Below, piece by piece: positions 1-42,809 of a DNA stretch of 42,809 nt. The stretch is taken from positions 1-42,809 of the forward strand of contig JAPLOI010000074.1 in assembly GCA_026400815.1 (NCBI GenBank), in the 5' to 3' direction. Source of the stretch: Alphaproteobacteria bacterium. GTDB taxonomy: Bacteria > Pseudomonadota > Alphaproteobacteria > Acetobacterales > Acetobacteraceae. A program made the translations under genes and the position numbers. The stretch's first letter is position 1; every line of letters begins with the position of its first letter. The notes under the pieces were generated by a model that worked only from the letters and a program-made list of their open reading frames with translations, was not told the origin of the DNA and did not search any database.

Positions 1-1
1 C

Positions 2-298
2 CAGCCGCTGGCCGCACCGATGGCACCGCCCCCGATCGCAGCCCCCCCGATCGCAGCCGCCCCGGTGATTGCCACGCCGCGCCCAAGCCTGCCCGCCGCC
101 CTTCCGCCCTCCGCCTCTGCCCCGGCCGCCCCGCACGTCTTCACCCCACGCCCGGCCCCGCCGCCCGCCGCCTTGCCCCCGCCGATGGCCGCACCGCGCA
201 TGCCCCCCCCCATGGCCGCCCCCCCGATGGCCGCCCCCCCTCGCCCAGCCGCGCCCCCGCCGTCGCGCATCTGCCCGCCCGGCCGTACCATCTGTTGA
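2..298 (+). CDS. C-terminal part of a Pro/Ala-rich protein (5' end outside window)
   Basis: The frame is open from the first bases of the window to a TGA at 296-298, so any gene here starts upstream. The visible 98 codons are almost entirely Pro and Ala, with short repeats such as MAAPP, PPPMAAP and PPPIAAP, and they end in RICPPGRTIC with two Cys near the terminus. Such low-complexity tails occur on secreted or envelope proteins, but no domain is visible and no function can be given. The stop lies 4 bp from the convergent stop of the antiporter gene. In this GC-rich sequence the opposite strand is also open and would be Gly-rich, so the assignment is tentative. Confidence 0.4.
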   Translation, partial: QPLAAPMAPPPIAAPPIAAAPVIATPRPSLPAALPPSASAPAAPHVFTPRPAPPPAALPPPMAAPRMPPPMAAPPMAAPPRPAAPPPSRICPPGRTIC

Positions 299-302
299 AC
301 CG

Positions 303-1883
303 TCAGTGCGCCGCCTGCCCCAGCTGGTGGCGCAGCCGCAAATCCTCCAGGTCCAGCTCCTCCACCACCGCCGCCAGCGCGTCATCGTCCAACGCCCCGG
401 CGCGGGACTGCGCCACCAGGTGCACCCGCGCCGCCGCGTTGGCATGCAGCCGCAGCGCCAGCCGCGCCTCCCGCGCCGCCCGCCGCGCCGCCGGGGTGGG
501 CCCGGCGGCGCCCGCGGTCGCCCCCGCCCGGTCGCGGTATTCCGCCAGCAGGTCCGCCGCCATCGCCCCGTCCAGCGGGTCCGCCGCCCGGTGCTCGATC
601 GCCGCCAGCGCTGCCCGCTCCGCCGCCAGCCGCGCCTGCACCGCCGGGTGCTCGCCTTCCGCCACGTCGCCCAGCCCCAGCCGCCGGATCAGCGGCCCCA
701 GCGTCACCCCCTGCAGCAGCACCGTCCCCAGGATCACCGCGAAGGTCAGCACGATCACCGCATCCCGCCCCGGAAACCCCGCCGGCAATGCCAGCGCCGC
801 CGCCAGGCTCACCACCCCGCGCATCCCCGCCCATGAGATCACCGTCAGCACCGCGGCCGGCGGCACCGGGTCGCGCTTGCGAACCCAGGGCGGGCGCGAC
901 AGATGCGCCGCCGGGAACACCCACACGAACCGCCCCACGATCACCGTCGCCACCACCGCCAGCGCCGCCGGCGCCAGCACCTCGGCCTGGCCGGGCCCGA
1001 TGCGCTGCAGCACCCCATGCAGCGAAAGCCCGATCAGGATGAACACCAGCGCATCCATCACGAACACCACGAACCCCCACGCCGCCCGCGCCTCCAGCCG
1101 CGTGCGCGCGCTCAACACCTCATGCCGCCGCCAGCCGAACCACACCCCACAGGCCACGGTCGCCAGCACGCCTGAAACCTGCAGCTGCTCGGCCAGGATG
1201 TAGCTGCCCCACGCCGCCAGGAAGCTCGCCGCCGTTTCCAGATGCGTGTCGTGCAGCCGCGCCGACAGCCACGAAAGCCCCCACCCCGCCACCAGCCCCA
1301 CCACGATCCCGCCGGCCGACACCGCCAGGAACGCCCCCGTCGCCACCACGGGGTCGAACACCCCCGTCATCGCCGCGGCCACCGCGAAGCGATACAGCAC
1401 CAGGCCAGAGGCATCGTTCACCAGGCTCTCGCCCGACAGCACCGTCACGATCCGCTTCGGCATGCGCAGCCGCTCCAGCACGGAAGCCGCCGCCACCGCA
1501 TCCGGCGGCGACACGATCGCCCCCAGCGCGAAGCACGCCGCCCAGGGCAGGCCGGGCAGCAGCATCTTCGTCACCACCGCCACCGTCACCGTGGTGAACG
1601 CCACCGCGCCGACCGCCAGCAGCAGGATCGGCCGCAGATTGGCCCGGAACGCCCGCCAGGAGGTGAAGTAGGCGGATGCCATCAGCAGCGGCGGCAGGAA
1701 CAGCGTCATGGTCAGCTCGGGGTCCAGCCGGATCTCCGGCACCCAAGGCGCCACCGCCAGCGCCATGCCGCCCAGCACGAACACCACCGCCGTCGGCACC
1801 TGCAGCCAGCGCGCCAGCAACGCCAGCCCCAGCGCCACCGCCAGCAGCACCAGGATCAATTCGAAGGCATGGACCGCGCTCAT
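303..1883 (-). CDS. CPA1-family Na+/H+ antiporter
   Basis: 526-residue inner-membrane cation/proton exchanger. Roughly residues 1-390 are a chain of about 11-12 hydrophobic segments, followed by a charged Ala-rich cytoplasmic tail of about 130 residues. Family motifs are clear: SPPDAVAA near residue 125, GESLVNDASGLVLY near 151-164 (the ND pair expected in the ion-binding site) and WAGMRGVVSLAAALALP in a late membrane segment. The function expected from the family is exchange of cytoplasmic Na+ (or K+) for protons for pH and salt homeostasis. The ATG at 1881-1883 places the first membrane helix at the extreme N terminus; no strong Shine-Dalgarno is seen. It diverges from the membrane gene at 1940 across 56 bp. 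The ion specificity cannot be read from sequence. Confidence 0.92.
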   Translation of the reverse strand: MSAVHAFELILVLLAVALGLALLARWLQVPTAVVFVLGGMALAVAPWVPEIRLDPELTMTLFLPPLLMASAYFTSWRAFRANLRPILLLAVGAVAFTTVTVAVVTKMLLPGLPWAACFALGAIVSPPDAVAAASVLERLRMPKRIVTVLSGESLVNDASGLVLYRFAVAAAMTGVFDPVVATGAFLAVSAGGIVVGLVAGWGLSWLSARLHDTHLETAASFLAAWGSYILAEQLQVSGVLATVACGVWFGWRRHEVLSARTRLEARAAWGFVVFVMDALVFILIGLSLHGVLQRIGPGQAEVLAPAALAVVATVIVGRFVWVFPAAHLSRPPWVRKRDPVPPAAVLTVISWAGMRGVVSLAAALALPAGFPGRDAVIVLTFAVILGTVLLQGVTLGPLIRRLGLGDVAEGEHPAVQARLAAERAALAAIEHRAADPLDGAMAADLLAEYRDRAGATAGAAGPTPAARRAAREARLALRLHANAAARVHLVAQSRAGALDDDALAAVVEELDLEDLRLRHQLGQAAH

Positions 1884-1939
1884 GATGGCAATGGTATACG
1901 AATACGGGGCGCCGGGTCGTCCTTAACCTCAGGCGCTCA

Positions 1940-2458
1940 ATGCCCCGCATCATCCGCCACCTGCTGAACCTGCTGCTGCTCCCGCTCGCCCTGCTGATGG
2001 TGGTGCTGGAGGATGTGGTCTGGGCCGGCGCCGTGGCGGTGCTGCGGGCCCTGCGCCACACCACCCCGGTGCGTGCCGCCGGTGCCTGGCTGGGCACACT
2101 GCCCGGCTACGCCGTCCTGCCGCTGTTCCTGGTGCCGGAGGCGGTGGGCCTGGCCGGCAAGCTCTGGGCCATCGCCCTGCTGGCCGGCGGCCACAGGCTG
2201 GAAGCGCTGGAGGCCTATGTGCTGATCCGCCTCGTCTGCACGCTGATCTCCGTCTTCATCTACCAGTCCTGCGAGGCCGCGCTGCTGCGCATCGCCTGGT
2301 TCGCCCGCGCCGTCGGCTGGGTGCATGCCGCGCGCGACTGGGCCATGTCCCTGCTGCGCCCCGCCCTCGCCGTTCTGCGTGCCCTTCTCCAGCGCGGCCG
2401 CGGCCCCCTCGCCCTGCGCTGGCTCGCCATCCGCCGCCGCCTGAGGACCCCACGATGA
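1940..2458 (+). CDS. Small integral membrane protein of unknown function
   Basis: 172 residues with an N-terminal hydrophobic helix (about residues 5-35), further hydrophobic stretches around 55-85 and 88-120, and a strongly basic C terminus rich in Arg. I do not recognise a family. The stop TGA (2456-2458) overlaps the ATG of the next gene (2455-2457) in the ATGA arrangement typical of translational coupling, so it is probably co-expressed with the HAD hydrolase. It is transcribed divergently from the Na+/H+ antiporter. It could be a membrane-anchored accessory protein, but no activity can be inferred. Confidence 0.7.
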   Translation: MPRIIRHLLNLLLLPLALLMVVLEDVVWAGAVAVLRALRHTTPVRAAGAWLGTLPGYAVLPLFLVPEAVGLAGKLWAIALLAGGHRLEALEAYVLIRLVCTLISVFIYQSCEAALLRIAWFARAVGWVHAARDWAMSLLRPALAVLRALLQRGRGPLALRWLAIRRRLRTPR

Positions 2459-3147
2459 AGCGCCGCGCCGTTTTGTTCGATGTCGGTGGCCCGGTCGACA
2501 TGGAAGTCGACTGGGAAGCCATGATGGACCGGCTGATCCGCGCCGAGGTGGCAGCCGCCACCGGCGCCCCGGTGCCAGACGACGCCTACGCCGCCGCCTG
2601 GGAAGCCGCCATCGCCAGCCACGCCCCCAACGCCTACCAGGCCGTGCTCTGGAACCTCATGGGCGAGGACGAGGCCCGCGCCCCCCTCGCCTGGGGCCAC
2701 ATTGCCGCCGCCGCCCGCCAGCAGCGCGGCAAGCCGCAGATCCGCCCTGGCATCGCCCCGCTGCTGTTCGCGCTGCAGGCCCAGGGCATCCGCCTCGCCC
2801 TCGCCGCCAACCAGCCCGCCGCCATGCTCGGCGCCCTGGCGGAGGAAGGGCTGCTGCACCTGTTTGCGGTGCACGGCCTCTCCGGCGTGATGGATTTGCG
2901 CAAGCCCGATCCGCGCTTCTTCCTGCAGATCACCGAAGCCCTCGGCCGCCCGCCGGAAGACTGCGTGATGGTCGGCGACCGCATCGACAACGACATCGCC
3001 CCCGCCCGCGCGCTCGGCCTGGGCACCATCCTGTTCCGCACCGGCCGCCACGCCGCCCAGCGCCCGCGTACCTGGCAGGAGGCGCCGGATGCCGAGGTGA
3101 CCGACATGCGCGGGCTGCAGGCCGCCCTCGCCAGCCTGCTCAGGTGA
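2455..3147 (+). CDS. HAD-superfamily hydrolase
   Basis: 230 residues, a usual length for a HAD phosphatase/dehalogenase-type enzyme with an alpha-helical cap. Motif I is VLFDVGGPV, with the nucleophile at Asp9. The second Asp of the common DxD motif is Gly, a variant found in some HAD proteins (FDVGG type). The motif III Lys lies in LRKPDPRFF around residue 146, and motif IV is GDRIDND around residues 174-180. The family forms a phospho- or ester-aspartyl intermediate; losing the second Asp, which normally acts as general acid/base, makes the exact reaction uncertain. It starts within the stop codon of the preceding membrane gene. The substrate is unknown. Confidence 0.85.
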   Translation: MKRRAVLFDVGGPVDMEVDWEAMMDRLIRAEVAAATGAPVPDDAYAAAWEAAIASHAPNAYQAVLWNLMGEDEARAPLAWGHIAAAARQQRGKPQIRPGIAPLLFALQAQGIRLALAANQPAAMLGALAEEGLLHLFAVHGLSGVMDLRKPDPRFFLQITEALGRPPEDCVMVGDRIDNDIAPARALGLGTILFRTGRHAAQRPRTWQEAPDAEVTDMRGLQAALASLLR

Positions 3148-3163
3148 CCGGCGGCGTGGGCCG

Positions 3164-4087
3164 CTACCGGTTGAAGGCCAGGGCCAGGCCCGGGGTGCTC
3201 CATTCCGGCCCGGTCCAGTCCAACTCCACCAACTGGCCGGTGCCGGACAGGGTGACATAGGCCTTGTCCAGCCCCGCGCCGCCGAAGCAGACATTCGTCG
3301 TCATCGGGTCGCTGAACCGCACCACGCGCAGCACACGGCCATCGGGCGCGATCACCGTCACGGCGCCCGTTACCAGCGTGGCCACGCAGATATTGCCGGC
3401 CGCATCCACCTTCAGGCTGTCGAACATCTGCATGCCGCCCAGCCCGCACACGAAGCGCCCACCATGCGGCTGGCCCGGATGCTTCTTCGCCACCCCCGGC
3501 GATTCCAGATCGAAGGCCCAGATGCGCGCCGTCGGCGTCTCGGCCACATAGACCGTCTTGCCATCCGGCGAGAGGCCGACACCGTTGGGCGTGTTCAGCC
3601 GGTAGCCGACCTCGACGATGGAGGAGCCATCGGGCTTGGCGTAGTACAGCCCTCCCCAATCCCGGTCGCGCGCGCGGGTCTTGCCGAGATCGCTGAAATA
3701 GAATCCGCCATGGGCATCGAACACGATGTCGTTCGGGCCGCGCAGCTTGTGGCCGTTGCAGGCATCATAGAGCCGGGTCACGGCCCCGCTGACCGGGTCG
3801 ATCCGCTCGATCCGGCCGGTCTCGTAATCCGCCGGCTGGAGGCCGGGGCGCAGCAGCCCGTCCATTTCGTGCCAGTCGAAGCCGCCATTGTTGCACACAT
3901 AGAAGGCGCCATCCGGCCCCACCGCCATGCCGTTCGGCCCGCCGCCGGGCGTTGCCAGCACGCGCTTCTCGCCAGTGGGCGAGACGATGGTGATGCACCC
4001 GCTGGCGATCTCCACCAGCGCCACCGACCCGTCCTTCAGCCATACCGGCCCTTCCGGAAACCGCAGCCCCGTTGCCATCACCCGCAT
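3164..4087 (-). CDS. SMP-30/gluconolactonase-family protein
   Basis: 307 residues predicted to form a six-bladed beta-propeller with one divalent metal at its centre. It begins with LRFPEGPVW, which carries the metal-ligand Glu typical of the family, and contains RGPNDIVFD and TPNGVGLSPDGKTVYVAET with the expected Asn and Asp ligands. Family members hydrolyse sugar lactones or related cyclic esters, usually in the cytoplasm or periplasm; no clear signal peptide is seen. It is the last gene of the minus-strand operon from 7320, 13 bp after the dehydrogenase stop, and so probably supplies an open-chain acid to the same pathway. A second, divergent family member lies at 27851. Confidence 0.88.
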   Translation of the reverse strand: MRVMATGLRFPEGPVWLKDGSVALVEIASGCITIVSPTGEKRVLATPGGGPNGMAVGPDGAFYVCNNGGFDWHEMDGLLRPGLQPADYETGRIERIDPVSGAVTRLYDACNGHKLRGPNDIVFDAHGGFYFSDLGKTRARDRDWGGLYYAKPDGSSIVEVGYRLNTPNGVGLSPDGKTVYVAETPTARIWAFDLESPGVAKKHPGQPHGGRFVCGLGGMQMFDSLKVDAAGNICVATLVTGAVTVIAPDGRVLRVVRFSDPMTTNVCFGGAGLDKAYVTLSGTGQLVELDWTGPEWSTPGLALAFNR

Positions 4088-4100
4088 TGTCGTTTCCTCC

Positions 4101-5033
4101 CTACGCGACCCGGTTCAGCAGGGTCTCGCCCGCCGCCAGTCGCCGCACATTCTCCGCCGCCGTCGCAAAAGACCGATCGAAGGTCCCTCCGGTGACCCAG
4201 GCCACATGCGGCGCCACCACCACGTTCTCCAGCGAGAACAGAGGGTTTCCGGCCGGCGTGGGTTCCTGCGCGAACACATCCAGCCCCGCCGCGCCCAACT
4301 GGCCGCTTTGCAGCGCCGCCACCAGCGCCGCCTCGTCCACCAGCCCACCGCGCGCCGTGTTCACCAGCACGGCGCCGGGCTTCATGCGCCCCAGCGCCGC
4401 CGCATCGATCATCCCAGCAGTCGCTGCCGTTTGCGGCACATGCAGCGAAACCACATCCGCCTCGGCAAGCAATCCGTTGATATCACGATACTCATACGGC
4501 ATATCCTTGGCCGCCGTCGCCGTGTAGATCACCCGGCACCCCAGGGCCGCCAGCACCGGCGCCAGCACGGCAGGGACCGCGCCGAACCCCACCAGCCCGA
4601 CTGTCTTGCCACCAAGCTCGCCCAGCCGGTCCTGCACCGCCGGCGCGGCACCCCAGCGCCCGGCCCGCAGACCGGCATCGAATTGCGGCAGCCGTCGCAG
4701 GCAGGCCAGCATCAGCAGCAGCGCCATCTCTGCCACCGCCCGCGCATTCGCCCCCGGCAGGTTGCACACCGCAATCCCACGCGCCTTGGCGGCTTCGAGA
4801 TCAATGGTGTTCACCCCCACGCCGATCTTCTGGATCAGCTTCAGCCGCGGCGCGGCGGCAATCACCGCGGCGGTGCAGGGCTGCAGCACGTGCCACAGCA
4901 CCTCCGTCTCCGGCAGCGCCGCCATCAGCGCCGCATCGTCGCCCTCGGCCACGAAGCGCAGGGAAAGGCCGGGCAAGGCGCCCAGCCGCTCCTTCAGCGC
5001 CGGCCCGGCGTCGTAATGCAGCAGTACATTCAC
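4101..5033 (-). CDS. D-2-hydroxyacid dehydrogenase (NAD(P)-dependent)
   Basis: 310 residues from a GTG start at 5031-5033. That GTG overlaps the TGA of the upstream enolase-like gene (GTGA), and it is preferred because the sequence from NVLLHYDAGP onward is the usual N terminus; the long upstream extension is a shadow. A Rossmann coenzyme domain begins at VGLVGFGAVPAVLAPVLAALG, where the third Gly of GxGxxG is Pro. Catalytic residues follow the family pattern: Arg in NTARGGLVDEAAL, Glu in FAQEP and His in VVAPHVAWVT. The family reduces 2-keto acids such as hydroxypyruvate or glyoxylate, or oxidises D-2-hydroxy acids. Coupling with an enolase paralogue and a kinase makes a hydroxypyruvate-reductase-like role attractive but unproven. 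Confidence 0.88.
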   Translation of the reverse strand: MNVLLHYDAGPALKERLGALPGLSLRFVAEGDDAALMAALPETEVLWHVLQPCTAAVIAAAPRLKLIQKIGVGVNTIDLEAAKARGIAVCNLPGANARAVAEMALLLMLACLRRLPQFDAGLRAGRWGAAPAVQDRLGELGGKTVGLVGFGAVPAVLAPVLAALGCRVIYTATAAKDMPYEYRDINGLLAEADVVSLHVPQTAATAGMIDAAALGRMKPGAVLVNTARGGLVDEAALVAALQSGQLGAAGLDVFAQEPTPAGNPLFSLENVVVAPHVAWVTGGTFDRSFATAAENVRRLAAGETLLNRVA

Positions 5034-6316
5034 TTGGAGCGCCCCAGCATGCTCCCGCCGGCGAAGCGCGCCAACTCGCCCAGCGCCTCCTCGATCCGCA
5101 GCGCCTCGTTCCACTTCGCCATGCGCTCGCTGCGCGCGAAGCTGCCCACCTTCAGCTGCCCCGCGCCCCAGCCGATGGCCAGGTGCACGATGGTCACATC
5201 CTCGGTTTCGCCAGAGCGGGCGGAGACGATCCCGGCATAACCCACGGATTTCGCGGCTTCCCACGCCTCCAGCGTCTCGGTCAGCGTGCCGCGCTGGTTC
5301 GGCTTGATCAGCACGGTGTTGGCCGCACCCTTGGCCGCCGCATCGCGCACGCGCGACGCCTGTGTCACCAGGAAATCATCGCCGACGATCTGCAGCCGGT
5401 CGCCATAAGCCTTTGTGAACGCAACAAACCCGTCGGCATCATCTTCCGCCAGCGGGTCCTCGATGGAGACGATGGGATACTTGTCGATCCAGCGGCCGAG
5501 CATCTCGATCATCCCGTCGCTGTCGAGCTCGCGCGCCTCCAGCCCCAGCTTGTAGCGCCCGCCGCGCCCGAACTCGCTGGCCGCGATATCCAGCGCGATC
5601 GCCACCTGCTCGCGCGGTACGAAGCCCGCCCGCTCGATGGCGCGCACCAGCATCTCCAGCGCCTGCTCGTTGTTCGTGAACGCCGGCCACCAGCCGCCCT
5701 CATCGGCCACGCCCTGCAGCAGCCCGGCCTCCTTCATCAGCAGGCCGGCATGGCGATACACCTCCGCCGTCCAGTCCAGCGCCTGCGCGAAGCTTTTGGC
5801 CGCCGGGCACACCACCAGGAAATCCTGGATATCCACCCGTCGCCCGGCATGGGCGCCGCCGCCGAAGATCTGGATCTGCGGCAGGGGCAGCAGGTCGGCA
5901 TTCTCCCCGCCGAGATGCCGGTACAGGGGCTTGCCCGCCTCGGCCGCCACCGCATGGGCATTGGCCATGGAGACCGCCAGGATCGCATTGCCGCCCAGCC
6001 GGGTTTTCGCTTCCGTGCCGTCCAGCTTGATCATCGCCCGGTCCACCCCGGCCTGGTCGCGCGCATCGCGGCCCAGGATTTCCTCGGCGATCTCCCCGTT
6101 CACCGCCGCCACCGCCTGGGTGACATCCCAGCCGCCGAACGCCGTGCCGCCATCGCGCTTGTCCAGCGCCTCGCCGCTGCCGGTGGAGGCGCCCGCCGGC
6201 GCGATCGCGCGCCCGACGGCCCCGCCGGCGAGCATCACCTCGGCCTCAACGGTCGGCCGCCCCCGGCTGTCCCACACCCGGCGCCCGTGCACATAAACGA
6301 TCTCGTGCGTGATCAT
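5030..6316 (-). CDS. Enolase-superfamily paralogue (phosphopyruvate-hydratase-like)
   Basis: 428 residues, the full length of a bacterial enolase, with the N-terminal cap (GASTGSGEALDKRD) and TIM-barrel catalytic domain. The metal ligands align with D243, E286 (SIEDPLAEDD) and D313 (VGDD). The catalytic pair aligns with E206 (ADEGGW) and K338 (IKPNQRGTLTET), and K389 and H156 are present. Two usually invariant residues differ: the position matching yeast Glu168 is Asp165 (IQDF), and the His of the SHRSGETED motif is Ala367 (SARSGETED). The family reversibly dehydrates 2-phosphoglycerate to PEP; these changes and the accessory operon suggest a non-housekeeping or different-substrate enzyme. 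It overlaps the kinase gene (ATGA) and the dehydrogenase gene (GTGA). Confidence 0.88.
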   Translation of the reverse strand: MITHEIVYVHGRRVWDSRGRPTVEAEVMLAGGAVGRAIAPAGASTGSGEALDKRDGGTAFGGWDVTQAVAAVNGEIAEEILGRDARDQAGVDRAMIKLDGTEAKTRLGGNAILAVSMANAHAVAAEAGKPLYRHLGGENADLLPLPQIQIFGGGAHAGRRVDIQDFLVVCPAAKSFAQALDWTAEVYRHAGLLMKEAGLLQGVADEGGWWPAFTNNEQALEMLVRAIERAGFVPREQVAIALDIAASEFGRGGRYKLGLEARELDSDGMIEMLGRWIDKYPIVSIEDPLAEDDADGFVAFTKAYGDRLQIVGDDFLVTQASRVRDAAAKGAANTVLIKPNQRGTLTETLEAWEAAKSVGYAGIVSARSGETEDVTIVHLAIGWGAGQLKVGSFARSERMAKWNEALRIEEALGELARFAGGSMLGRSK

Positions 6317-7320
6317 CGGCTCAACTCATCCTCCCAGGCCCGCCGCACCGCCGCCAACCGACCAACCGGCCTGGCCAGCAATGCCCGCGCCACCCGCCGA
6401 ACTTTTTCTCGATCGGCCTCCGCGGTGATGTACTCCACCGGCGACTTCCCATCCACCCGCGCCAGGAACAGGCCGGGCAGGAGCCGCGCCGCCCGCGCCT
6501 CGATCGCATCAGGCGCCTCCCACTCCACGCCCGCCAGATAGGCTCCGGCCAATGCATCGAAGCAGGCCAGGAAACCCGCGGACGCCCGTGGGGTCCAAAG
6601 ACACTTCAGCAGCAGATGGTTCAGGCAGAACGCCAGGTCGAACGCCGGATCGCCCCACCAGGCGCATTCCGCATCCAGGAACACCGGCCCCTCTGGGCCC
6701 GCCAGGATGTTCTTCGGGCTCACATCGCCATGCACCAGCGCGCGCTTGTTCGCCTGCGTCGTTGCCACCAGCCCCAGCAGCACGTCGCGCAGATCTGGAT
6801 GCCGCGACGCCGTGGCCACCAGATACGGCTCCAGCCGGATATCGTAGAAGATCGCATCCGTCGCGAACCGGCCGGGCACCGACTCGTCTGCCGCCGTTGT
6901 GGCATGAATCCGTGCGACTCGTGCTCCCACCTGTGCGGCGAATCCGGCATCCGCCCGCCCGTCGCGCAACTGCGCCTTCCACAGCGGGTAGTCGGCCTCC
7001 GGCAGGAACGCCATTGCCAGCGCCCCGGCTTCCTCATCCTGCCCCAGCAATTCCGGCACCGCCCCGGGCGCCGCCGCGCCGGCCACCCGCATCCATTCCG
7101 CCTCGTAGCGATTGCGCGAAACCGGCGCCCGCCAATCCGCCGCCACCTTCAGCTTGCCAAGCGCCCGCTTCACGCAGATCGCCCCACCCGGCAATGCGAT
7201 CCGCCAGATGTCCGACGACACGCCCCCGGTCAGCTGCTCCCCCGCCACGCCATCCGGCACGTCCAGCCCCATCCGCCGCAACGCTTCGAGCAGTTCAGGA
7301 GGTGGCGCAACCGTCATCAT
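6313..7320 (-). CDS. APH/choline-kinase-fold phosphotransferase
   Basis: 335 residues from the ATG at 7318-7320, chosen for the AGGA 7-8 nt upstream and because the protein-like N terminus begins there; a much longer open frame upstream is antisense to the GMC gene. Features of the aminoglycoside-phosphotransferase fold are an N lobe with GGVSSDIW and a conserved Lys (CVKRALGK), the catalytic loop LVHGDVSPKNIL (HGD at 197-199, N204) and the metal loop FLDAECAWWGDPAFDLA (D216). The family phosphorylates hydroxyls of small metabolites. As first gene of the coupled operon with an enolase-like enzyme, a small hydroxy-acid substrate such as D-glycerate is a reasonable inference. An antibiotic-resistance role is unlikely in this context. 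Confidence 0.85.
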   Translation of the reverse strand: MMTVAPPPELLEALRRMGLDVPDGVAGEQLTGGVSSDIWRIALPGGAICVKRALGKLKVAADWRAPVSRNRYEAEWMRVAGAAAPGAVPELLGQDEEAGALAMAFLPEADYPLWKAQLRDGRADAGFAAQVGARVARIHATTAADESVPGRFATDAIFYDIRLEPYLVATASRHPDLRDVLLGLVATTQANKRALVHGDVSPKNILAGPEGPVFLDAECAWWGDPAFDLAFCLNHLLLKCLWTPRASAGFLACFDALAGAYLAGVEWEAPDAIEARAARLLPGLFLARVDGKSPVEYITAEADREKVRRVARALLARPVGRLAAVRRAWEDELSR

Positions 7321-7368
7321 CCGGGCATCCTGTGCGCCACTGAGACTCCAGGCAACCGGGGGACCCGA

Positions 7369-8985
7369 ATGGAAACGATCGAAGCCGACTACGTCGTTGT
7401 GGGCGCGGGCTCCGCCGGCTGCGTCGTCGCCGCCCGCCTGTCCGAAGACCCGAACGTGCGCGTGGTGGTGCTGGAAGCCGGCGGCAAGGACAGCAACATC
7501 TGGATCCACGTGCCGATCGGTTACGGCAAGACCATCGTCGATCCCTCCGTGAACTGGATGTACGAGACGGAGCCCGACCCCGGCGCCAACAACCGCAAGC
7601 TGTTCTGGCCGCGCGGCAAGGTGCTCGGCGGCAGTTCCTCCATCAACGGCCTGCTCTATGTCCGCGGCCAGCCCAACGATTTCGACCACTGGCGCCAGCT
7701 CGGCAATGCCGGCTGGGCGTGGGACGACGTGCTGCCCTACTTCAAGCGCAGCGAAGGCCGCGTCGGCCCCGGCGATGACAGCCTGCGCGGCCGCGACGGC
7801 CCGCTCAGCGTCATCGATTTCGCCGCCCGTTCCCGCCTGTCGGAAGCCTATGTCGATTCCGCCGTGCAGGTCGGCATCCCCCGCAACGACGACTACAACG
7901 GCGCCACCCAGGAAGGCGTCGGCTACTACCAGAACACCATGAAGAATGGCCGCCGCTGGTCCGCCCATCGCGCCTTCCTCCAGCCCGCCATGAAGCGCCC
8001 GAACCTGCAGGTGATCACCCACGCCCAGGTGGAACGCGTGCTGCTGGCCGGCAAGCGCGCCACCGGCGTTGCCTATCGCCAGGGCGGGCAAAGCCACACC
8101 GTGCGCGCCAAGCGCGAGGTGATCCTCTGCGGCGGCGCCATCAACTCGCCCCAGCTGCTGATGCTCAGCGGCATCGGCCCCGCCGGCCACCTGCTGGAAA
8201 AGGGCATCGAGCCCGTCCACGACCTCCCCGGCGTTGGCCAGAACCTGCAGGACCATTTCCAGGTGCGCTTCGTCTATAAATGCACCGAGAAGGTCACGGT
8301 GAACGACATCATGATGTCGCCCACCCGCATGGCGATCATGGGCCTGCAATACGCCCTGTTCCGCACCGGCCCGCTGACGGCCAGCGCCGGCCAGGTGGGC
8401 ATCTTCACCAAATCCCGCCCGGAGCTGGATGCGCCGGACATCCAGTTCCACTTCATCGGCTTCTCCGCCGAACGCCCCGCCGAGGGCCTGCACAAGTTTT
8501 CCGGCTTCACCCAAAACGTCTGCCAGCTCCGCCCGGAAAGCCGCGGCGAGATCCTGCTGAAATCCGCCGACCCGCTCGCGCCCCCGGCCATCCACCCCAA
8601 CTACCTCGCCGAGGAAACCGACCGCCGCGTGCTGGTCGATGGCCTGAAGCTGGCCCGCAAGATCGCCAACCAGGGCCCGATGCGCGCCTTCATCGCCAGC
8701 GAATACCTCCCTGGCGAGCAGGTGCAATCGGATGCGGAGATGCTGGAATACGCCCGCAACTACGGCGGCACCATCTTCCACCCGATCGGCACGGCGAAGA
8801 TGGGCCATGACCCCATGGCCGTGGTGGACGACCAACTCCGCGTCCACGGCATCGCCGGCCTGCGCGTCGCCGATGCTGCCGTGATGCCCACCATGGTGTC
8901 AGGCAACACCAACGCCGCCTGCATCATGATCGGCGAAAAATGCGCCGACCTCGTGAAGGGCAAGCAGTTGGCGCGCGCGGCCTGA
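7369..8985 (+). CDS. GMC-family FAD oxidoreductase (choline/alcohol dehydrogenase-like)
   Basis: 538 residues starting at ATG 7369, preceded by GGGGGA. The N-terminal dinucleotide fold is YVVVGAGSAGCVVAARL, followed by the GMC signature region WPRGKVLGGSSSINGLLYVRG and the second signature GGAINSPQLLMLSGIGP. Catalytic residues are visible as His471 in FHPIGTAKMG and Asn in SGNTNAA near 513-515. The family oxidises primary or secondary alcohols to aldehydes or ketones with FAD. It is transcribed divergently from the kinase/enolase operon with only 48 bp between them, so shared regulation is likely. It could generate an aldehyde or keto compound for the neighbouring enzymes. A palindromic repeat follows directly after its stop. 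The substrate is not predictable. Confidence 0.92.
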   Translation: METIEADYVVVGAGSAGCVVAARLSEDPNVRVVVLEAGGKDSNIWIHVPIGYGKTIVDPSVNWMYETEPDPGANNRKLFWPRGKVLGGSSSINGLLYVRGQPNDFDHWRQLGNAGWAWDDVLPYFKRSEGRVGPGDDSLRGRDGPLSVIDFAARSRLSEAYVDSAVQVGIPRNDDYNGATQEGVGYYQNTMKNGRRWSAHRAFLQPAMKRPNLQVITHAQVERVLLAGKRATGVAYRQGGQSHTVRAKREVILCGGAINSPQLLMLSGIGPAGHLLEKGIEPVHDLPGVGQNLQDHFQVRFVYKCTEKVTVNDIMMSPTRMAIMGLQYALFRTGPLTASAGQVGIFTKSRPELDAPDIQFHFIGFSAERPAEGLHKFSGFTQNVCQLRPESRGEILLKSADPLAPPAIHPNYLAEETDRRVLVDGLKLARKIANQGPMRAFIASEYLPGEQVQSDAEMLEYARNYGGTIFHPIGTAKMGHDPMAVVDDQLRVHGIAGLRVADAAVMPTMVSGNTNAACIMIGEKCADLVKGKQLARAA

Positions 8986-9103
8986 AGAAAGAAAGCAAGT
9001 GGCCACAAAGACACTAAGACACAAAGGAAGCGGGAAGGGCAGGGCACCCCTTCTTTCTACTTCCTTTGTGTCTTAGTGTCTTAGTGGCCGCTTTCTTCCT
9101 TAA
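8986..9103. repeat. Palindromic element, empty form of the GxxExxY-cassette repeat
   Basis: Two 30-nt arms at 9001-9030 and 9060-9089 are inverted copies of each other with one mismatch (GGCCACAAAGACAC... facing ...GTGTCTTAGTGGCC), separated by 29 nt. AAGAAAG-type purine tracts flank both arms. The right side (9060-9102, 43 bp) is identical to 13008-13050, and the left arm is close to 12551-12576. The element sits immediately after the GMC stop codon and ends 25 bp before the next start. It could fold into a long hairpin and act as a transcription or mRNA-stability barrier. It looks like a non-autonomous mobile palindrome. Confidence 0.88.
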
Positions 9104-9127
9104 CCCCGTCCAAGACAGGACCGAACG

Positions 9128-10291
9128 ATGACCATCTACGCCACCCTCGGCGTCCCCGAGATCATCAACGCCTGCGGCACCGTCACCCGCCTGTCCGGCG
9201 GCCTCATGGCCCCCGAGGTCGCCGAGGCCATGCGCCAGGCCAGCCTCGCCTGCGTCGACATGGTCCAGCTCCAGGCCGCCGCCAGCCGCACCATCCGTGA
9301 GGCCACCGGCGCCGAAGCCGGCATCGTCACCTCCGGCGCCTCCGCCGCCGTGCTGCTCGGCACCGCCGCCATCCTCGCCGGCCTCGACCCCGCGCGGATG
9401 AACGCCCTGCCAGACGTGCCAGACGGCAAGCGCGAGTTCCTCATGGTCCGCAGCCAGCGCAACATGTACGACAAGGCCCTGGTCGTCGCCGGTGCCCGCC
9501 TGATCGAAGTCGGCATCCCCGACCGCTATTCCGGCCCCGGCGTGCGCGACGCCGCGCCCTGGGAACTCGAAGCCGCCATCACGAAGAACACGGCGGGGAT
9601 CTACTACCTCGCCGGCGCCCAATCGAAGCCGAGCCTGCGCGACATTGCCACCGTCGCCCGCGAGCACCGCCTGCCCATCCTGGTCGACGCCGCCGGCCAA
9701 CTTCCCCCCACCGCCAACCTCAACCGCTTCCTCGATGAGGGTGCCGACCTCGTCGCCTTCTCCGGCGGCAAGGCCATTGGCGGCCCGCAGAGCAGCGGCA
9801 TCCTCGCCGGCCGCATGGACCTCATCTCCAGCGCCCTGCTGCAGATGCTCGACCTCGACATCTACGAAGACGCCTGGTCACCCCCCGCCGAGTTCGGCCC
9901 GCTGCGCCAGATGCGCGGCCTACCGCACCACGGCATCGGCCGCTCCTGCAAGGTCGGCAAGGAGGAAATCGCTGGCCTCTGCACCGCGCTGAAGCGCTTC
10001 ACCAGCACCGATGAAGCCACCCGCCGCGCCACCTGGCTCGCCCGCCTGCAGCGCATCGCCGAGATCGCCGGCGGCGAGGGCCTGTCCATCGAAGGCAAGG
10101 CCATCCCCATCCTGAACGTGAAGACCCCCGACCTCGACACCGCCATGGCCCTCGCCCGCAAGCTGGCCGCTGGCACCCCCGCCATCCACTGCGGCCTTGG
10201 CCGCCGCGACGAGGGGATCATCACCTTCAATCCCGTCGCGCTGACGGATGCCTACGCCGAGGAAATCGGCCGGCGCCTTGCAACCCGATAG
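9128..10291 (+). CDS. SelA-like PLP-dependent enzyme (DgaE/seryl-tRNA selenium transferase superfamily)
   Basis: 387 residues with the fold-type I PLP architecture of the SelA/DgaE group. The N terminus VPEIINACGTVTRLSGG is characteristic, the cofactor-aspartate region is LPILVDAAGQLPP, and the Schiff-base Lys is in FSGGKAIGGPQSSGILAG. Family members include L-seryl-tRNA(Sec) selenium transferase and D-glucosaminate-6-phosphate ammonia-lyase. In a genome region without selenocysteine genes, a catabolic lyase or ammonia-lyase is more likely. It is followed by a D-serine-dehydratase-like gene, an MlrC hydrolase and an HpcH aldolase on the same strand, suggesting amino-acid or amino-sugar-acid breakdown. 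The ATG at 9128 is used; the upstream DNA is a palindromic repeat. Confidence 0.82.
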   Translation: MTIYATLGVPEIINACGTVTRLSGGLMAPEVAEAMRQASLACVDMVQLQAAASRTIREATGAEAGIVTSGASAAVLLGTAAILAGLDPARMNALPDVPDGKREFLMVRSQRNMYDKALVVAGARLIEVGIPDRYSGPGVRDAAPWELEAAITKNTAGIYYLAGAQSKPSLRDIATVAREHRLPILVDAAGQLPPTANLNRFLDEGADLVAFSGGKAIGGPQSSGILAGRMDLISSALLQMLDLDIYEDAWSPPAEFGPLRQMRGLPHHGIGRSCKVGKEEIAGLCTALKRFTSTDEATRRATWLARLQRIAEIAGGEGLSIEGKAIPILNVKTPDLDTAMALARKLAAGTPAIHCGLGRRDEGIITFNPVALTDAYAEEIGRRLATR

Positions 10292-10325
10292 GTCGGTTCG
10301 TACCGCCACGTTCTATCGGTGGCGA

Positions 10326-11216
10326 GTGGCACCGGCATCGCTTGCCCGGCTTCTGATTGCATTTTGGATCGTTACGGTTGTGCCGGCCGTTGCGCAAGAA
10401 TTCGACGGAAGCAATGGCAATTCTTATGACCCGCTCACGCGCGCCGAACCCGCCGCACTGGCGGCCTCGGAGGGACGGGCGGTACGCGTTGGCGGTCGCT
10501 TGCTGCTTCATGCCAAAGAGCAACTGGTTGTTCTCACAGACAAGGATGACTGCGGAGACCAGTATTGGGAATGCTTCGGACACACCTTCCTGCGGCACCA
10601 GCAAGATGCCGGTGCTTTTATCGTCGAGGCCAGGGGGGGCGAGCGGTCGCAGACACTCTGGATCGACGACGTGACTGGAAACGCGACCGAGATCGGTGGT
10701 GACCCACATCTGTCTCCCGACCGCACTTACTTCACAGTTGTGCGATACTGGGACAGCGCCGGATACAGTGGCATCCAAATTTGGCGCAAGGGCGGCCCGG
10801 CCTTGGAAGCTGAATATGGCGAAGTGAATGGCGACGGGACATCCGGCCCCCGCATCTATGCCCAGTTTGTCCGTTGGCTCGACAACAATACGATCCTTCT
10901 GGAAACCGAATGGGGTGAGCCCGACCCGCCCAACGATGTGTGGAAGTCAATCTTCGGCACCACAACCGTCGTGCAACGCGGCGGCGTCTGGGCGTTAGAG
11001 CGGCCACCGGAGAAATATGCCCGCGCCACAGAATGCGGTTGGCGTCGACGCGAAGGGACACGCCAGGACAGGACCCCGGCAAGCTGGCTTCTCAGTCATG
11101 ACAGAATCTGCACCGACCACGACGCGAGCACTGGACCAGTGACGAGAGTACGGAACTGCGTCTTCTCGGCCTCGGCGTCGCCATGCGAGAACATCGAAAT
11201 ACCCAGGGTCCGCTAG
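10326..11216 (+). CDS. Probable secreted protein of unknown function (lower GC than neighbours)
   Basis: About 296 residues from a GTG at 10326, which gives a good signal peptide (LARLLIAFWIVTVVPAVA before QEF). An in-frame ATG at 10248 would overlap the previous gene by 44 bp and place about 26 residues ahead of the signal. The mature part is rich in Trp, Asp and Gly, has several Cys (CGDQYWECF; a C-terminal set CGWRRR, RICTD, RNCVF, PCENI) and contains beta-rich stretches such as FIVEARGG and YFTVVRYWDSAG. I do not recognise the family. Its base composition is visibly less GC-rich than flanking genes, consistent with later acquisition, and it separates two catabolic genes. Likely periplasmic or extracellular. 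Confidence 0.65.
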   Translation: MAPASLARLLIAFWIVTVVPAVAQEFDGSNGNSYDPLTRAEPAALAASEGRAVRVGGRLLLHAKEQLVVLTDKDDCGDQYWECFGHTFLRHQQDAGAFIVEARGGERSQTLWIDDVTGNATEIGGDPHLSPDRTYFTVVRYWDSAGYSGIQIWRKGGPALEAEYGEVNGDGTSGPRIYAQFVRWLDNNTILLETEWGEPDPPNDVWKSIFGTTTVVQRGGVWALERPPEKYARATECGWRRREGTRQDRTPASWLLSHDRICTDHDASTGPVTRVRNCVFSASASPCENIEIPRVR

Positions 11217-11235
11217 CCCCAACGGAGGAAACGCC

Positions 11236-12534
11236 ATGGACGGGTTCATGCAGCCGGTCGCCGATATCATGCTCGACCACAAGACCAAGGGCATGCCCGG
11301 CGGCATCCACCCCTTCCCCATGGCCGACATCGCCGCCAAGGGCTGGAACTTCCTGAAGGAAGACCTCCCCCTCCCGCTCGCCGTCCTCAAGAAATCCGCC
11401 ATGGACCACAACGCCGCCTGGATGCGCGATTTCGTCGCCCGCTCCGGCGCCGTGATCGCCCCGCACGGCAAGACCACCATGGCCCCACAGCTCTTCGGCC
11501 AACAGGTGAACGACGGTGCCTGGGCCATCACGCTTGCCACCCCGCACCAGTTCGCCGTCGCGCGCGATTTCGGTTTTTCCCGGATCATCCTGGCCAACCA
11601 GCTCGTCGGCAAACAGATGATCCGCTACGTGCTGGATGAGCTGAAGCGCGACCCAGCGCTGGATTTCTATTGCATCGTCGATTCCGAAGCCAACGTCGCC
11701 CAACTCGCCGCCGCCACCCGCGAGGCCAATATCCGCCGCCCGCTCCAGGTCTTCCTCGAAGGCGGCTGGATGAATGGCCGCACCGGCGTGCGCGACCTCG
11801 AAACAGGCCTGCGCGTCGCCCGCGCCGTCAAAGCCGCCGGCCCCCATCTCGCACTCCGCGGCGTCGAAGGCTTCGAAGGCCTCACCCCCGCCGACCGCAC
11901 CGTGGCCGAAACCCAGGTCCGCACCTTCCTCGATTTCCTCGTGAGCCTCGCCCAGTCCTGCGAAGCCGAGAAACTCTTCGCTCCCGGCGAAATCATCCTC
12001 ACCGCCGGCGGCAGCGCCTTCTACGACATGGTGCTCGCCCGCTTCACCCATGCCGGCCTGTCCAGCCCCACCCGCATCATCACCCGCAGCGGCTGCTACA
12101 TCACCCACGACTCGACCAGCTACCGCCGCTTCTTCTCCAACATCGTTGAACGCACCCCCGAAGCCGCCCAGGGCGGCGGCCTGCTCTCAGCCATCGAAGT
12201 CTGGGCCTACGTCCAGTCTCGCCCGCAGCCCGACAAGGTCCTTCTCACTGCCGGCGCCCGGGATATCGGCACCGATCCGAAGCCCGCCGCCGAAACCTGG
12301 TTCCGCCCCGGCTCCAACATGACCAAACCGGAGCCCATCCCCACCGGCTACCTCGTCACCGGCCACAACGACCAGCACACCCACATGACCGTCCCGGTCG
12401 ACTCCCCGCTGCAGGTTGGCGACATGGTCACCTTCGGCATCGGCCACCCCTGCCTCACCTTCGACAAATGGCAGGTGCTGCTGGTGGTGGACGATGCCTA
12501 CAACGTGGTGGGCGCGGTGCGGACGTTCTTCTGA
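11236..12534 (+). CDS. D-serine-dehydratase / D-threonine-aldolase-like PLP enzyme (alanine racemase N-terminal fold)
   Basis: 432 residues with a strong ribosome-binding site (GGAGG at 11224-11228) before the ATG. It belongs to the fold-type III group: VIAPHGKTTMAPQLF carries the PLP Lys, and an alanine-racemase-like barrel follows (FLEGGWMNGRTGV, TAGGSAFYDMV). A C-terminal DSD1-like domain contains the probable metal site HNDQHTHM and IGHPCLTFDKW. Family enzymes cleave or dehydrate D-amino acids bearing a 3-hydroxyl (D-serine, D-threonine, 3-hydroxyaspartate). It lies between a SelA-like PLP enzyme and an MlrC hydrolase, fitting a D-amino-acid degradation cluster. A mobile palindrome carrying a GxxExxY gene is inserted directly after its stop. 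Confidence 0.85.
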   Translation: MDGFMQPVADIMLDHKTKGMPGGIHPFPMADIAAKGWNFLKEDLPLPLAVLKKSAMDHNAAWMRDFVARSGAVIAPHGKTTMAPQLFGQQVNDGAWAITLATPHQFAVARDFGFSRIILANQLVGKQMIRYVLDELKRDPALDFYCIVDSEANVAQLAAATREANIRRPLQVFLEGGWMNGRTGVRDLETGLRVARAVKAAGPHLALRGVEGFEGLTPADRTVAETQVRTFLDFLVSLAQSCEAEKLFAPGEIILTAGGSAFYDMVLARFTHAGLSSPTRIITRSGCYITHDSTSYRRFFSNIVERTPEAAQGGGLLSAIEVWAYVQSRPQPDKVLLTAGARDIGTDPKPAAETWFRPGSNMTKPEPIPTGYLVTGHNDQHTHMTVPVDSPLQVGDMVTFGIGHPCLTFDKWQVLLVVDDAYNVVGAVRTFF

Positions 12535-13050
12535 AAGAAAGCAAGAAAGCGGCCACAAAGACACAAAGACACAAAGAAGAAAGACAAGGCAAGTGAATTG
12601 GCCAACGAAACGGACCACTCCCATCGCGTCATCGGCATGGCAATCGAGGTGCATCGTCACCTCGGTCCCGGCCTGCTGGAATCCGCCTACGAGGACTGCC
12701 TGTGTCACGAACTCTCTCTGGCCGGCATCCCGCACGCGCGCCAAGTCTCGCTTCCTGTTCGCTACAAAGGCCTCGACATTGGTTCCGCTTATCGCCTCGA
12801 TATCCTTGTCGACCAGGTGCTCATCATCGAAGTGAAGTCAGTGGAGCGGCTCATGACAGTCCACGACGCCCAACTCCTGACCTACCTCCGCCTCAGCGGG
12901 TTGCGTATCGGCCTGCTTCTGAACTTCAATCACGCCGTCCTGAAAGACGGCATCAGGCGACTCACGCTCTGATGCCGTAGCAGGAGTGGAGGCACGGTGC
13001 CTTCCAGCTTCCTTTGTGTCTTAGTGTCTTAGTGGCCGCTTTCTTCCTTA
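12535..13050. mobile_element. GxxExxY cassette flanked by inverted repeats
   Basis: The left arm GGCCACAAAGACACAAAGACA... (12551-12576) and the right arm (13008-13037, CTTTGTGTCTTAGTGTCTTAGTGGCC) are inverted copies of one repeat and enclose a single gene at 12598-12972. The outer purine/pyrimidine tracts (GAAAGAAAGCAAG, GCTTTCTTCCTTA) match those of the empty palindrome at 8986-9103, and the right 43 bp are identical. The cassette starts right after the stop of the upstream gene and ends 32 bp before the next start, as the empty copy also does. No transposase is present, so movement would need help in trans or a repair-type mechanism. This is inferred from structure only. Confidence 0.75.
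12598..12972 (+). CDS. GxxExxY protein (PD-(D/E)XK-like fold)
   Basis: 124 residues from a TTG start at 12598, chosen because it gives the complete N terminus (HRVIGMAIEVHRHLGPGLLE) and has AAGG upstream. The first ATG, at 12637, would truncate the domain. The name-giving motif is GLLESAY (G..E..Y). A nuclease-like core YRLDILVDQVLIIEVKSVE supplies D and ExK residues as in PD-(D/E)XK enzymes. The family is widespread, has no established role and is often found near CACAAAGACACAAAG-type repeats. Here it lies inside exactly such inverted repeats, so a role in maintaining or moving the repeat is a reasonable hypothesis. GC content is lower than in neighbouring catabolic genes. Confidence 0.88.
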   Translation: MANETDHSHRVIGMAIEVHRHLGPGLLESAYEDCLCHELSLAGIPHARQVSLPVRYKGLDIGSAYRLDILVDQVLIIEVKSVERLMTVHDAQLLTYLRLSGLRIGLLLNFNHAVLKDGIRRLTL

Positions 13051-13082
13051 CCCCCTCTCCACCGCCCCAGGACCCCCCGCCC

Positions 13083-14552
13083 ATGCGCCTCTTCGCCGCC
13101 ACGCTCGCCACCGAAACCAACACCTTCTCCCCCCTCCCAACCTCCATCGAGGGCTACAAGGAAGGCGTCTGGCTCCGCCCCGGCGAGCACCCGGATGACG
13201 CCCCGCGCATGTGCACCGCCACCCTCTTCGTCGCCCGCCAACGCGCCGCGAAGGAGAACTTCACCCTCATCGAAGGCTCCTGCTTCGCCGCCTCCCCGGC
13301 CGGCACCACCAACCGCGCCGACTACGAAACCATGCGCGACGAGATCCTCGAGCAGCTGAAGCAGGCCCTCCCGCTCGACGGCGTTCTCCTCGGCCTCCAC
13401 GGCGCCATGGTCGCCCACGGCTACGACGACGTCGAAGGCGATATCACCGAGCGCGCCCGCCAGATCGTCGGCCCCAACACCATCATCGGCGTAGAGCTAG
13501 ACCCCCACTGCCACCTCACGCTGAAGCGCCTGCGCAACGCCGACATCACCATCCTCTACAAGGAATTCCCCCACACGGATGTGGTGGACCGCGCCGAGGA
13601 CCTCCTCACCCTCGTCCTCCGCACCATCCGCAAAGAGATCAAGCCCACCCAGGCCCTCTACGACGCCCGCCAGATCGGCAGCTACCCCACCACGCTCCCT
13701 CTCATGCGCGCCTTCGTCGACCGCATGAGCGCGATGGAAGGCAAGAACGGCATCCTCTCCATCTCCATCGGCCACTGCTTCCCCTACGCTGACGTGCCGG
13801 AAATGGGCGGCCGCATCCTCGTCATCACCGACAACAACAAGCCCCTCGCCGACCACCTCGCCACCGAGATCGGCGAGGAATTCGTCTCCATGCGCGGCCG
13901 CACCGCGCCCGACTACCTGGAGACCGACGAAGCCATCACCACCGGCCTCGCCTCCAACGCCTTCCCCGTCGTCATGGCCGACCCCGCCGACAACGCCGGC
14001 GGCGGCGCACCTTCCGACAACACCACCATCCTCAAGCGCCTCATTGAACGGAACGTGCAGGATGCCTGCCTCGGCCCCATTTGGGACCCGATCGCCGTCC
14101 GCCTCTGCTTCGATGCCGGCCTGGGCGCCACCTTCAACCTGCGCTTCGGTGGCAAGATCGGCCCCACCAGCAACACCCCGGTGGACGCCGAGGTGACCGT
14201 CATCGGCCTCGCGCGCGACTGCTACCAGTCCTTCGGCCCCGCCCAGGCCGAACTCGGCGACTGCGCCGCCATCCGCATCGGCGGCGTGGAAGTGGTGCTG
14301 GAAACCAAGCGCAACCAGGCCCTCGGCCTCGAACTCTTCCGCAATGTCGGCATCGAACCCACCGAGAAGAAGCTGGTCGTGGTGAAATCCACCAACCACT
14401 TCATGGCCGCCTACGGCCCCATCGCCAAGAAAGTCCTCTACATCGACGCCGACGGCCCGATCCCGCGCGACTACCGCAAAATCCCCTACACCCGCATCAA
14501 CCGCCCGATCTGGCCGCTGGATGCCGAAACCAAGCCGGGCCTCATCATGTAA
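13083..14552 (+). CDS. M81-family hydrolase (MlrC / microcystinase-C-like)
   Basis: 489 residues from ATG 13083; the open frame extends upstream through the mobile repeat, but MRLFAATLATETNTFSP is the typical family start. Conserved metal-site regions are visible: LGLHGAMVAHGYDD, GVELDPHCHLT and YKEFPHTDVVDRAEDL in the N-terminal domain, followed by MADPADNAGGGAPSDNTT and a C-terminal domain ending in IWPLDAET. MlrC cleaves linear microcystin peptides, but most relatives lie in small-molecule catabolic clusters and probably hydrolyse unusual amides or peptides. The neighbouring D-amino-acid-type enzymes support that. The protein has no signal peptide, so it is probably cytoplasmic. It is followed after 139 bp of repeat by an HpcH-type aldolase. 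Confidence 0.88.
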   Translation: MRLFAATLATETNTFSPLPTSIEGYKEGVWLRPGEHPDDAPRMCTATLFVARQRAAKENFTLIEGSCFAASPAGTTNRADYETMRDEILEQLKQALPLDGVLLGLHGAMVAHGYDDVEGDITERARQIVGPNTIIGVELDPHCHLTLKRLRNADITILYKEFPHTDVVDRAEDLLTLVLRTIRKEIKPTQALYDARQIGSYPTTLPLMRAFVDRMSAMEGKNGILSISIGHCFPYADVPEMGGRILVITDNNKPLADHLATEIGEEFVSMRGRTAPDYLETDEAITTGLASNAFPVVMADPADNAGGGAPSDNTTILKRLIERNVQDACLGPIWDPIAVRLCFDAGLGATFNLRFGGKIGPTSNTPVDAEVTVIGLARDCYQSFGPAQAELGDCAAIRIGGVEVVLETKRNQALGLELFRNVGIEPTEKKLVVVKSTNHFMAAYGPIAKKVLYIDADGPIPRDYRKIPYTRINRPIWPLDAETKPGLIM

Positions 14553-14690
14553 GGCAAGCAAGCGGTTCTTTTTTGGAAAAAAGAACCAAAAAACTTTTGT
14601 TTGTTTGCTGGCCCGGGCGCCCGGGGCAGCAAACGAATGAAGTCTTTTTCTTCAGAAAAAAGAAGACCCTTCCTTCCTCGGAGCCCCACC
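14553..14690. repeat. Dispersed multi-hairpin repeat, copy 1
   Basis: The stretch contains three consecutive palindromes. The first has an 11-bp stem at 14564-14574/14577-14587 (GGTTCTTTTTT pairing with AAAAAAGAACC). The second is TTTGCTG at 14604-14610 with CAGCAAA at 14627-14633 around a CCCGGGCGCCCGGG core. The third is a CTTTTTCT/AGAAAAAAG hairpin near 14643-14663. The first part is closely matched at 37454-37515, so this is a dispersed element. The U-rich first hairpin would act as a terminator in either direction after the MlrC gene. Confidence 0.8.
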
Positions 14691-14691
14691 C

Positions 14692-15459
14692 ATGAACGCC
14701 AACCCAGTCCGCGCCAAACTCCTCGCCGGCGGCACCACCTTCGGCACCATGGCCTTCGAGTTCTTCACCCCCGGCCTCGCCCGCATCCTCGCCAGCGCCG
14801 GTGCCGAATACGTCATCCTGGACCAGGAACACTCTGGCGCCGGGATCGACACCATCAAGGCCCAGTGCGCCCTCGCCCGCGGCGCCGGCATCGTCCCCAT
14901 CGTCCGCGTTCCCAACGGCACCAAGGAACTCATCTGCCCGGTGCTGGATGCAGGCGCCCTCGGCATCATGCTCCCCATGGTCGAAACCGCCGAGGAAGCC
15001 CGCGCCCTGGTCCAGTGGTGCCGCTACCGCCCGCTCGGCAAGCGCGGTCTCGCCCTCGGCCTGGCGAATGACAGCTACGAAACCGCCCCGCCGCGCGCCG
15101 CCATGGATGCCGCGAACGAAGCCATCCTCACCATCGCCATGATCGAAACCACCGCCGGCCTGCGCAACGCCCGCGCCATCCTCGGCACCCCCGGCATCGA
15201 CATCGGCTGGATCGGCCATTTCGACCTCTCCGACAGCCTCGGCATCGCCGGTGACTTCACCAACCCGCTCTTCACCACCGCCGAAGCCGAAATCCTCGCC
15301 GCCGGCCGCGAAACCAACACCCCCATGGGCTGGCTCGCCAACGACGGCGCCGCCGCCCGCGCCGGCATCGAACGCGGCTTCCGCGCCCTCTGCCTCAACA
15401 CCGATGTCGGCCTGCTGCGCGCCGCCCTCAGCGCGGAGATCAACGCGGCGAAAGGGTAG
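14692..15459 (+). CDS. HpcH/HpaI-family aldolase
   Basis: 255 residues, the normal length for class II pyruvate-type aldolases of this family. Active-site elements are recognisable: VILDQEHSG with the catalytic His, PIVRVPNG with the Arg that holds the pyruvate carboxylate, TIAMIETTAG with the metal-ligand Glu and IGHFDLSDSLG with the metal-ligand Asp. The family cleaves 2-keto-3-deoxy (4-hydroxy-2-keto) acids into pyruvate and an aldehyde using a divalent metal. As last gene of the same-strand group from 9128, it could complete breakdown of a keto acid formed by the PLP enzymes. GGAG lies 10-13 nt upstream of the ATG. The actual aldehyde product is unknown. Confidence 0.9.
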   Translation: MNANPVRAKLLAGGTTFGTMAFEFFTPGLARILASAGAEYVILDQEHSGAGIDTIKAQCALARGAGIVPIVRVPNGTKELICPVLDAGALGIMLPMVETAEEARALVQWCRYRPLGKRGLALGLANDSYETAPPRAAMDAANEAILTIAMIETTAGLRNARAILGTPGIDIGWIGHFDLSDSLGIAGDFTNPLFTTAEAEILAAGRETNTPMGWLANDGAAARAGIERGFRALCLNTDVGLLRAALSAEINAAKG

Positions 15460-15465
15460 GGGGCC

Positions 15466-16275
15466 TCAGCCCGCTGCCTGCCGGCGGAGCCAGTCCAGCA
15501 ACGCGGCCTCCACCGCCGCCGGCTGCTCCGCCTGCACGCAATGCCCCGCCCCCGCGATGGCTACCAGCGTCACCTGCGCGCCGAGATCCTCGCGCAAGGA
15601 GAGCATGTTCGGCGGCGGCGCAATCCCGTCGAGCGCGCCATACATCACCAGCATCGGCCGCCCCCCGGCCGCCATGTAGCTTTCGGGCGGAACCGCCTTC
15701 CACGCCTCCAGCAACGCATGCAGGTTGGGCCACCACCCGGTGCGGAATGCCCGCGGATCGCTCGTCGGCGCCACCAACCCGCACGCAACCATGGCGCGGT
15801 CCATCGCCTCCGCCCCGATCTCCCCTGCGATCGCCCGCTCCACCGCCGCCAGGAACGGCACCACCTGCCCCTGCACCACGGCCCGCCCACCCCCGGCCAG
15901 GCAGATCACAGACCGCACCATCTCCGGATGACGGGCGGCAAAGAACCGCGCCAGATACGCCCCCAGCGCGTGCCCCAGCAGATCGAACCGCCCCAGCCCC
16001 AACGCCCGCGCCACGCAGCCGATATCCCGCTCGATCGTCTCCAGCGTCATCCCCTTGAACGGGCCGGAACTCCCCTCCGCCCCACGCAGGTTGATCGCCA
16101 CCGCCCGGTAGCCCGCCCCCGCGAGCCCCTGGATCAGCCCGGCATAATCACTGGCTCCCCGCGCCAGCCCAGGCACCAGCACCACCGCCGGGCCATCCCC
16201 CAGCACCTTCACCTCCAGCACCGCATCGCCGGAGCGGACATCCACGGAAACCGGCACCATCGCCCCCTGGGTCAC
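15466..16275 (-). CDS. Alpha/beta-hydrolase-fold protein lacking the nucleophilic Ser
   Basis: 269 residues from a GTG at 16273-16275 that overlaps the TGA of the MFS gene (GTGA) and has GAAGG 4-5 nt upstream; an in-frame ATG at 16258-16260 is the alternative. The fold is clear: VVLVPGLARGASDY (oxyanion-loop region), YGALDGIAPP with the acid and AGAGHCVQAEQP with the catalytic His. The nucleophile elbow reads LLGHALGAYLA, so the Ser of GxSxG is Ala103 (codon GCG, one base from TCG). Such a protein should not form an acyl-enzyme and may be inactive, regulatory, or catalytic by another route. It is probably co-translated with the exporter-like MFS protein. Confidence 0.85.
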   Translation of the reverse strand: MTQGAMVPVSVDVRSGDAVLEVKVLGDGPAVVLVPGLARGASDYAGLIQGLAGAGYRAVAINLRGAEGSSGPFKGMTLETIERDIGCVARALGLGRFDLLGHALGAYLARFFAARHPEMVRSVICLAGGGRAVVQGQVVPFLAAVERAIAGEIGAEAMDRAMVACGLVAPTSDPRAFRTGWWPNLHALLEAWKAVPPESYMAAGGRPMLVMYGALDGIAPPPNMLSLREDLGAQVTLVAIAGAGHCVQAEQPAAVEAALLDWLRRQAAG

Positions 16276-17522
16276 GAAGCCTTCGCCGCCCGCCGCTCGC
16301 TCCGCCCCCACCAAACCCCCAACCCCAAAAGCAACACCAGCCCCACCACCGCCGAGCACAACACCGCCGCCTGCGGCCCCACCCGCTCCGCCAGCGCCCC
16401 GATGATCAACTGCCCCACCGGCCCGAACCCGATGCTCACCGTAATCAGCCCCATCTGCCGGCTCCGCACCGCCGGCGGCACCCGCGTCAGCACCAGCGTC
16501 GTCTGCATGTTGCCGAACAGCGCCGCCCCCATCCCCCCCAGCACCAGCACCCCGCAGGCCAGCCAGTAATTCGGCATATGGGTCATCGCCATCGCGCACA
16601 GCAGGAACGCCACGCTCCCGCCCACCATCAGCACGCTGGGCCGCCCCTTCGGCGTCACCGCCGCCAGCACGATCCCCCCCAGCCAACTCCCCACCGCCTC
16701 CGCGGAGGAGAGAAGCCCCGAAACCGCCTGAGATACCTTGAACACCCCCAGCGCCAGCGGCGCCACCAGCGCCGAATAGCTGAACGCGAACATGTTCATC
16801 ACCACTGTCACCAGCAGCACGCCCCGCACCGTCGGGTCTGCCATCGCATAGGCCAGCCCCTCCGCCAGGTCCCGCGGCACCCGCCCCAGCGTCAGCTTGC
16901 GCGTGTCCTGCTCATGCCGCACCCCGTGCGCCAGCCCCGCCGCCAGCACGAAGCACACCGCCGAAACCGCATACGCCCCCACCGCGCCCAATGCGGCGAA
17001 CACCGCGCCCCCCACAATCGGCCCGATCCCCCGCGTCATCGCGTTCGTCAGCGAATCGAGCGCCACCGCGCGGCCCATCATCGCCGGCCCCGCCGCCTCG
17101 CCCGCCATGCGCCGCCGCGTGCTCATCTCGGTCGCCCACACGCTGCCACCAACAAACGCCGCCACCGCCACATGCCACGGCCGCAACACGCCGAACGCCG
17201 CCAGCAGGCAAACGCAGGCGGAAGCCGCCGCACTCACCACCATGCCCCATTGCAGAATGGCCTTCCGGTTCACGCTGTCGGAAACCACGCCCGCCACCGC
17301 CCCGAACAGCAGCATCGGCAACGCCCGCATCGCCGTCACCACGGCCACCACGAACCCGCTGCCCGTCAGCTGCCAGGTGAACAGCGCAGCCGCCAGCGTG
17401 TCGGAGAAACGCATCGCGTTCCCCAACCCCCCGATCACCCAAAGCCGCAGATAGCTGCCATTGCCCAGCAGCACCCGCACCCCAGCCCGACCGGCTCCAT
17501 GTGTGTTTGCCGACGAATCCAT
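16272..17522 (-). CDS. Major facilitator superfamily transporter
   Basis: About 416 residues from the ATG at 17520-17522; an ATG 33 bp further upstream would add a Gly/Trp-rich extension not typical of the family. About 12 hydrophobic segments are visible, with the usual loop 2-3 region GVVSDSVNRKAIL (a DxxxRK variant of the MFS motif A) and a central cytoplasmic loop (RHEQDTRKLTLGRVPRDLAEG). The overall pattern resembles the DUF894/enterobactin-exporter-like branch, suggesting efflux of a small molecule. It overlaps the pseudo-hydrolase gene by 4 bp, implying coupled expression. It diverges from the gene at 17612. No substrate can be named. Confidence 0.85.
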   Translation of the reverse strand: MDSSANTHGAGRAGVRVLLGNGSYLRLWVIGGLGNAMRFSDTLAAALFTWQLTGSGFVVAVVTAMRALPMLLFGAVAGVVSDSVNRKAILQWGMVVSAAASACVCLLAAFGVLRPWHVAVAAFVGGSVWATEMSTRRRMAGEAAGPAMMGRAVALDSLTNAMTRGIGPIVGGAVFAALGAVGAYAVSAVCFVLAAGLAHGVRHEQDTRKLTLGRVPRDLAEGLAYAMADPTVRGVLLVTVVMNMFAFSYSALVAPLALGVFKVSQAVSGLLSSAEAVGSWLGGIVLAAVTPKGRPSVLMVGGSVAFLLCAMAMTHMPNYWLACGVLVLGGMGAALFGNMQTTLVLTRVPPAVRSRQMGLITVSIGFGPVGQLIIGALAERVGPQAAVLCSAVVGLVLLLGLGVWWGRSERRAAKAS

Positions 17523-17611
17523 CCCGAAGCCACCCCACCACGCCCCGCCCCGCATGGCCAGCGCCCCGCGCCCGCATTACGATCAATCCAGCCAATCAAA
17601 GGGAAACGTCC

Positions 17612-18154
17612 ATGCGCATCACCCCCCCCACCCTGGAGCAGATGACGGCGGAACAACGCGCCGTCCACGACGCCGCCGTCGCCGGCAAGCGCGGCCGCAT
17701 GCCGCCCCCGGGCCTGGCCTGGATCCACTCGCCGGAAATGGCGATGCGCGTGCAACACCTCGGCGAGTTCATCCGCTACGACACCATCTTCGGCCCCGCC
17801 TTGGTGGAAGTCGCCATCCTCGTCACCGCGAAGCACTGGCGCAGCCACTACGAATGGTGGGCCCACCGCCGCCTGGCCGAAGCCGCCAACCTCGACGCCG
17901 CCATCATCAACGCCATCCGCGACGGCCAGCCGCTCCCCCCCGTCGAGGAGAAGGTCCAGGTCATCTACGACTACGCCAAGTCCCTGCACGAAACCCGCGC
18001 CGTGTCGATGGACCTCCACAACCGCATGCTCGCCGCCTGGGGCCCCCGCGGCGTCTCGGAAGTCATCGGCACCTGCGGCTACTACACCCTCGTCAGCATG
18101 ACCCTGAACGGCTTCGACGTGGGGCTGCCGGATGGGGCGGTGTCGGAAATCTAG
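17612..18154 (+). CDS. Carboxymuconolactone decarboxylase-family protein
   Basis: 180 residues from ATG 17612 with AAAGGGA upstream; the open frame extends further upstream but only as low-complexity sequence. The all-helical CMD/AhpD fold is indicated by the central segment LVEVAILVTAKHWRSHYEWW, with a Glu and a HxxxxxxxH-like pattern. The CxxC redox pair of AhpD peroxidase-type members is absent, so it belongs to the non-redox branch, which includes gamma-carboxymuconolactone decarboxylase-like and unknown enzymes. It probably acts in aromatic or keto-acid catabolism, but no pathway partners adjoin it. A strong hairpin (18165-18183) follows its stop and marks the end of the transcription unit before the low-GC island. 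Confidence 0.82.
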   Translation: MRITPPTLEQMTAEQRAVHDAAVAGKRGRMPPPGLAWIHSPEMAMRVQHLGEFIRYDTIFGPALVEVAILVTAKHWRSHYEWWAHRRLAEAANLDAAIINAIRDGQPLPPVEEKVQVIYDYAKSLHETRAVSMDLHNRMLAAWGPRGVSEVIGTCGYYTLVSMTLNGFDVGLPDGAVSEI

Positions 18155-18162
18155 GGAAGGAA

Positions 18163-18200
18163 GGGCAGGGGCTTTGCCCCTGCACCCCACTGGGGTCTTT
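18163..18200. repeat. Palindromic GGGCAGGGGC repeat (REP-like), also a terminator
   Basis: An 8-bp perfect stem GCAGGGGC/GCCCCTGC at 18165-18172 and 18176-18183, with loop TTT, is followed by ACCCCACTGGGGTCTTT. The sequence closely matches 39757-39791 (CAGGGGCTCTGCTCCTGGACCCC...), so it belongs to a dispersed palindrome family. It lies between the CMD-family gene and the left edge of the low-GC island and would terminate transcription. Confidence 0.75.
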
Positions 18201-18219
18201 GGCGCGATCTGTTTGGGTC

Positions 18220-18241
18220 GAACGTTCCCCACAGAACGTTC
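18220..18241. promoter_or_regulatory. Paired 8-bp palindromes upstream of the FRG gene
   Basis: GAACGTTC occurs twice (18220-18227 and 18234-18241), separated by 6 nt. Each copy is itself a perfect palindrome and the whole is symmetric. The site is 54-102 bp upstream of the possible starts of the FRG gene, in the only intergenic space of the island. A dimeric repressor bound to one DNA face is plausible. The spacing does not match the GTTC-N7-GTTC LexA box of alphaproteobacteria. Confidence 0.4.
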
Positions 18242-18294
18242 ATCCTCTGTGATAAACATAACCTATCTGAGCTAAGGGCAGTCGTAATTCCCAG

Positions 18295-19197
18295 ATGAAT
18301 GGTTTACATCTGTATGACCCTTTGCGAGCGACAGATCGGTCAATGTCAGACACGTTTCAAGCCGATACCCAACTCAGTGAAGCGGATGCCAATCTGCCGC
18401 CCGAGCCGAAGGCGCCGATCGTAGCTACGGTTGAAACTGTTCAAGATTTTGCTTCGCTGGTTATCCAAGAAACACGTGGGCAGAGTCGCCGATGGTTCCG
18501 TGGGACGCGGAACTGCATTTATAGATTAGTGCCAAGTTTGTATAGACATCCGTCCATTAAGGGAACGGATCGATTAATCGAGCTTGAATGGGAGTTGCTT
18601 TCAGAATTCAGGCATGAGGCGCCGCCATTTTCGAATAGATTGCCGCCAGAAAATCTGGAATTATTATTTTTGATGCAGCATTATGGAATCCCAACCAGAT
18701 TGCTGGATTGGACGGAGAACCCATTTATAGCGCTTTTTTTCGCGTTGGAGAATGCTCGTCAGGAGAGGGCAGGTGAGGAGGTTGATGCAACGGTATGGAT
18801 ACTAGACCCGGTCAACCTCAATAAGATTGCGTATAGCAATCGAGCGAACGCCAATAGGGTTTATGGTGCTTATGCGGATGAATTGGCGGCTTATCAGCCA
18901 AGCCAGGATGCAAAAAAGGTAAGTATGTTGCTGCCATTGGCAATTCATGGAGTCCATAACAGTCAGCGTATCGTAGCTCAGCGGGGGTCTTTTACTATTT
19001 TTGGTCGTGATACCACTGCGTTAGATCAGAATAGCGCGTTGAGCGGTTTCAGTGGAGTAGTTAAGCAGATTAGGATTTCTGCTAATTCTAAGAAACAAAT
19101 GTTTGATGATTTGTTTAACATCGGAGTTGCGGATTCTGTAGTTTACCCTGATCTCGATGGCCTCGGGAGAGAAATTCGGAATAGGAGGGGGTTCTAG
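18295..19197 (+). CDS. FRG-domain protein
   Basis: 300 residues from ATG 18295; an ATG at 18343 (MSDTFQAD) is an alternative, and neither has a strong Shine-Dalgarno. The FRG domain is well marked: RRWFRGTRNCIYRLVPSLYR near residues 65-84, LLFLMQHYGIPTRLLDW at about 125-141 followed by NPFIALFFALENA, and QRGSFTIFG near 235. The domain is named after its Phe-Arg-Gly motif and occurs in proteins of phage-defence and other accessory islands; its biochemical activity is not firmly established. GC content is far below the surroundings, with codons ending in A/T, so recent transfer is likely. The DUF262 gene begins 2 bp after the stop, indicating a two-gene operon. Confidence 0.88.
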   Translation: MNGLHLYDPLRATDRSMSDTFQADTQLSEADANLPPEPKAPIVATVETVQDFASLVIQETRGQSRRWFRGTRNCIYRLVPSLYRHPSIKGTDRLIELEWELLSEFRHEAPPFSNRLPPENLELLFLMQHYGIPTRLLDWTENPFIALFFALENARQERAGEEVDATVWILDPVNLNKIAYSNRANANRVYGAYADELAAYQPSQDAKKVSMLLPLAIHGVHNSQRIVAQRGSFTIFGRDTTALDQNSALSGFSGVVKQIRISANSKKQMFDDLFNIGVADSVVYPDLDGLGREIRNRRGF

Positions 19198-19199
19198 GT

Positions 19200-20417
19200 A
19201 TGTCGTTTCGGACAATACAGATGCCGCCCCAGACGCTTACCACGTGGTGGGAGGAAAGCTCAGATATAGATTTTGATCCAGTGTATCAACGATCTGGGCA
19301 TATCTGGCCGATTAAGATGAAACAGGATCTAGTTGATACAGTGTTGAATGGCTTTGACATACCGAAACTGTATGTGGCTAATTTTACACTTCTCGACAGC
19401 CCTTTGAATCAAGGGGGGAAGAAGTATGCAGTCATTGATGGAAAGCAACGTCTAAACGCATTATTTGGATTTTTTGCGGGCGAATATGCGCTGCCAAAGA
19501 CATTTACATACTACGAGGATACAGCGCTTGAATTGGGCGGGTTATCATATAAAGATTTGGTGAATAATTATCCTCGTATTGCTCGTCGGTTCGACAATTA
19601 CCCTCTGACGGTCGTTCATGTTGTCACGGACGATGAGTCGAAGATCAATGAACTCTTTCTTCGGTTGAATGCCAGCAAACCTCTAACCGGAGCGGAAGTG
19701 CGCAATGCCATGCGTGGCGAGGTTCCCGCGATAATTAGGGATCTGGTAGCGCATCCATTTTGGAGCAAAATACGCTTCAATACGTTAAGAGGCCAGGACA
19801 AGAACGCCGCCGCGAAGTTGCTTCTTATTGAACATACCGGTACGTTTGTTGATACAAAGAAAACTCAGCTGGACGACCTAGTCCGTAGGGCAAATGAAGC
19901 TGCGGAGACTGCCGCCCGTGCTGACGGGGGCGCTACTTCTATTGCAGATGTGGAAGATATTGAGCGCTCGACGGAGGAGGTGCTTCCAGAATCTGAGGAG
20001 GAGGCAGAGTCCCTCATTTCAGATGATTTGGTAGAAAAAGTTGCCGAAACCGACCATCCAGACATCGGCCGATCTGCAATGAGAGTGAAGAGAGAGCTCG
20101 ATAAGCTTTCTAATATCTTTATTGAACGGGACTCCCTTCTTGCGCAGCAGGCACAACTGCCGGTGATTTATTGGCTCGTTCGGGAAATTAAGCTTGACCG
20201 TGTTGCTAAGGTGCGCCCTTTTTTGCAGAAGTTTGATCTGGATCGGCAAGAAAACAGACGGCGTGACATCGGGGATCCTAGTCGTGATCTAACGCTTGTG
20301 GATTTCGAGATGCTAACGCGTTCCAGCAATGACCAAGGGAGCATACGCGGTCGCTACGGCATATTGAGACGGCGGTTCGATGCATTTACAAATTGGACAT
20401 CGGAGCAGAACGGTTAG
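19200..20417 (+). CDS. DUF262-domain protein (ParB/Srx-like, GmrSD-related)
   Basis: 405 residues with a strong AGGAGGGG Shine-Dalgarno inside the end of the FRG gene. The N-terminal DUF262 domain shows FDPVYQRSGHIWP near residues 25-37 and the core motif AVIDGKQRLNAL (DGQQR type), followed by LFLRLNASKPLTGAEVRNA. This domain is related to ParB/sulfiredoxin-type NTP-using nucleases and is found in GmrS and other anti-phage DNA-modification-dependent systems. A very acidic linker (about residues 255-280, ESEEEAESLISDD) separates it from an alpha-helical C-terminal region. There is no HNH (DUF1524) motif typical of GmrD, so the effector arrangement differs from classical GmrSD. The low GC matches the FRG partner. 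Confidence 0.88.
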   Translation: MSFRTIQMPPQTLTTWWEESSDIDFDPVYQRSGHIWPIKMKQDLVDTVLNGFDIPKLYVANFTLLDSPLNQGGKKYAVIDGKQRLNALFGFFAGEYALPKTFTYYEDTALELGGLSYKDLVNNYPRIARRFDNYPLTVVHVVTDDESKINELFLRLNASKPLTGAEVRNAMRGEVPAIIRDLVAHPFWSKIRFNTLRGQDKNAAAKLLLIEHTGTFVDTKKTQLDDLVRRANEAAETAARADGGATSIADVEDIERSTEEVLPESEEEAESLISDDLVEKVAETDHPDIGRSAMRVKRELDKLSNIFIERDSLLAQQAQLPVIYWLVREIKLDRVAKVRPFLQKFDLDRQENRRRDIGDPSRDLTLVDFEMLTRSSNDQGSIRGRYGILRRRFDAFTNWTSEQNG

Positions 20418-20476
20418 CCTTCAGGGGCCGGGGAGGTTGTGCTTGCGGCCGTGCTCGCGCTGGGGTCCTTCTCCCC

Positions 20477-21154
20477 TCACTCCTCAAACCCCACATACCG
20501 AACAAACGCATCATTCGGCTCCCGATCCGCCCGAACCCCGTTCGCCGGGAATTCCTCGTTCGGATACCCCAGCGCGATGCAGGTCATGATCACCTCGCTG
20601 TCCGGAATCCGCGCCTCCTCCCGCACGATCTCCGATCGCATGATCCCCTGGCCGTTCACCACCGTCCCCAACCCCCGGTCCCACGCCGCCAGGCAAATCC
20701 CGTAGCACAGCGCGCCAAGGTCGAAATGCACCACCGCGCCCGGGTCCAGCTCGCGGTCATAGGTCAGCACGATCGAAACCGGCGCATCGAACTGCCGGAA
20801 CCCGCGCATCACCCAATCCTGCCGCATCGCCTTGTCGTGCCGCTCGATCCCCATCGCCCCGAACAGCTTCACCGCGATCGCCACCTGCCGCGCCCGATGG
20901 ATGCCCTCGTATTCCCCGTGCGACACGATATCCCGGTTCGGCTTCGCACCCCCCAGCATCGTCTCGGTATTGCGCTGCCGCACCCGCTCCAGCGGCGCCC
21001 CGGTCAGCACATGCACATGCCACGGCTGCGTGTTCATGGAGGAAGGCGCCGCCTTGGCCAGCCCAATGATCTCCTCGATCACCGCCCGCGGCACCGGGTC
21101 CGGCTTGTAGCCACGAATGCTGCGGCGCGTCTGAACCAGCGTTTCGAAATCCAT
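20477..21154 (-). CDS. Nitroreductase-family FMN oxidoreductase
   Basis: 225 residues from ATG 21152-21154, with GGAGG 6-10 nt upstream on the minus strand. It opens with FETLVQTRRSIRGYKPDPVP, the classic FMN-phosphate-binding RRSxR segment, and continues with AAPSSMNTQPWHVHVLTG. The C terminus has IALGYPNEEFPANGVRADREP, typical of NfnB/BluB-type nitroreductases. The family uses FMN and NAD(P)H to reduce nitro groups, quinones or enones. The gene stands alone, convergent with the low-GC island and 59 bp from the end of the DUF262 gene. The AT-rich stretch at about 21217-21250 could hold its promoter. The physiological substrate is unknown. Confidence 0.92.
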   Translation of the reverse strand: MDFETLVQTRRSIRGYKPDPVPRAVIEEIIGLAKAAPSSMNTQPWHVHVLTGAPLERVRQRNTETMLGGAKPNRDIVSHGEYEGIHRARQVAIAVKLFGAMGIERHDKAMRQDWVMRGFRQFDAPVSIVLTYDRELDPGAVVHFDLGALCYGICLAAWDRGLGTVVNGQGIMRSEIVREEARIPDSEVIMTCIALGYPNEEFPANGVRADREPNDAFVRYVGFEE

Positions 21155-21284
21155 GTCAGTCCTCCGTTGCCCCGGAGTGTGGCACTCCAAGCCGAACCAC
21201 GGAAGCGCACCCCAAACTAACAAATTCTAAAAAAGCACGAAAAAAATCCTTGGCGCGCCCTCCCATCCGGCGCATTCTCCCCCC

Positions 21285-21673
21285 ATGGCCCTCACAGCAA
21301 CCGAACTGGCAGACGAATTCGCTACCCTCCACCGCGCCACCGCGGCGGGGCTGCACGCGCGCGTTCGTGCCTCGGCGCCGTGCTCCAGGCCCTGTTGCTG
21401 TTCTTCCTCGCCCGCCAACTCCGCCGCGTCGAGCGCCTGCTCCGCGCCCTTCCCCCCGTCCCCGCCGAAACCACCAAGCGCCCGTACTCCGTCCGCGCCC
21501 CCCGCCTGTGCAACCGCCACGGCCGCCCCTTCATCGCGCGCCAGGACCGTCCGGAAGTCCTCCCTACCTGGTGGGCCTTCCACCCCGGCGCCCGCGCGCA
21601 CGTCATCCGCGCCGCCCCCATTCCGCGCCCGCACACCCCTCGCGCGCCCCCGCACGCCCGAAATCCCACCTGA
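21285..21673 (+). pseudogene. Possible small frameshifted gene of unknown function
   Basis: Within the otherwise gene-free stretch 21155-21815, an ATG at 21285 begins a protein-like sequence (MALTATELADEFATLHRATA...) that turns into Ser/Pro/Cys-rich shadow after about 28 codons. A different frame becomes protein-like at about the same point (LGAVLQALLLFFLARQLRRVERLL, then RPEVLPTWWAFHPGARAHV) and runs to a stop at 21673. Joined by a one-base shift near 21365-21375 they would make a protein of about 125 residues with one hydrophobic segment. Either the gene is broken or only the second frame is real. No family is recognised. The rest of the interval holds an AT-rich patch (about 21217-21250) and the thiolase ribosome-binding site. 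Confidence 0.25.
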
Positions 21674-21815
21674 AACCACCCCAATCCGCGCCAAACACCC
21701 TCAAACGGGGCCGCCGACTCACGCCCATAATGCATCCGCCCCCGTAACAACCCCGCCCTGGCCCGCCACGCCCCCACCGGCTAATCTCCGCCCAACGCAC
21801 GCGGAGGAACCTGAC

Positions 21816-22985
21816 ATGAGCGAAGCCTGCATCGTCGGCTGGGCCCACACCCCCTTCGGCAAGCTGGAGGAGCCGGATATCGAATCCCTCCTCGCCCGCG
21901 TCGCCCGCTCCGCCATCGAGGATGCCGGCATCGCGCCCAGCGATGTCGGTGGCGTCTTCGTCTCCCTCTTCAACAACGGCTTCTCCAAGCAGGATTTCCC
22001 GTCCTCCCTGGTGCTGAACTCGGTCCCCGAACTCCGCTTCACCCAGGCCACCAGGTTCGAGAACGCCTGCGCCTCCGGTTCCGCCGCCATCCACGGCGCC
22101 CGCGACTTCCTCGCCGCAGGCCGCGGCCGCTTCGCCCTCGTCCTGGGCGCCGAGAAAATGACCAGCACGCCCGGCCCCCAGGTCGGCGACAACCTGCTCA
22201 GCGCCGCCTACCGCAAGGAGGAAGGCGACATCCCCGCCGGTTTCGCCGGCGTCTTCGGCAAGATCGCGGAGAGCTACTTCCAGAAATACGGCGACCAGTC
22301 CGACGCCCTGGCCACCATCGCCGCCAAGAACCACAAGAACGGCGTCGACAACCCCTACGCCCAGATGCGCCGCGACCTCGGCTTCGATTTCTGCCGCACC
22401 GTGTCCGATAAGAACCCCTACGTCGCCCCGCCCCTGAAGCGCACCGATTGCTCCATGGTCAGTGACGGCGCCGCCGCCCTGATCCTGACGGACGAAGCCA
22501 CCGCAAAGGCCATGAACAAGGCCATCCGCTTCAAGGCCGCCGTCCAGGTCAACGACTTCCTGCCCCTCAGCCGCCGCGATCCCACCGCCTTCGAGGGCGC
22601 CGCCCAGGCCTTCCACCGCGCCATGGCCCAGGCCGGCGTCAGCCTCGCCGACATCGACTTCGCCGAAGTCCACGACTGCTTCACCATCGCCGAACTCCTG
22701 GTCGTCGAAGCCATGGGCCTGGCCCCAGCGGGGCAGGGCGCCCGACCGATCCTGGAAGGCGTCACCCAGAAGAACGGCCGCCTGCCCATCAACGTCTCCG
22801 GCGGCCTCAAGGCCAAGGGCCACCCCATCGGCGCCACCGGCGTCTCCATGCACGCCATCGCCGCCATGCAACTCACCGGCACCGCCGGCGCCATGCAGCT
22901 GCCGAAGGCCGACCGCGGCCTGGTCTTCAACATGGGCGGCGCCGCCGTGGCCAACTACGTCTCCATCCTCGAACCCCTGAAGTAG
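21816..22985 (+). CDS. SCPx-type thiolase (acetyl-CoA acetyltransferase family)
   Basis: 389 residues from ATG 21816 with GCGGAGGAA 8-13 nt upstream; the longer frame to 21285 is not part of it. Thiolase elements are in order: FENACASGSAAIHGARDFL carries the acyl-accepting Cys (about residue 87), AEVHDCFTIAELL carries the His of the HDCF motif, and GGLKAKGHPIGATGVSMH carries the GHP catalytic loop. This pattern (HDCF rather than NEAF) is that of the sterol-carrier-protein-X branch. These enzymes perform thiolytic cleavage or Claisen condensation of acyl-CoAs. The acyl-CoA synthetase begins 20 bp downstream, so the pair probably activates and degrades a carboxylic acid. Confidence 0.92.
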   Translation: MSEACIVGWAHTPFGKLEEPDIESLLARVARSAIEDAGIAPSDVGGVFVSLFNNGFSKQDFPSSLVLNSVPELRFTQATRFENACASGSAAIHGARDFLAAGRGRFALVLGAEKMTSTPGPQVGDNLLSAAYRKEEGDIPAGFAGVFGKIAESYFQKYGDQSDALATIAAKNHKNGVDNPYAQMRRDLGFDFCRTVSDKNPYVAPPLKRTDCSMVSDGAAALILTDEATAKAMNKAIRFKAAVQVNDFLPLSRRDPTAFEGAAQAFHRAMAQAGVSLADIDFAEVHDCFTIAELLVVEAMGLAPAGQGARPILEGVTQKNGRLPINVSGGLKAKGHPIGATGVSMHAIAAMQLTGTAGAMQLPKADRGLVFNMGGAAVANYVSILEPLK

Positions 22986-23005
22986 AGCCCGGCGCGCCGT
23001 TTCCG

Positions 23006-24541
23006 ATGATCCCCACCAGCAACCTCGCCCACCTCCTGCTGCAAACGGCGCGCCGCTTCCCCTCCCGTCCCGGCCTCATCCGCCACGGCCAGGAAACCAG
23101 CTGGGCCACCCTGGCCACCCGCGTCCGCTCCGCCGCCGCCGCACTCGCCGAGAAGGGCATCGTTCCCGGCGACCGCCTCCTCGTCCATAGCCGCAATTCC
23201 CAGGCGATGTTCGAAACCATGTGGGCCGCCTGGATGCTCGGCGCCGTCTGGGTCCCCACCAATTTCCGCCTCACCCCGGCCGAAGTCGCCTACCTCGCGG
23301 AATCCTCAGGTGCGGCCGCCCATCTCTTCGACGAAGCCTTCCCCGACCACGCCCAAGCCGCCCGCGCCGCGAACCCGGCCGCCCGCCTGCACCTGAACCT
23401 CGCCAGCGGCTGGGAAACCCTCGCCACCCACCCCACGCCCATGCCCCACCCGGCCGACGTGGACCGCGACCACCCCTGCTGGTTCTTCTACACCTCCGGC
23501 ACCACCGGCCGGCCAAAGGCCGCCATGCTCACCCACGGCCAGATGGAATTCGTCGTCACCAGCCATCTCTGCGACCTCATGCCCGGAACCACGGAGCAGG
23601 ATGTCTCCCTCGTCGTCGCCCCCCTCAGCCACGGCGCCGGCATCCACGCCATGACCCAGGTGGCCAAGGGTGCCGCCACCGTCCTGATGCCCGGCGAGAA
23701 GCTGGACGTCCCCGAAGCCTGGCGCCTCGTCGAGGCTCACCGCGTCAGCAACATGTTCACCGTGCCCACTATCCTCACCATGCTCACCCGCGATCCGAGC
23801 GTGGACGCCTACGACCATTCCAGCCTGCGCCACATCATCTACGCCGGTGCCCCGATGTACCGCGCCGACCAGGTCCACGCCCTCAAGAAGCTGGGCAAGG
23901 TCATCGTCCAGTATTTTGGCCTCGGCGAAGTCACCGGGAACATCACCGTCCTGCCGCCCCATTTGCACAGCATCGAGGATGACCCCGCCTTCCCCATCGG
24001 CAGTTGCGGCCACCCCCGCACCGGCATCGAGATCGCCATTCTCGATGCCAACCACCAACGCCTGGGCGCGAACGAAACCGGCGAGATCTGCGTCCGCGGC
24101 CCCGCCGTCTTCGCCGGCTACTTCAACAACCCCGAGGCCAACGAAAAAGCCTTCGCCGGAGGCTGGTTCCACACCGGCGACCTCGGCCATCTCGATATCA
24201 GCGGCTACCTCCACATCACCGGCCGCGCCTCCGACATGTACATCTCCGGCGGCAGCAACGTGTATCCGAAGGAGATCGAGGAGATCCTGCTGCAGGATCC
24301 CACCATCGCCGAAGCCTGCGTGGTCGGCATCCCCGACGACAAATGGGGCGAGATCGGCATCGCCATCCTCGTCCCGCGCGAGGGCACCACCCCCGACGAA
24401 CCCGCCCTGCGCACCCGCCTCGCCGACCAACTCGCCCGCTACAAGCACCCCCACCGCTTCGTCACCTGGCCGGAACTCCCCAAATCCGGCTATGGCAAGG
24501 TCGCCAAGCGCGAGGTCAAGCGCCTCCTCCTCGGGGACTGA
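23006..24541 (+). CDS. AMP-dependent acyl-CoA synthetase / ligase
   Basis: 511 residues, typical of the ANL superfamily. The P-loop motif FFYTSGTTGRPKAAMLTH lies near residues 164-181, the aromatic/acyl-site motif is VIVQYFGLGEVTG (the usual Y-G-x-T-E appears as YFGLGE), GGWFHTGDLGHLDISGYLHI is the hinge region and the terminal catalytic Lys lies in SGYGKVAKREVKR. It adenylates a carboxylic acid and transfers it to CoA. It lies 20 bp after the thiolase gene, and the MFS gene begins directly after its stop, indicating one operon for uptake and degradation of an organic acid. The acid could be medium-chain, branched or aromatic; the sequence does not decide. Confidence 0.92.
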   Translation: MIPTSNLAHLLLQTARRFPSRPGLIRHGQETSWATLATRVRSAAAALAEKGIVPGDRLLVHSRNSQAMFETMWAAWMLGAVWVPTNFRLTPAEVAYLAESSGAAAHLFDEAFPDHAQAARAANPAARLHLNLASGWETLATHPTPMPHPADVDRDHPCWFFYTSGTTGRPKAAMLTHGQMEFVVTSHLCDLMPGTTEQDVSLVVAPLSHGAGIHAMTQVAKGAATVLMPGEKLDVPEAWRLVEAHRVSNMFTVPTILTMLTRDPSVDAYDHSSLRHIIYAGAPMYRADQVHALKKLGKVIVQYFGLGEVTGNITVLPPHLHSIEDDPAFPIGSCGHPRTGIEIAILDANHQRLGANETGEICVRGPAVFAGYFNNPEANEKAFAGGWFHTGDLGHLDISGYLHITGRASDMYISGGSNVYPKEIEEILLQDPTIAEACVVGIPDDKWGEIGIAILVPREGTTPDEPALRTRLADQLARYKHPHRFVTWPELPKSGYGKVAKREVKRLLLGD

Positions 24542-25747
24542 TTGCAACACCCCTTCCTCGCCACGCTCCGCGAGCCCCTGCTCCGCCGCCTCTGGCTCGC
24601 CATGTCCGCCACCACCCTGGGTGACGAGGTCCAGCGCATGGCCCTGGTCTGGCTCGCCATCGGCCTCGTGGGCGCCGACGCCGCTTTCCTCCCCGCCGCC
24701 CAACACGCCGCGGTATTGACCATCGGCCTCATCGGCGGCGCCTTCGCCGACCAGTGGCGCCCACGCTTGGTCATGGCCGTCACCGAGGCGCTGCGCGCCG
24801 CCATCGTGCTGGTCCCCGTCGCTGCCTGGCTCACCGGCCATCTCACGCTGCCGGTCCTGGTCGCCACCGCCGTCTCGCTCGCCGCCCTGCGGGCCCTGTT
24901 CGACCCCGCGATGCAAACGGTCGTCCCCGTCGTGGCCCCCGATCCGGCCGGGCTGCGCGGCCTCAACGGCCTGCTCGATGTCACCACCCGCACTGCCCGC
25001 CTCGCCGGCCCGATGCTCGCCGGAATGCTTGGCGCGGTCCTGCCGGTGGTGCACATTCTCCTCGTCCCCGCCGCCGCCAGCCTCGCCTCCGCCACCGTGA
25101 TCGCCAGGCTTGGCGCCCGCCTCGACCCGCCGCCGCGCCCCTCCCAGGCCTCGCCCTGGAAGCGCGCGCTCCAGGGCTGGGCGATCCTGCGCCGGGACCG
25201 GCTGATCCGCTTCCTCGTGCTCGCCAACGCCATCATGCTCGCGCCGTGGTCCCTGGCGCTCGCCATCGGCCTGCCGTTGCTGGTCACCCAACGCGGCCTG
25301 GGCCTGCCGGACCTCGCGCTGCTGATGGGCGCCTATGGTATGGGCGATGTGCTCGGCAACGTCCTCGCCTCCGCCCGCATCCCGCGGCGGCCGTATCTGC
25401 AGATGTTCACTGGCTACCTCTGGATGGGGAGCTTCCTTGCCGCCGTCACCGTTGCGCCCGGCCTCCCGCTCATGGCCACCGCCGCCCTGCTCGCCGGGCT
25501 CGGCGGGCCGTTCTTCTTCCTGCAATTCCTCGCCACCGTGCAGTCCCGCCTGCAGGGCGCCGAGCTCACCGCCCTGCTGCGCCTGCGCCTGGCCATCGTG
25601 GCCGGCGCCATGATGCTGGGGGCCGCCATCGGCCCGCTGCCCTTCCACGCCCTCGGCGCCGCCACCACCGTGGCGCTCTGCGGTGCCCTCATTGCGTTCG
25701 TGGGCGCCTGGGGCATGCTGCGCGCTCCACGAATGCAGCGGCCATGA
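24542..25747 (+). CDS. Major facilitator superfamily transporter
   Basis: 401 residues if the TTG at 24542, immediately after the ligase stop, is used; an ATG at 24602 (MSATTLGDEVQRM) is the alternative, but the earlier start retains the usual basic N terminus (REPLLRRLW). About 11-12 membrane helices are visible, with a loop GGAFADQWRPRLVM in place of MFS motif A. The central loop contains ARLDPPPRPSQASPWKRALQGW. The architecture resembles the DUF894/enterobactin-exporter-like branch. It probably moves the substrate or product of the preceding acyl-CoA genes. The stop overlaps the next ATG (ATGA), coupling it to the small gene at 25744. Confidence 0.85.
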   Translation: MQHPFLATLREPLLRRLWLAMSATTLGDEVQRMALVWLAIGLVGADAAFLPAAQHAAVLTIGLIGGAFADQWRPRLVMAVTEALRAAIVLVPVAAWLTGHLTLPVLVATAVSLAALRALFDPAMQTVVPVVAPDPAGLRGLNGLLDVTTRTARLAGPMLAGMLGAVLPVVHILLVPAAASLASATVIARLGARLDPPPRPSQASPWKRALQGWAILRRDRLIRFLVLANAIMLAPWSLALAIGLPLLVTQRGLGLPDLALLMGAYGMGDVLGNVLASARIPRRPYLQMFTGYLWMGSFLAAVTVAPGLPLMATAALLAGLGGPFFFLQFLATVQSRLQGAELTALLRLRLAIVAGAMMLGAAIGPLPFHALGAATTVALCGALIAFVGAWGMLRAPRMQRP

Positions 25748-25998
25748 CCATTACCTTCGCGCTCGACCTGTTCGGCTGCATCTCCGGCTTCCTCGCCGGC
25801 TGGCTCTGGCTGCGCGCCAGCGGCCGCACCGTGCGCCGCGTGAGCCTGCATGAAGACCTCGATGCCGCAGACATCAACCGCCTCGTCACCGCCATCAACC
25901 GCGCCAACATCCTCAACCGCCGCGCCGCCCTCGCGGCCACCGCCTCCGCCGTCAGCGTGGCGCTGCGCTTCCTTACCGACCTGCTGGGCGTGACCTAG
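25744..25998 (+). CDS. Small membrane protein of unknown function
   Basis: 84 residues starting at an ATG that overlaps the TGA of the MFS gene. It has one hydrophobic helix at about residues 5-24 (ALDLFGCISGFLAGWLWL), a charged central helix (LHEDLDAADINRLVTAINRANILN) and a second weakly hydrophobic segment (ALAATASAVSVALRFL). I recognise no family. The coupled start and the amphipathic make-up suggest a real accessory gene of the transporter operon. It ends at a TAG whose CTAG palindrome also supplies the stop of the convergent amine-oxidase gene, so the two reading frames overlap by the stop codon. Confidence 0.65.
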   Translation: MTITFALDLFGCISGFLAGWLWLRASGRTVRRVSLHEDLDAADINRLVTAINRANILNRRAALAATASAVSVALRFLTDLLGVT

Positions 25999-27245
25999 AC
26001 CAGCCCGGCCGCGCGCTCGCCCGCCAGGAAACTCCCGCCCACCGTGCCCGCCAGCCCATCGGTGCACACCGCCTCGCCCGCGAACACCAGCCGCCCGTCG
26101 AGCGGGGTGCCCAGCACCGCCCGCGCCCCAGCCTGCCCCGGCAGGGCATAGGTATAGGCCCCGCGATACAAGGGATCGTCGGCCCAGGGAGACACCACGA
26201 TCTCGCCGACCCGCGTCACCGCCTCCGCCCCGATCGCCTTCTCCAACTGCTGCCGCGCGAACGCCTTGGTCGCCCCTTCGCCTGCCCGGGCCAGGTCCCA
26301 CGCCGTGGGTCCACCCACGAACCCCGCGATATGCCGCGCCCCGTGCGGCCAGAAATGGAACGACATCACCGGCTCCAGCGACCGCCCCAGCCTGCGCCGC
26401 ATCACCGTCCCCGGCTCCATCCCGAGATCGTCGTCCCCCGGCACTTCAAGCGCCACCTTGGTCAGCAACCCCATCGGCAGCCCCGCAATGGCCTCCTGGT
26501 GCGAAGCCGGCAATGGCGGATCGAACGCAATCCCGCCCGCCGCGAGCACGCCCACCGAAACCGTCACGATGCAGGCCGCGGCCCGCAGCGTGCCGCGCGG
26601 CGTCTCCACCCGCACGCCCGCCCCGCCCCAGTCCACCTGCGTGGCCGGAGTGCCGAAGCTGATCTCGCCGGCCAGCGGCGCCAACCGCCGCTGCACCAGC
26701 GCCCCGATCCCGCGGGGCACCCACAGGTTCCGCCCCATGAGATCATTTGTCGACCAGTCCTGCACCGAAAACCGCCGCGGATCGGCCGCCGAGATCTGCG
26801 CCGCCTCCCAGGTCTCGATCGTGGCCATCCAGGGATCATCGCGCAGCCCCGCGATCGTCTCGGCCACCGAGACATCCGCCGCCTCCGCCGCGCGGGCATG
26901 GCAGACACGGTCGAACTCCTCCGCCGCGCGCCAGTAGCCCGCCTCTTCCGCCGCCGTGGCGGGGCGGCCCTCCACCATCATGATGCGCCGCCGCGGCCCA
27001 TCCGCATCCAGCAGCGCATCGCCCGCCGCCTCCGCCAGGGTGCGCAGCGCGTTGCGATCCGCGTCATGCAGCCAAGTCGCGCCGAGGTCGAAGGCATCGC
27101 CGCCCACCGCCACCGTCCAGGCCCGCCCCCCGGCGCGGGCCGATGCCTCCAGCACCACGCAGCGTCTTCCGGCACGGCGCAGTGCGGCGGCGGCGGCGAG
27201 GCCAGCCACGCCGGCGCCGATGATGATCACGTCGGTCTCGTTCAT
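25995..27245 (-). CDS. Flavin-containing amine oxidase family protein
   Basis: 416 residues. The FAD-binding fold is at the very N terminus (VIIIGAGVAGLAAAAALRRAGRRCVVLEAS), followed by the monoamine-oxidase GGRAWT signature near residue 40 and ATWLHDADRNALR. The C-terminal flavin-binding segment is GRLVFAGEAVCTDGLAGTVGGSFLAGERAA. The family oxidises amines or polyamines to imines, or carries out related FAD oxidations; it has no signal peptide. It is transcribed convergently to the thiolase operon, sharing the CTAG stop region with the small gene, and divergently from the P-loop kinase gene at 27308. The substrate is not predictable. Confidence 0.9.
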   Translation of the reverse strand: MNETDVIIIGAGVAGLAAAAALRRAGRRCVVLEASARAGGRAWTVAVGGDAFDLGATWLHDADRNALRTLAEAAGDALLDADGPRRRIMMVEGRPATAAEEAGYWRAAEEFDRVCHARAAEAADVSVAETIAGLRDDPWMATIETWEAAQISAADPRRFSVQDWSTNDLMGRNLWVPRGIGALVQRRLAPLAGEISFGTPATQVDWGGAGVRVETPRGTLRAAACIVTVSVGVLAAGGIAFDPPLPASHQEAIAGLPMGLLTKVALEVPGDDDLGMEPGTVMRRRLGRSLEPVMSFHFWPHGARHIAGFVGGPTAWDLARAGEGATKAFARQQLEKAIGAEAVTRVGEIVVSPWADDPLYRGAYTYALPGQAGARAVLGTPLDGRLVFAGEAVCTDGLAGTVGGSFLAGERAAGLV

Positions 27246-27307
27246 GCCCGCAGCCTAGCACAGGGCGAAACGCTTGCAGCTTCCCTGCGCGAGGGGGATG
27301 CTGCGCC

Positions 27308-27811
27308 ATGGCATCCCCGCTCCTGATCGCGCTCGCCGGCCTGCCCGGCAGCGGCAAATCCACCCTGGCCCAGGCCCTTGCCGAACGGCTGCGCGCCGTC
27401 TGGGTCCGCATTGACACCATCGAACAGGCCATCCGCGATGCCGGGATCACGGAGGACGGCCCCGCCGGCTACATCGTCGGCTACGGCATCGCCGCCACGA
27501 ATCTGCGCCTGGGTCACATCGTGGTAGCCGACAGCGTGAACCCCATCGCCATCACCCGCGATGCCTGGCGGAACGTCGCCATCGAAGCCGGCGCGCGCTG
27601 CCTGGAGGTCGAGGTAGTCTGCTCCGACCCCGCCGAGCACCGCAGCCGCGTGGAAACCCGCGTGGTGAACATCCCCGGCCTGGTGCCACCCACCTGGCAG
27701 GAGGTGGTGGAACGCAAACAGGATCCGTGGACCCGCCCGCGCCTGGTGATCGACACCGCTGGCCGGTCCATCGAGGCCTGTGTCGCGGAGGTGCTGGCGC
27801 GGCTGGAATGA
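27308..27811 (+). CDS. P-loop ATP-binding kinase-like protein
   Basis: 167 residues with a clear Walker A motif GLPGSGKST near residues 11-19 and an overall adenylate-kinase/gluconate-kinase-like layout. A strand then an Asp (VWVRIDTIEQAIRD) follow the P-loop, with VVADSVNPIAITRDAW in the middle and an Arg-rich lid (EHRSRVETRV) near residue 115. Such AAA_33-type proteins phosphorylate small molecules or nucleotides; the exact substrate is unknown. It lies 39 bp upstream of the SMP-30 gene on the same strand and may belong to its operon. The ATG at 27308 is 62 bp from the divergent amine-oxidase start. Confidence 0.85.
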   Translation: MASPLLIALAGLPGSGKSTLAQALAERLRAVWVRIDTIEQAIRDAGITEDGPAGYIVGYGIAATNLRLGHIVVADSVNPIAITRDAWRNVAIEAGARCLEVEVVCSDPAEHRSRVETRVVNIPGLVPPTWQEVVERKQDPWTRPRLVIDTAGRSIEACVAEVLARLE

Positions 27812-27850
27812 TTGCGCCACCATCCGGCCGCGAACCGGAGGAGATGGATC

Positions 27851-28785
<935 letters not shown>

Positions 28786-28786
<1 letters not shown>

Positions 28787-29676
28787 TGGCGGGGATCGGC
28801 GGGCGCGAATTGCCCGCACACCGGCTGGGCACACTGCGCGAGGCCGGGCCGAACCCGGCTACCTGGCCGGCGCGCCTCGCCGAAGATGGCTACCTGCTGC
28901 TGCGCGGCGCGCTTGATCCCGCAGCGGTAAGGGCTGCGCGTGCCGAGGTGCTGGCCGCCCTGCGGTCCGTCGGCGAGGTGGTGGGGGACGACGCAAACCC
29001 CGTCGCCACCGGCCGCAGCGACCGTGCCGCGCAGCACGCCGATCTCGGCGCCTTCTGGCGCGGCGTGTGCGAAGGCCCGGCCCTGCGCGCGGCAGTGCAT
29101 GGCCCGGCCTTGCGCGGCGTGGCCGCCGGGCTGTTCGGCGCCCCCGCGGTGCCGTTCGATTTCGTCTGGCTGCGCGCCGTCATCGCCGGGCGGGCCAGCC
29201 GGTTCCATTTCGACCATGCCTTCATGAACCGCGGCACCGACCGGGTCGTCACTGCCTGGGTGCCGCTGGGCGAGGTGCGGGTGGAGGATGGCCCGATCGC
29301 CCTGGTGGAGGGCTCCACAGCCTGGACCGACCTGGCCGACCGCATCCGCGGCCGCGATGTGGACCGCGAGGCGGGCTTCACCGGCAGCTTCCTGGAGGAT
29401 GTGGTGGATCTCGTGGAACAGCGCGACAGCCGCGTGCTGACCGCCGATTTCGCGCCGGGGGATGTGCTGCTGTTCGGCATGTTCCTGTTCCACGGCAGCC
29501 TGGACAACGAAGCCCCTGGCGGCCGGGTGCGACTCTCCGCCGACACCCGCTTCCAGCCCGAAGCCGCCGCGCGAGACGATCGCTGGTTCGGCGCCCCGCC
29601 GCCCGGCCATGGCGGGCGTTCCTATGGCGGGCTCTCGGGCGCGCAGCCGCTGACCGCCGACCCCATCGTGAGGTGA
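28786..29676 (+). CDS. PhyH-type Fe(II)/2-oxoglutarate dioxygenase
   Basis: 296 residues from ATG 28786, which overlaps the preceding TGA. The jelly-roll fold of the phytanoyl-CoA hydroxylase family is indicated by EDGYLLLRGALDPAAVRAAR near the N terminus. The iron ligands are visible as His-x-Asp in RFHFDHAFMN and a distal His in MFLFHGSLDN, and GGRVRLSADTRFQP supplies the Arg that binds 2-oxoglutarate. These enzymes hydroxylate unactivated carbons of a small metabolite in the cytoplasm. Lying between a lactonase-type and an arginase-type protein, it may prepare a guanidino or amide compound by hydroxylation, which is inference only. The arginase-fold gene begins 5 bp downstream. Confidence 0.88.
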
Positions 29677-29681
29677 CCGCC

Positions 29682-30599
29682 ATGTTCCAGAAGCAGCCCA
29701 CCTTCTGCGGCCTGCCGCACGGCATGCCCGGCCCCACCACCAAGGCCGCCGTGCTGGGCGTGCCCTATGATTGCGGCATCCACCCTTGGCGCGTGGGCTC
29801 GCGCGAGGCGCCGGTGGCGGTGCGCCGTGCCTCCCGCAATCTGCGCGCCTTCCATGTCAGCCAGGGCGACTTCAACGTGCTGGAGCGGCTGGGCGCGGTG
29901 GATTGCGGCGATATCGACCTGCTGCCGGGAAGGCCGATCCAGGCCTTCCCGGCCATCGAGGCGGCGGCCGGCGCGGTGCTGGATGCCGGCGCCATCCCGG
30001 TGGCGATCTGTGGCGACGGCTCCGGCTCCCTGCCGCTGATGCGTGCGGCCGGCAAGCGCCACCCCGGCATGGTGGCGCTGCATATCGACAGCCATACCGA
30101 TGCCTACGAACTGCCCGATGCCGACCCGCTGGACCCCTCCACCCAGTTCACCCACGCCGCCACGGAAGGGGTGATCGATGTCTCCCGCTCCTGGCATGTG
30201 GGCATCCGCGGCTTCACCTCCGTGCCCGGCATCATCTCTCGCGCCCGCACCATGGGGTTCGGCGTGGTCACCACGGAGGACCTGCTGCGCCGCGGCTTCG
30301 CCCAGACCATGGCGGAGTTCCGCGACAGCGTGGGCCAGCGGCCGGTCTATCTCTGCTGGGACATGGATATCTTCGACCCCAGCGTGGCACCCGGCGTCTG
30401 CACCCCCACCTGGGGCGGGCTGAGCGCGCGCGAGGGGATCGAGCTGATCCGCGAATGCCACGGGCTCAACATCGTGGCGATCGACTTCAACACCGTGAGC
30501 CCGCCGCAGGACGTGGCCGACCAGGCCGCCTTCCTGTGCGCGCATATGGTGATGGAGGCGATGCTGCTGCTCAGCCGGCGGCTTGGTGTCGCGCCGTAG
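29682..30599 (+). CDS. Arginase/agmatinase (ureohydrolase)-fold protein with an altered metal site
   Basis: 305 residues, the normal family length. The second and third metal motifs are intact: LHIDSHTDAYE (D136, H138, D140, matching DAHxD) and LCWDMDIFDPSVAPG (D227, D229, matching SxDxDxxDP). The first motif, normally GGDHS with a Mn-ligand His, reads CGDGSGSLPL with Gly113 (codon GGC). Five of six ligands are thus kept. Family enzymes hydrolyse guanidino or related C-N bonds to urea and an amine with two Mn2+ (or Ni2+); this variant may use one metal, another ligand, or a different reaction. It is last in the SMP-30/dioxygenase operon and converges with the gene at 30609. Confidence 0.88.
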   Translation: MFQKQPTFCGLPHGMPGPTTKAAVLGVPYDCGIHPWRVGSREAPVAVRRASRNLRAFHVSQGDFNVLERLGAVDCGDIDLLPGRPIQAFPAIEAAAGAVLDAGAIPVAICGDGSGSLPLMRAAGKRHPGMVALHIDSHTDAYELPDADPLDPSTQFTHAATEGVIDVSRSWHVGIRGFTSVPGIISRARTMGFGVVTTEDLLRRGFAQTMAEFRDSVGQRPVYLCWDMDIFDPSVAPGVCTPTWGGLSAREGIELIRECHGLNIVAIDFNTVSPPQDVADQAAFLCAHMVMEAMLLLSRRLGVAP

Positions 30600-30608
30600 C
30601 GCCTTGGT

Positions 30609-30797
30609 TCAGATGTATTTCTTGAACCTCAGATAGGCCACAGCGCCGGCGGTGATCAGCACCGTCAGCACCAGCACGCCCATCCAGGCCGCCACATAGG
30701 CGCCACGGCCGGCGGCGCGCGCCTGGGCGCGCGGCGCTTCGCGGCGTTCGGTGGCCTCGACATGGTCGGCCAGGGTACGGGGCTTTTTCTTGGCCAT
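30609..30797 (-). CDS. Small single-pass membrane protein
   Basis: 62 residues from the ATG at 30795-30797. The N terminus is basic (MAKKKPRTLADHVEATERRE), followed by an Ala/Arg-rich linker and one transmembrane helix AYVAAWMGVLVLTVLITAGA at about residues 33-53, ending in YLRFKKYI. The positive-inside pattern is ambiguous because both ends are basic. An upstream ATG at 30830 would add 11 residues. Its job is unknown. It is on the same strand and downstream of the hybrid kinase gene, but 132 bp away. A possible promoter (TTGCGC and TATTAC elements 15 nt apart) lies in that gap, so independent expression is likely. Confidence 0.6.
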   Translation of the reverse strand: MAKKKPRTLADHVEATERREAPRAQARAAGRGAYVAAWMGVLVLTVLITAGAVAYLRFKKYI

Positions 30798-30929
30798 GCT
30801 GATCCGGAGGGAGCGCGCACCTCGCGCCACGGGTTACGTAATATCTCGCCCCCATCCTGCGCAAGCATGCACGGCGGGGGTGGGTGCGTTTGTCATGCGA
30901 TTGACCGCGCCGCGCAAGGGAGGCGAGGC

Positions 30930-33581
30930 TCAGGCGGGCACGCCGAGATGTGTGCGGGCAATGGCCGCGATCAATTCCTCGCGTGGCACCGGCTTGCTGA
31001 GGCAGGCATCCATGCCCGCGGCGCGGCAACTGGCCACCACCTCGCTGCCCGCCTCGGCAGTGAGGCCGATGATGTGCAGGCGGCGCGGCGGGCCGTCGGT
31101 GTCTTCGCGCTCGTCGCGGCGGATCAGGCGGGTGGCCTGCAACCCGTCCATCTCAGGCATCTGCAGGTCCATCAGCAGCGCGTCGTAGGCGAAGCGGCGC
31201 ACGATCGATACGGCCTGCGCACCATCCTCCACCACCTCCACCCGGGCGCCGGCGCGCTGCAACATGGCGCGGGTGACGATCTGGTTGGTGGGGTTGTCCT
31301 CCGCCACCAGGATGCGCAGGCCGGCCAGCGGCGCGGGCGGGGCAGGGGGCTCGGCCAAAGTTGGGGCCAACGTTGGGGCCAGGGTGGGTGCGGGCAGTGG
31401 CGGCGGCTCGGCGGCCAGCATGGCGATCACGCTGCGCAGGCGGGTGGCCAGAACGGGCTTCAGCAACTGGGCGTCGAACAGCTCCAGCCCCTCGCGGGTT
31501 TCGCCTGTCTGGCCGGAGGCGCAGAGCACCAGCCGCAGCGGCACGCCGCCGGAAAGCGCGGGGTCGGCGCGCAGGGCGCGGGCGAAGGAGAGCCCGTCCA
31601 TCACCGGCATCACGCGGTCCACCAGCACCATCTGGTACGGTGTGCCGGCCCGGGCCGCTTCGCGCAGCAGGGCGAGCGCGGCCACGCCATCCTCGGCCGT
31701 GTCGGCCATCGCTCCCAGGCCTTCCAGCTGGTGGACCATGATTTCCCGGTTCATCGGCAGGTCGTCCACCACCAGGCAGCGCTGGCCGCGCAGCGGGGTG
31801 GGGTCGGCATCGGGCGCGCCGTGATGCGGGCGCAGCGTGAGGGCGTACTGGAACTCGCTGCCGCCGCCCGGCCGCGCCGCCGCGGCGATGCTGCCGCCCA
31901 TCGCCTGCACCAGCTGCCGGCAGATCGCCAGCCCCAGCCCGGTGCCGCCGAACTGGCGGGCGATGGAGGCATTGGCCTGGCTGAACCGCTCGAACAGCAT
32001 CGGCAGGCGGGTGGGGTCCACGCCGATGCCGGTATCGGCCACGGTGATCGAAAGCTGCAGCAGGCCATCCGCGCGCGGCGATGCCTCCAGCGTGATCTCC
32101 ACCCAGCCGCGCTCGGTGAACTTCACCGCATTGCCGACGATGTTCAGCAGCACCTGGCGGAAGCGCCCGGGGTCGCCCACCACCGCCACCGGCAGCCCGT
32201 CGCCCAGGCGGCACACCAGCTCCACGCCCTTCACCGCGGCGGCGGGGGCGAACAGCTCCGTCACCGTCGCCACCTCCTCCTCCAGCACGAAGGGGATCGA
32301 TTCCAGCTCGAAGGCGCCGGCCTCGATCTTGGAGAAATCGAGAATGTCGTTCAGCACAGTGAGAAGGTGCTCGGCGGAGGACTGGATGGTGCGGGTGTAG
32401 CGCGCCTGCTCCTGGTCCAGCTTTGTTTCCATCAGCAGCCCGGCCATGCCGATCACGCCGTTCATCGGCGTGCGGATCTCGTGGCTCATGGCCGCCAGGA
32501 AATCCTGCTTGGCGCGGCCATCGGCCAGGGCGCGACGCTCGCTGCGGCTGAGGTGGTCGCGCTGCAGCCAGAGCTGGTCGGCCTGGCGGAACAGCAGCCA
32601 GAGCGCCCCGAACACCACCAGGCACACGGCGGTGAAGCTGGCGCACAGCACCAGCGCCTCCACATGCCAGCCGTCGAAGGCGGCATCCTTGCCCTGGCTG
32701 GCGGTGACCACGAAGGGCGAGCGGGCGGTGGTGACGTAGCTGGCGATCACCTCGCGGGAAGCGGGCACCTCGCGGGAAGCGGGCACCTCGCGCGAGCCCA
32801 GCAGGCCACGCCAGGTGCCGGTGGGCAGGCCGGGCAGGTAGTGGGCGAAGGTGGGCGTTTCCGCATCGCGCCGGCCGGTGGCGGAGGCCGGCAGGTCGGT
32901 GGCCAGCAGCAGCGTGGCGTCGTGGCCATGCAGCCGCAGCTCGGTGCCGAACACGCGGGCGGATTGGCGCAGGATCGCGGCCAGCTGCTCGCCGTCCAGC
33001 AGCGCCACCACGGCGCCGGCGGGGGATCCGTCGCGCCCAACGGCTGCGCGGGCCAGGGGCAGGGCCCATTGCGTGGGTGGGCGGCCTGGATCGGCGGCCA
33101 CGGGCAGGGGCGGGCCAAGGATCAGCACCGCCTGTCTGGCCGGGTCAGCCAGCACGCTTGGCCAGGCCTGGCCTTTCAACGCCGTGGCATCGAAAGCGGC
33201 ATCGGTGCTGCGGCGCACATGCAGCGTGGGATCGACCAGCACGATGTCGCGCACCAGCGGCAGGTCGCGCAGGCGCTGGCGCAGGGCGGCGGGGTCGGTG
33301 GGGGCATCGGGGGCGGCGAGGTCGAACAGCAGCGCATCCACCGCCTGCACGGTGCGCGACAGCTCGGCCGCGGCGGATTGGGCAGCGCGCAGCGTGGTGG
33401 CTTCGGCATGTGCCTCGGCGCGGTTGTAGCCGTCGCGCAGCAAGCCGAGGAACAGGCCGATCAGGGTCAGCATGGCGATGGCGGCGCCGACGCCGAACAG
33501 GCCGCGCGGCGTCATCGCCCGGGCGCCGCCGGCGGTGGCCGTCGGGTCCTGATCCCTGCCTGGTCGCCATGTCTGCGCCAT
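30930..33581 (-). CDS. Hybrid sensor histidine kinase with two receiver domains
   Basis: 883 residues. The N terminus has one transmembrane helix (about 25-48), then a periplasmic sensor region of about 270 residues with a Cache-like pattern (LVRDIVLVDPTLHVRRS), then a second helix (about 330-352). The kinase core contains the phospho-acceptor His in AMSHEIRTPMNGVIG, an N box (NIVGNAVKFT), VADTGIGVDPTRLP and GGTGLGLAICRQL. Two receiver domains follow: the first has VVDDLPMN and VLVDRVMPVMDG, the second has VAEDNPTN and LMDLQMPEMDG with SKPV. The sensor region contains a tandem hexapeptide repeat (SREVPA). No response-regulator output partner adjoins it; the divergent gene at 33755 is a separate kinase. 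Confidence 0.93.
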   Translation of the reverse strand: MAQTWRPGRDQDPTATAGGARAMTPRGLFGVGAAIAMLTLIGLFLGLLRDGYNRAEAHAEATTLRAAQSAAAELSRTVQAVDALLFDLAAPDAPTDPAALRQRLRDLPLVRDIVLVDPTLHVRRSTDAAFDATALKGQAWPSVLADPARQAVLILGPPLPVAADPGRPPTQWALPLARAAVGRDGSPAGAVVALLDGEQLAAILRQSARVFGTELRLHGHDATLLLATDLPASATGRRDAETPTFAHYLPGLPTGTWRGLLGSREVPASREVPASREVIASYVTTARSPFVVTASQGKDAAFDGWHVEALVLCASFTAVCLVVFGALWLLFRQADQLWLQRDHLSRSERRALADGRAKQDFLAAMSHEIRTPMNGVIGMAGLLMETKLDQEQARYTRTIQSSAEHLLTVLNDILDFSKIEAGAFELESIPFVLEEEVATVTELFAPAAAVKGVELVCRLGDGLPVAVVGDPGRFRQVLLNIVGNAVKFTERGWVEITLEASPRADGLLQLSITVADTGIGVDPTRLPMLFERFSQANASIARQFGGTGLGLAICRQLVQAMGGSIAAAARPGGGSEFQYALTLRPHHGAPDADPTPLRGQRCLVVDDLPMNREIMVHQLEGLGAMADTAEDGVAALALLREAARAGTPYQMVLVDRVMPVMDGLSFARALRADPALSGGVPLRLVLCASGQTGETREGLELFDAQLLKPVLATRLRSVIAMLAAEPPPLPAPTLAPTLAPTLAEPPAPPAPLAGLRILVAEDNPTNQIVTRAMLQRAGARVEVVEDGAQAVSIVRRFAYDALLMDLQMPEMDGLQATRLIRRDEREDTDGPPRRLHIIGLTAEAGSEVVASCRAAGMDACLSKPVPREELIAAIARTHLGVPA
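32748..32796. repeat. 18-bp tandem repeat inside the hybrid kinase gene
   Basis: The unit CACCTCGCGGGAAGCGGG occurs at 32748-32765 and again at 32766-32783, with a partial third copy after it. On the coding strand it gives (SREVPA)n within the periplasmic sensor region. The two complete copies are identical, indicating a recent slippage expansion; the copy number may vary between strains. Confidence 0.85.
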
Positions 33582-33754
33582 GCGCCGGCCGTTGCCTCCG
33601 CGCCGCCGGAATGCGGGCCGGCTTCACCCCGGCGGCGAGGTGGCACCGTGGGCGACGGACCAGGCCGCGCGCCATGCCGTGGCTTCCCATGCGGGAGCTT
33701 ACACCGAGGTTACCAACGCGTGGAGATCGCGCCGGGCTTCTGCCGGGGGGCGCG

Positions 33755-35188
33755 ATGGGCCACAGTGCGGCGATGCGGTCTTTGGGATCCCGGCTGGTGG
33801 TGGCGTGGGTGCTTTCGCTGATGGCCGCATTGGCCGTGGGCGCGGTGCTGGTGCAGCTGTACCGGCTTTCCAGCGCAGCGCAGGCCGGGTTGCGCACCGC
33901 GGTGCTGGAGCAGGGCTGCGCGCTGCTGGGCGAAACCTACGGCTTCTACGTCGCCGGCTGGGCCGGGCCGGGCCAGGCGCGGGAGCTGGAGGGATTCCGG
34001 CGCGAACTGCAGGGCGTGGTGGGCATGGCGCTGGCCGGGCGGCCGGGGCTGGAGGCCGGTATCTGGCAGACCGAAGGCGCGGGCGAGGCCCTGGCGGGCG
34101 ACCCCGGCACGCTGCGTGCTGCCTTGGCGCAGGCCGCCGCCGCCGCACTGCGCGAGGACGATGCGGTGGGGTTCGAGGATGAGGGCCGGCTGGGCCTGGC
34201 TTGCCCGCTGGGCGGGCCGGTGGCGGGGCTGGTGGGCTGGGTGGCGCAGCGCAGCGCCGGCACGCCGGGGTTGCGGGAGTTGCAGCTGGGCATGGCCGTG
34301 CTGCTGGCGCTGGTGCTGCTGCTGGCGTTCTGGCTCTCGCTCGGCCTGGTGGCGCTGCGCCGCCGGGCGCGGCGGATCGCGGCCTCCTTGGCCGGGCATG
34401 AGCAGGCGGGCGCGGACAGCACCCTGCCGCACGTGCCACCCACCGGGGAGCGGGAGCTGGACCGGATCGTCGCCGCGCTGAACGCCGCCGGGGACCGGCT
34501 GGCCGAGGCGCGGGGGCGGGAGGCGGCACTCGCCGCGCGCATGGCGCAGGGCGAGCGGCTGGCCGCGCTGGGGCGGGTGGCGGCCGGGGTGGCGCACGAG
34601 ATCCGCAACCCGATCGCCGCCATGCGCCTGCGCGCGGAGAATGCCCTGGCCGGCGATCCCGCACGGCGCGGGGCAGCGCTGGAAGCGATCCTGGCCCAGG
34701 TGGCCCGGCTGGACCGGCTGAGCGGCGAATTGCTGGCAATGACGCAGAAGCGCGAGCCCGTGCCGGCCCCCGTGGCGGTGGCGGAACTGCTGCGGGCCGT
34801 GGCGGCGGAACAGCAAAGGGGCGACGTGACCCTCGCCGTGCAGGCCCCAGCGCTGTGCGCGATGCTCGACGAGGGGCTGGTGCGGCGCGTGCTGGATGCG
34901 CTGCTGGAGAATGCGCTGCACCACACGCCCCCGGGCGGCAGCATCGCGCTTTCGGCGGAGCAGGAGGGCGAGGTGCTGCGCCTCTCGGTGGCCGATACCG
35001 GCCCCGGCGTGGCGCCGGAGCTGCGCGCCTGGCTGTTCGAGCCCTTCGTGACCGGGCGGCCGGACGGCACCGGGCTGGGCCTGGCGATCGCGCGCGAACT
35101 GGCCGATGCCATGGGCGGGCGGCTCTTCCTGGCCGATGCCGGGCTGGGCGCCACCTTCGTGCTGGAGGTGCCATGGCGCGCGTGCTGA
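33755..35188 (+). CDS. Sensor histidine kinase (partner of the sigma-54 regulator)
   Basis: 477 residues from ATG 33755 after a GGGGGG tract; an in-frame ATG at 33773 is nearly as good. An N-terminal signal-anchor helix (VVAWVLSLMAALAVGAVLVQ) is followed by an extracytoplasmic region of about 140 residues and a second helix (LGMAVLLALVLLLAFWLSLG). A HAMP-like linker then leads to the HisKA box GVAHEIRNPIAAMRLR. The ATPase domain has LLENALHHTPPGG, VADTGPGV and GTGLGLAIARELADAMGG. It overlaps the regulator gene by 16 bp, so the two form a cognate NtrB/NtrC-like pair, likely sensing an envelope signal. It is divergent from the hybrid kinase. Confidence 0.92.
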   Translation: MGHSAAMRSLGSRLVVAWVLSLMAALAVGAVLVQLYRLSSAAQAGLRTAVLEQGCALLGETYGFYVAGWAGPGQARELEGFRRELQGVVGMALAGRPGLEAGIWQTEGAGEALAGDPGTLRAALAQAAAAALREDDAVGFEDEGRLGLACPLGGPVAGLVGWVAQRSAGTPGLRELQLGMAVLLALVLLLAFWLSLGLVALRRRARRIAASLAGHEQAGADSTLPHVPPTGERELDRIVAALNAAGDRLAEARGREAALAARMAQGERLAALGRVAAGVAHEIRNPIAAMRLRAENALAGDPARRGAALEAILAQVARLDRLSGELLAMTQKREPVPAPVAVAELLRAVAAEQQRGDVTLAVQAPALCAMLDEGLVRRVLDALLENALHHTPPGGSIALSAEQEGEVLRLSVADTGPGVAPELRAWLFEPFVTGRPDGTGLGLAIARELADAMGGRLFLADAGLGATFVLEVPWRAC

Positions 35189-36525
35189 TCATCGACGACG
35201 ATTCCGGCCTGCGCGAGGGCATCGCGGAGACGCTCTCCGATCTCGGCCACACCGCGGAACAGGCGCCGGACGGGGCGGCGGGGCTGGCACGGCTGGCACG
35301 CGGCGGGATCGATGCCGTGCTGCTCGATTTGCGCATGCCGGGGATGGACGGGCTTTCGGTGCTGCGTGCGATGCGTGAACGCGGGGAGATGCCGCCCGTG
35401 GCCGTGCTGACGGCCGTGCCCACCGCGGCCAACACGATCGAGGCGATGCGCCTCGGCGCCATGGACCACATCGCCAAGCCGATCGGGCGTGAGGCGCTGG
35501 CCGCGCTGGTGGCGCGCATGCTGCCGGCCGCCTCCGCCGCGCCGACGGTGGTGGCCGATGAATCCGACGAGCTGGTGGGCGCCACGCCGGCGATGCGCGA
35601 GGTGCAGAAATCCGTCGGCATGCTCGCCGACAGCGATGCCACCGTGCTGATCACCGGCGAGACCGGCACCGGCAAGGAAGTGGTGGCCCGCGCCATCCAT
35701 CGCCACGGCCGGCGGGCGGCGGCGGCCTTCGTGGCGGTGAACTGTGCGGCAATCCCGGCCGGGCTGCTGGAAAGCCAGTTGTTCGGCCATGCGCGCGGCG
35801 CCTTCACCGGGGCCGTGGCCGATGCCGCCGGCAGCATCCGGGCCGCGCACAAGGGCACGCTGTTCCTGGACGAGATCGGCGACATGGACCTGGCCATGCA
35901 GGCCAAGTTGCTGCGCGTGCTGCAGGAGCGCGTGGTGATGCCGGTGGGCGGCAAGCCGGTGCCGGTGGATGTGCGCGTGCTGGCCGCCACCCATCGCGAC
36001 CTGCCCGCCATGGTGCAGGCCGGCACCTTCCGCGAGGACCTCTACTGGCGCCTGGGCGTGGTGCCGCTGCATTTGCCGCCGTTGCGCGAACGCCTCGGCG
36101 ACATCGTGCCGCTGGCCGAGCATTTCCTCGCCGCCTCCGGCACCGGCCGCCATCTTTCGGCGGAGGCGGCGGCGCGGCTGCTGGGCCATCGCTGGCCCGG
36201 CAATGTGCGCGAGCTGCGCAACGCGATGGAACGCGCGGCCGCGCTCGGGCGCCGCCCGCTGGTGGGGGCGGAGGAGATGGGGTTCCTTGGCAGCGTCGCG
36301 GCCCCGGCGCCGGCCGAGGATCTCCTGGCCGGCACGTTGCCGGAGGCGGTGGCGCGGCTGGAGGCGGTGATGATCCGCCGCGCGCTCGATCGCAGCGGCG
36401 GCAACCGGGCGGAGGCGGCGCGGTTGCTCGGCATCCATCGCCAGCTGCTCTACGAGAAGCTGCGCCAGCACCAGATCGAGGTGTCTGGAAACCGGACGGA
36501 GGGTGTCGGGAAGGGGGACGGATAG
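35173..36525 (+). CDS. Sigma-54-dependent response regulator (NtrC family)
   Basis: 450 residues from ATG 35173, preceded by GGAGGTGCC within the kinase gene. The receiver domain (1-120) has IIDDDSGL, the phospho-acceptor in VLLDLRMPGMDG, and HIAKPIG. The AAA+ domain has Walker A GETGTGKE, the sigma-54-contacting GAFTGA motif (HARGAFTGAVADAAG), Walker B LFLDEIGD and the RPGN-type arginine region HRWPGNVRELRNAMERA. A Fis-type helix-turn-helix closes the protein (GGNRAEAARLLGIHRQLLYEKLRQH). It is an enhancer-binding activator that uses ATP to open sigma-54 promoters. The perfect sigma-54 promoter 48 bp downstream of its stop (36573-36587) is its most likely target. Confidence 0.95.
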   Translation: MARVLIIDDDSGLREGIAETLSDLGHTAEQAPDGAAGLARLARGGIDAVLLDLRMPGMDGLSVLRAMRERGEMPPVAVLTAVPTAANTIEAMRLGAMDHIAKPIGREALAALVARMLPAASAAPTVVADESDELVGATPAMREVQKSVGMLADSDATVLITGETGTGKEVVARAIHRHGRRAAAAFVAVNCAAIPAGLLESQLFGHARGAFTGAVADAAGSIRAAHKGTLFLDEIGDMDLAMQAKLLRVLQERVVMPVGGKPVPVDVRVLAATHRDLPAMVQAGTFREDLYWRLGVVPLHLPPLRERLGDIVPLAEHFLAASGTGRHLSAEAAARLLGHRWPGNVRELRNAMERAAALGRRPLVGAEEMGFLGSVAAPAPAEDLLAGTLPEAVARLEAVMIRRALDRSGGNRAEAARLLGIHRQLLYEKLRQHQIEVSGNRTEGVGKGDG

Positions 36526-36554
36526 GGGCTTCGGCCGGCGTTCATTTCTTGGCA

Positions 36555-36567
36555 AATCAATATGTTA
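36555..36567 (+). promoter_or_regulatory. Predicted IHF-binding site
   Basis: AATCAATATGTTA matches the IHF consensus WATCAANNNNTTR at every defined position. It lies immediately upstream of the sigma-54 -24 element (6 bp gap) in a locally AT-rich patch. IHF bending commonly brings an upstream-bound NtrC-type activator to sigma-54 polymerase. Confidence 0.6.
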
Positions 36568-36572
36568 GACTC

Positions 36573-36587
36573 TGGCACGGCGCTTGC
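36573..36587 (+). promoter_or_regulatory. Sigma-54 (-24/-12) promoter
   Basis: TGGCACGGCGCTTGC fits the consensus TGGCAC-N5-TTGC exactly, with the invariant GG and GC dinucleotides 10 bp apart. Transcription would start near 36599, leaving a leader of about 38 nt before the ATG at 36637. The neighbouring gene encodes a sigma-54-dependent activator, and an IHF site adjoins, which together make a functional promoter likely. A near-identical core (CTGGCAC....TTGCGAAG) recurs at 42579-42598. Confidence 0.8.
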
Positions 36588-36636
36588 GAAGACACATCCG
36601 AGGCCGATCCTGGCCGAGACCCCTGGAGACCAAGAC

Positions 36637-37419
36637 ATGACTCGCAAGTCCTTCCTGATGCTGGCCACCGCCCTCGTGCTCGGCGCGGGCGTGGTGCAGG
36701 GCACCGGCATGGCGATGGCCCAGCCCGCCGGCCGCGGCCCCGCCGCAGCGTCGGTGTATGACCCGGCCCAACTGCCGGAGGTGAAGGGCAAGGTGGCGCA
36801 ATACTCCCTCACCCCGCGCGGTGACGTGAACGGGCTGATCCTGGCCGACGGCACCGAGGTGCACGTGCCGCCCTTCGTTTCCACCCAGCTGGTGTTCGCG
36901 GTGAAGCCGGGCGATGCGGTGACGATCCACGGCCTGAAGGCCCGCGCCATTCCGATGGTGGCCGCGCGCTCCATCACCAACGATGCCAGCGGCACCACGG
37001 TGCTCGTCGCCCCGCCGCGCGGCCCCGGCCACCATCGCGAGGGAGTTGCGCTGGAGGCGGAAGGCAAGGTTGCCGCCCTGCTGCACACGCCGCGCGGCGA
37101 GACCAACGGCATCCGGCTGGAGGATGGCACGATCGTGCGCCTGCCCCCGCCGGAGGCCAAGCGCCTGGCCGAGACCCTCTCGGTCGGCAAGAGCGTGTCG
37201 GTGCGCGGCGAAGGCTATGCCGGCCCGCTCGGCCGGGTGATCGCCGCCCGCCAGCTGGGCGAGACCAAGGACAGCCTGAAGGACGTCGCCGGCCCGCGCG
37301 CCGGGGAACGCCGCTACGGCCCGGGCATGATGCGCCATGGCATGCACGACAGCGATGGCGAGCACGGCCCGCGCATGGGCGGCCACCGCATGATGGGCCG
37401 CGACAACGTGCCTGGCTGA
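36637..37419 (+). CDS. Secreted protein with two tandem OB-like repeats
   Basis: 260 residues from ATG 36637 (GGAG 8-11 nt upstream). The signal peptide MTRKSFLMLATALVLGAGVV is followed by an Ala/Pro segment. Two related modules follow: VKGKVAQYSLTPRGDVNGLI (about residues 48-67, continuing DGTEVHVPP and PGDAVTIHG) and AEGKVAALLHTPRGETNGIR (about 145-164, continuing DGTIVRLPP and VGKSVSVRG). The shared pattern GKV-x-TPRG-x-NG-x-DGT-V-PP suggests duplicated small beta-barrels. The C terminus is rich in Gly, Met and His (GMMRHGMHDSDGEHGPRMGG), a possible metal-binding tail. The protein is probably periplasmic and controlled by the adjacent two-component system through a sigma-54 promoter. No named family is recognised. 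Confidence 0.75.
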   Translation: MTRKSFLMLATALVLGAGVVQGTGMAMAQPAGRGPAAASVYDPAQLPEVKGKVAQYSLTPRGDVNGLILADGTEVHVPPFVSTQLVFAVKPGDAVTIHGLKARAIPMVAARSITNDASGTTVLVAPPRGPGHHREGVALEAEGKVAALLHTPRGETNGIRLEDGTIVRLPPPEAKRLAETLSVGKSVSVRGEGYAGPLGRVIAARQLGETKDSLKDVAGPRAGERRYGPGMMRHGMHDSDGEHGPRMGGHRMMGRDNVPG

Positions 37420-37428
37420 GACAAAGGG

Positions 37429-37450
37429 AAGGGGGCCGCGAGGCCCCCTT
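37429..37450 (+). terminator. Intrinsic terminator after the secreted-protein gene
   Basis: A 9-bp perfect stem AAGGGGGCC (37429-37437) pairs with GGCCCCCTT (37442-37450) around a GCGA tetraloop and is followed by TTTC-like sequence. It lies 10 bp after the TGA at 37417-37419. The flanking AA/TT pairs would make it usable in both directions, so it also shields the gene from the convergent amidase operon. Confidence 0.8.
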
Positions 37451-37452
37451 TC

Positions 37453-37615
37453 GACAAGCAAGCAAGAATGTTCTTTTTTGAAAAAAAGAACCAAAAAACG
37501 TTTGTTCGTTTGCGGTTCGCAGCGCCCGGTTCCCCGGGGGAAGAACGGGCGGTTGCGACCGCAAAAGAAAAAGTCTTTTTGCTTCTTTTTCTTCAGAAAA
37601 AGAAGGCGCTTTCCT
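37453..37615. repeat. Dispersed multi-hairpin repeat, copy 2
   Basis: It begins with CAAGCAAGAATG, then the hairpin TTCTTTTTT (37471-37479) with AAAAAAGAA (37482-37490) and CCAAAAAACGTTTGTTCGTTTGC. This run matches 14554-14610 with few changes. The middle (CGCCCGGTTCCCCGGGGGAAGAACGGGCG) forms a second stem, and CTTCTTTTTCTTCAGAAAAAGAAG near 37581-37605 forms a third. The order of three hairpins is the same as in copy 1, while the loops and centre have diverged. It lies between two convergent genes. Confidence 0.78.
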
Positions 37616-39109
37616 TCAGTTGAACCCCATGAAATGCGGCATGCCAGAGATCGGCGGCGCCGCCTTCAGCCCGATGATGTCCGGCACCGGCCGCCGCGTG
37701 CGCGGGTCGTTCGCCAGCGCTTCCTCCAGCGCCGCGGCCACCCGGATCACGGTGGCATCGCCGCCGCGCGGGCCGACGATCTGCAGGCCGAACGGCATGC
37801 CGGCGCGGTCGCGCCCCACCGGCAGGCTCAGCGCCGGGTGTCCCACCACCGTCACGGCATAGGCCAGCGACAGCCAGTGGAAATAGGTGCGGGTGGGCTT
37901 GCCGTCGATTTCCTTCGGGAACAGCTCCGTCCAGGGCCGCGGGCTGATGGTGATGGCGGGCGACAGGATCACGTCGTAGTCGCGGAAGAATTCCTGCCAG
38001 CGCTGGTAGAGCTGGGTTTGCAGCGCGCTGGCGCGGGAGACGTCGGCGATGGTGTATTTCAGCGCCTCGGTCATGTTGGCCACGATGTTCGGGCCGAGCT
38101 TGTCGCGCGCCGTGTGCCACTTCTCGATATGCCCGGCGACGAAGTTGGTGCTGCGCAGCACCTCGAAGGCGTCATCCGTGCCGGTGCAATCCGGCGTGGC
38201 GATGTCCGCGCTGCGGAAATGGTGCTTCAGCAGGGCGATCTTGTCGGCGAACACCTCGCGGATGTGCTGCTCCGTGGGCGCGAAGCCGAAATCCGGCGTG
38301 ATCGCCACGCGCAGCCCGCCGAGGTCGATCGGCTGGATCGGGTAGAAATCGCCGGGCTCGCGCACGCGCTTGTTGTGGATGGTGGTGGCCAGCGGATCAT
38401 GCGCCTGGTTGGTGGACATCACCGACATCAGCAGCGCGAGATCGGGCACGTTGCGCGCCATCGGGCCCTGCACGCCCAGGCCGGACCAGCCCAGCTTCTT
38501 CTCCTCATCCGGCACCGCGCCCGGGGTGGGGCGGAAGCCGACGATGCCGTTGAAGGCGGCGGGGTTGCGAAGCGAGCCACCCATGTCGCTGCCGGAGCAC
38601 AGCGGGAACTGGCCCATCGCCAGCGCCACGCCCGATCCGCCGGAGGAGCCGGCGGCGTTCTTCGTCGGGTCGAACGGGTTGCCGGTGGCGCCATAAACGG
38701 CGTTGCGGGTGTTGGCGCCGGCGCCGAATTCCGGCGTGTTGGTCTTGCCCGCGATGATGCCGCCGGCGGCGCGGATATTGGCCACCAGCGAGTGGTCTTC
38801 CTCCGGCACGTGGTCGCGGAACAGCGGAGAGCCCCAGGTGGTGCGCAGGCCCTTCGTCGCCGTCAGGTCCTTGATCCCCACCGGCAGGCCGTGCAGCGGG
38901 CCCAGCTCCTCGCCGTTCATCACCATCTGCTCGGCGGCCTTCGCGGCGGCACGGCTGGCGGCATCGTCGCGCGCCACCACGGCGTTCACCGCATGGTCGG
39001 TCTCGTCGATGCGCGTGAGGCAGCTTTCCAGCAGCTCCACCGGAGACAGCGCGCGGCGGCCGATGAGGCGGCGCGCCTCCACGGCGGTGAGGTCGCAGGG
39101 TTCGGTCAT
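37616..39109 (-). CDS. Amidase signature-family hydrolase
   Basis: 497 residues. The Ser-cisSer-Lys triad is visible: Lys in LPVGIKDLTATKG near residue 79, the cis-Ser in KNAAGSSGGSGVALAMG and the nucleophilic Ser in SGSDMGGSLRNPAAFNG. The family hydrolyses amides, including aliphatic amides, aryl amides and, in GatA, glutamine. Here GatA is unlikely because gatB and gatC are absent and the C-terminal region (SLPVGRDRAGMPFGLQIVGP) is that of catabolic amidases. A GST gene lies just upstream on the same strand with 10 bp between them, forming an operon GST then amidase. The substrate is unknown. Confidence 0.92.
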   Translation of the reverse strand: MTEPCDLTAVEARRLIGRRALSPVELLESCLTRIDETDHAVNAVVARDDAASRAAAKAAEQMVMNGEELGPLHGLPVGIKDLTATKGLRTTWGSPLFRDHVPEEDHSLVANIRAAGGIIAGKTNTPEFGAGANTRNAVYGATGNPFDPTKNAAGSSGGSGVALAMGQFPLCSGSDMGGSLRNPAAFNGIVGFRPTPGAVPDEEKKLGWSGLGVQGPMARNVPDLALLMSVMSTNQAHDPLATTIHNKRVREPGDFYPIQPIDLGGLRVAITPDFGFAPTEQHIREVFADKIALLKHHFRSADIATPDCTGTDDAFEVLRSTNFVAGHIEKWHTARDKLGPNIVANMTEALKYTIADVSRASALQTQLYQRWQEFFRDYDVILSPAITISPRPWTELFPKEIDGKPTRTYFHWLSLAYAVTVVGHPALSLPVGRDRAGMPFGLQIVGPRGGDATVIRVAAALEEALANDPRTRRPVPDIIGLKAAPPISGMPHFMGFN

Positions 39110-39119
39110 CGGTGGGTCC

Positions 39120-39734
39120 TCAGGCGGAAGCGGAAGGCCGCGCCTTCATGCGGGCGTGGTGGGCGACGATGTTGGCGTTCGCCTCGTTGATCGGCTGGCC
39201 GACCTTGGCGCCGAAATCGAGAAAACAAAACAGCAGGATATCGGCCAGCGTGAGCCGGCTGCCGCAGATGAATTCCTGGCCTGCGATCAGGCTATCGAGC
39301 CAGGTCAGCTTCTCCTGCGCGATCTGCTTCAGGTCGTCGGCGGCCTGCGGGATGACGTGGATGCGCGGGGCGAACAGCTTCAGCCCCTCGGCGAAGCGGA
39401 ACCCGTTGGCCAGCGGCTCCAGGATGTTGAGGTCCAGCCGGCGCACCCACATCCGGGTTTCCGCGCGCTCTTGCGCGGTGGCGCCGATCAGGGAGGTGCC
39501 GGCGGGGCCGACCTCATCCAGGTACTCGCAGATCGCGGTGATCTCGGCGAGCACGAAGCCGCTATCCAGCTCCAGCGCCGGCATCTGGCCGGAGGGATTC
39601 TTGGCCATGTAGGCCGGCTGGCGATTCTCGCCGCCGCGCAGGTCGATGGTGGTCTTGGGCAGGTCCACGCCACGCTCGGCGGCGAAGATGCGGACAACCT
39701 GCGGGTTCGGGCCGACGGAATCATAGAACAGCAT
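39120..39734 (-). CDS. Glutathione S-transferase-family protein
   Basis: 204 residues with the thioredoxin-like N domain MLFYDSVGPNPQVVRIFAAE, the glutathione-binding region NPSGQMPALELDSGFVLAEI with the cis-Pro, and ITAICEYLDE. The helical C domain contains QEFICGSRLTLADILLFCFLDF, the usual N-capping SxxAD motif. It conjugates glutathione to electrophiles or acts as an isomerase, dehalogenase or thiol-transfer enzyme. It precedes the amidase gene with a 10-bp gap, suggesting combined processing of one compound. GGGGAG lies a few bases upstream of its start on the minus strand. A palindromic repeat separates it from the GGT gene. Confidence 0.9.
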   Translation of the reverse strand: MLFYDSVGPNPQVVRIFAAERGVDLPKTTIDLRGGENRQPAYMAKNPSGQMPALELDSGFVLAEITAICEYLDEVGPAGTSLIGATAQERAETRMWVRRLDLNILEPLANGFRFAEGLKLFAPRIHVIPQAADDLKQIAQEKLTWLDSLIAGQEFICGSRLTLADILLFCFLDFGAKVGQPINEANANIVAHHARMKARPSASA

Positions 39735-39756
39735 TTGTTTTACTCCCCAAAAGAAA

Positions 39757-39843
39757 GGCCAGGGGCTCTGCTCCTGGACCCCGCTGGGGCCTTAGGCCCC
39801 AGACCCCTTGAAATTAATGCGGGTCCAGGGCAAAGCCCTGGCC
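39757..39843. repeat. Nested palindromic repeat (REP/BIME-like)
   Basis: Outer arms at 39757-39781 (GGCCAGGGGCTCTGCTCCTG...) and 39821-39843 (GGGTCCAGGGCAAAGCCCTG...) are inverted relatives. An inner perfect hairpin CTGGGGCC (39784-39791)/GGCCCCAG (39795-39802) has a TTA loop. The left arm resembles 18163-18200. It sits between the start of the GST gene and the end of the GGT gene on the same strand and could terminate or attenuate transcription between them. Confidence 0.8.
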
Positions 39844-39852
39844 TTGCTTGTC

Positions 39853-41442
39853 TTAGTAACCCAGGGCGAGTCCGTCCTTGCGCGGCTCGCTGCCGCCCAT
39901 CAGCACGCCGCGCTTGCGGTCGATGAAGATCGCCTGGCCGCCGCCATGCGGCCCGCCGGCTTCCACCACCTGGTGGCCGAGGCGCGACAGCTTGTCCACC
40001 ATCGCCGGTGTGAAGCCGCGCTCGGCCTCCACCTTCCCGGCGTAGGGGAAGATGCGCGGCAGGTCGAGCGCCTCCTGGATGTCCAGCCCGTATTCCAGGA
40101 AGTTGGTCAGGAACCAGGAATGGCCCATCGGCTGGTAGTGCCCGCCCATCACGCCATACGGCATCACCGCCTCGCCGTCTTTCGTGACCATGCCGGGGAT
40201 GATGGTGTGCATCGGGCGCTTGTTCGGCGCGATTGTGTTGGGGTGGCCGCGGGTGAAGCGGAAGCCGAAGCCGCGGTTCTGCAGCATCACGCCGCTGTCC
40301 TTGGCCAGGATGCCGGAGCCGAAGCCCTGGAACAGCGAGTTGATGAAGGAGCAGGCGTTGCCGTCCTTGTCCACCACGCAGAGATAGACGGTATCGGCAT
40401 GCACCGGCACGCCGCTCTCGCCGGCCGCGGGCAGCACGGCCATCGCCTTGTCGTCGCGGATCAGCCCGGCCTGGGCGTTGAGGTACTGGCGGCTCAGCAG
40501 GTGGTCGAGATCAACCGGCGCGAAGGCGGGATCGGCCAGGAAGGCGTCGCGGTCGCGATAGGCCAGGCGGGCGGCCTCGATGTGGCGATGCACGCGGGTG
40601 GTGCCCAGCGGGCCATCCGGCGCGATGCCGAGCTTCTCCAGCATGCCCAGGATCATCAGGTTGACCATGCCCTGGCCGTTCGGCGGGCACTGCCAAACCT
40701 CATAGTCCTTCCAGGCGATCTTGATCGGATCGACGAACTCCGCCGCGGTGCGGCCGTTGAAGAAATCCTCCTCGGTCTGCAGCCCGCCGCGGGCGCGCAG
40801 CGTCGCCACGATATCGGCGGCCACGGAGCCCTCGTAGAAGCCCTTGGAGCCTTCCTTGGCGATCTTCTTCAGCGTCGCGGCCAGCTGCGGCTGGTAGAAC
40901 ATGTCGCCCACGGCCGGCGGCGGCAGGAAGTAGTCGGCGCCGCCCTTGGTCAGCTTGTCCACCGCGCCGGGCCAGTCGCGGCCCACCTTCGGATGGATCG
41001 GGTGGCCCTTCTCGGCATAGGTGATGGCGTGCTGCAGCACGCTGTCCAGGCCCTTGGTGCCGAAGCGGGCCAGCAGCGTCTCCCACGCCGAGATCGCGCC
41101 CGGGATGGTTACGGCATGCGGCGAGGTGGCCTCGATGGCGGAGATGCCCTGGCCCTCATACCAGTCGATATTCGCCGCGGCCGGCGCGCGGCCGGAGCCG
41201 TTCAGCGCATAGACCTTCTTCTCCCCGGCCGGGGCATACAGGCAGAAGCAGTCACCGCCGATGCCGGTGCTGGCCGGCTCGATCACGCACAGCGTGGCCA
41301 CCGCGGCCACGGCCGCATCCAGCGCGTTGCCGCCGGCGCGCAGCACGTCCAGCGCGGCGAGCGTGGCGCCGGGCATCGACGTGGCGGCCATGCCGTGAAC
41401 GGAATAGACCGGGCTGCGGCCCGGGAAGTGAAAATCGCGCAT
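39853..41442 (-). CDS. Gamma-glutamyltransferase-family Ntn hydrolase
   Basis: 529 residues from ATG 41440-41442 (MRDFHFPGRSPVYSVHGMAATS), the usual family N terminus; an ATG at 41482-41484 would add 14 residues. There is no clear signal peptide, so it is probably cytoplasmic. The proenzyme cleavage site and nucleophilic Thr lie in VHADTVYLCVVDKDGNACSFINSLFQGFGSG, followed by LNNRGFGF-type sequence (MLQNRGFGFRF) and PNKRPMHTIIPGM. The family transfers or hydrolyses gamma-glutamyl groups, and this branch also includes acylases. Neighbouring GST and amidase genes on the same strand suggest glutathione-conjugate processing: GST conjugates, GGT trims, amidase hydrolyses. This is inference from context. 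Confidence 0.9.
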   Translation of the reverse strand: MRDFHFPGRSPVYSVHGMAATSMPGATLAALDVLRAGGNALDAAVAAVATLCVIEPASTGIGGDCFCLYAPAGEKKVYALNGSGRAPAAANIDWYEGQGISAIEATSPHAVTIPGAISAWETLLARFGTKGLDSVLQHAITYAEKGHPIHPKVGRDWPGAVDKLTKGGADYFLPPPAVGDMFYQPQLAATLKKIAKEGSKGFYEGSVAADIVATLRARGGLQTEEDFFNGRTAAEFVDPIKIAWKDYEVWQCPPNGQGMVNLMILGMLEKLGIAPDGPLGTTRVHRHIEAARLAYRDRDAFLADPAFAPVDLDHLLSRQYLNAQAGLIRDDKAMAVLPAAGESGVPVHADTVYLCVVDKDGNACSFINSLFQGFGSGILAKDSGVMLQNRGFGFRFTRGHPNTIAPNKRPMHTIIPGMVTKDGEAVMPYGVMGGHYQPMGHSWFLTNFLEYGLDIQEALDLPRIFPYAGKVEAERGFTPAMVDKLSRLGHQVVEAGGPHGGGQAIFIDRKRGVLMGGSEPRKDGLALGY

Positions 41443-41551
41443 CGGGGCCCCTGTGGCGGCGGAAAGAGGCGTGGACCGTCGCATTTGTGACACCCCTTGG
41501 CAACCGCACGGGGGGCTGGCAACAGGGCGGAACGGCAACGGGCAGGGCAGC

Positions 41552-41884
41552 ATGGCGACGATCGAGGAGTTCGAGGCGCTGGATATCCGGGTAGGCACCA
41601 TCGTGGCCGCCGAACCGTTCCCGGAGGCGCGCAAGCCCGCCATCAAGCTGCGCATCGATTTCGGGGGCGAGATCGGCGTGAAGCGCTCGTCCGCCCAGAT
41701 CACCAAATACTACACGCCCGACGAGATCATCGGCCGCCAGGTGCTGGCCGTGGTGAACTTCCCGCCGCGCCAGATCGGCAAGTTCATGAGCGAGGTGCTG
41801 ACGCTGGGCGTGCCGGACTCGGAGGGCGCGGTGGTGATGATCCGGCCGGACCTCGCCGTGCCGAACGGGGGGAAGCTGTTCTGA
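41552..41884 (+). CDS. csaA: CsaA-type tRNA-binding protein
   Basis: 110 residues from ATG 41552. The OB-fold tRNA-binding domain is immediately recognisable: [32 protein letters not shown] at the N terminus, [31 protein letters not shown] in the centre and [12 protein letters not shown] towards the end. CsaA is a small dimeric protein with tRNA-binding and proposed chaperone or export-related activity. Its stop overlaps the ATG of the phosphoribosyltransferase gene (TGATG), giving translational coupling. It diverges from the GGT gene with 109 bp between the starts. The length and motifs fit the family exactly; the export role here is not tested. Confidence 0.93.
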
Positions 41885-42363
41885 TGGCGCAGCACTACTT
41901 CACCGTCACCTGGGACCAGCTGCACCGCGATGCCCGCGCGCTGGCCTGGCGGCTGATGCCGAAGGGCCCGTTCAAGGGCGTGGTGGCCATCACCCGCGGC
42001 GGGCTGATCCCGGCGGCGATCGTGGCGCGCGAGCTGGAAATCCGGGTGATCGAAACTGTCTCCGTCGTTACCTATGATGAGGAGCAGAAGGGCGCGCCGG
42101 TGGTGGCCAAGCTGCCCGCCGCCGCCGGGGATGGCGAAGGCTGGCTGCTGATCGACGACCTGGTGGATACCGGCACCACGGCCAAGGTGGTGCGTGCCCT
42201 GCTGCCGAAAGCCCACTTCGCCACCGTCTATGCCAAGGCCGCCGGCAAGCCGCTGGTGGATGATTTCGTGACGGAAGTGAGCCAGGACACCTGGATCCTG
42301 TTCCCCTGGGACACGGAGCCGCAATTCTCCCCGCCCTTGGCACGGCGCGACACGAAAGGGTGA
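41884..42363 (+). CDS. gpt: Xanthine(-guanine) phosphoribosyltransferase
   Basis: 159 residues from the ATG overlapping the CsaA stop. The type I PRTase fold shows [21 protein letters not shown] near the N terminus and the PRPP-binding motif [17 protein letters not shown] near residues 83-99. The C terminus has [14 protein letters not shown], typical of Gpt proteins. It transfers the phosphoribosyl group of PRPP to xanthine, guanine or hypoxanthine in purine salvage, in the cytoplasm. It is co-transcribed with csaA. A GC-rich palindrome (CGGGCCC/GGGCCCG at about 42365-42380) just after the stop could terminate the unit. Confidence 0.92.
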
Positions 42364-42467
42364 TCGGGCCCCCGGGCCCGGCGCGCGGCCAGCAAGCCTC
42401 GCCCGGCCCGGCGTGATCCGGCATTCTGTCGGAATGTATTACACATCGCTGTCTATCATTGTATGGC

Positions 42468-42480
42468 AATCAAGCGGTTG
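42468..42480 (+). promoter_or_regulatory. Predicted IHF-binding site upstream of the second sigma-54 promoter
   Basis: AATCAAGCGGTTG fits WATCAANNNNTTR at all defined positions. It lies about 100 bp upstream of the -24 element at 42580, in AT-rich DNA suited to bending. Confidence 0.5.
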
Positions 42481-42579
42481 CGCGAAATAATGCGCTTTTG
42501 ATGGTCGTTTTATTTTACATAAATTCCAACATACATAGGTAATCGTGCCTAATTATTTGTTTTAATTCAACATAATATC

Positions 42580-42594
42580 TGGCACATATTTTGC
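42580..42594 (+). promoter_or_regulatory. Second sigma-54 (-24/-12) promoter
   Basis: TGGCACATATTTTGC matches TGGCAC-N5-TTGC exactly. It is preceded by TATC and followed by GAAG, so the extended core CTGGCAC-N5-TTGCGAAG is shared with the site at 36573. The start point would be near 42606. No complete gene follows within the window: the leader runs to a GGAGG at 42665-42669 and is then cut by an IS element. Confidence 0.7.
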
Positions 42595-42673
42595 GAAGCG
42601 CACGCCGGTTCAGCCGTGCCGTGCACGCATGCATGCGCATGAGGCCGCACCATTGTATTCCATTGGAGGCTTA

Positions 42674-42809
42674 GAGCCCATCCGGAAAGAAGTTGAATCG
42701 CCTGAATCGGATGTGATTCCCTGCCCGTTGGGACGATTCGTGGGGGTGAGGGATGGCATGGACAGCGGAACATCGACGCGCGGCGGATCGGCGTGGGCTG
42801 CGCTACCCG
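42674..42809 (+). mobile_element. Left end of an IS5-family insertion sequence (truncated by window end)
   Basis: GAGCCCATCCGGAAAGAAG after a TTA fits the left terminal repeat of IS427-group IS5 elements, which begin GAGCC and insert at short TA-containing targets. A transposase reading frame starts 79 bp further in. The right end and any target duplication lie beyond the window, so the boundary is inferred from the family pattern. Confidence 0.65.
42753..42809 (+). CDS. IS5-family transposase, N-terminal fragment
   Basis: The first 19 codons of a gene that runs off the window: ATG at 42753 with GTGAGG just upstream, reading MAWTAEHRRAADRRGLRYP. This start is the familiar opening of IS5/IS1031-type DDE transposases, which continue with a DLTDAEW-like segment. 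The frame is open to the last base. A competing ATG at 42758 in another frame gives no recognisable protein. The transposase would act on the terminal repeat at 42674. Whether the copy is intact cannot be judged from this fragment. Confidence 0.75.
   Translation, partial: MAWTAEHRRAADRRGLRYP

Follow-up and report, generated by a model that had tools for sequence, protein, structure and literature searches.

The window (the whole stretch of 42,809 nucleotides analysed here) carries an FRG-domain gene and a DUF262 gene on one segment of low G+C content. The features of the locus are:

18165..18183, + strand: palindrome GCAGGGGC..GCCCCTGC, at the left edge of the acquired segment; two congeners carry it at this edge too
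18196..20472, no strand: acquired low-G+C segment (48.3% versus 69.6% G+C), with flank homology up to 18195 and again from 20473/20477
18343..19197, + strand: FRG-domain protein, 284 aa (300 aa from the alternative start at 18295); predicted ADP-ribosyltransferase-superfamily effector
19183..19188, + strand: Shine-Dalgarno-like AGGAGG of the second gene, read from the sequence, within the end of the FRG gene and before the DUF262 ATG
19200..20417, + strand: DUF262 (GmrSD_N) protein of 405 aa that lacks HNH/DUF1524; predicted to be a ParB/Srx-like NTPase sensor plus helical C-terminal part
19437..19451, + strand: DGKQR, residues 80-84 of the DUF262 protein, the equivalent of the DGQQR nucleotide-binding motif

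The G+C content is 48.3% within the 2.28-kb segment and 69.6% in the rest of the window. The lowest value among 720 windows of the same length outside the segment is 63.2%, and the segment lies at z = -7.7. GC3 is 46% for FRG and 49% for DUF262, versus 84-91% for five flanking genes. These values bear out the low-GC island with A/T-ending codons of the first-pass annotation; its extent, given there as 18200..20417, is refined to about 18196-20472 by comparison with two congeners. The genes lie in the order FRG then DUF262 on the same strand, with 2 bp between the FRG stop (19197) and the DUF262 start (19200) and the second ribosome-binding site inside the first gene, as had been described. Comparison with relatives makes the ATG at 18343 a likelier start codon for FRG than that at 18295. 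No recombinase is seen by eye among the listed ORFs of the window, in agreement with the earlier reading, and a promoter and terminator scan gave chance-level results only.

In the two nearest congeners (L029 and L030), sequence 93-97% identical to the flanks in the window breaks off at window position 18195 and picks up again at 20473/20477. The gap is filled by unrelated DNA, about 780 and about 2560 bp long, respectively, in which the G+C content drops locally to 40% and 45% and which has the following ORFs in low-G+C DNA:

L029:6264-6980, - strand: ORF of 239 aa
L030:2080-3189, - strand: ORF of 370 aa

The proteins in these inserts have no match in Pfam. In more distant congeners, the site is occupied by other sequences, for the most part of high G+C. 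Because congeners hold unrelated DNA between matching flanks, the island position is, by sequence comparison, a variable chromosomal site, at which no integrase is seen. A DUF262 protein of this kind occurs in one of nine genomes of the genus, the window's own; the other eight are 68-98% complete. The pair in the window looks intact and looks acquired at this site. The palindrome GCAGGGGCTTTGCCCCTGC (18165-18183) has eight copies in the genome at ≤1 mismatch, versus 0 for the reversed control. Elsewhere in the window, A/T-rich inverted elements surround a GC-rich core at 14560-14670 (AAAGAACC) and at about 37478-37600; both have similar KKRTKK.LFVC-type translations and, by eye, look like a dispersed palindromic repeat.

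Domains and motifs of the two proteins

The identities proposed at first pass are upheld by Pfam, with FRG matching PF08867 (E 6.9e-24; 85 bits versus a curated cut-off of 25) and DUF262 matching PF03235, GmrSD_N (E 6.4e-15; 56.2 bits versus a curated cut-off of 33.2). The DUF1524 HNH half noted as missing is indeed absent, as neither protein has DUF1524, HNH or another second Pfam domain at E ≤ 0.1. NCBIfam gave nothing near a cut-off for either protein. In PADLOC, FRG matches PDC-S15 (PDLC04938, E 6.4e-53), and DUF262 matches NsnA (E 2.2e-24) and, more weakly, PD-T4-2_A (E 7.5e-11).

Sequence searches of solved structures gave 0 matches for FRG and one chance row (E 0.81) for DUF262. The best Foldseek match of the DUF262 model is GmrSD / BrxU, with a VIA alignment to BrxU 1-425, and the model appears to resemble BrxU/SspE in their sensor half, the nuclease being absent. 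Within the DGKQR motif, D80, G81, Q83, and R84 are invariant in 30 of 30 aligned proteins, and the third residue is lysine, differing from DGQQR, a nucleotide-binding motif (PMC4619093 and PMC8565348, in part). In all, 26 columns of DUF262 are invariant, the NTP-binding motif included. The unpaired DUF262 proteins nearest in score, L276 (4664-9452) and L277 (7626-8855), have a C-terminal HNH (PF01844). The L276 gene adjoins genes for an AAA_13 ATPase and an HATPase_c_4 (RecG C-terminal) protein.

The FRG domain has been described as an immune effector of the ADP-ribosyltransferase superfamily (Frg clade; Burroughs & Aravind 2020, cited in PMC9503650, in part). The FRG protein of the window is predicted to be such an effector, with fold matches that are weak and that include ART-fold toxins of toxin-antitoxin and related systems (RES, ParT, and Rhs).

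FRG and DUF262 as a conserved unit

In a scan with one genome per species, DUF262 lies directly downstream in 11 of 11 FRG relatives. The paired loci come from Skermanella, Rhizobium, Pseudoduganella, and two Pseudomonas and from metagenome-assembled genomes (Flavobacteriaceae, Ignavibacteria, Acidobacteria, Sumerlaeota, Chloroflexi, and one unplaced bacterium). When the set was widened with viral contigs and more genomes, the FRG profile matched 126 ORFs, 33 of which score at least 199 bits, a threshold that is partly circular because each of the 12 rows from which the profile was built is paired. DUF262 adjoins all 31 testable high-scoring FRGs; the other two end at contig edges. Among the 93 ORFs below 199 bits, two are pieces of the broken FRG of L003, beside DUF262, two lie at contig edges, and none of the remainder has DUF262 directly downstream, including three just below the threshold (L074-L076, 194-198 bits). 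The set contains two duplicates (L072 = L037 and L085 = L083), and loci at contig ends are uncountable (L066, L081, and L184; among low scorers L090 and L133). As read, the FRG frames of L003 and L011 are broken; neither was mended, and both were excluded from the FRG alignments. These interrupted frames (L003:7974-8836 and L011:710-1532) stand next to open DUF262 ORFs and reflect either sequencing error or decay.

The same picture is obtained from the DUF262 side, in a count made on loci fetched later, many of them the same contigs again: 19 of 20 rows scoring at least 330 bits have FRG upstream, one is cut at a contig end, and every row below 330 bits lacks an upstream FRG. In a phylum-level set of 398 genomes, the top five for FRG (E ≤ 1.2e-62) and the top five for DUF262 (E ≤ 8.0e-129) are the same genomes, the next-best values being 3.3e-44 and 1.8e-38, respectively. 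The class of another member was covered with 369 genomes, of which four reach E ≤ 1e-50 for DUF262. FRG is paired with it in G515 and in G755, where a run of N breaks up the DUF262; G720 and G856 (210 and 191 bits) have HNH and no adjacent FRG, with a weak FRG about 5 kb off in G720. Six of 289 genomes of the window's own class have FRG at E ≤ 1e-10, three of them paired and three weak and unpaired. The plasmid collection yielded one match, which is paired, and the phage collection one weak match at half coverage with no FRG annotated beside it.

The FRG and DUF262 distance matrices of 29 pairs correlate at 0.93 (0 of 10,000 permutations), a value to which shared descent of the hosts contributes. 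Conserved adjacency together with co-occurrence in genomes rules out a chance neighbourhood of two unrelated genes. On this evidence from gene order and co-occurrence, FRG-DUF262 is a conserved two-gene unit; the family, defined here as FRG then DUF262 on the same strand, includes the pair of the window, 2 bp apart. The adjacency, which the first-pass annotation had proposed to search for, is thus conserved across phyla and not unique to this genome.

Neighbouring methyltransferases and restriction genes

A C5-cytosine methyltransferase gene lies within 2.5 kb in 9 of 32 paired loci, a set that excludes the window, which has none. On viral contigs, it is found at 6 of 14 paired loci, versus 2 of 49 loci in each of two control sets, unpaired FRG and unpaired DUF262 (Fisher p = 0.00096 for each comparison). 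The control hits come from a local C5 methyltransferase profile built from the nine positive loci. The flanks demanded were not the same for paired and control loci, and with 2-kb flanks required the counts are 6 of 10 versus 2 of 49. None is found at 23 unpaired FRG control loci (23 of 46 eligible) among the matches listed, which cover 25 of 75 Pfam families and this local profile. In one control (L088), a methyltransferase lies 2.9 kb away, beyond the 2.5-kb limit. Neighbour ORFs of at least 90 aa were chosen by a longest-ORF rule, and Pfam was run on 157 of the 180 chosen neighbours of the 32 paired loci, the shortest being dropped; the matches listed cover 25 of 69 and 25 of 38 families.

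The nearest relative of the window (L002; 62% identity over both proteins, grouped at 100% SH-aLRT) has the single-strand order Vsr, C5 methyltransferase, Eco29kI restriction endonuclease, FRG, DUF262, and a distant member (L260) has the identical order. Three viral contigs carry C5 methyltransferases 57-63% identical to one another and different from the L002 type:

L067:6954-7970: C5 methyltransferase
L069:6947-7978: C5 methyltransferase
L073:3599-4660: C5 methyltransferase

Their stops lie 15, 13, and 2 bp upstream of FRG, respectively (19, 17, and 6 from the last sense codon), and no restriction endonuclease is assignable to these three loci among the matches listed (25 of 38 families). 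In L005, a C5 methyltransferase, an NgoFVII restriction endonuclease, and Vsr lie just downstream of the pair; L071 and L077 have Eco29kI cassettes on the opposite strand; and in L083 the methyltransferase is 0.6 kb upstream. Two further loci, L012 and L185, have an N4/N6-type methyltransferase nearby. In L012 this enzyme (L012:9912-11012; PF01555, TSPPY motif) is encoded directly downstream of the pair.

The nine methyltransferase loci are not independent: the label is clustered on the tree (1 of 500 shuffles as low) and needs 4 changes, at least 3 of them forced by supported branches. Within the L067/L069/L071/L073 clade, L071 has the Eco29kI-type enzyme and the other three the second type. 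These mixed types and the 4 changes on the tree point to a link of the pair with cytosine methylation rather than with one particular enzyme; the 23 of 32 loci without it and the lack of a PF00145 match in the window's genome speak against such a link. This methyltransferase linkage is new here.

The expectation of enrichment near defence genes stands for cytosine methyltransferases, some with restriction enzymes, and general enrichment beyond restriction-modification was not found with PADLOC among 143 neighbours of 14 loci. The neighbour matches, in the 25 of 60 families listed, have two members each and are to C5-methylase, restriction-endonuclease, or Vsr models; ten further neighbours comprise one methyltransferase (L012), one PDC-S71 (L006), and eight without a match. 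Since the adjacency is conserved and methyltransferases are enriched, neither uniqueness to one genome nor absence from defence contexts holds, supporting the reading of the locus as a two-gene system. The window itself has no linked DNA methyltransferase by a search with PF00145 (C5 methyltransferase), the only profile used, which has no match in its whole genome.

Relation to known systems and possible mode of action

The DUF262 protein of the window shares with GmrSD and BrxU the N-domain PF03235, the DGxQR motif (the nucleotide motif of GmrSD, present here as DGKQR), and a predicted ParB/Srx fold. It differs from them in the absence of HNH/DUF1524 from the pair, in having a separate FRG as putative effector, and in the lysine of DGKQR. 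Assignment to GmrSD was rejected, as no HNH/DUF1524 is fused or adjacent; the ORF on the other side is nitroreductase-like by eye. SspE and DndI are phosphorothioate-sensing DUF262-DUF1524 effectors, whereas here C5-cytosine methylation is the linked modification, at a minority of loci, and there is no nuclease domain.

FRG matches the profile of PDC-S15, an FRG phage-defence candidate in PADLOC (E 6.4e-53). We take this label to denote a single-gene candidate, whereas in the present clade the FRG gene is tied to DUF262. NsnA, which is presumably the Menshen protein, and PD-T4-2_A are DUF262 proteins (E 2.2e-24 and 7.5e-11, respectively, with the window). In Menshen, DUF262 is linked with a predicted OLD nuclease, and PD-T4-2 is listed with HEPN (PMC10952713, in part), whereas the DUF262 partner here is FRG. 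Menshen, which has NsnB and NsnC (OLD-type) as partners next to its DUF262 gene, was rejected, as the partner here matches only PDC-S15 models and no OLD-type ATPase is seen by eye among neighbouring ORFs; PD-T4-2 was rejected, as the partner is FRG and no PD-T4-2_B match is listed at E ≤ 1. Dazbog, likened by description, is also a DUF262 system without DUF1524, and its DUF262 is described as a likely reader of methylated DNA (PMC10952713, in part). With the Frg-clade ART effectors of prokaryotic immunity, the pair shares the FRG domain as an ART-superfamily immune effector (PMC9503650, in part).

A literature search, with most subscription papers outside its reach, found no paper naming both DUF262 and FRG and none joining 'FRG domain' with 'phage defense'. 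Judged by title, only PMC9503650 in the FRG-domain literature bears on immunity. FRG is absent from a review covering two of PD-T4-2, FRG domain, and DUF262, and the main text of DefensePredictor contains neither term. The pairing may already be described in Burroughs & Aravind 2020 or in subscription papers.

The fixed pairing, the domains and conserved motifs, the absence of HNH, and the methyltransferase linkage in a minority of loci are consistent with FRG-DUF262 being one anti-phage (anti-invader) operon, in which DUF262 would read the state of DNA and release an NAD-consuming FRG effector. We put the probability of this reading at about 60%. DUF262 would be both sensor and switch, its ParB/Srx-like NTP-binding domain and helical part reading the DNA state, probably a modification. 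Once released, FRG would consume NAD+ or ADP-ribosylate a vital target, and the infected cell would be stopped. We infer DNA sensing, NAD+ consumption, an abortive outcome, and phage protection; the roles of sensor and effector suggested at first pass are compatible with the fold and motif data. GmrSD, BrxU, and SspE are DUF262 switches that couple sensing of DNA modification to an HNH nuclease: BrxU degrades DNA carrying 5mC, 5hmC, or glc-5hmC (PMC8565348, in part), and SspE recognises phosphorothioate and uses GTP hydrolysis to switch (PMC9646914, in part). The scheme would be like theirs, except that a stand-alone FRG enzyme takes the place of the HNH nuclease. If the trigger were 5mC, as in BrxU, a self-methylating host would itself be attacked, so methyltransferase-linked members may respond to something else, be it lost methylation, a different sequence context, or a modification of another kind.

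The pair could instead be a toxin-antitoxin (addiction) module, in which FRG is a growth-stopping ART-type toxin neutralised by DUF262 and the module stabilises prophages, plasmids, and islands, defence being a by-product. The FRG-first order with closely spaced or overlapping ORFs, the location of pairs on viral contigs and of one on a plasmid, with integrase or CI-repressor genes next to several of them, and the ART-fold toxins among the weak fold matches agree with such a module. However, 26 invariant DUF262 columns, including the NTP-binding motif, seem more than a passive antitoxin needs, the fold relatives of DUF262 are sensors of DNA modification, and the linkage to methyltransferase and Vsr is left unexplained, and we consider this rather unlikely. 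The pair could also be an accessory of restriction-modification cassettes, a regulator or guard of the methyltransferase and not an independent defence. In its favour, the pair is preceded on its own strand by Vsr, methyltransferase, and restriction-endonuclease genes in L002 and L260, and a C5 methyltransferase ends 2-15 bp upstream in L067, L069, and L073; but a C5 methyltransferase within 2.5 kb is missing from 23 of 32 paired loci and none was detected in the genome of the window, making an accessory role improbable.

Type IV-like restriction, with DUF262 itself binding and cutting modified DNA and FRG merely regulating or protecting, would accord with the GmrSD N-domain and with ParB-superfamily members reported to have nuclease and NTPase activity (PMC10853773, in part). 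The HNH/DUF1524 is, however, absent where FRG is present, while unpaired L276 and L277 have a C-terminal HNH, and we regard this as very unlikely.

If the anti-phage operon with an NAD-consuming FRG is correct, sensing of modification would be seen to set off shutdown of the whole cell, not cleavage of DNA, by means of an ADP-ribosyltransferase-superfamily effector. Restriction-modification would be joined to NAD+-based immune systems, and a catalogued FRG defence candidate would gain a partner and a testable function. A more specific form of the operon, which we put forward tentatively and hold to be doubtful, is a suicide counterpart of restriction that senses modification: a cytosine methyltransferase would set the DNA state, DUF262 would read it by an NTP-driven switch, and NAD+ would be destroyed instead of DNA being cut. 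The methyltransferase would be the system's own in methyltransferase-FRG-DUF262 strings and another's elsewhere, and the trigger would be a foreign modification or loss of self methylation. In L067, L069, and L073, the pair occupies the place expected for a restriction-enzyme gene.
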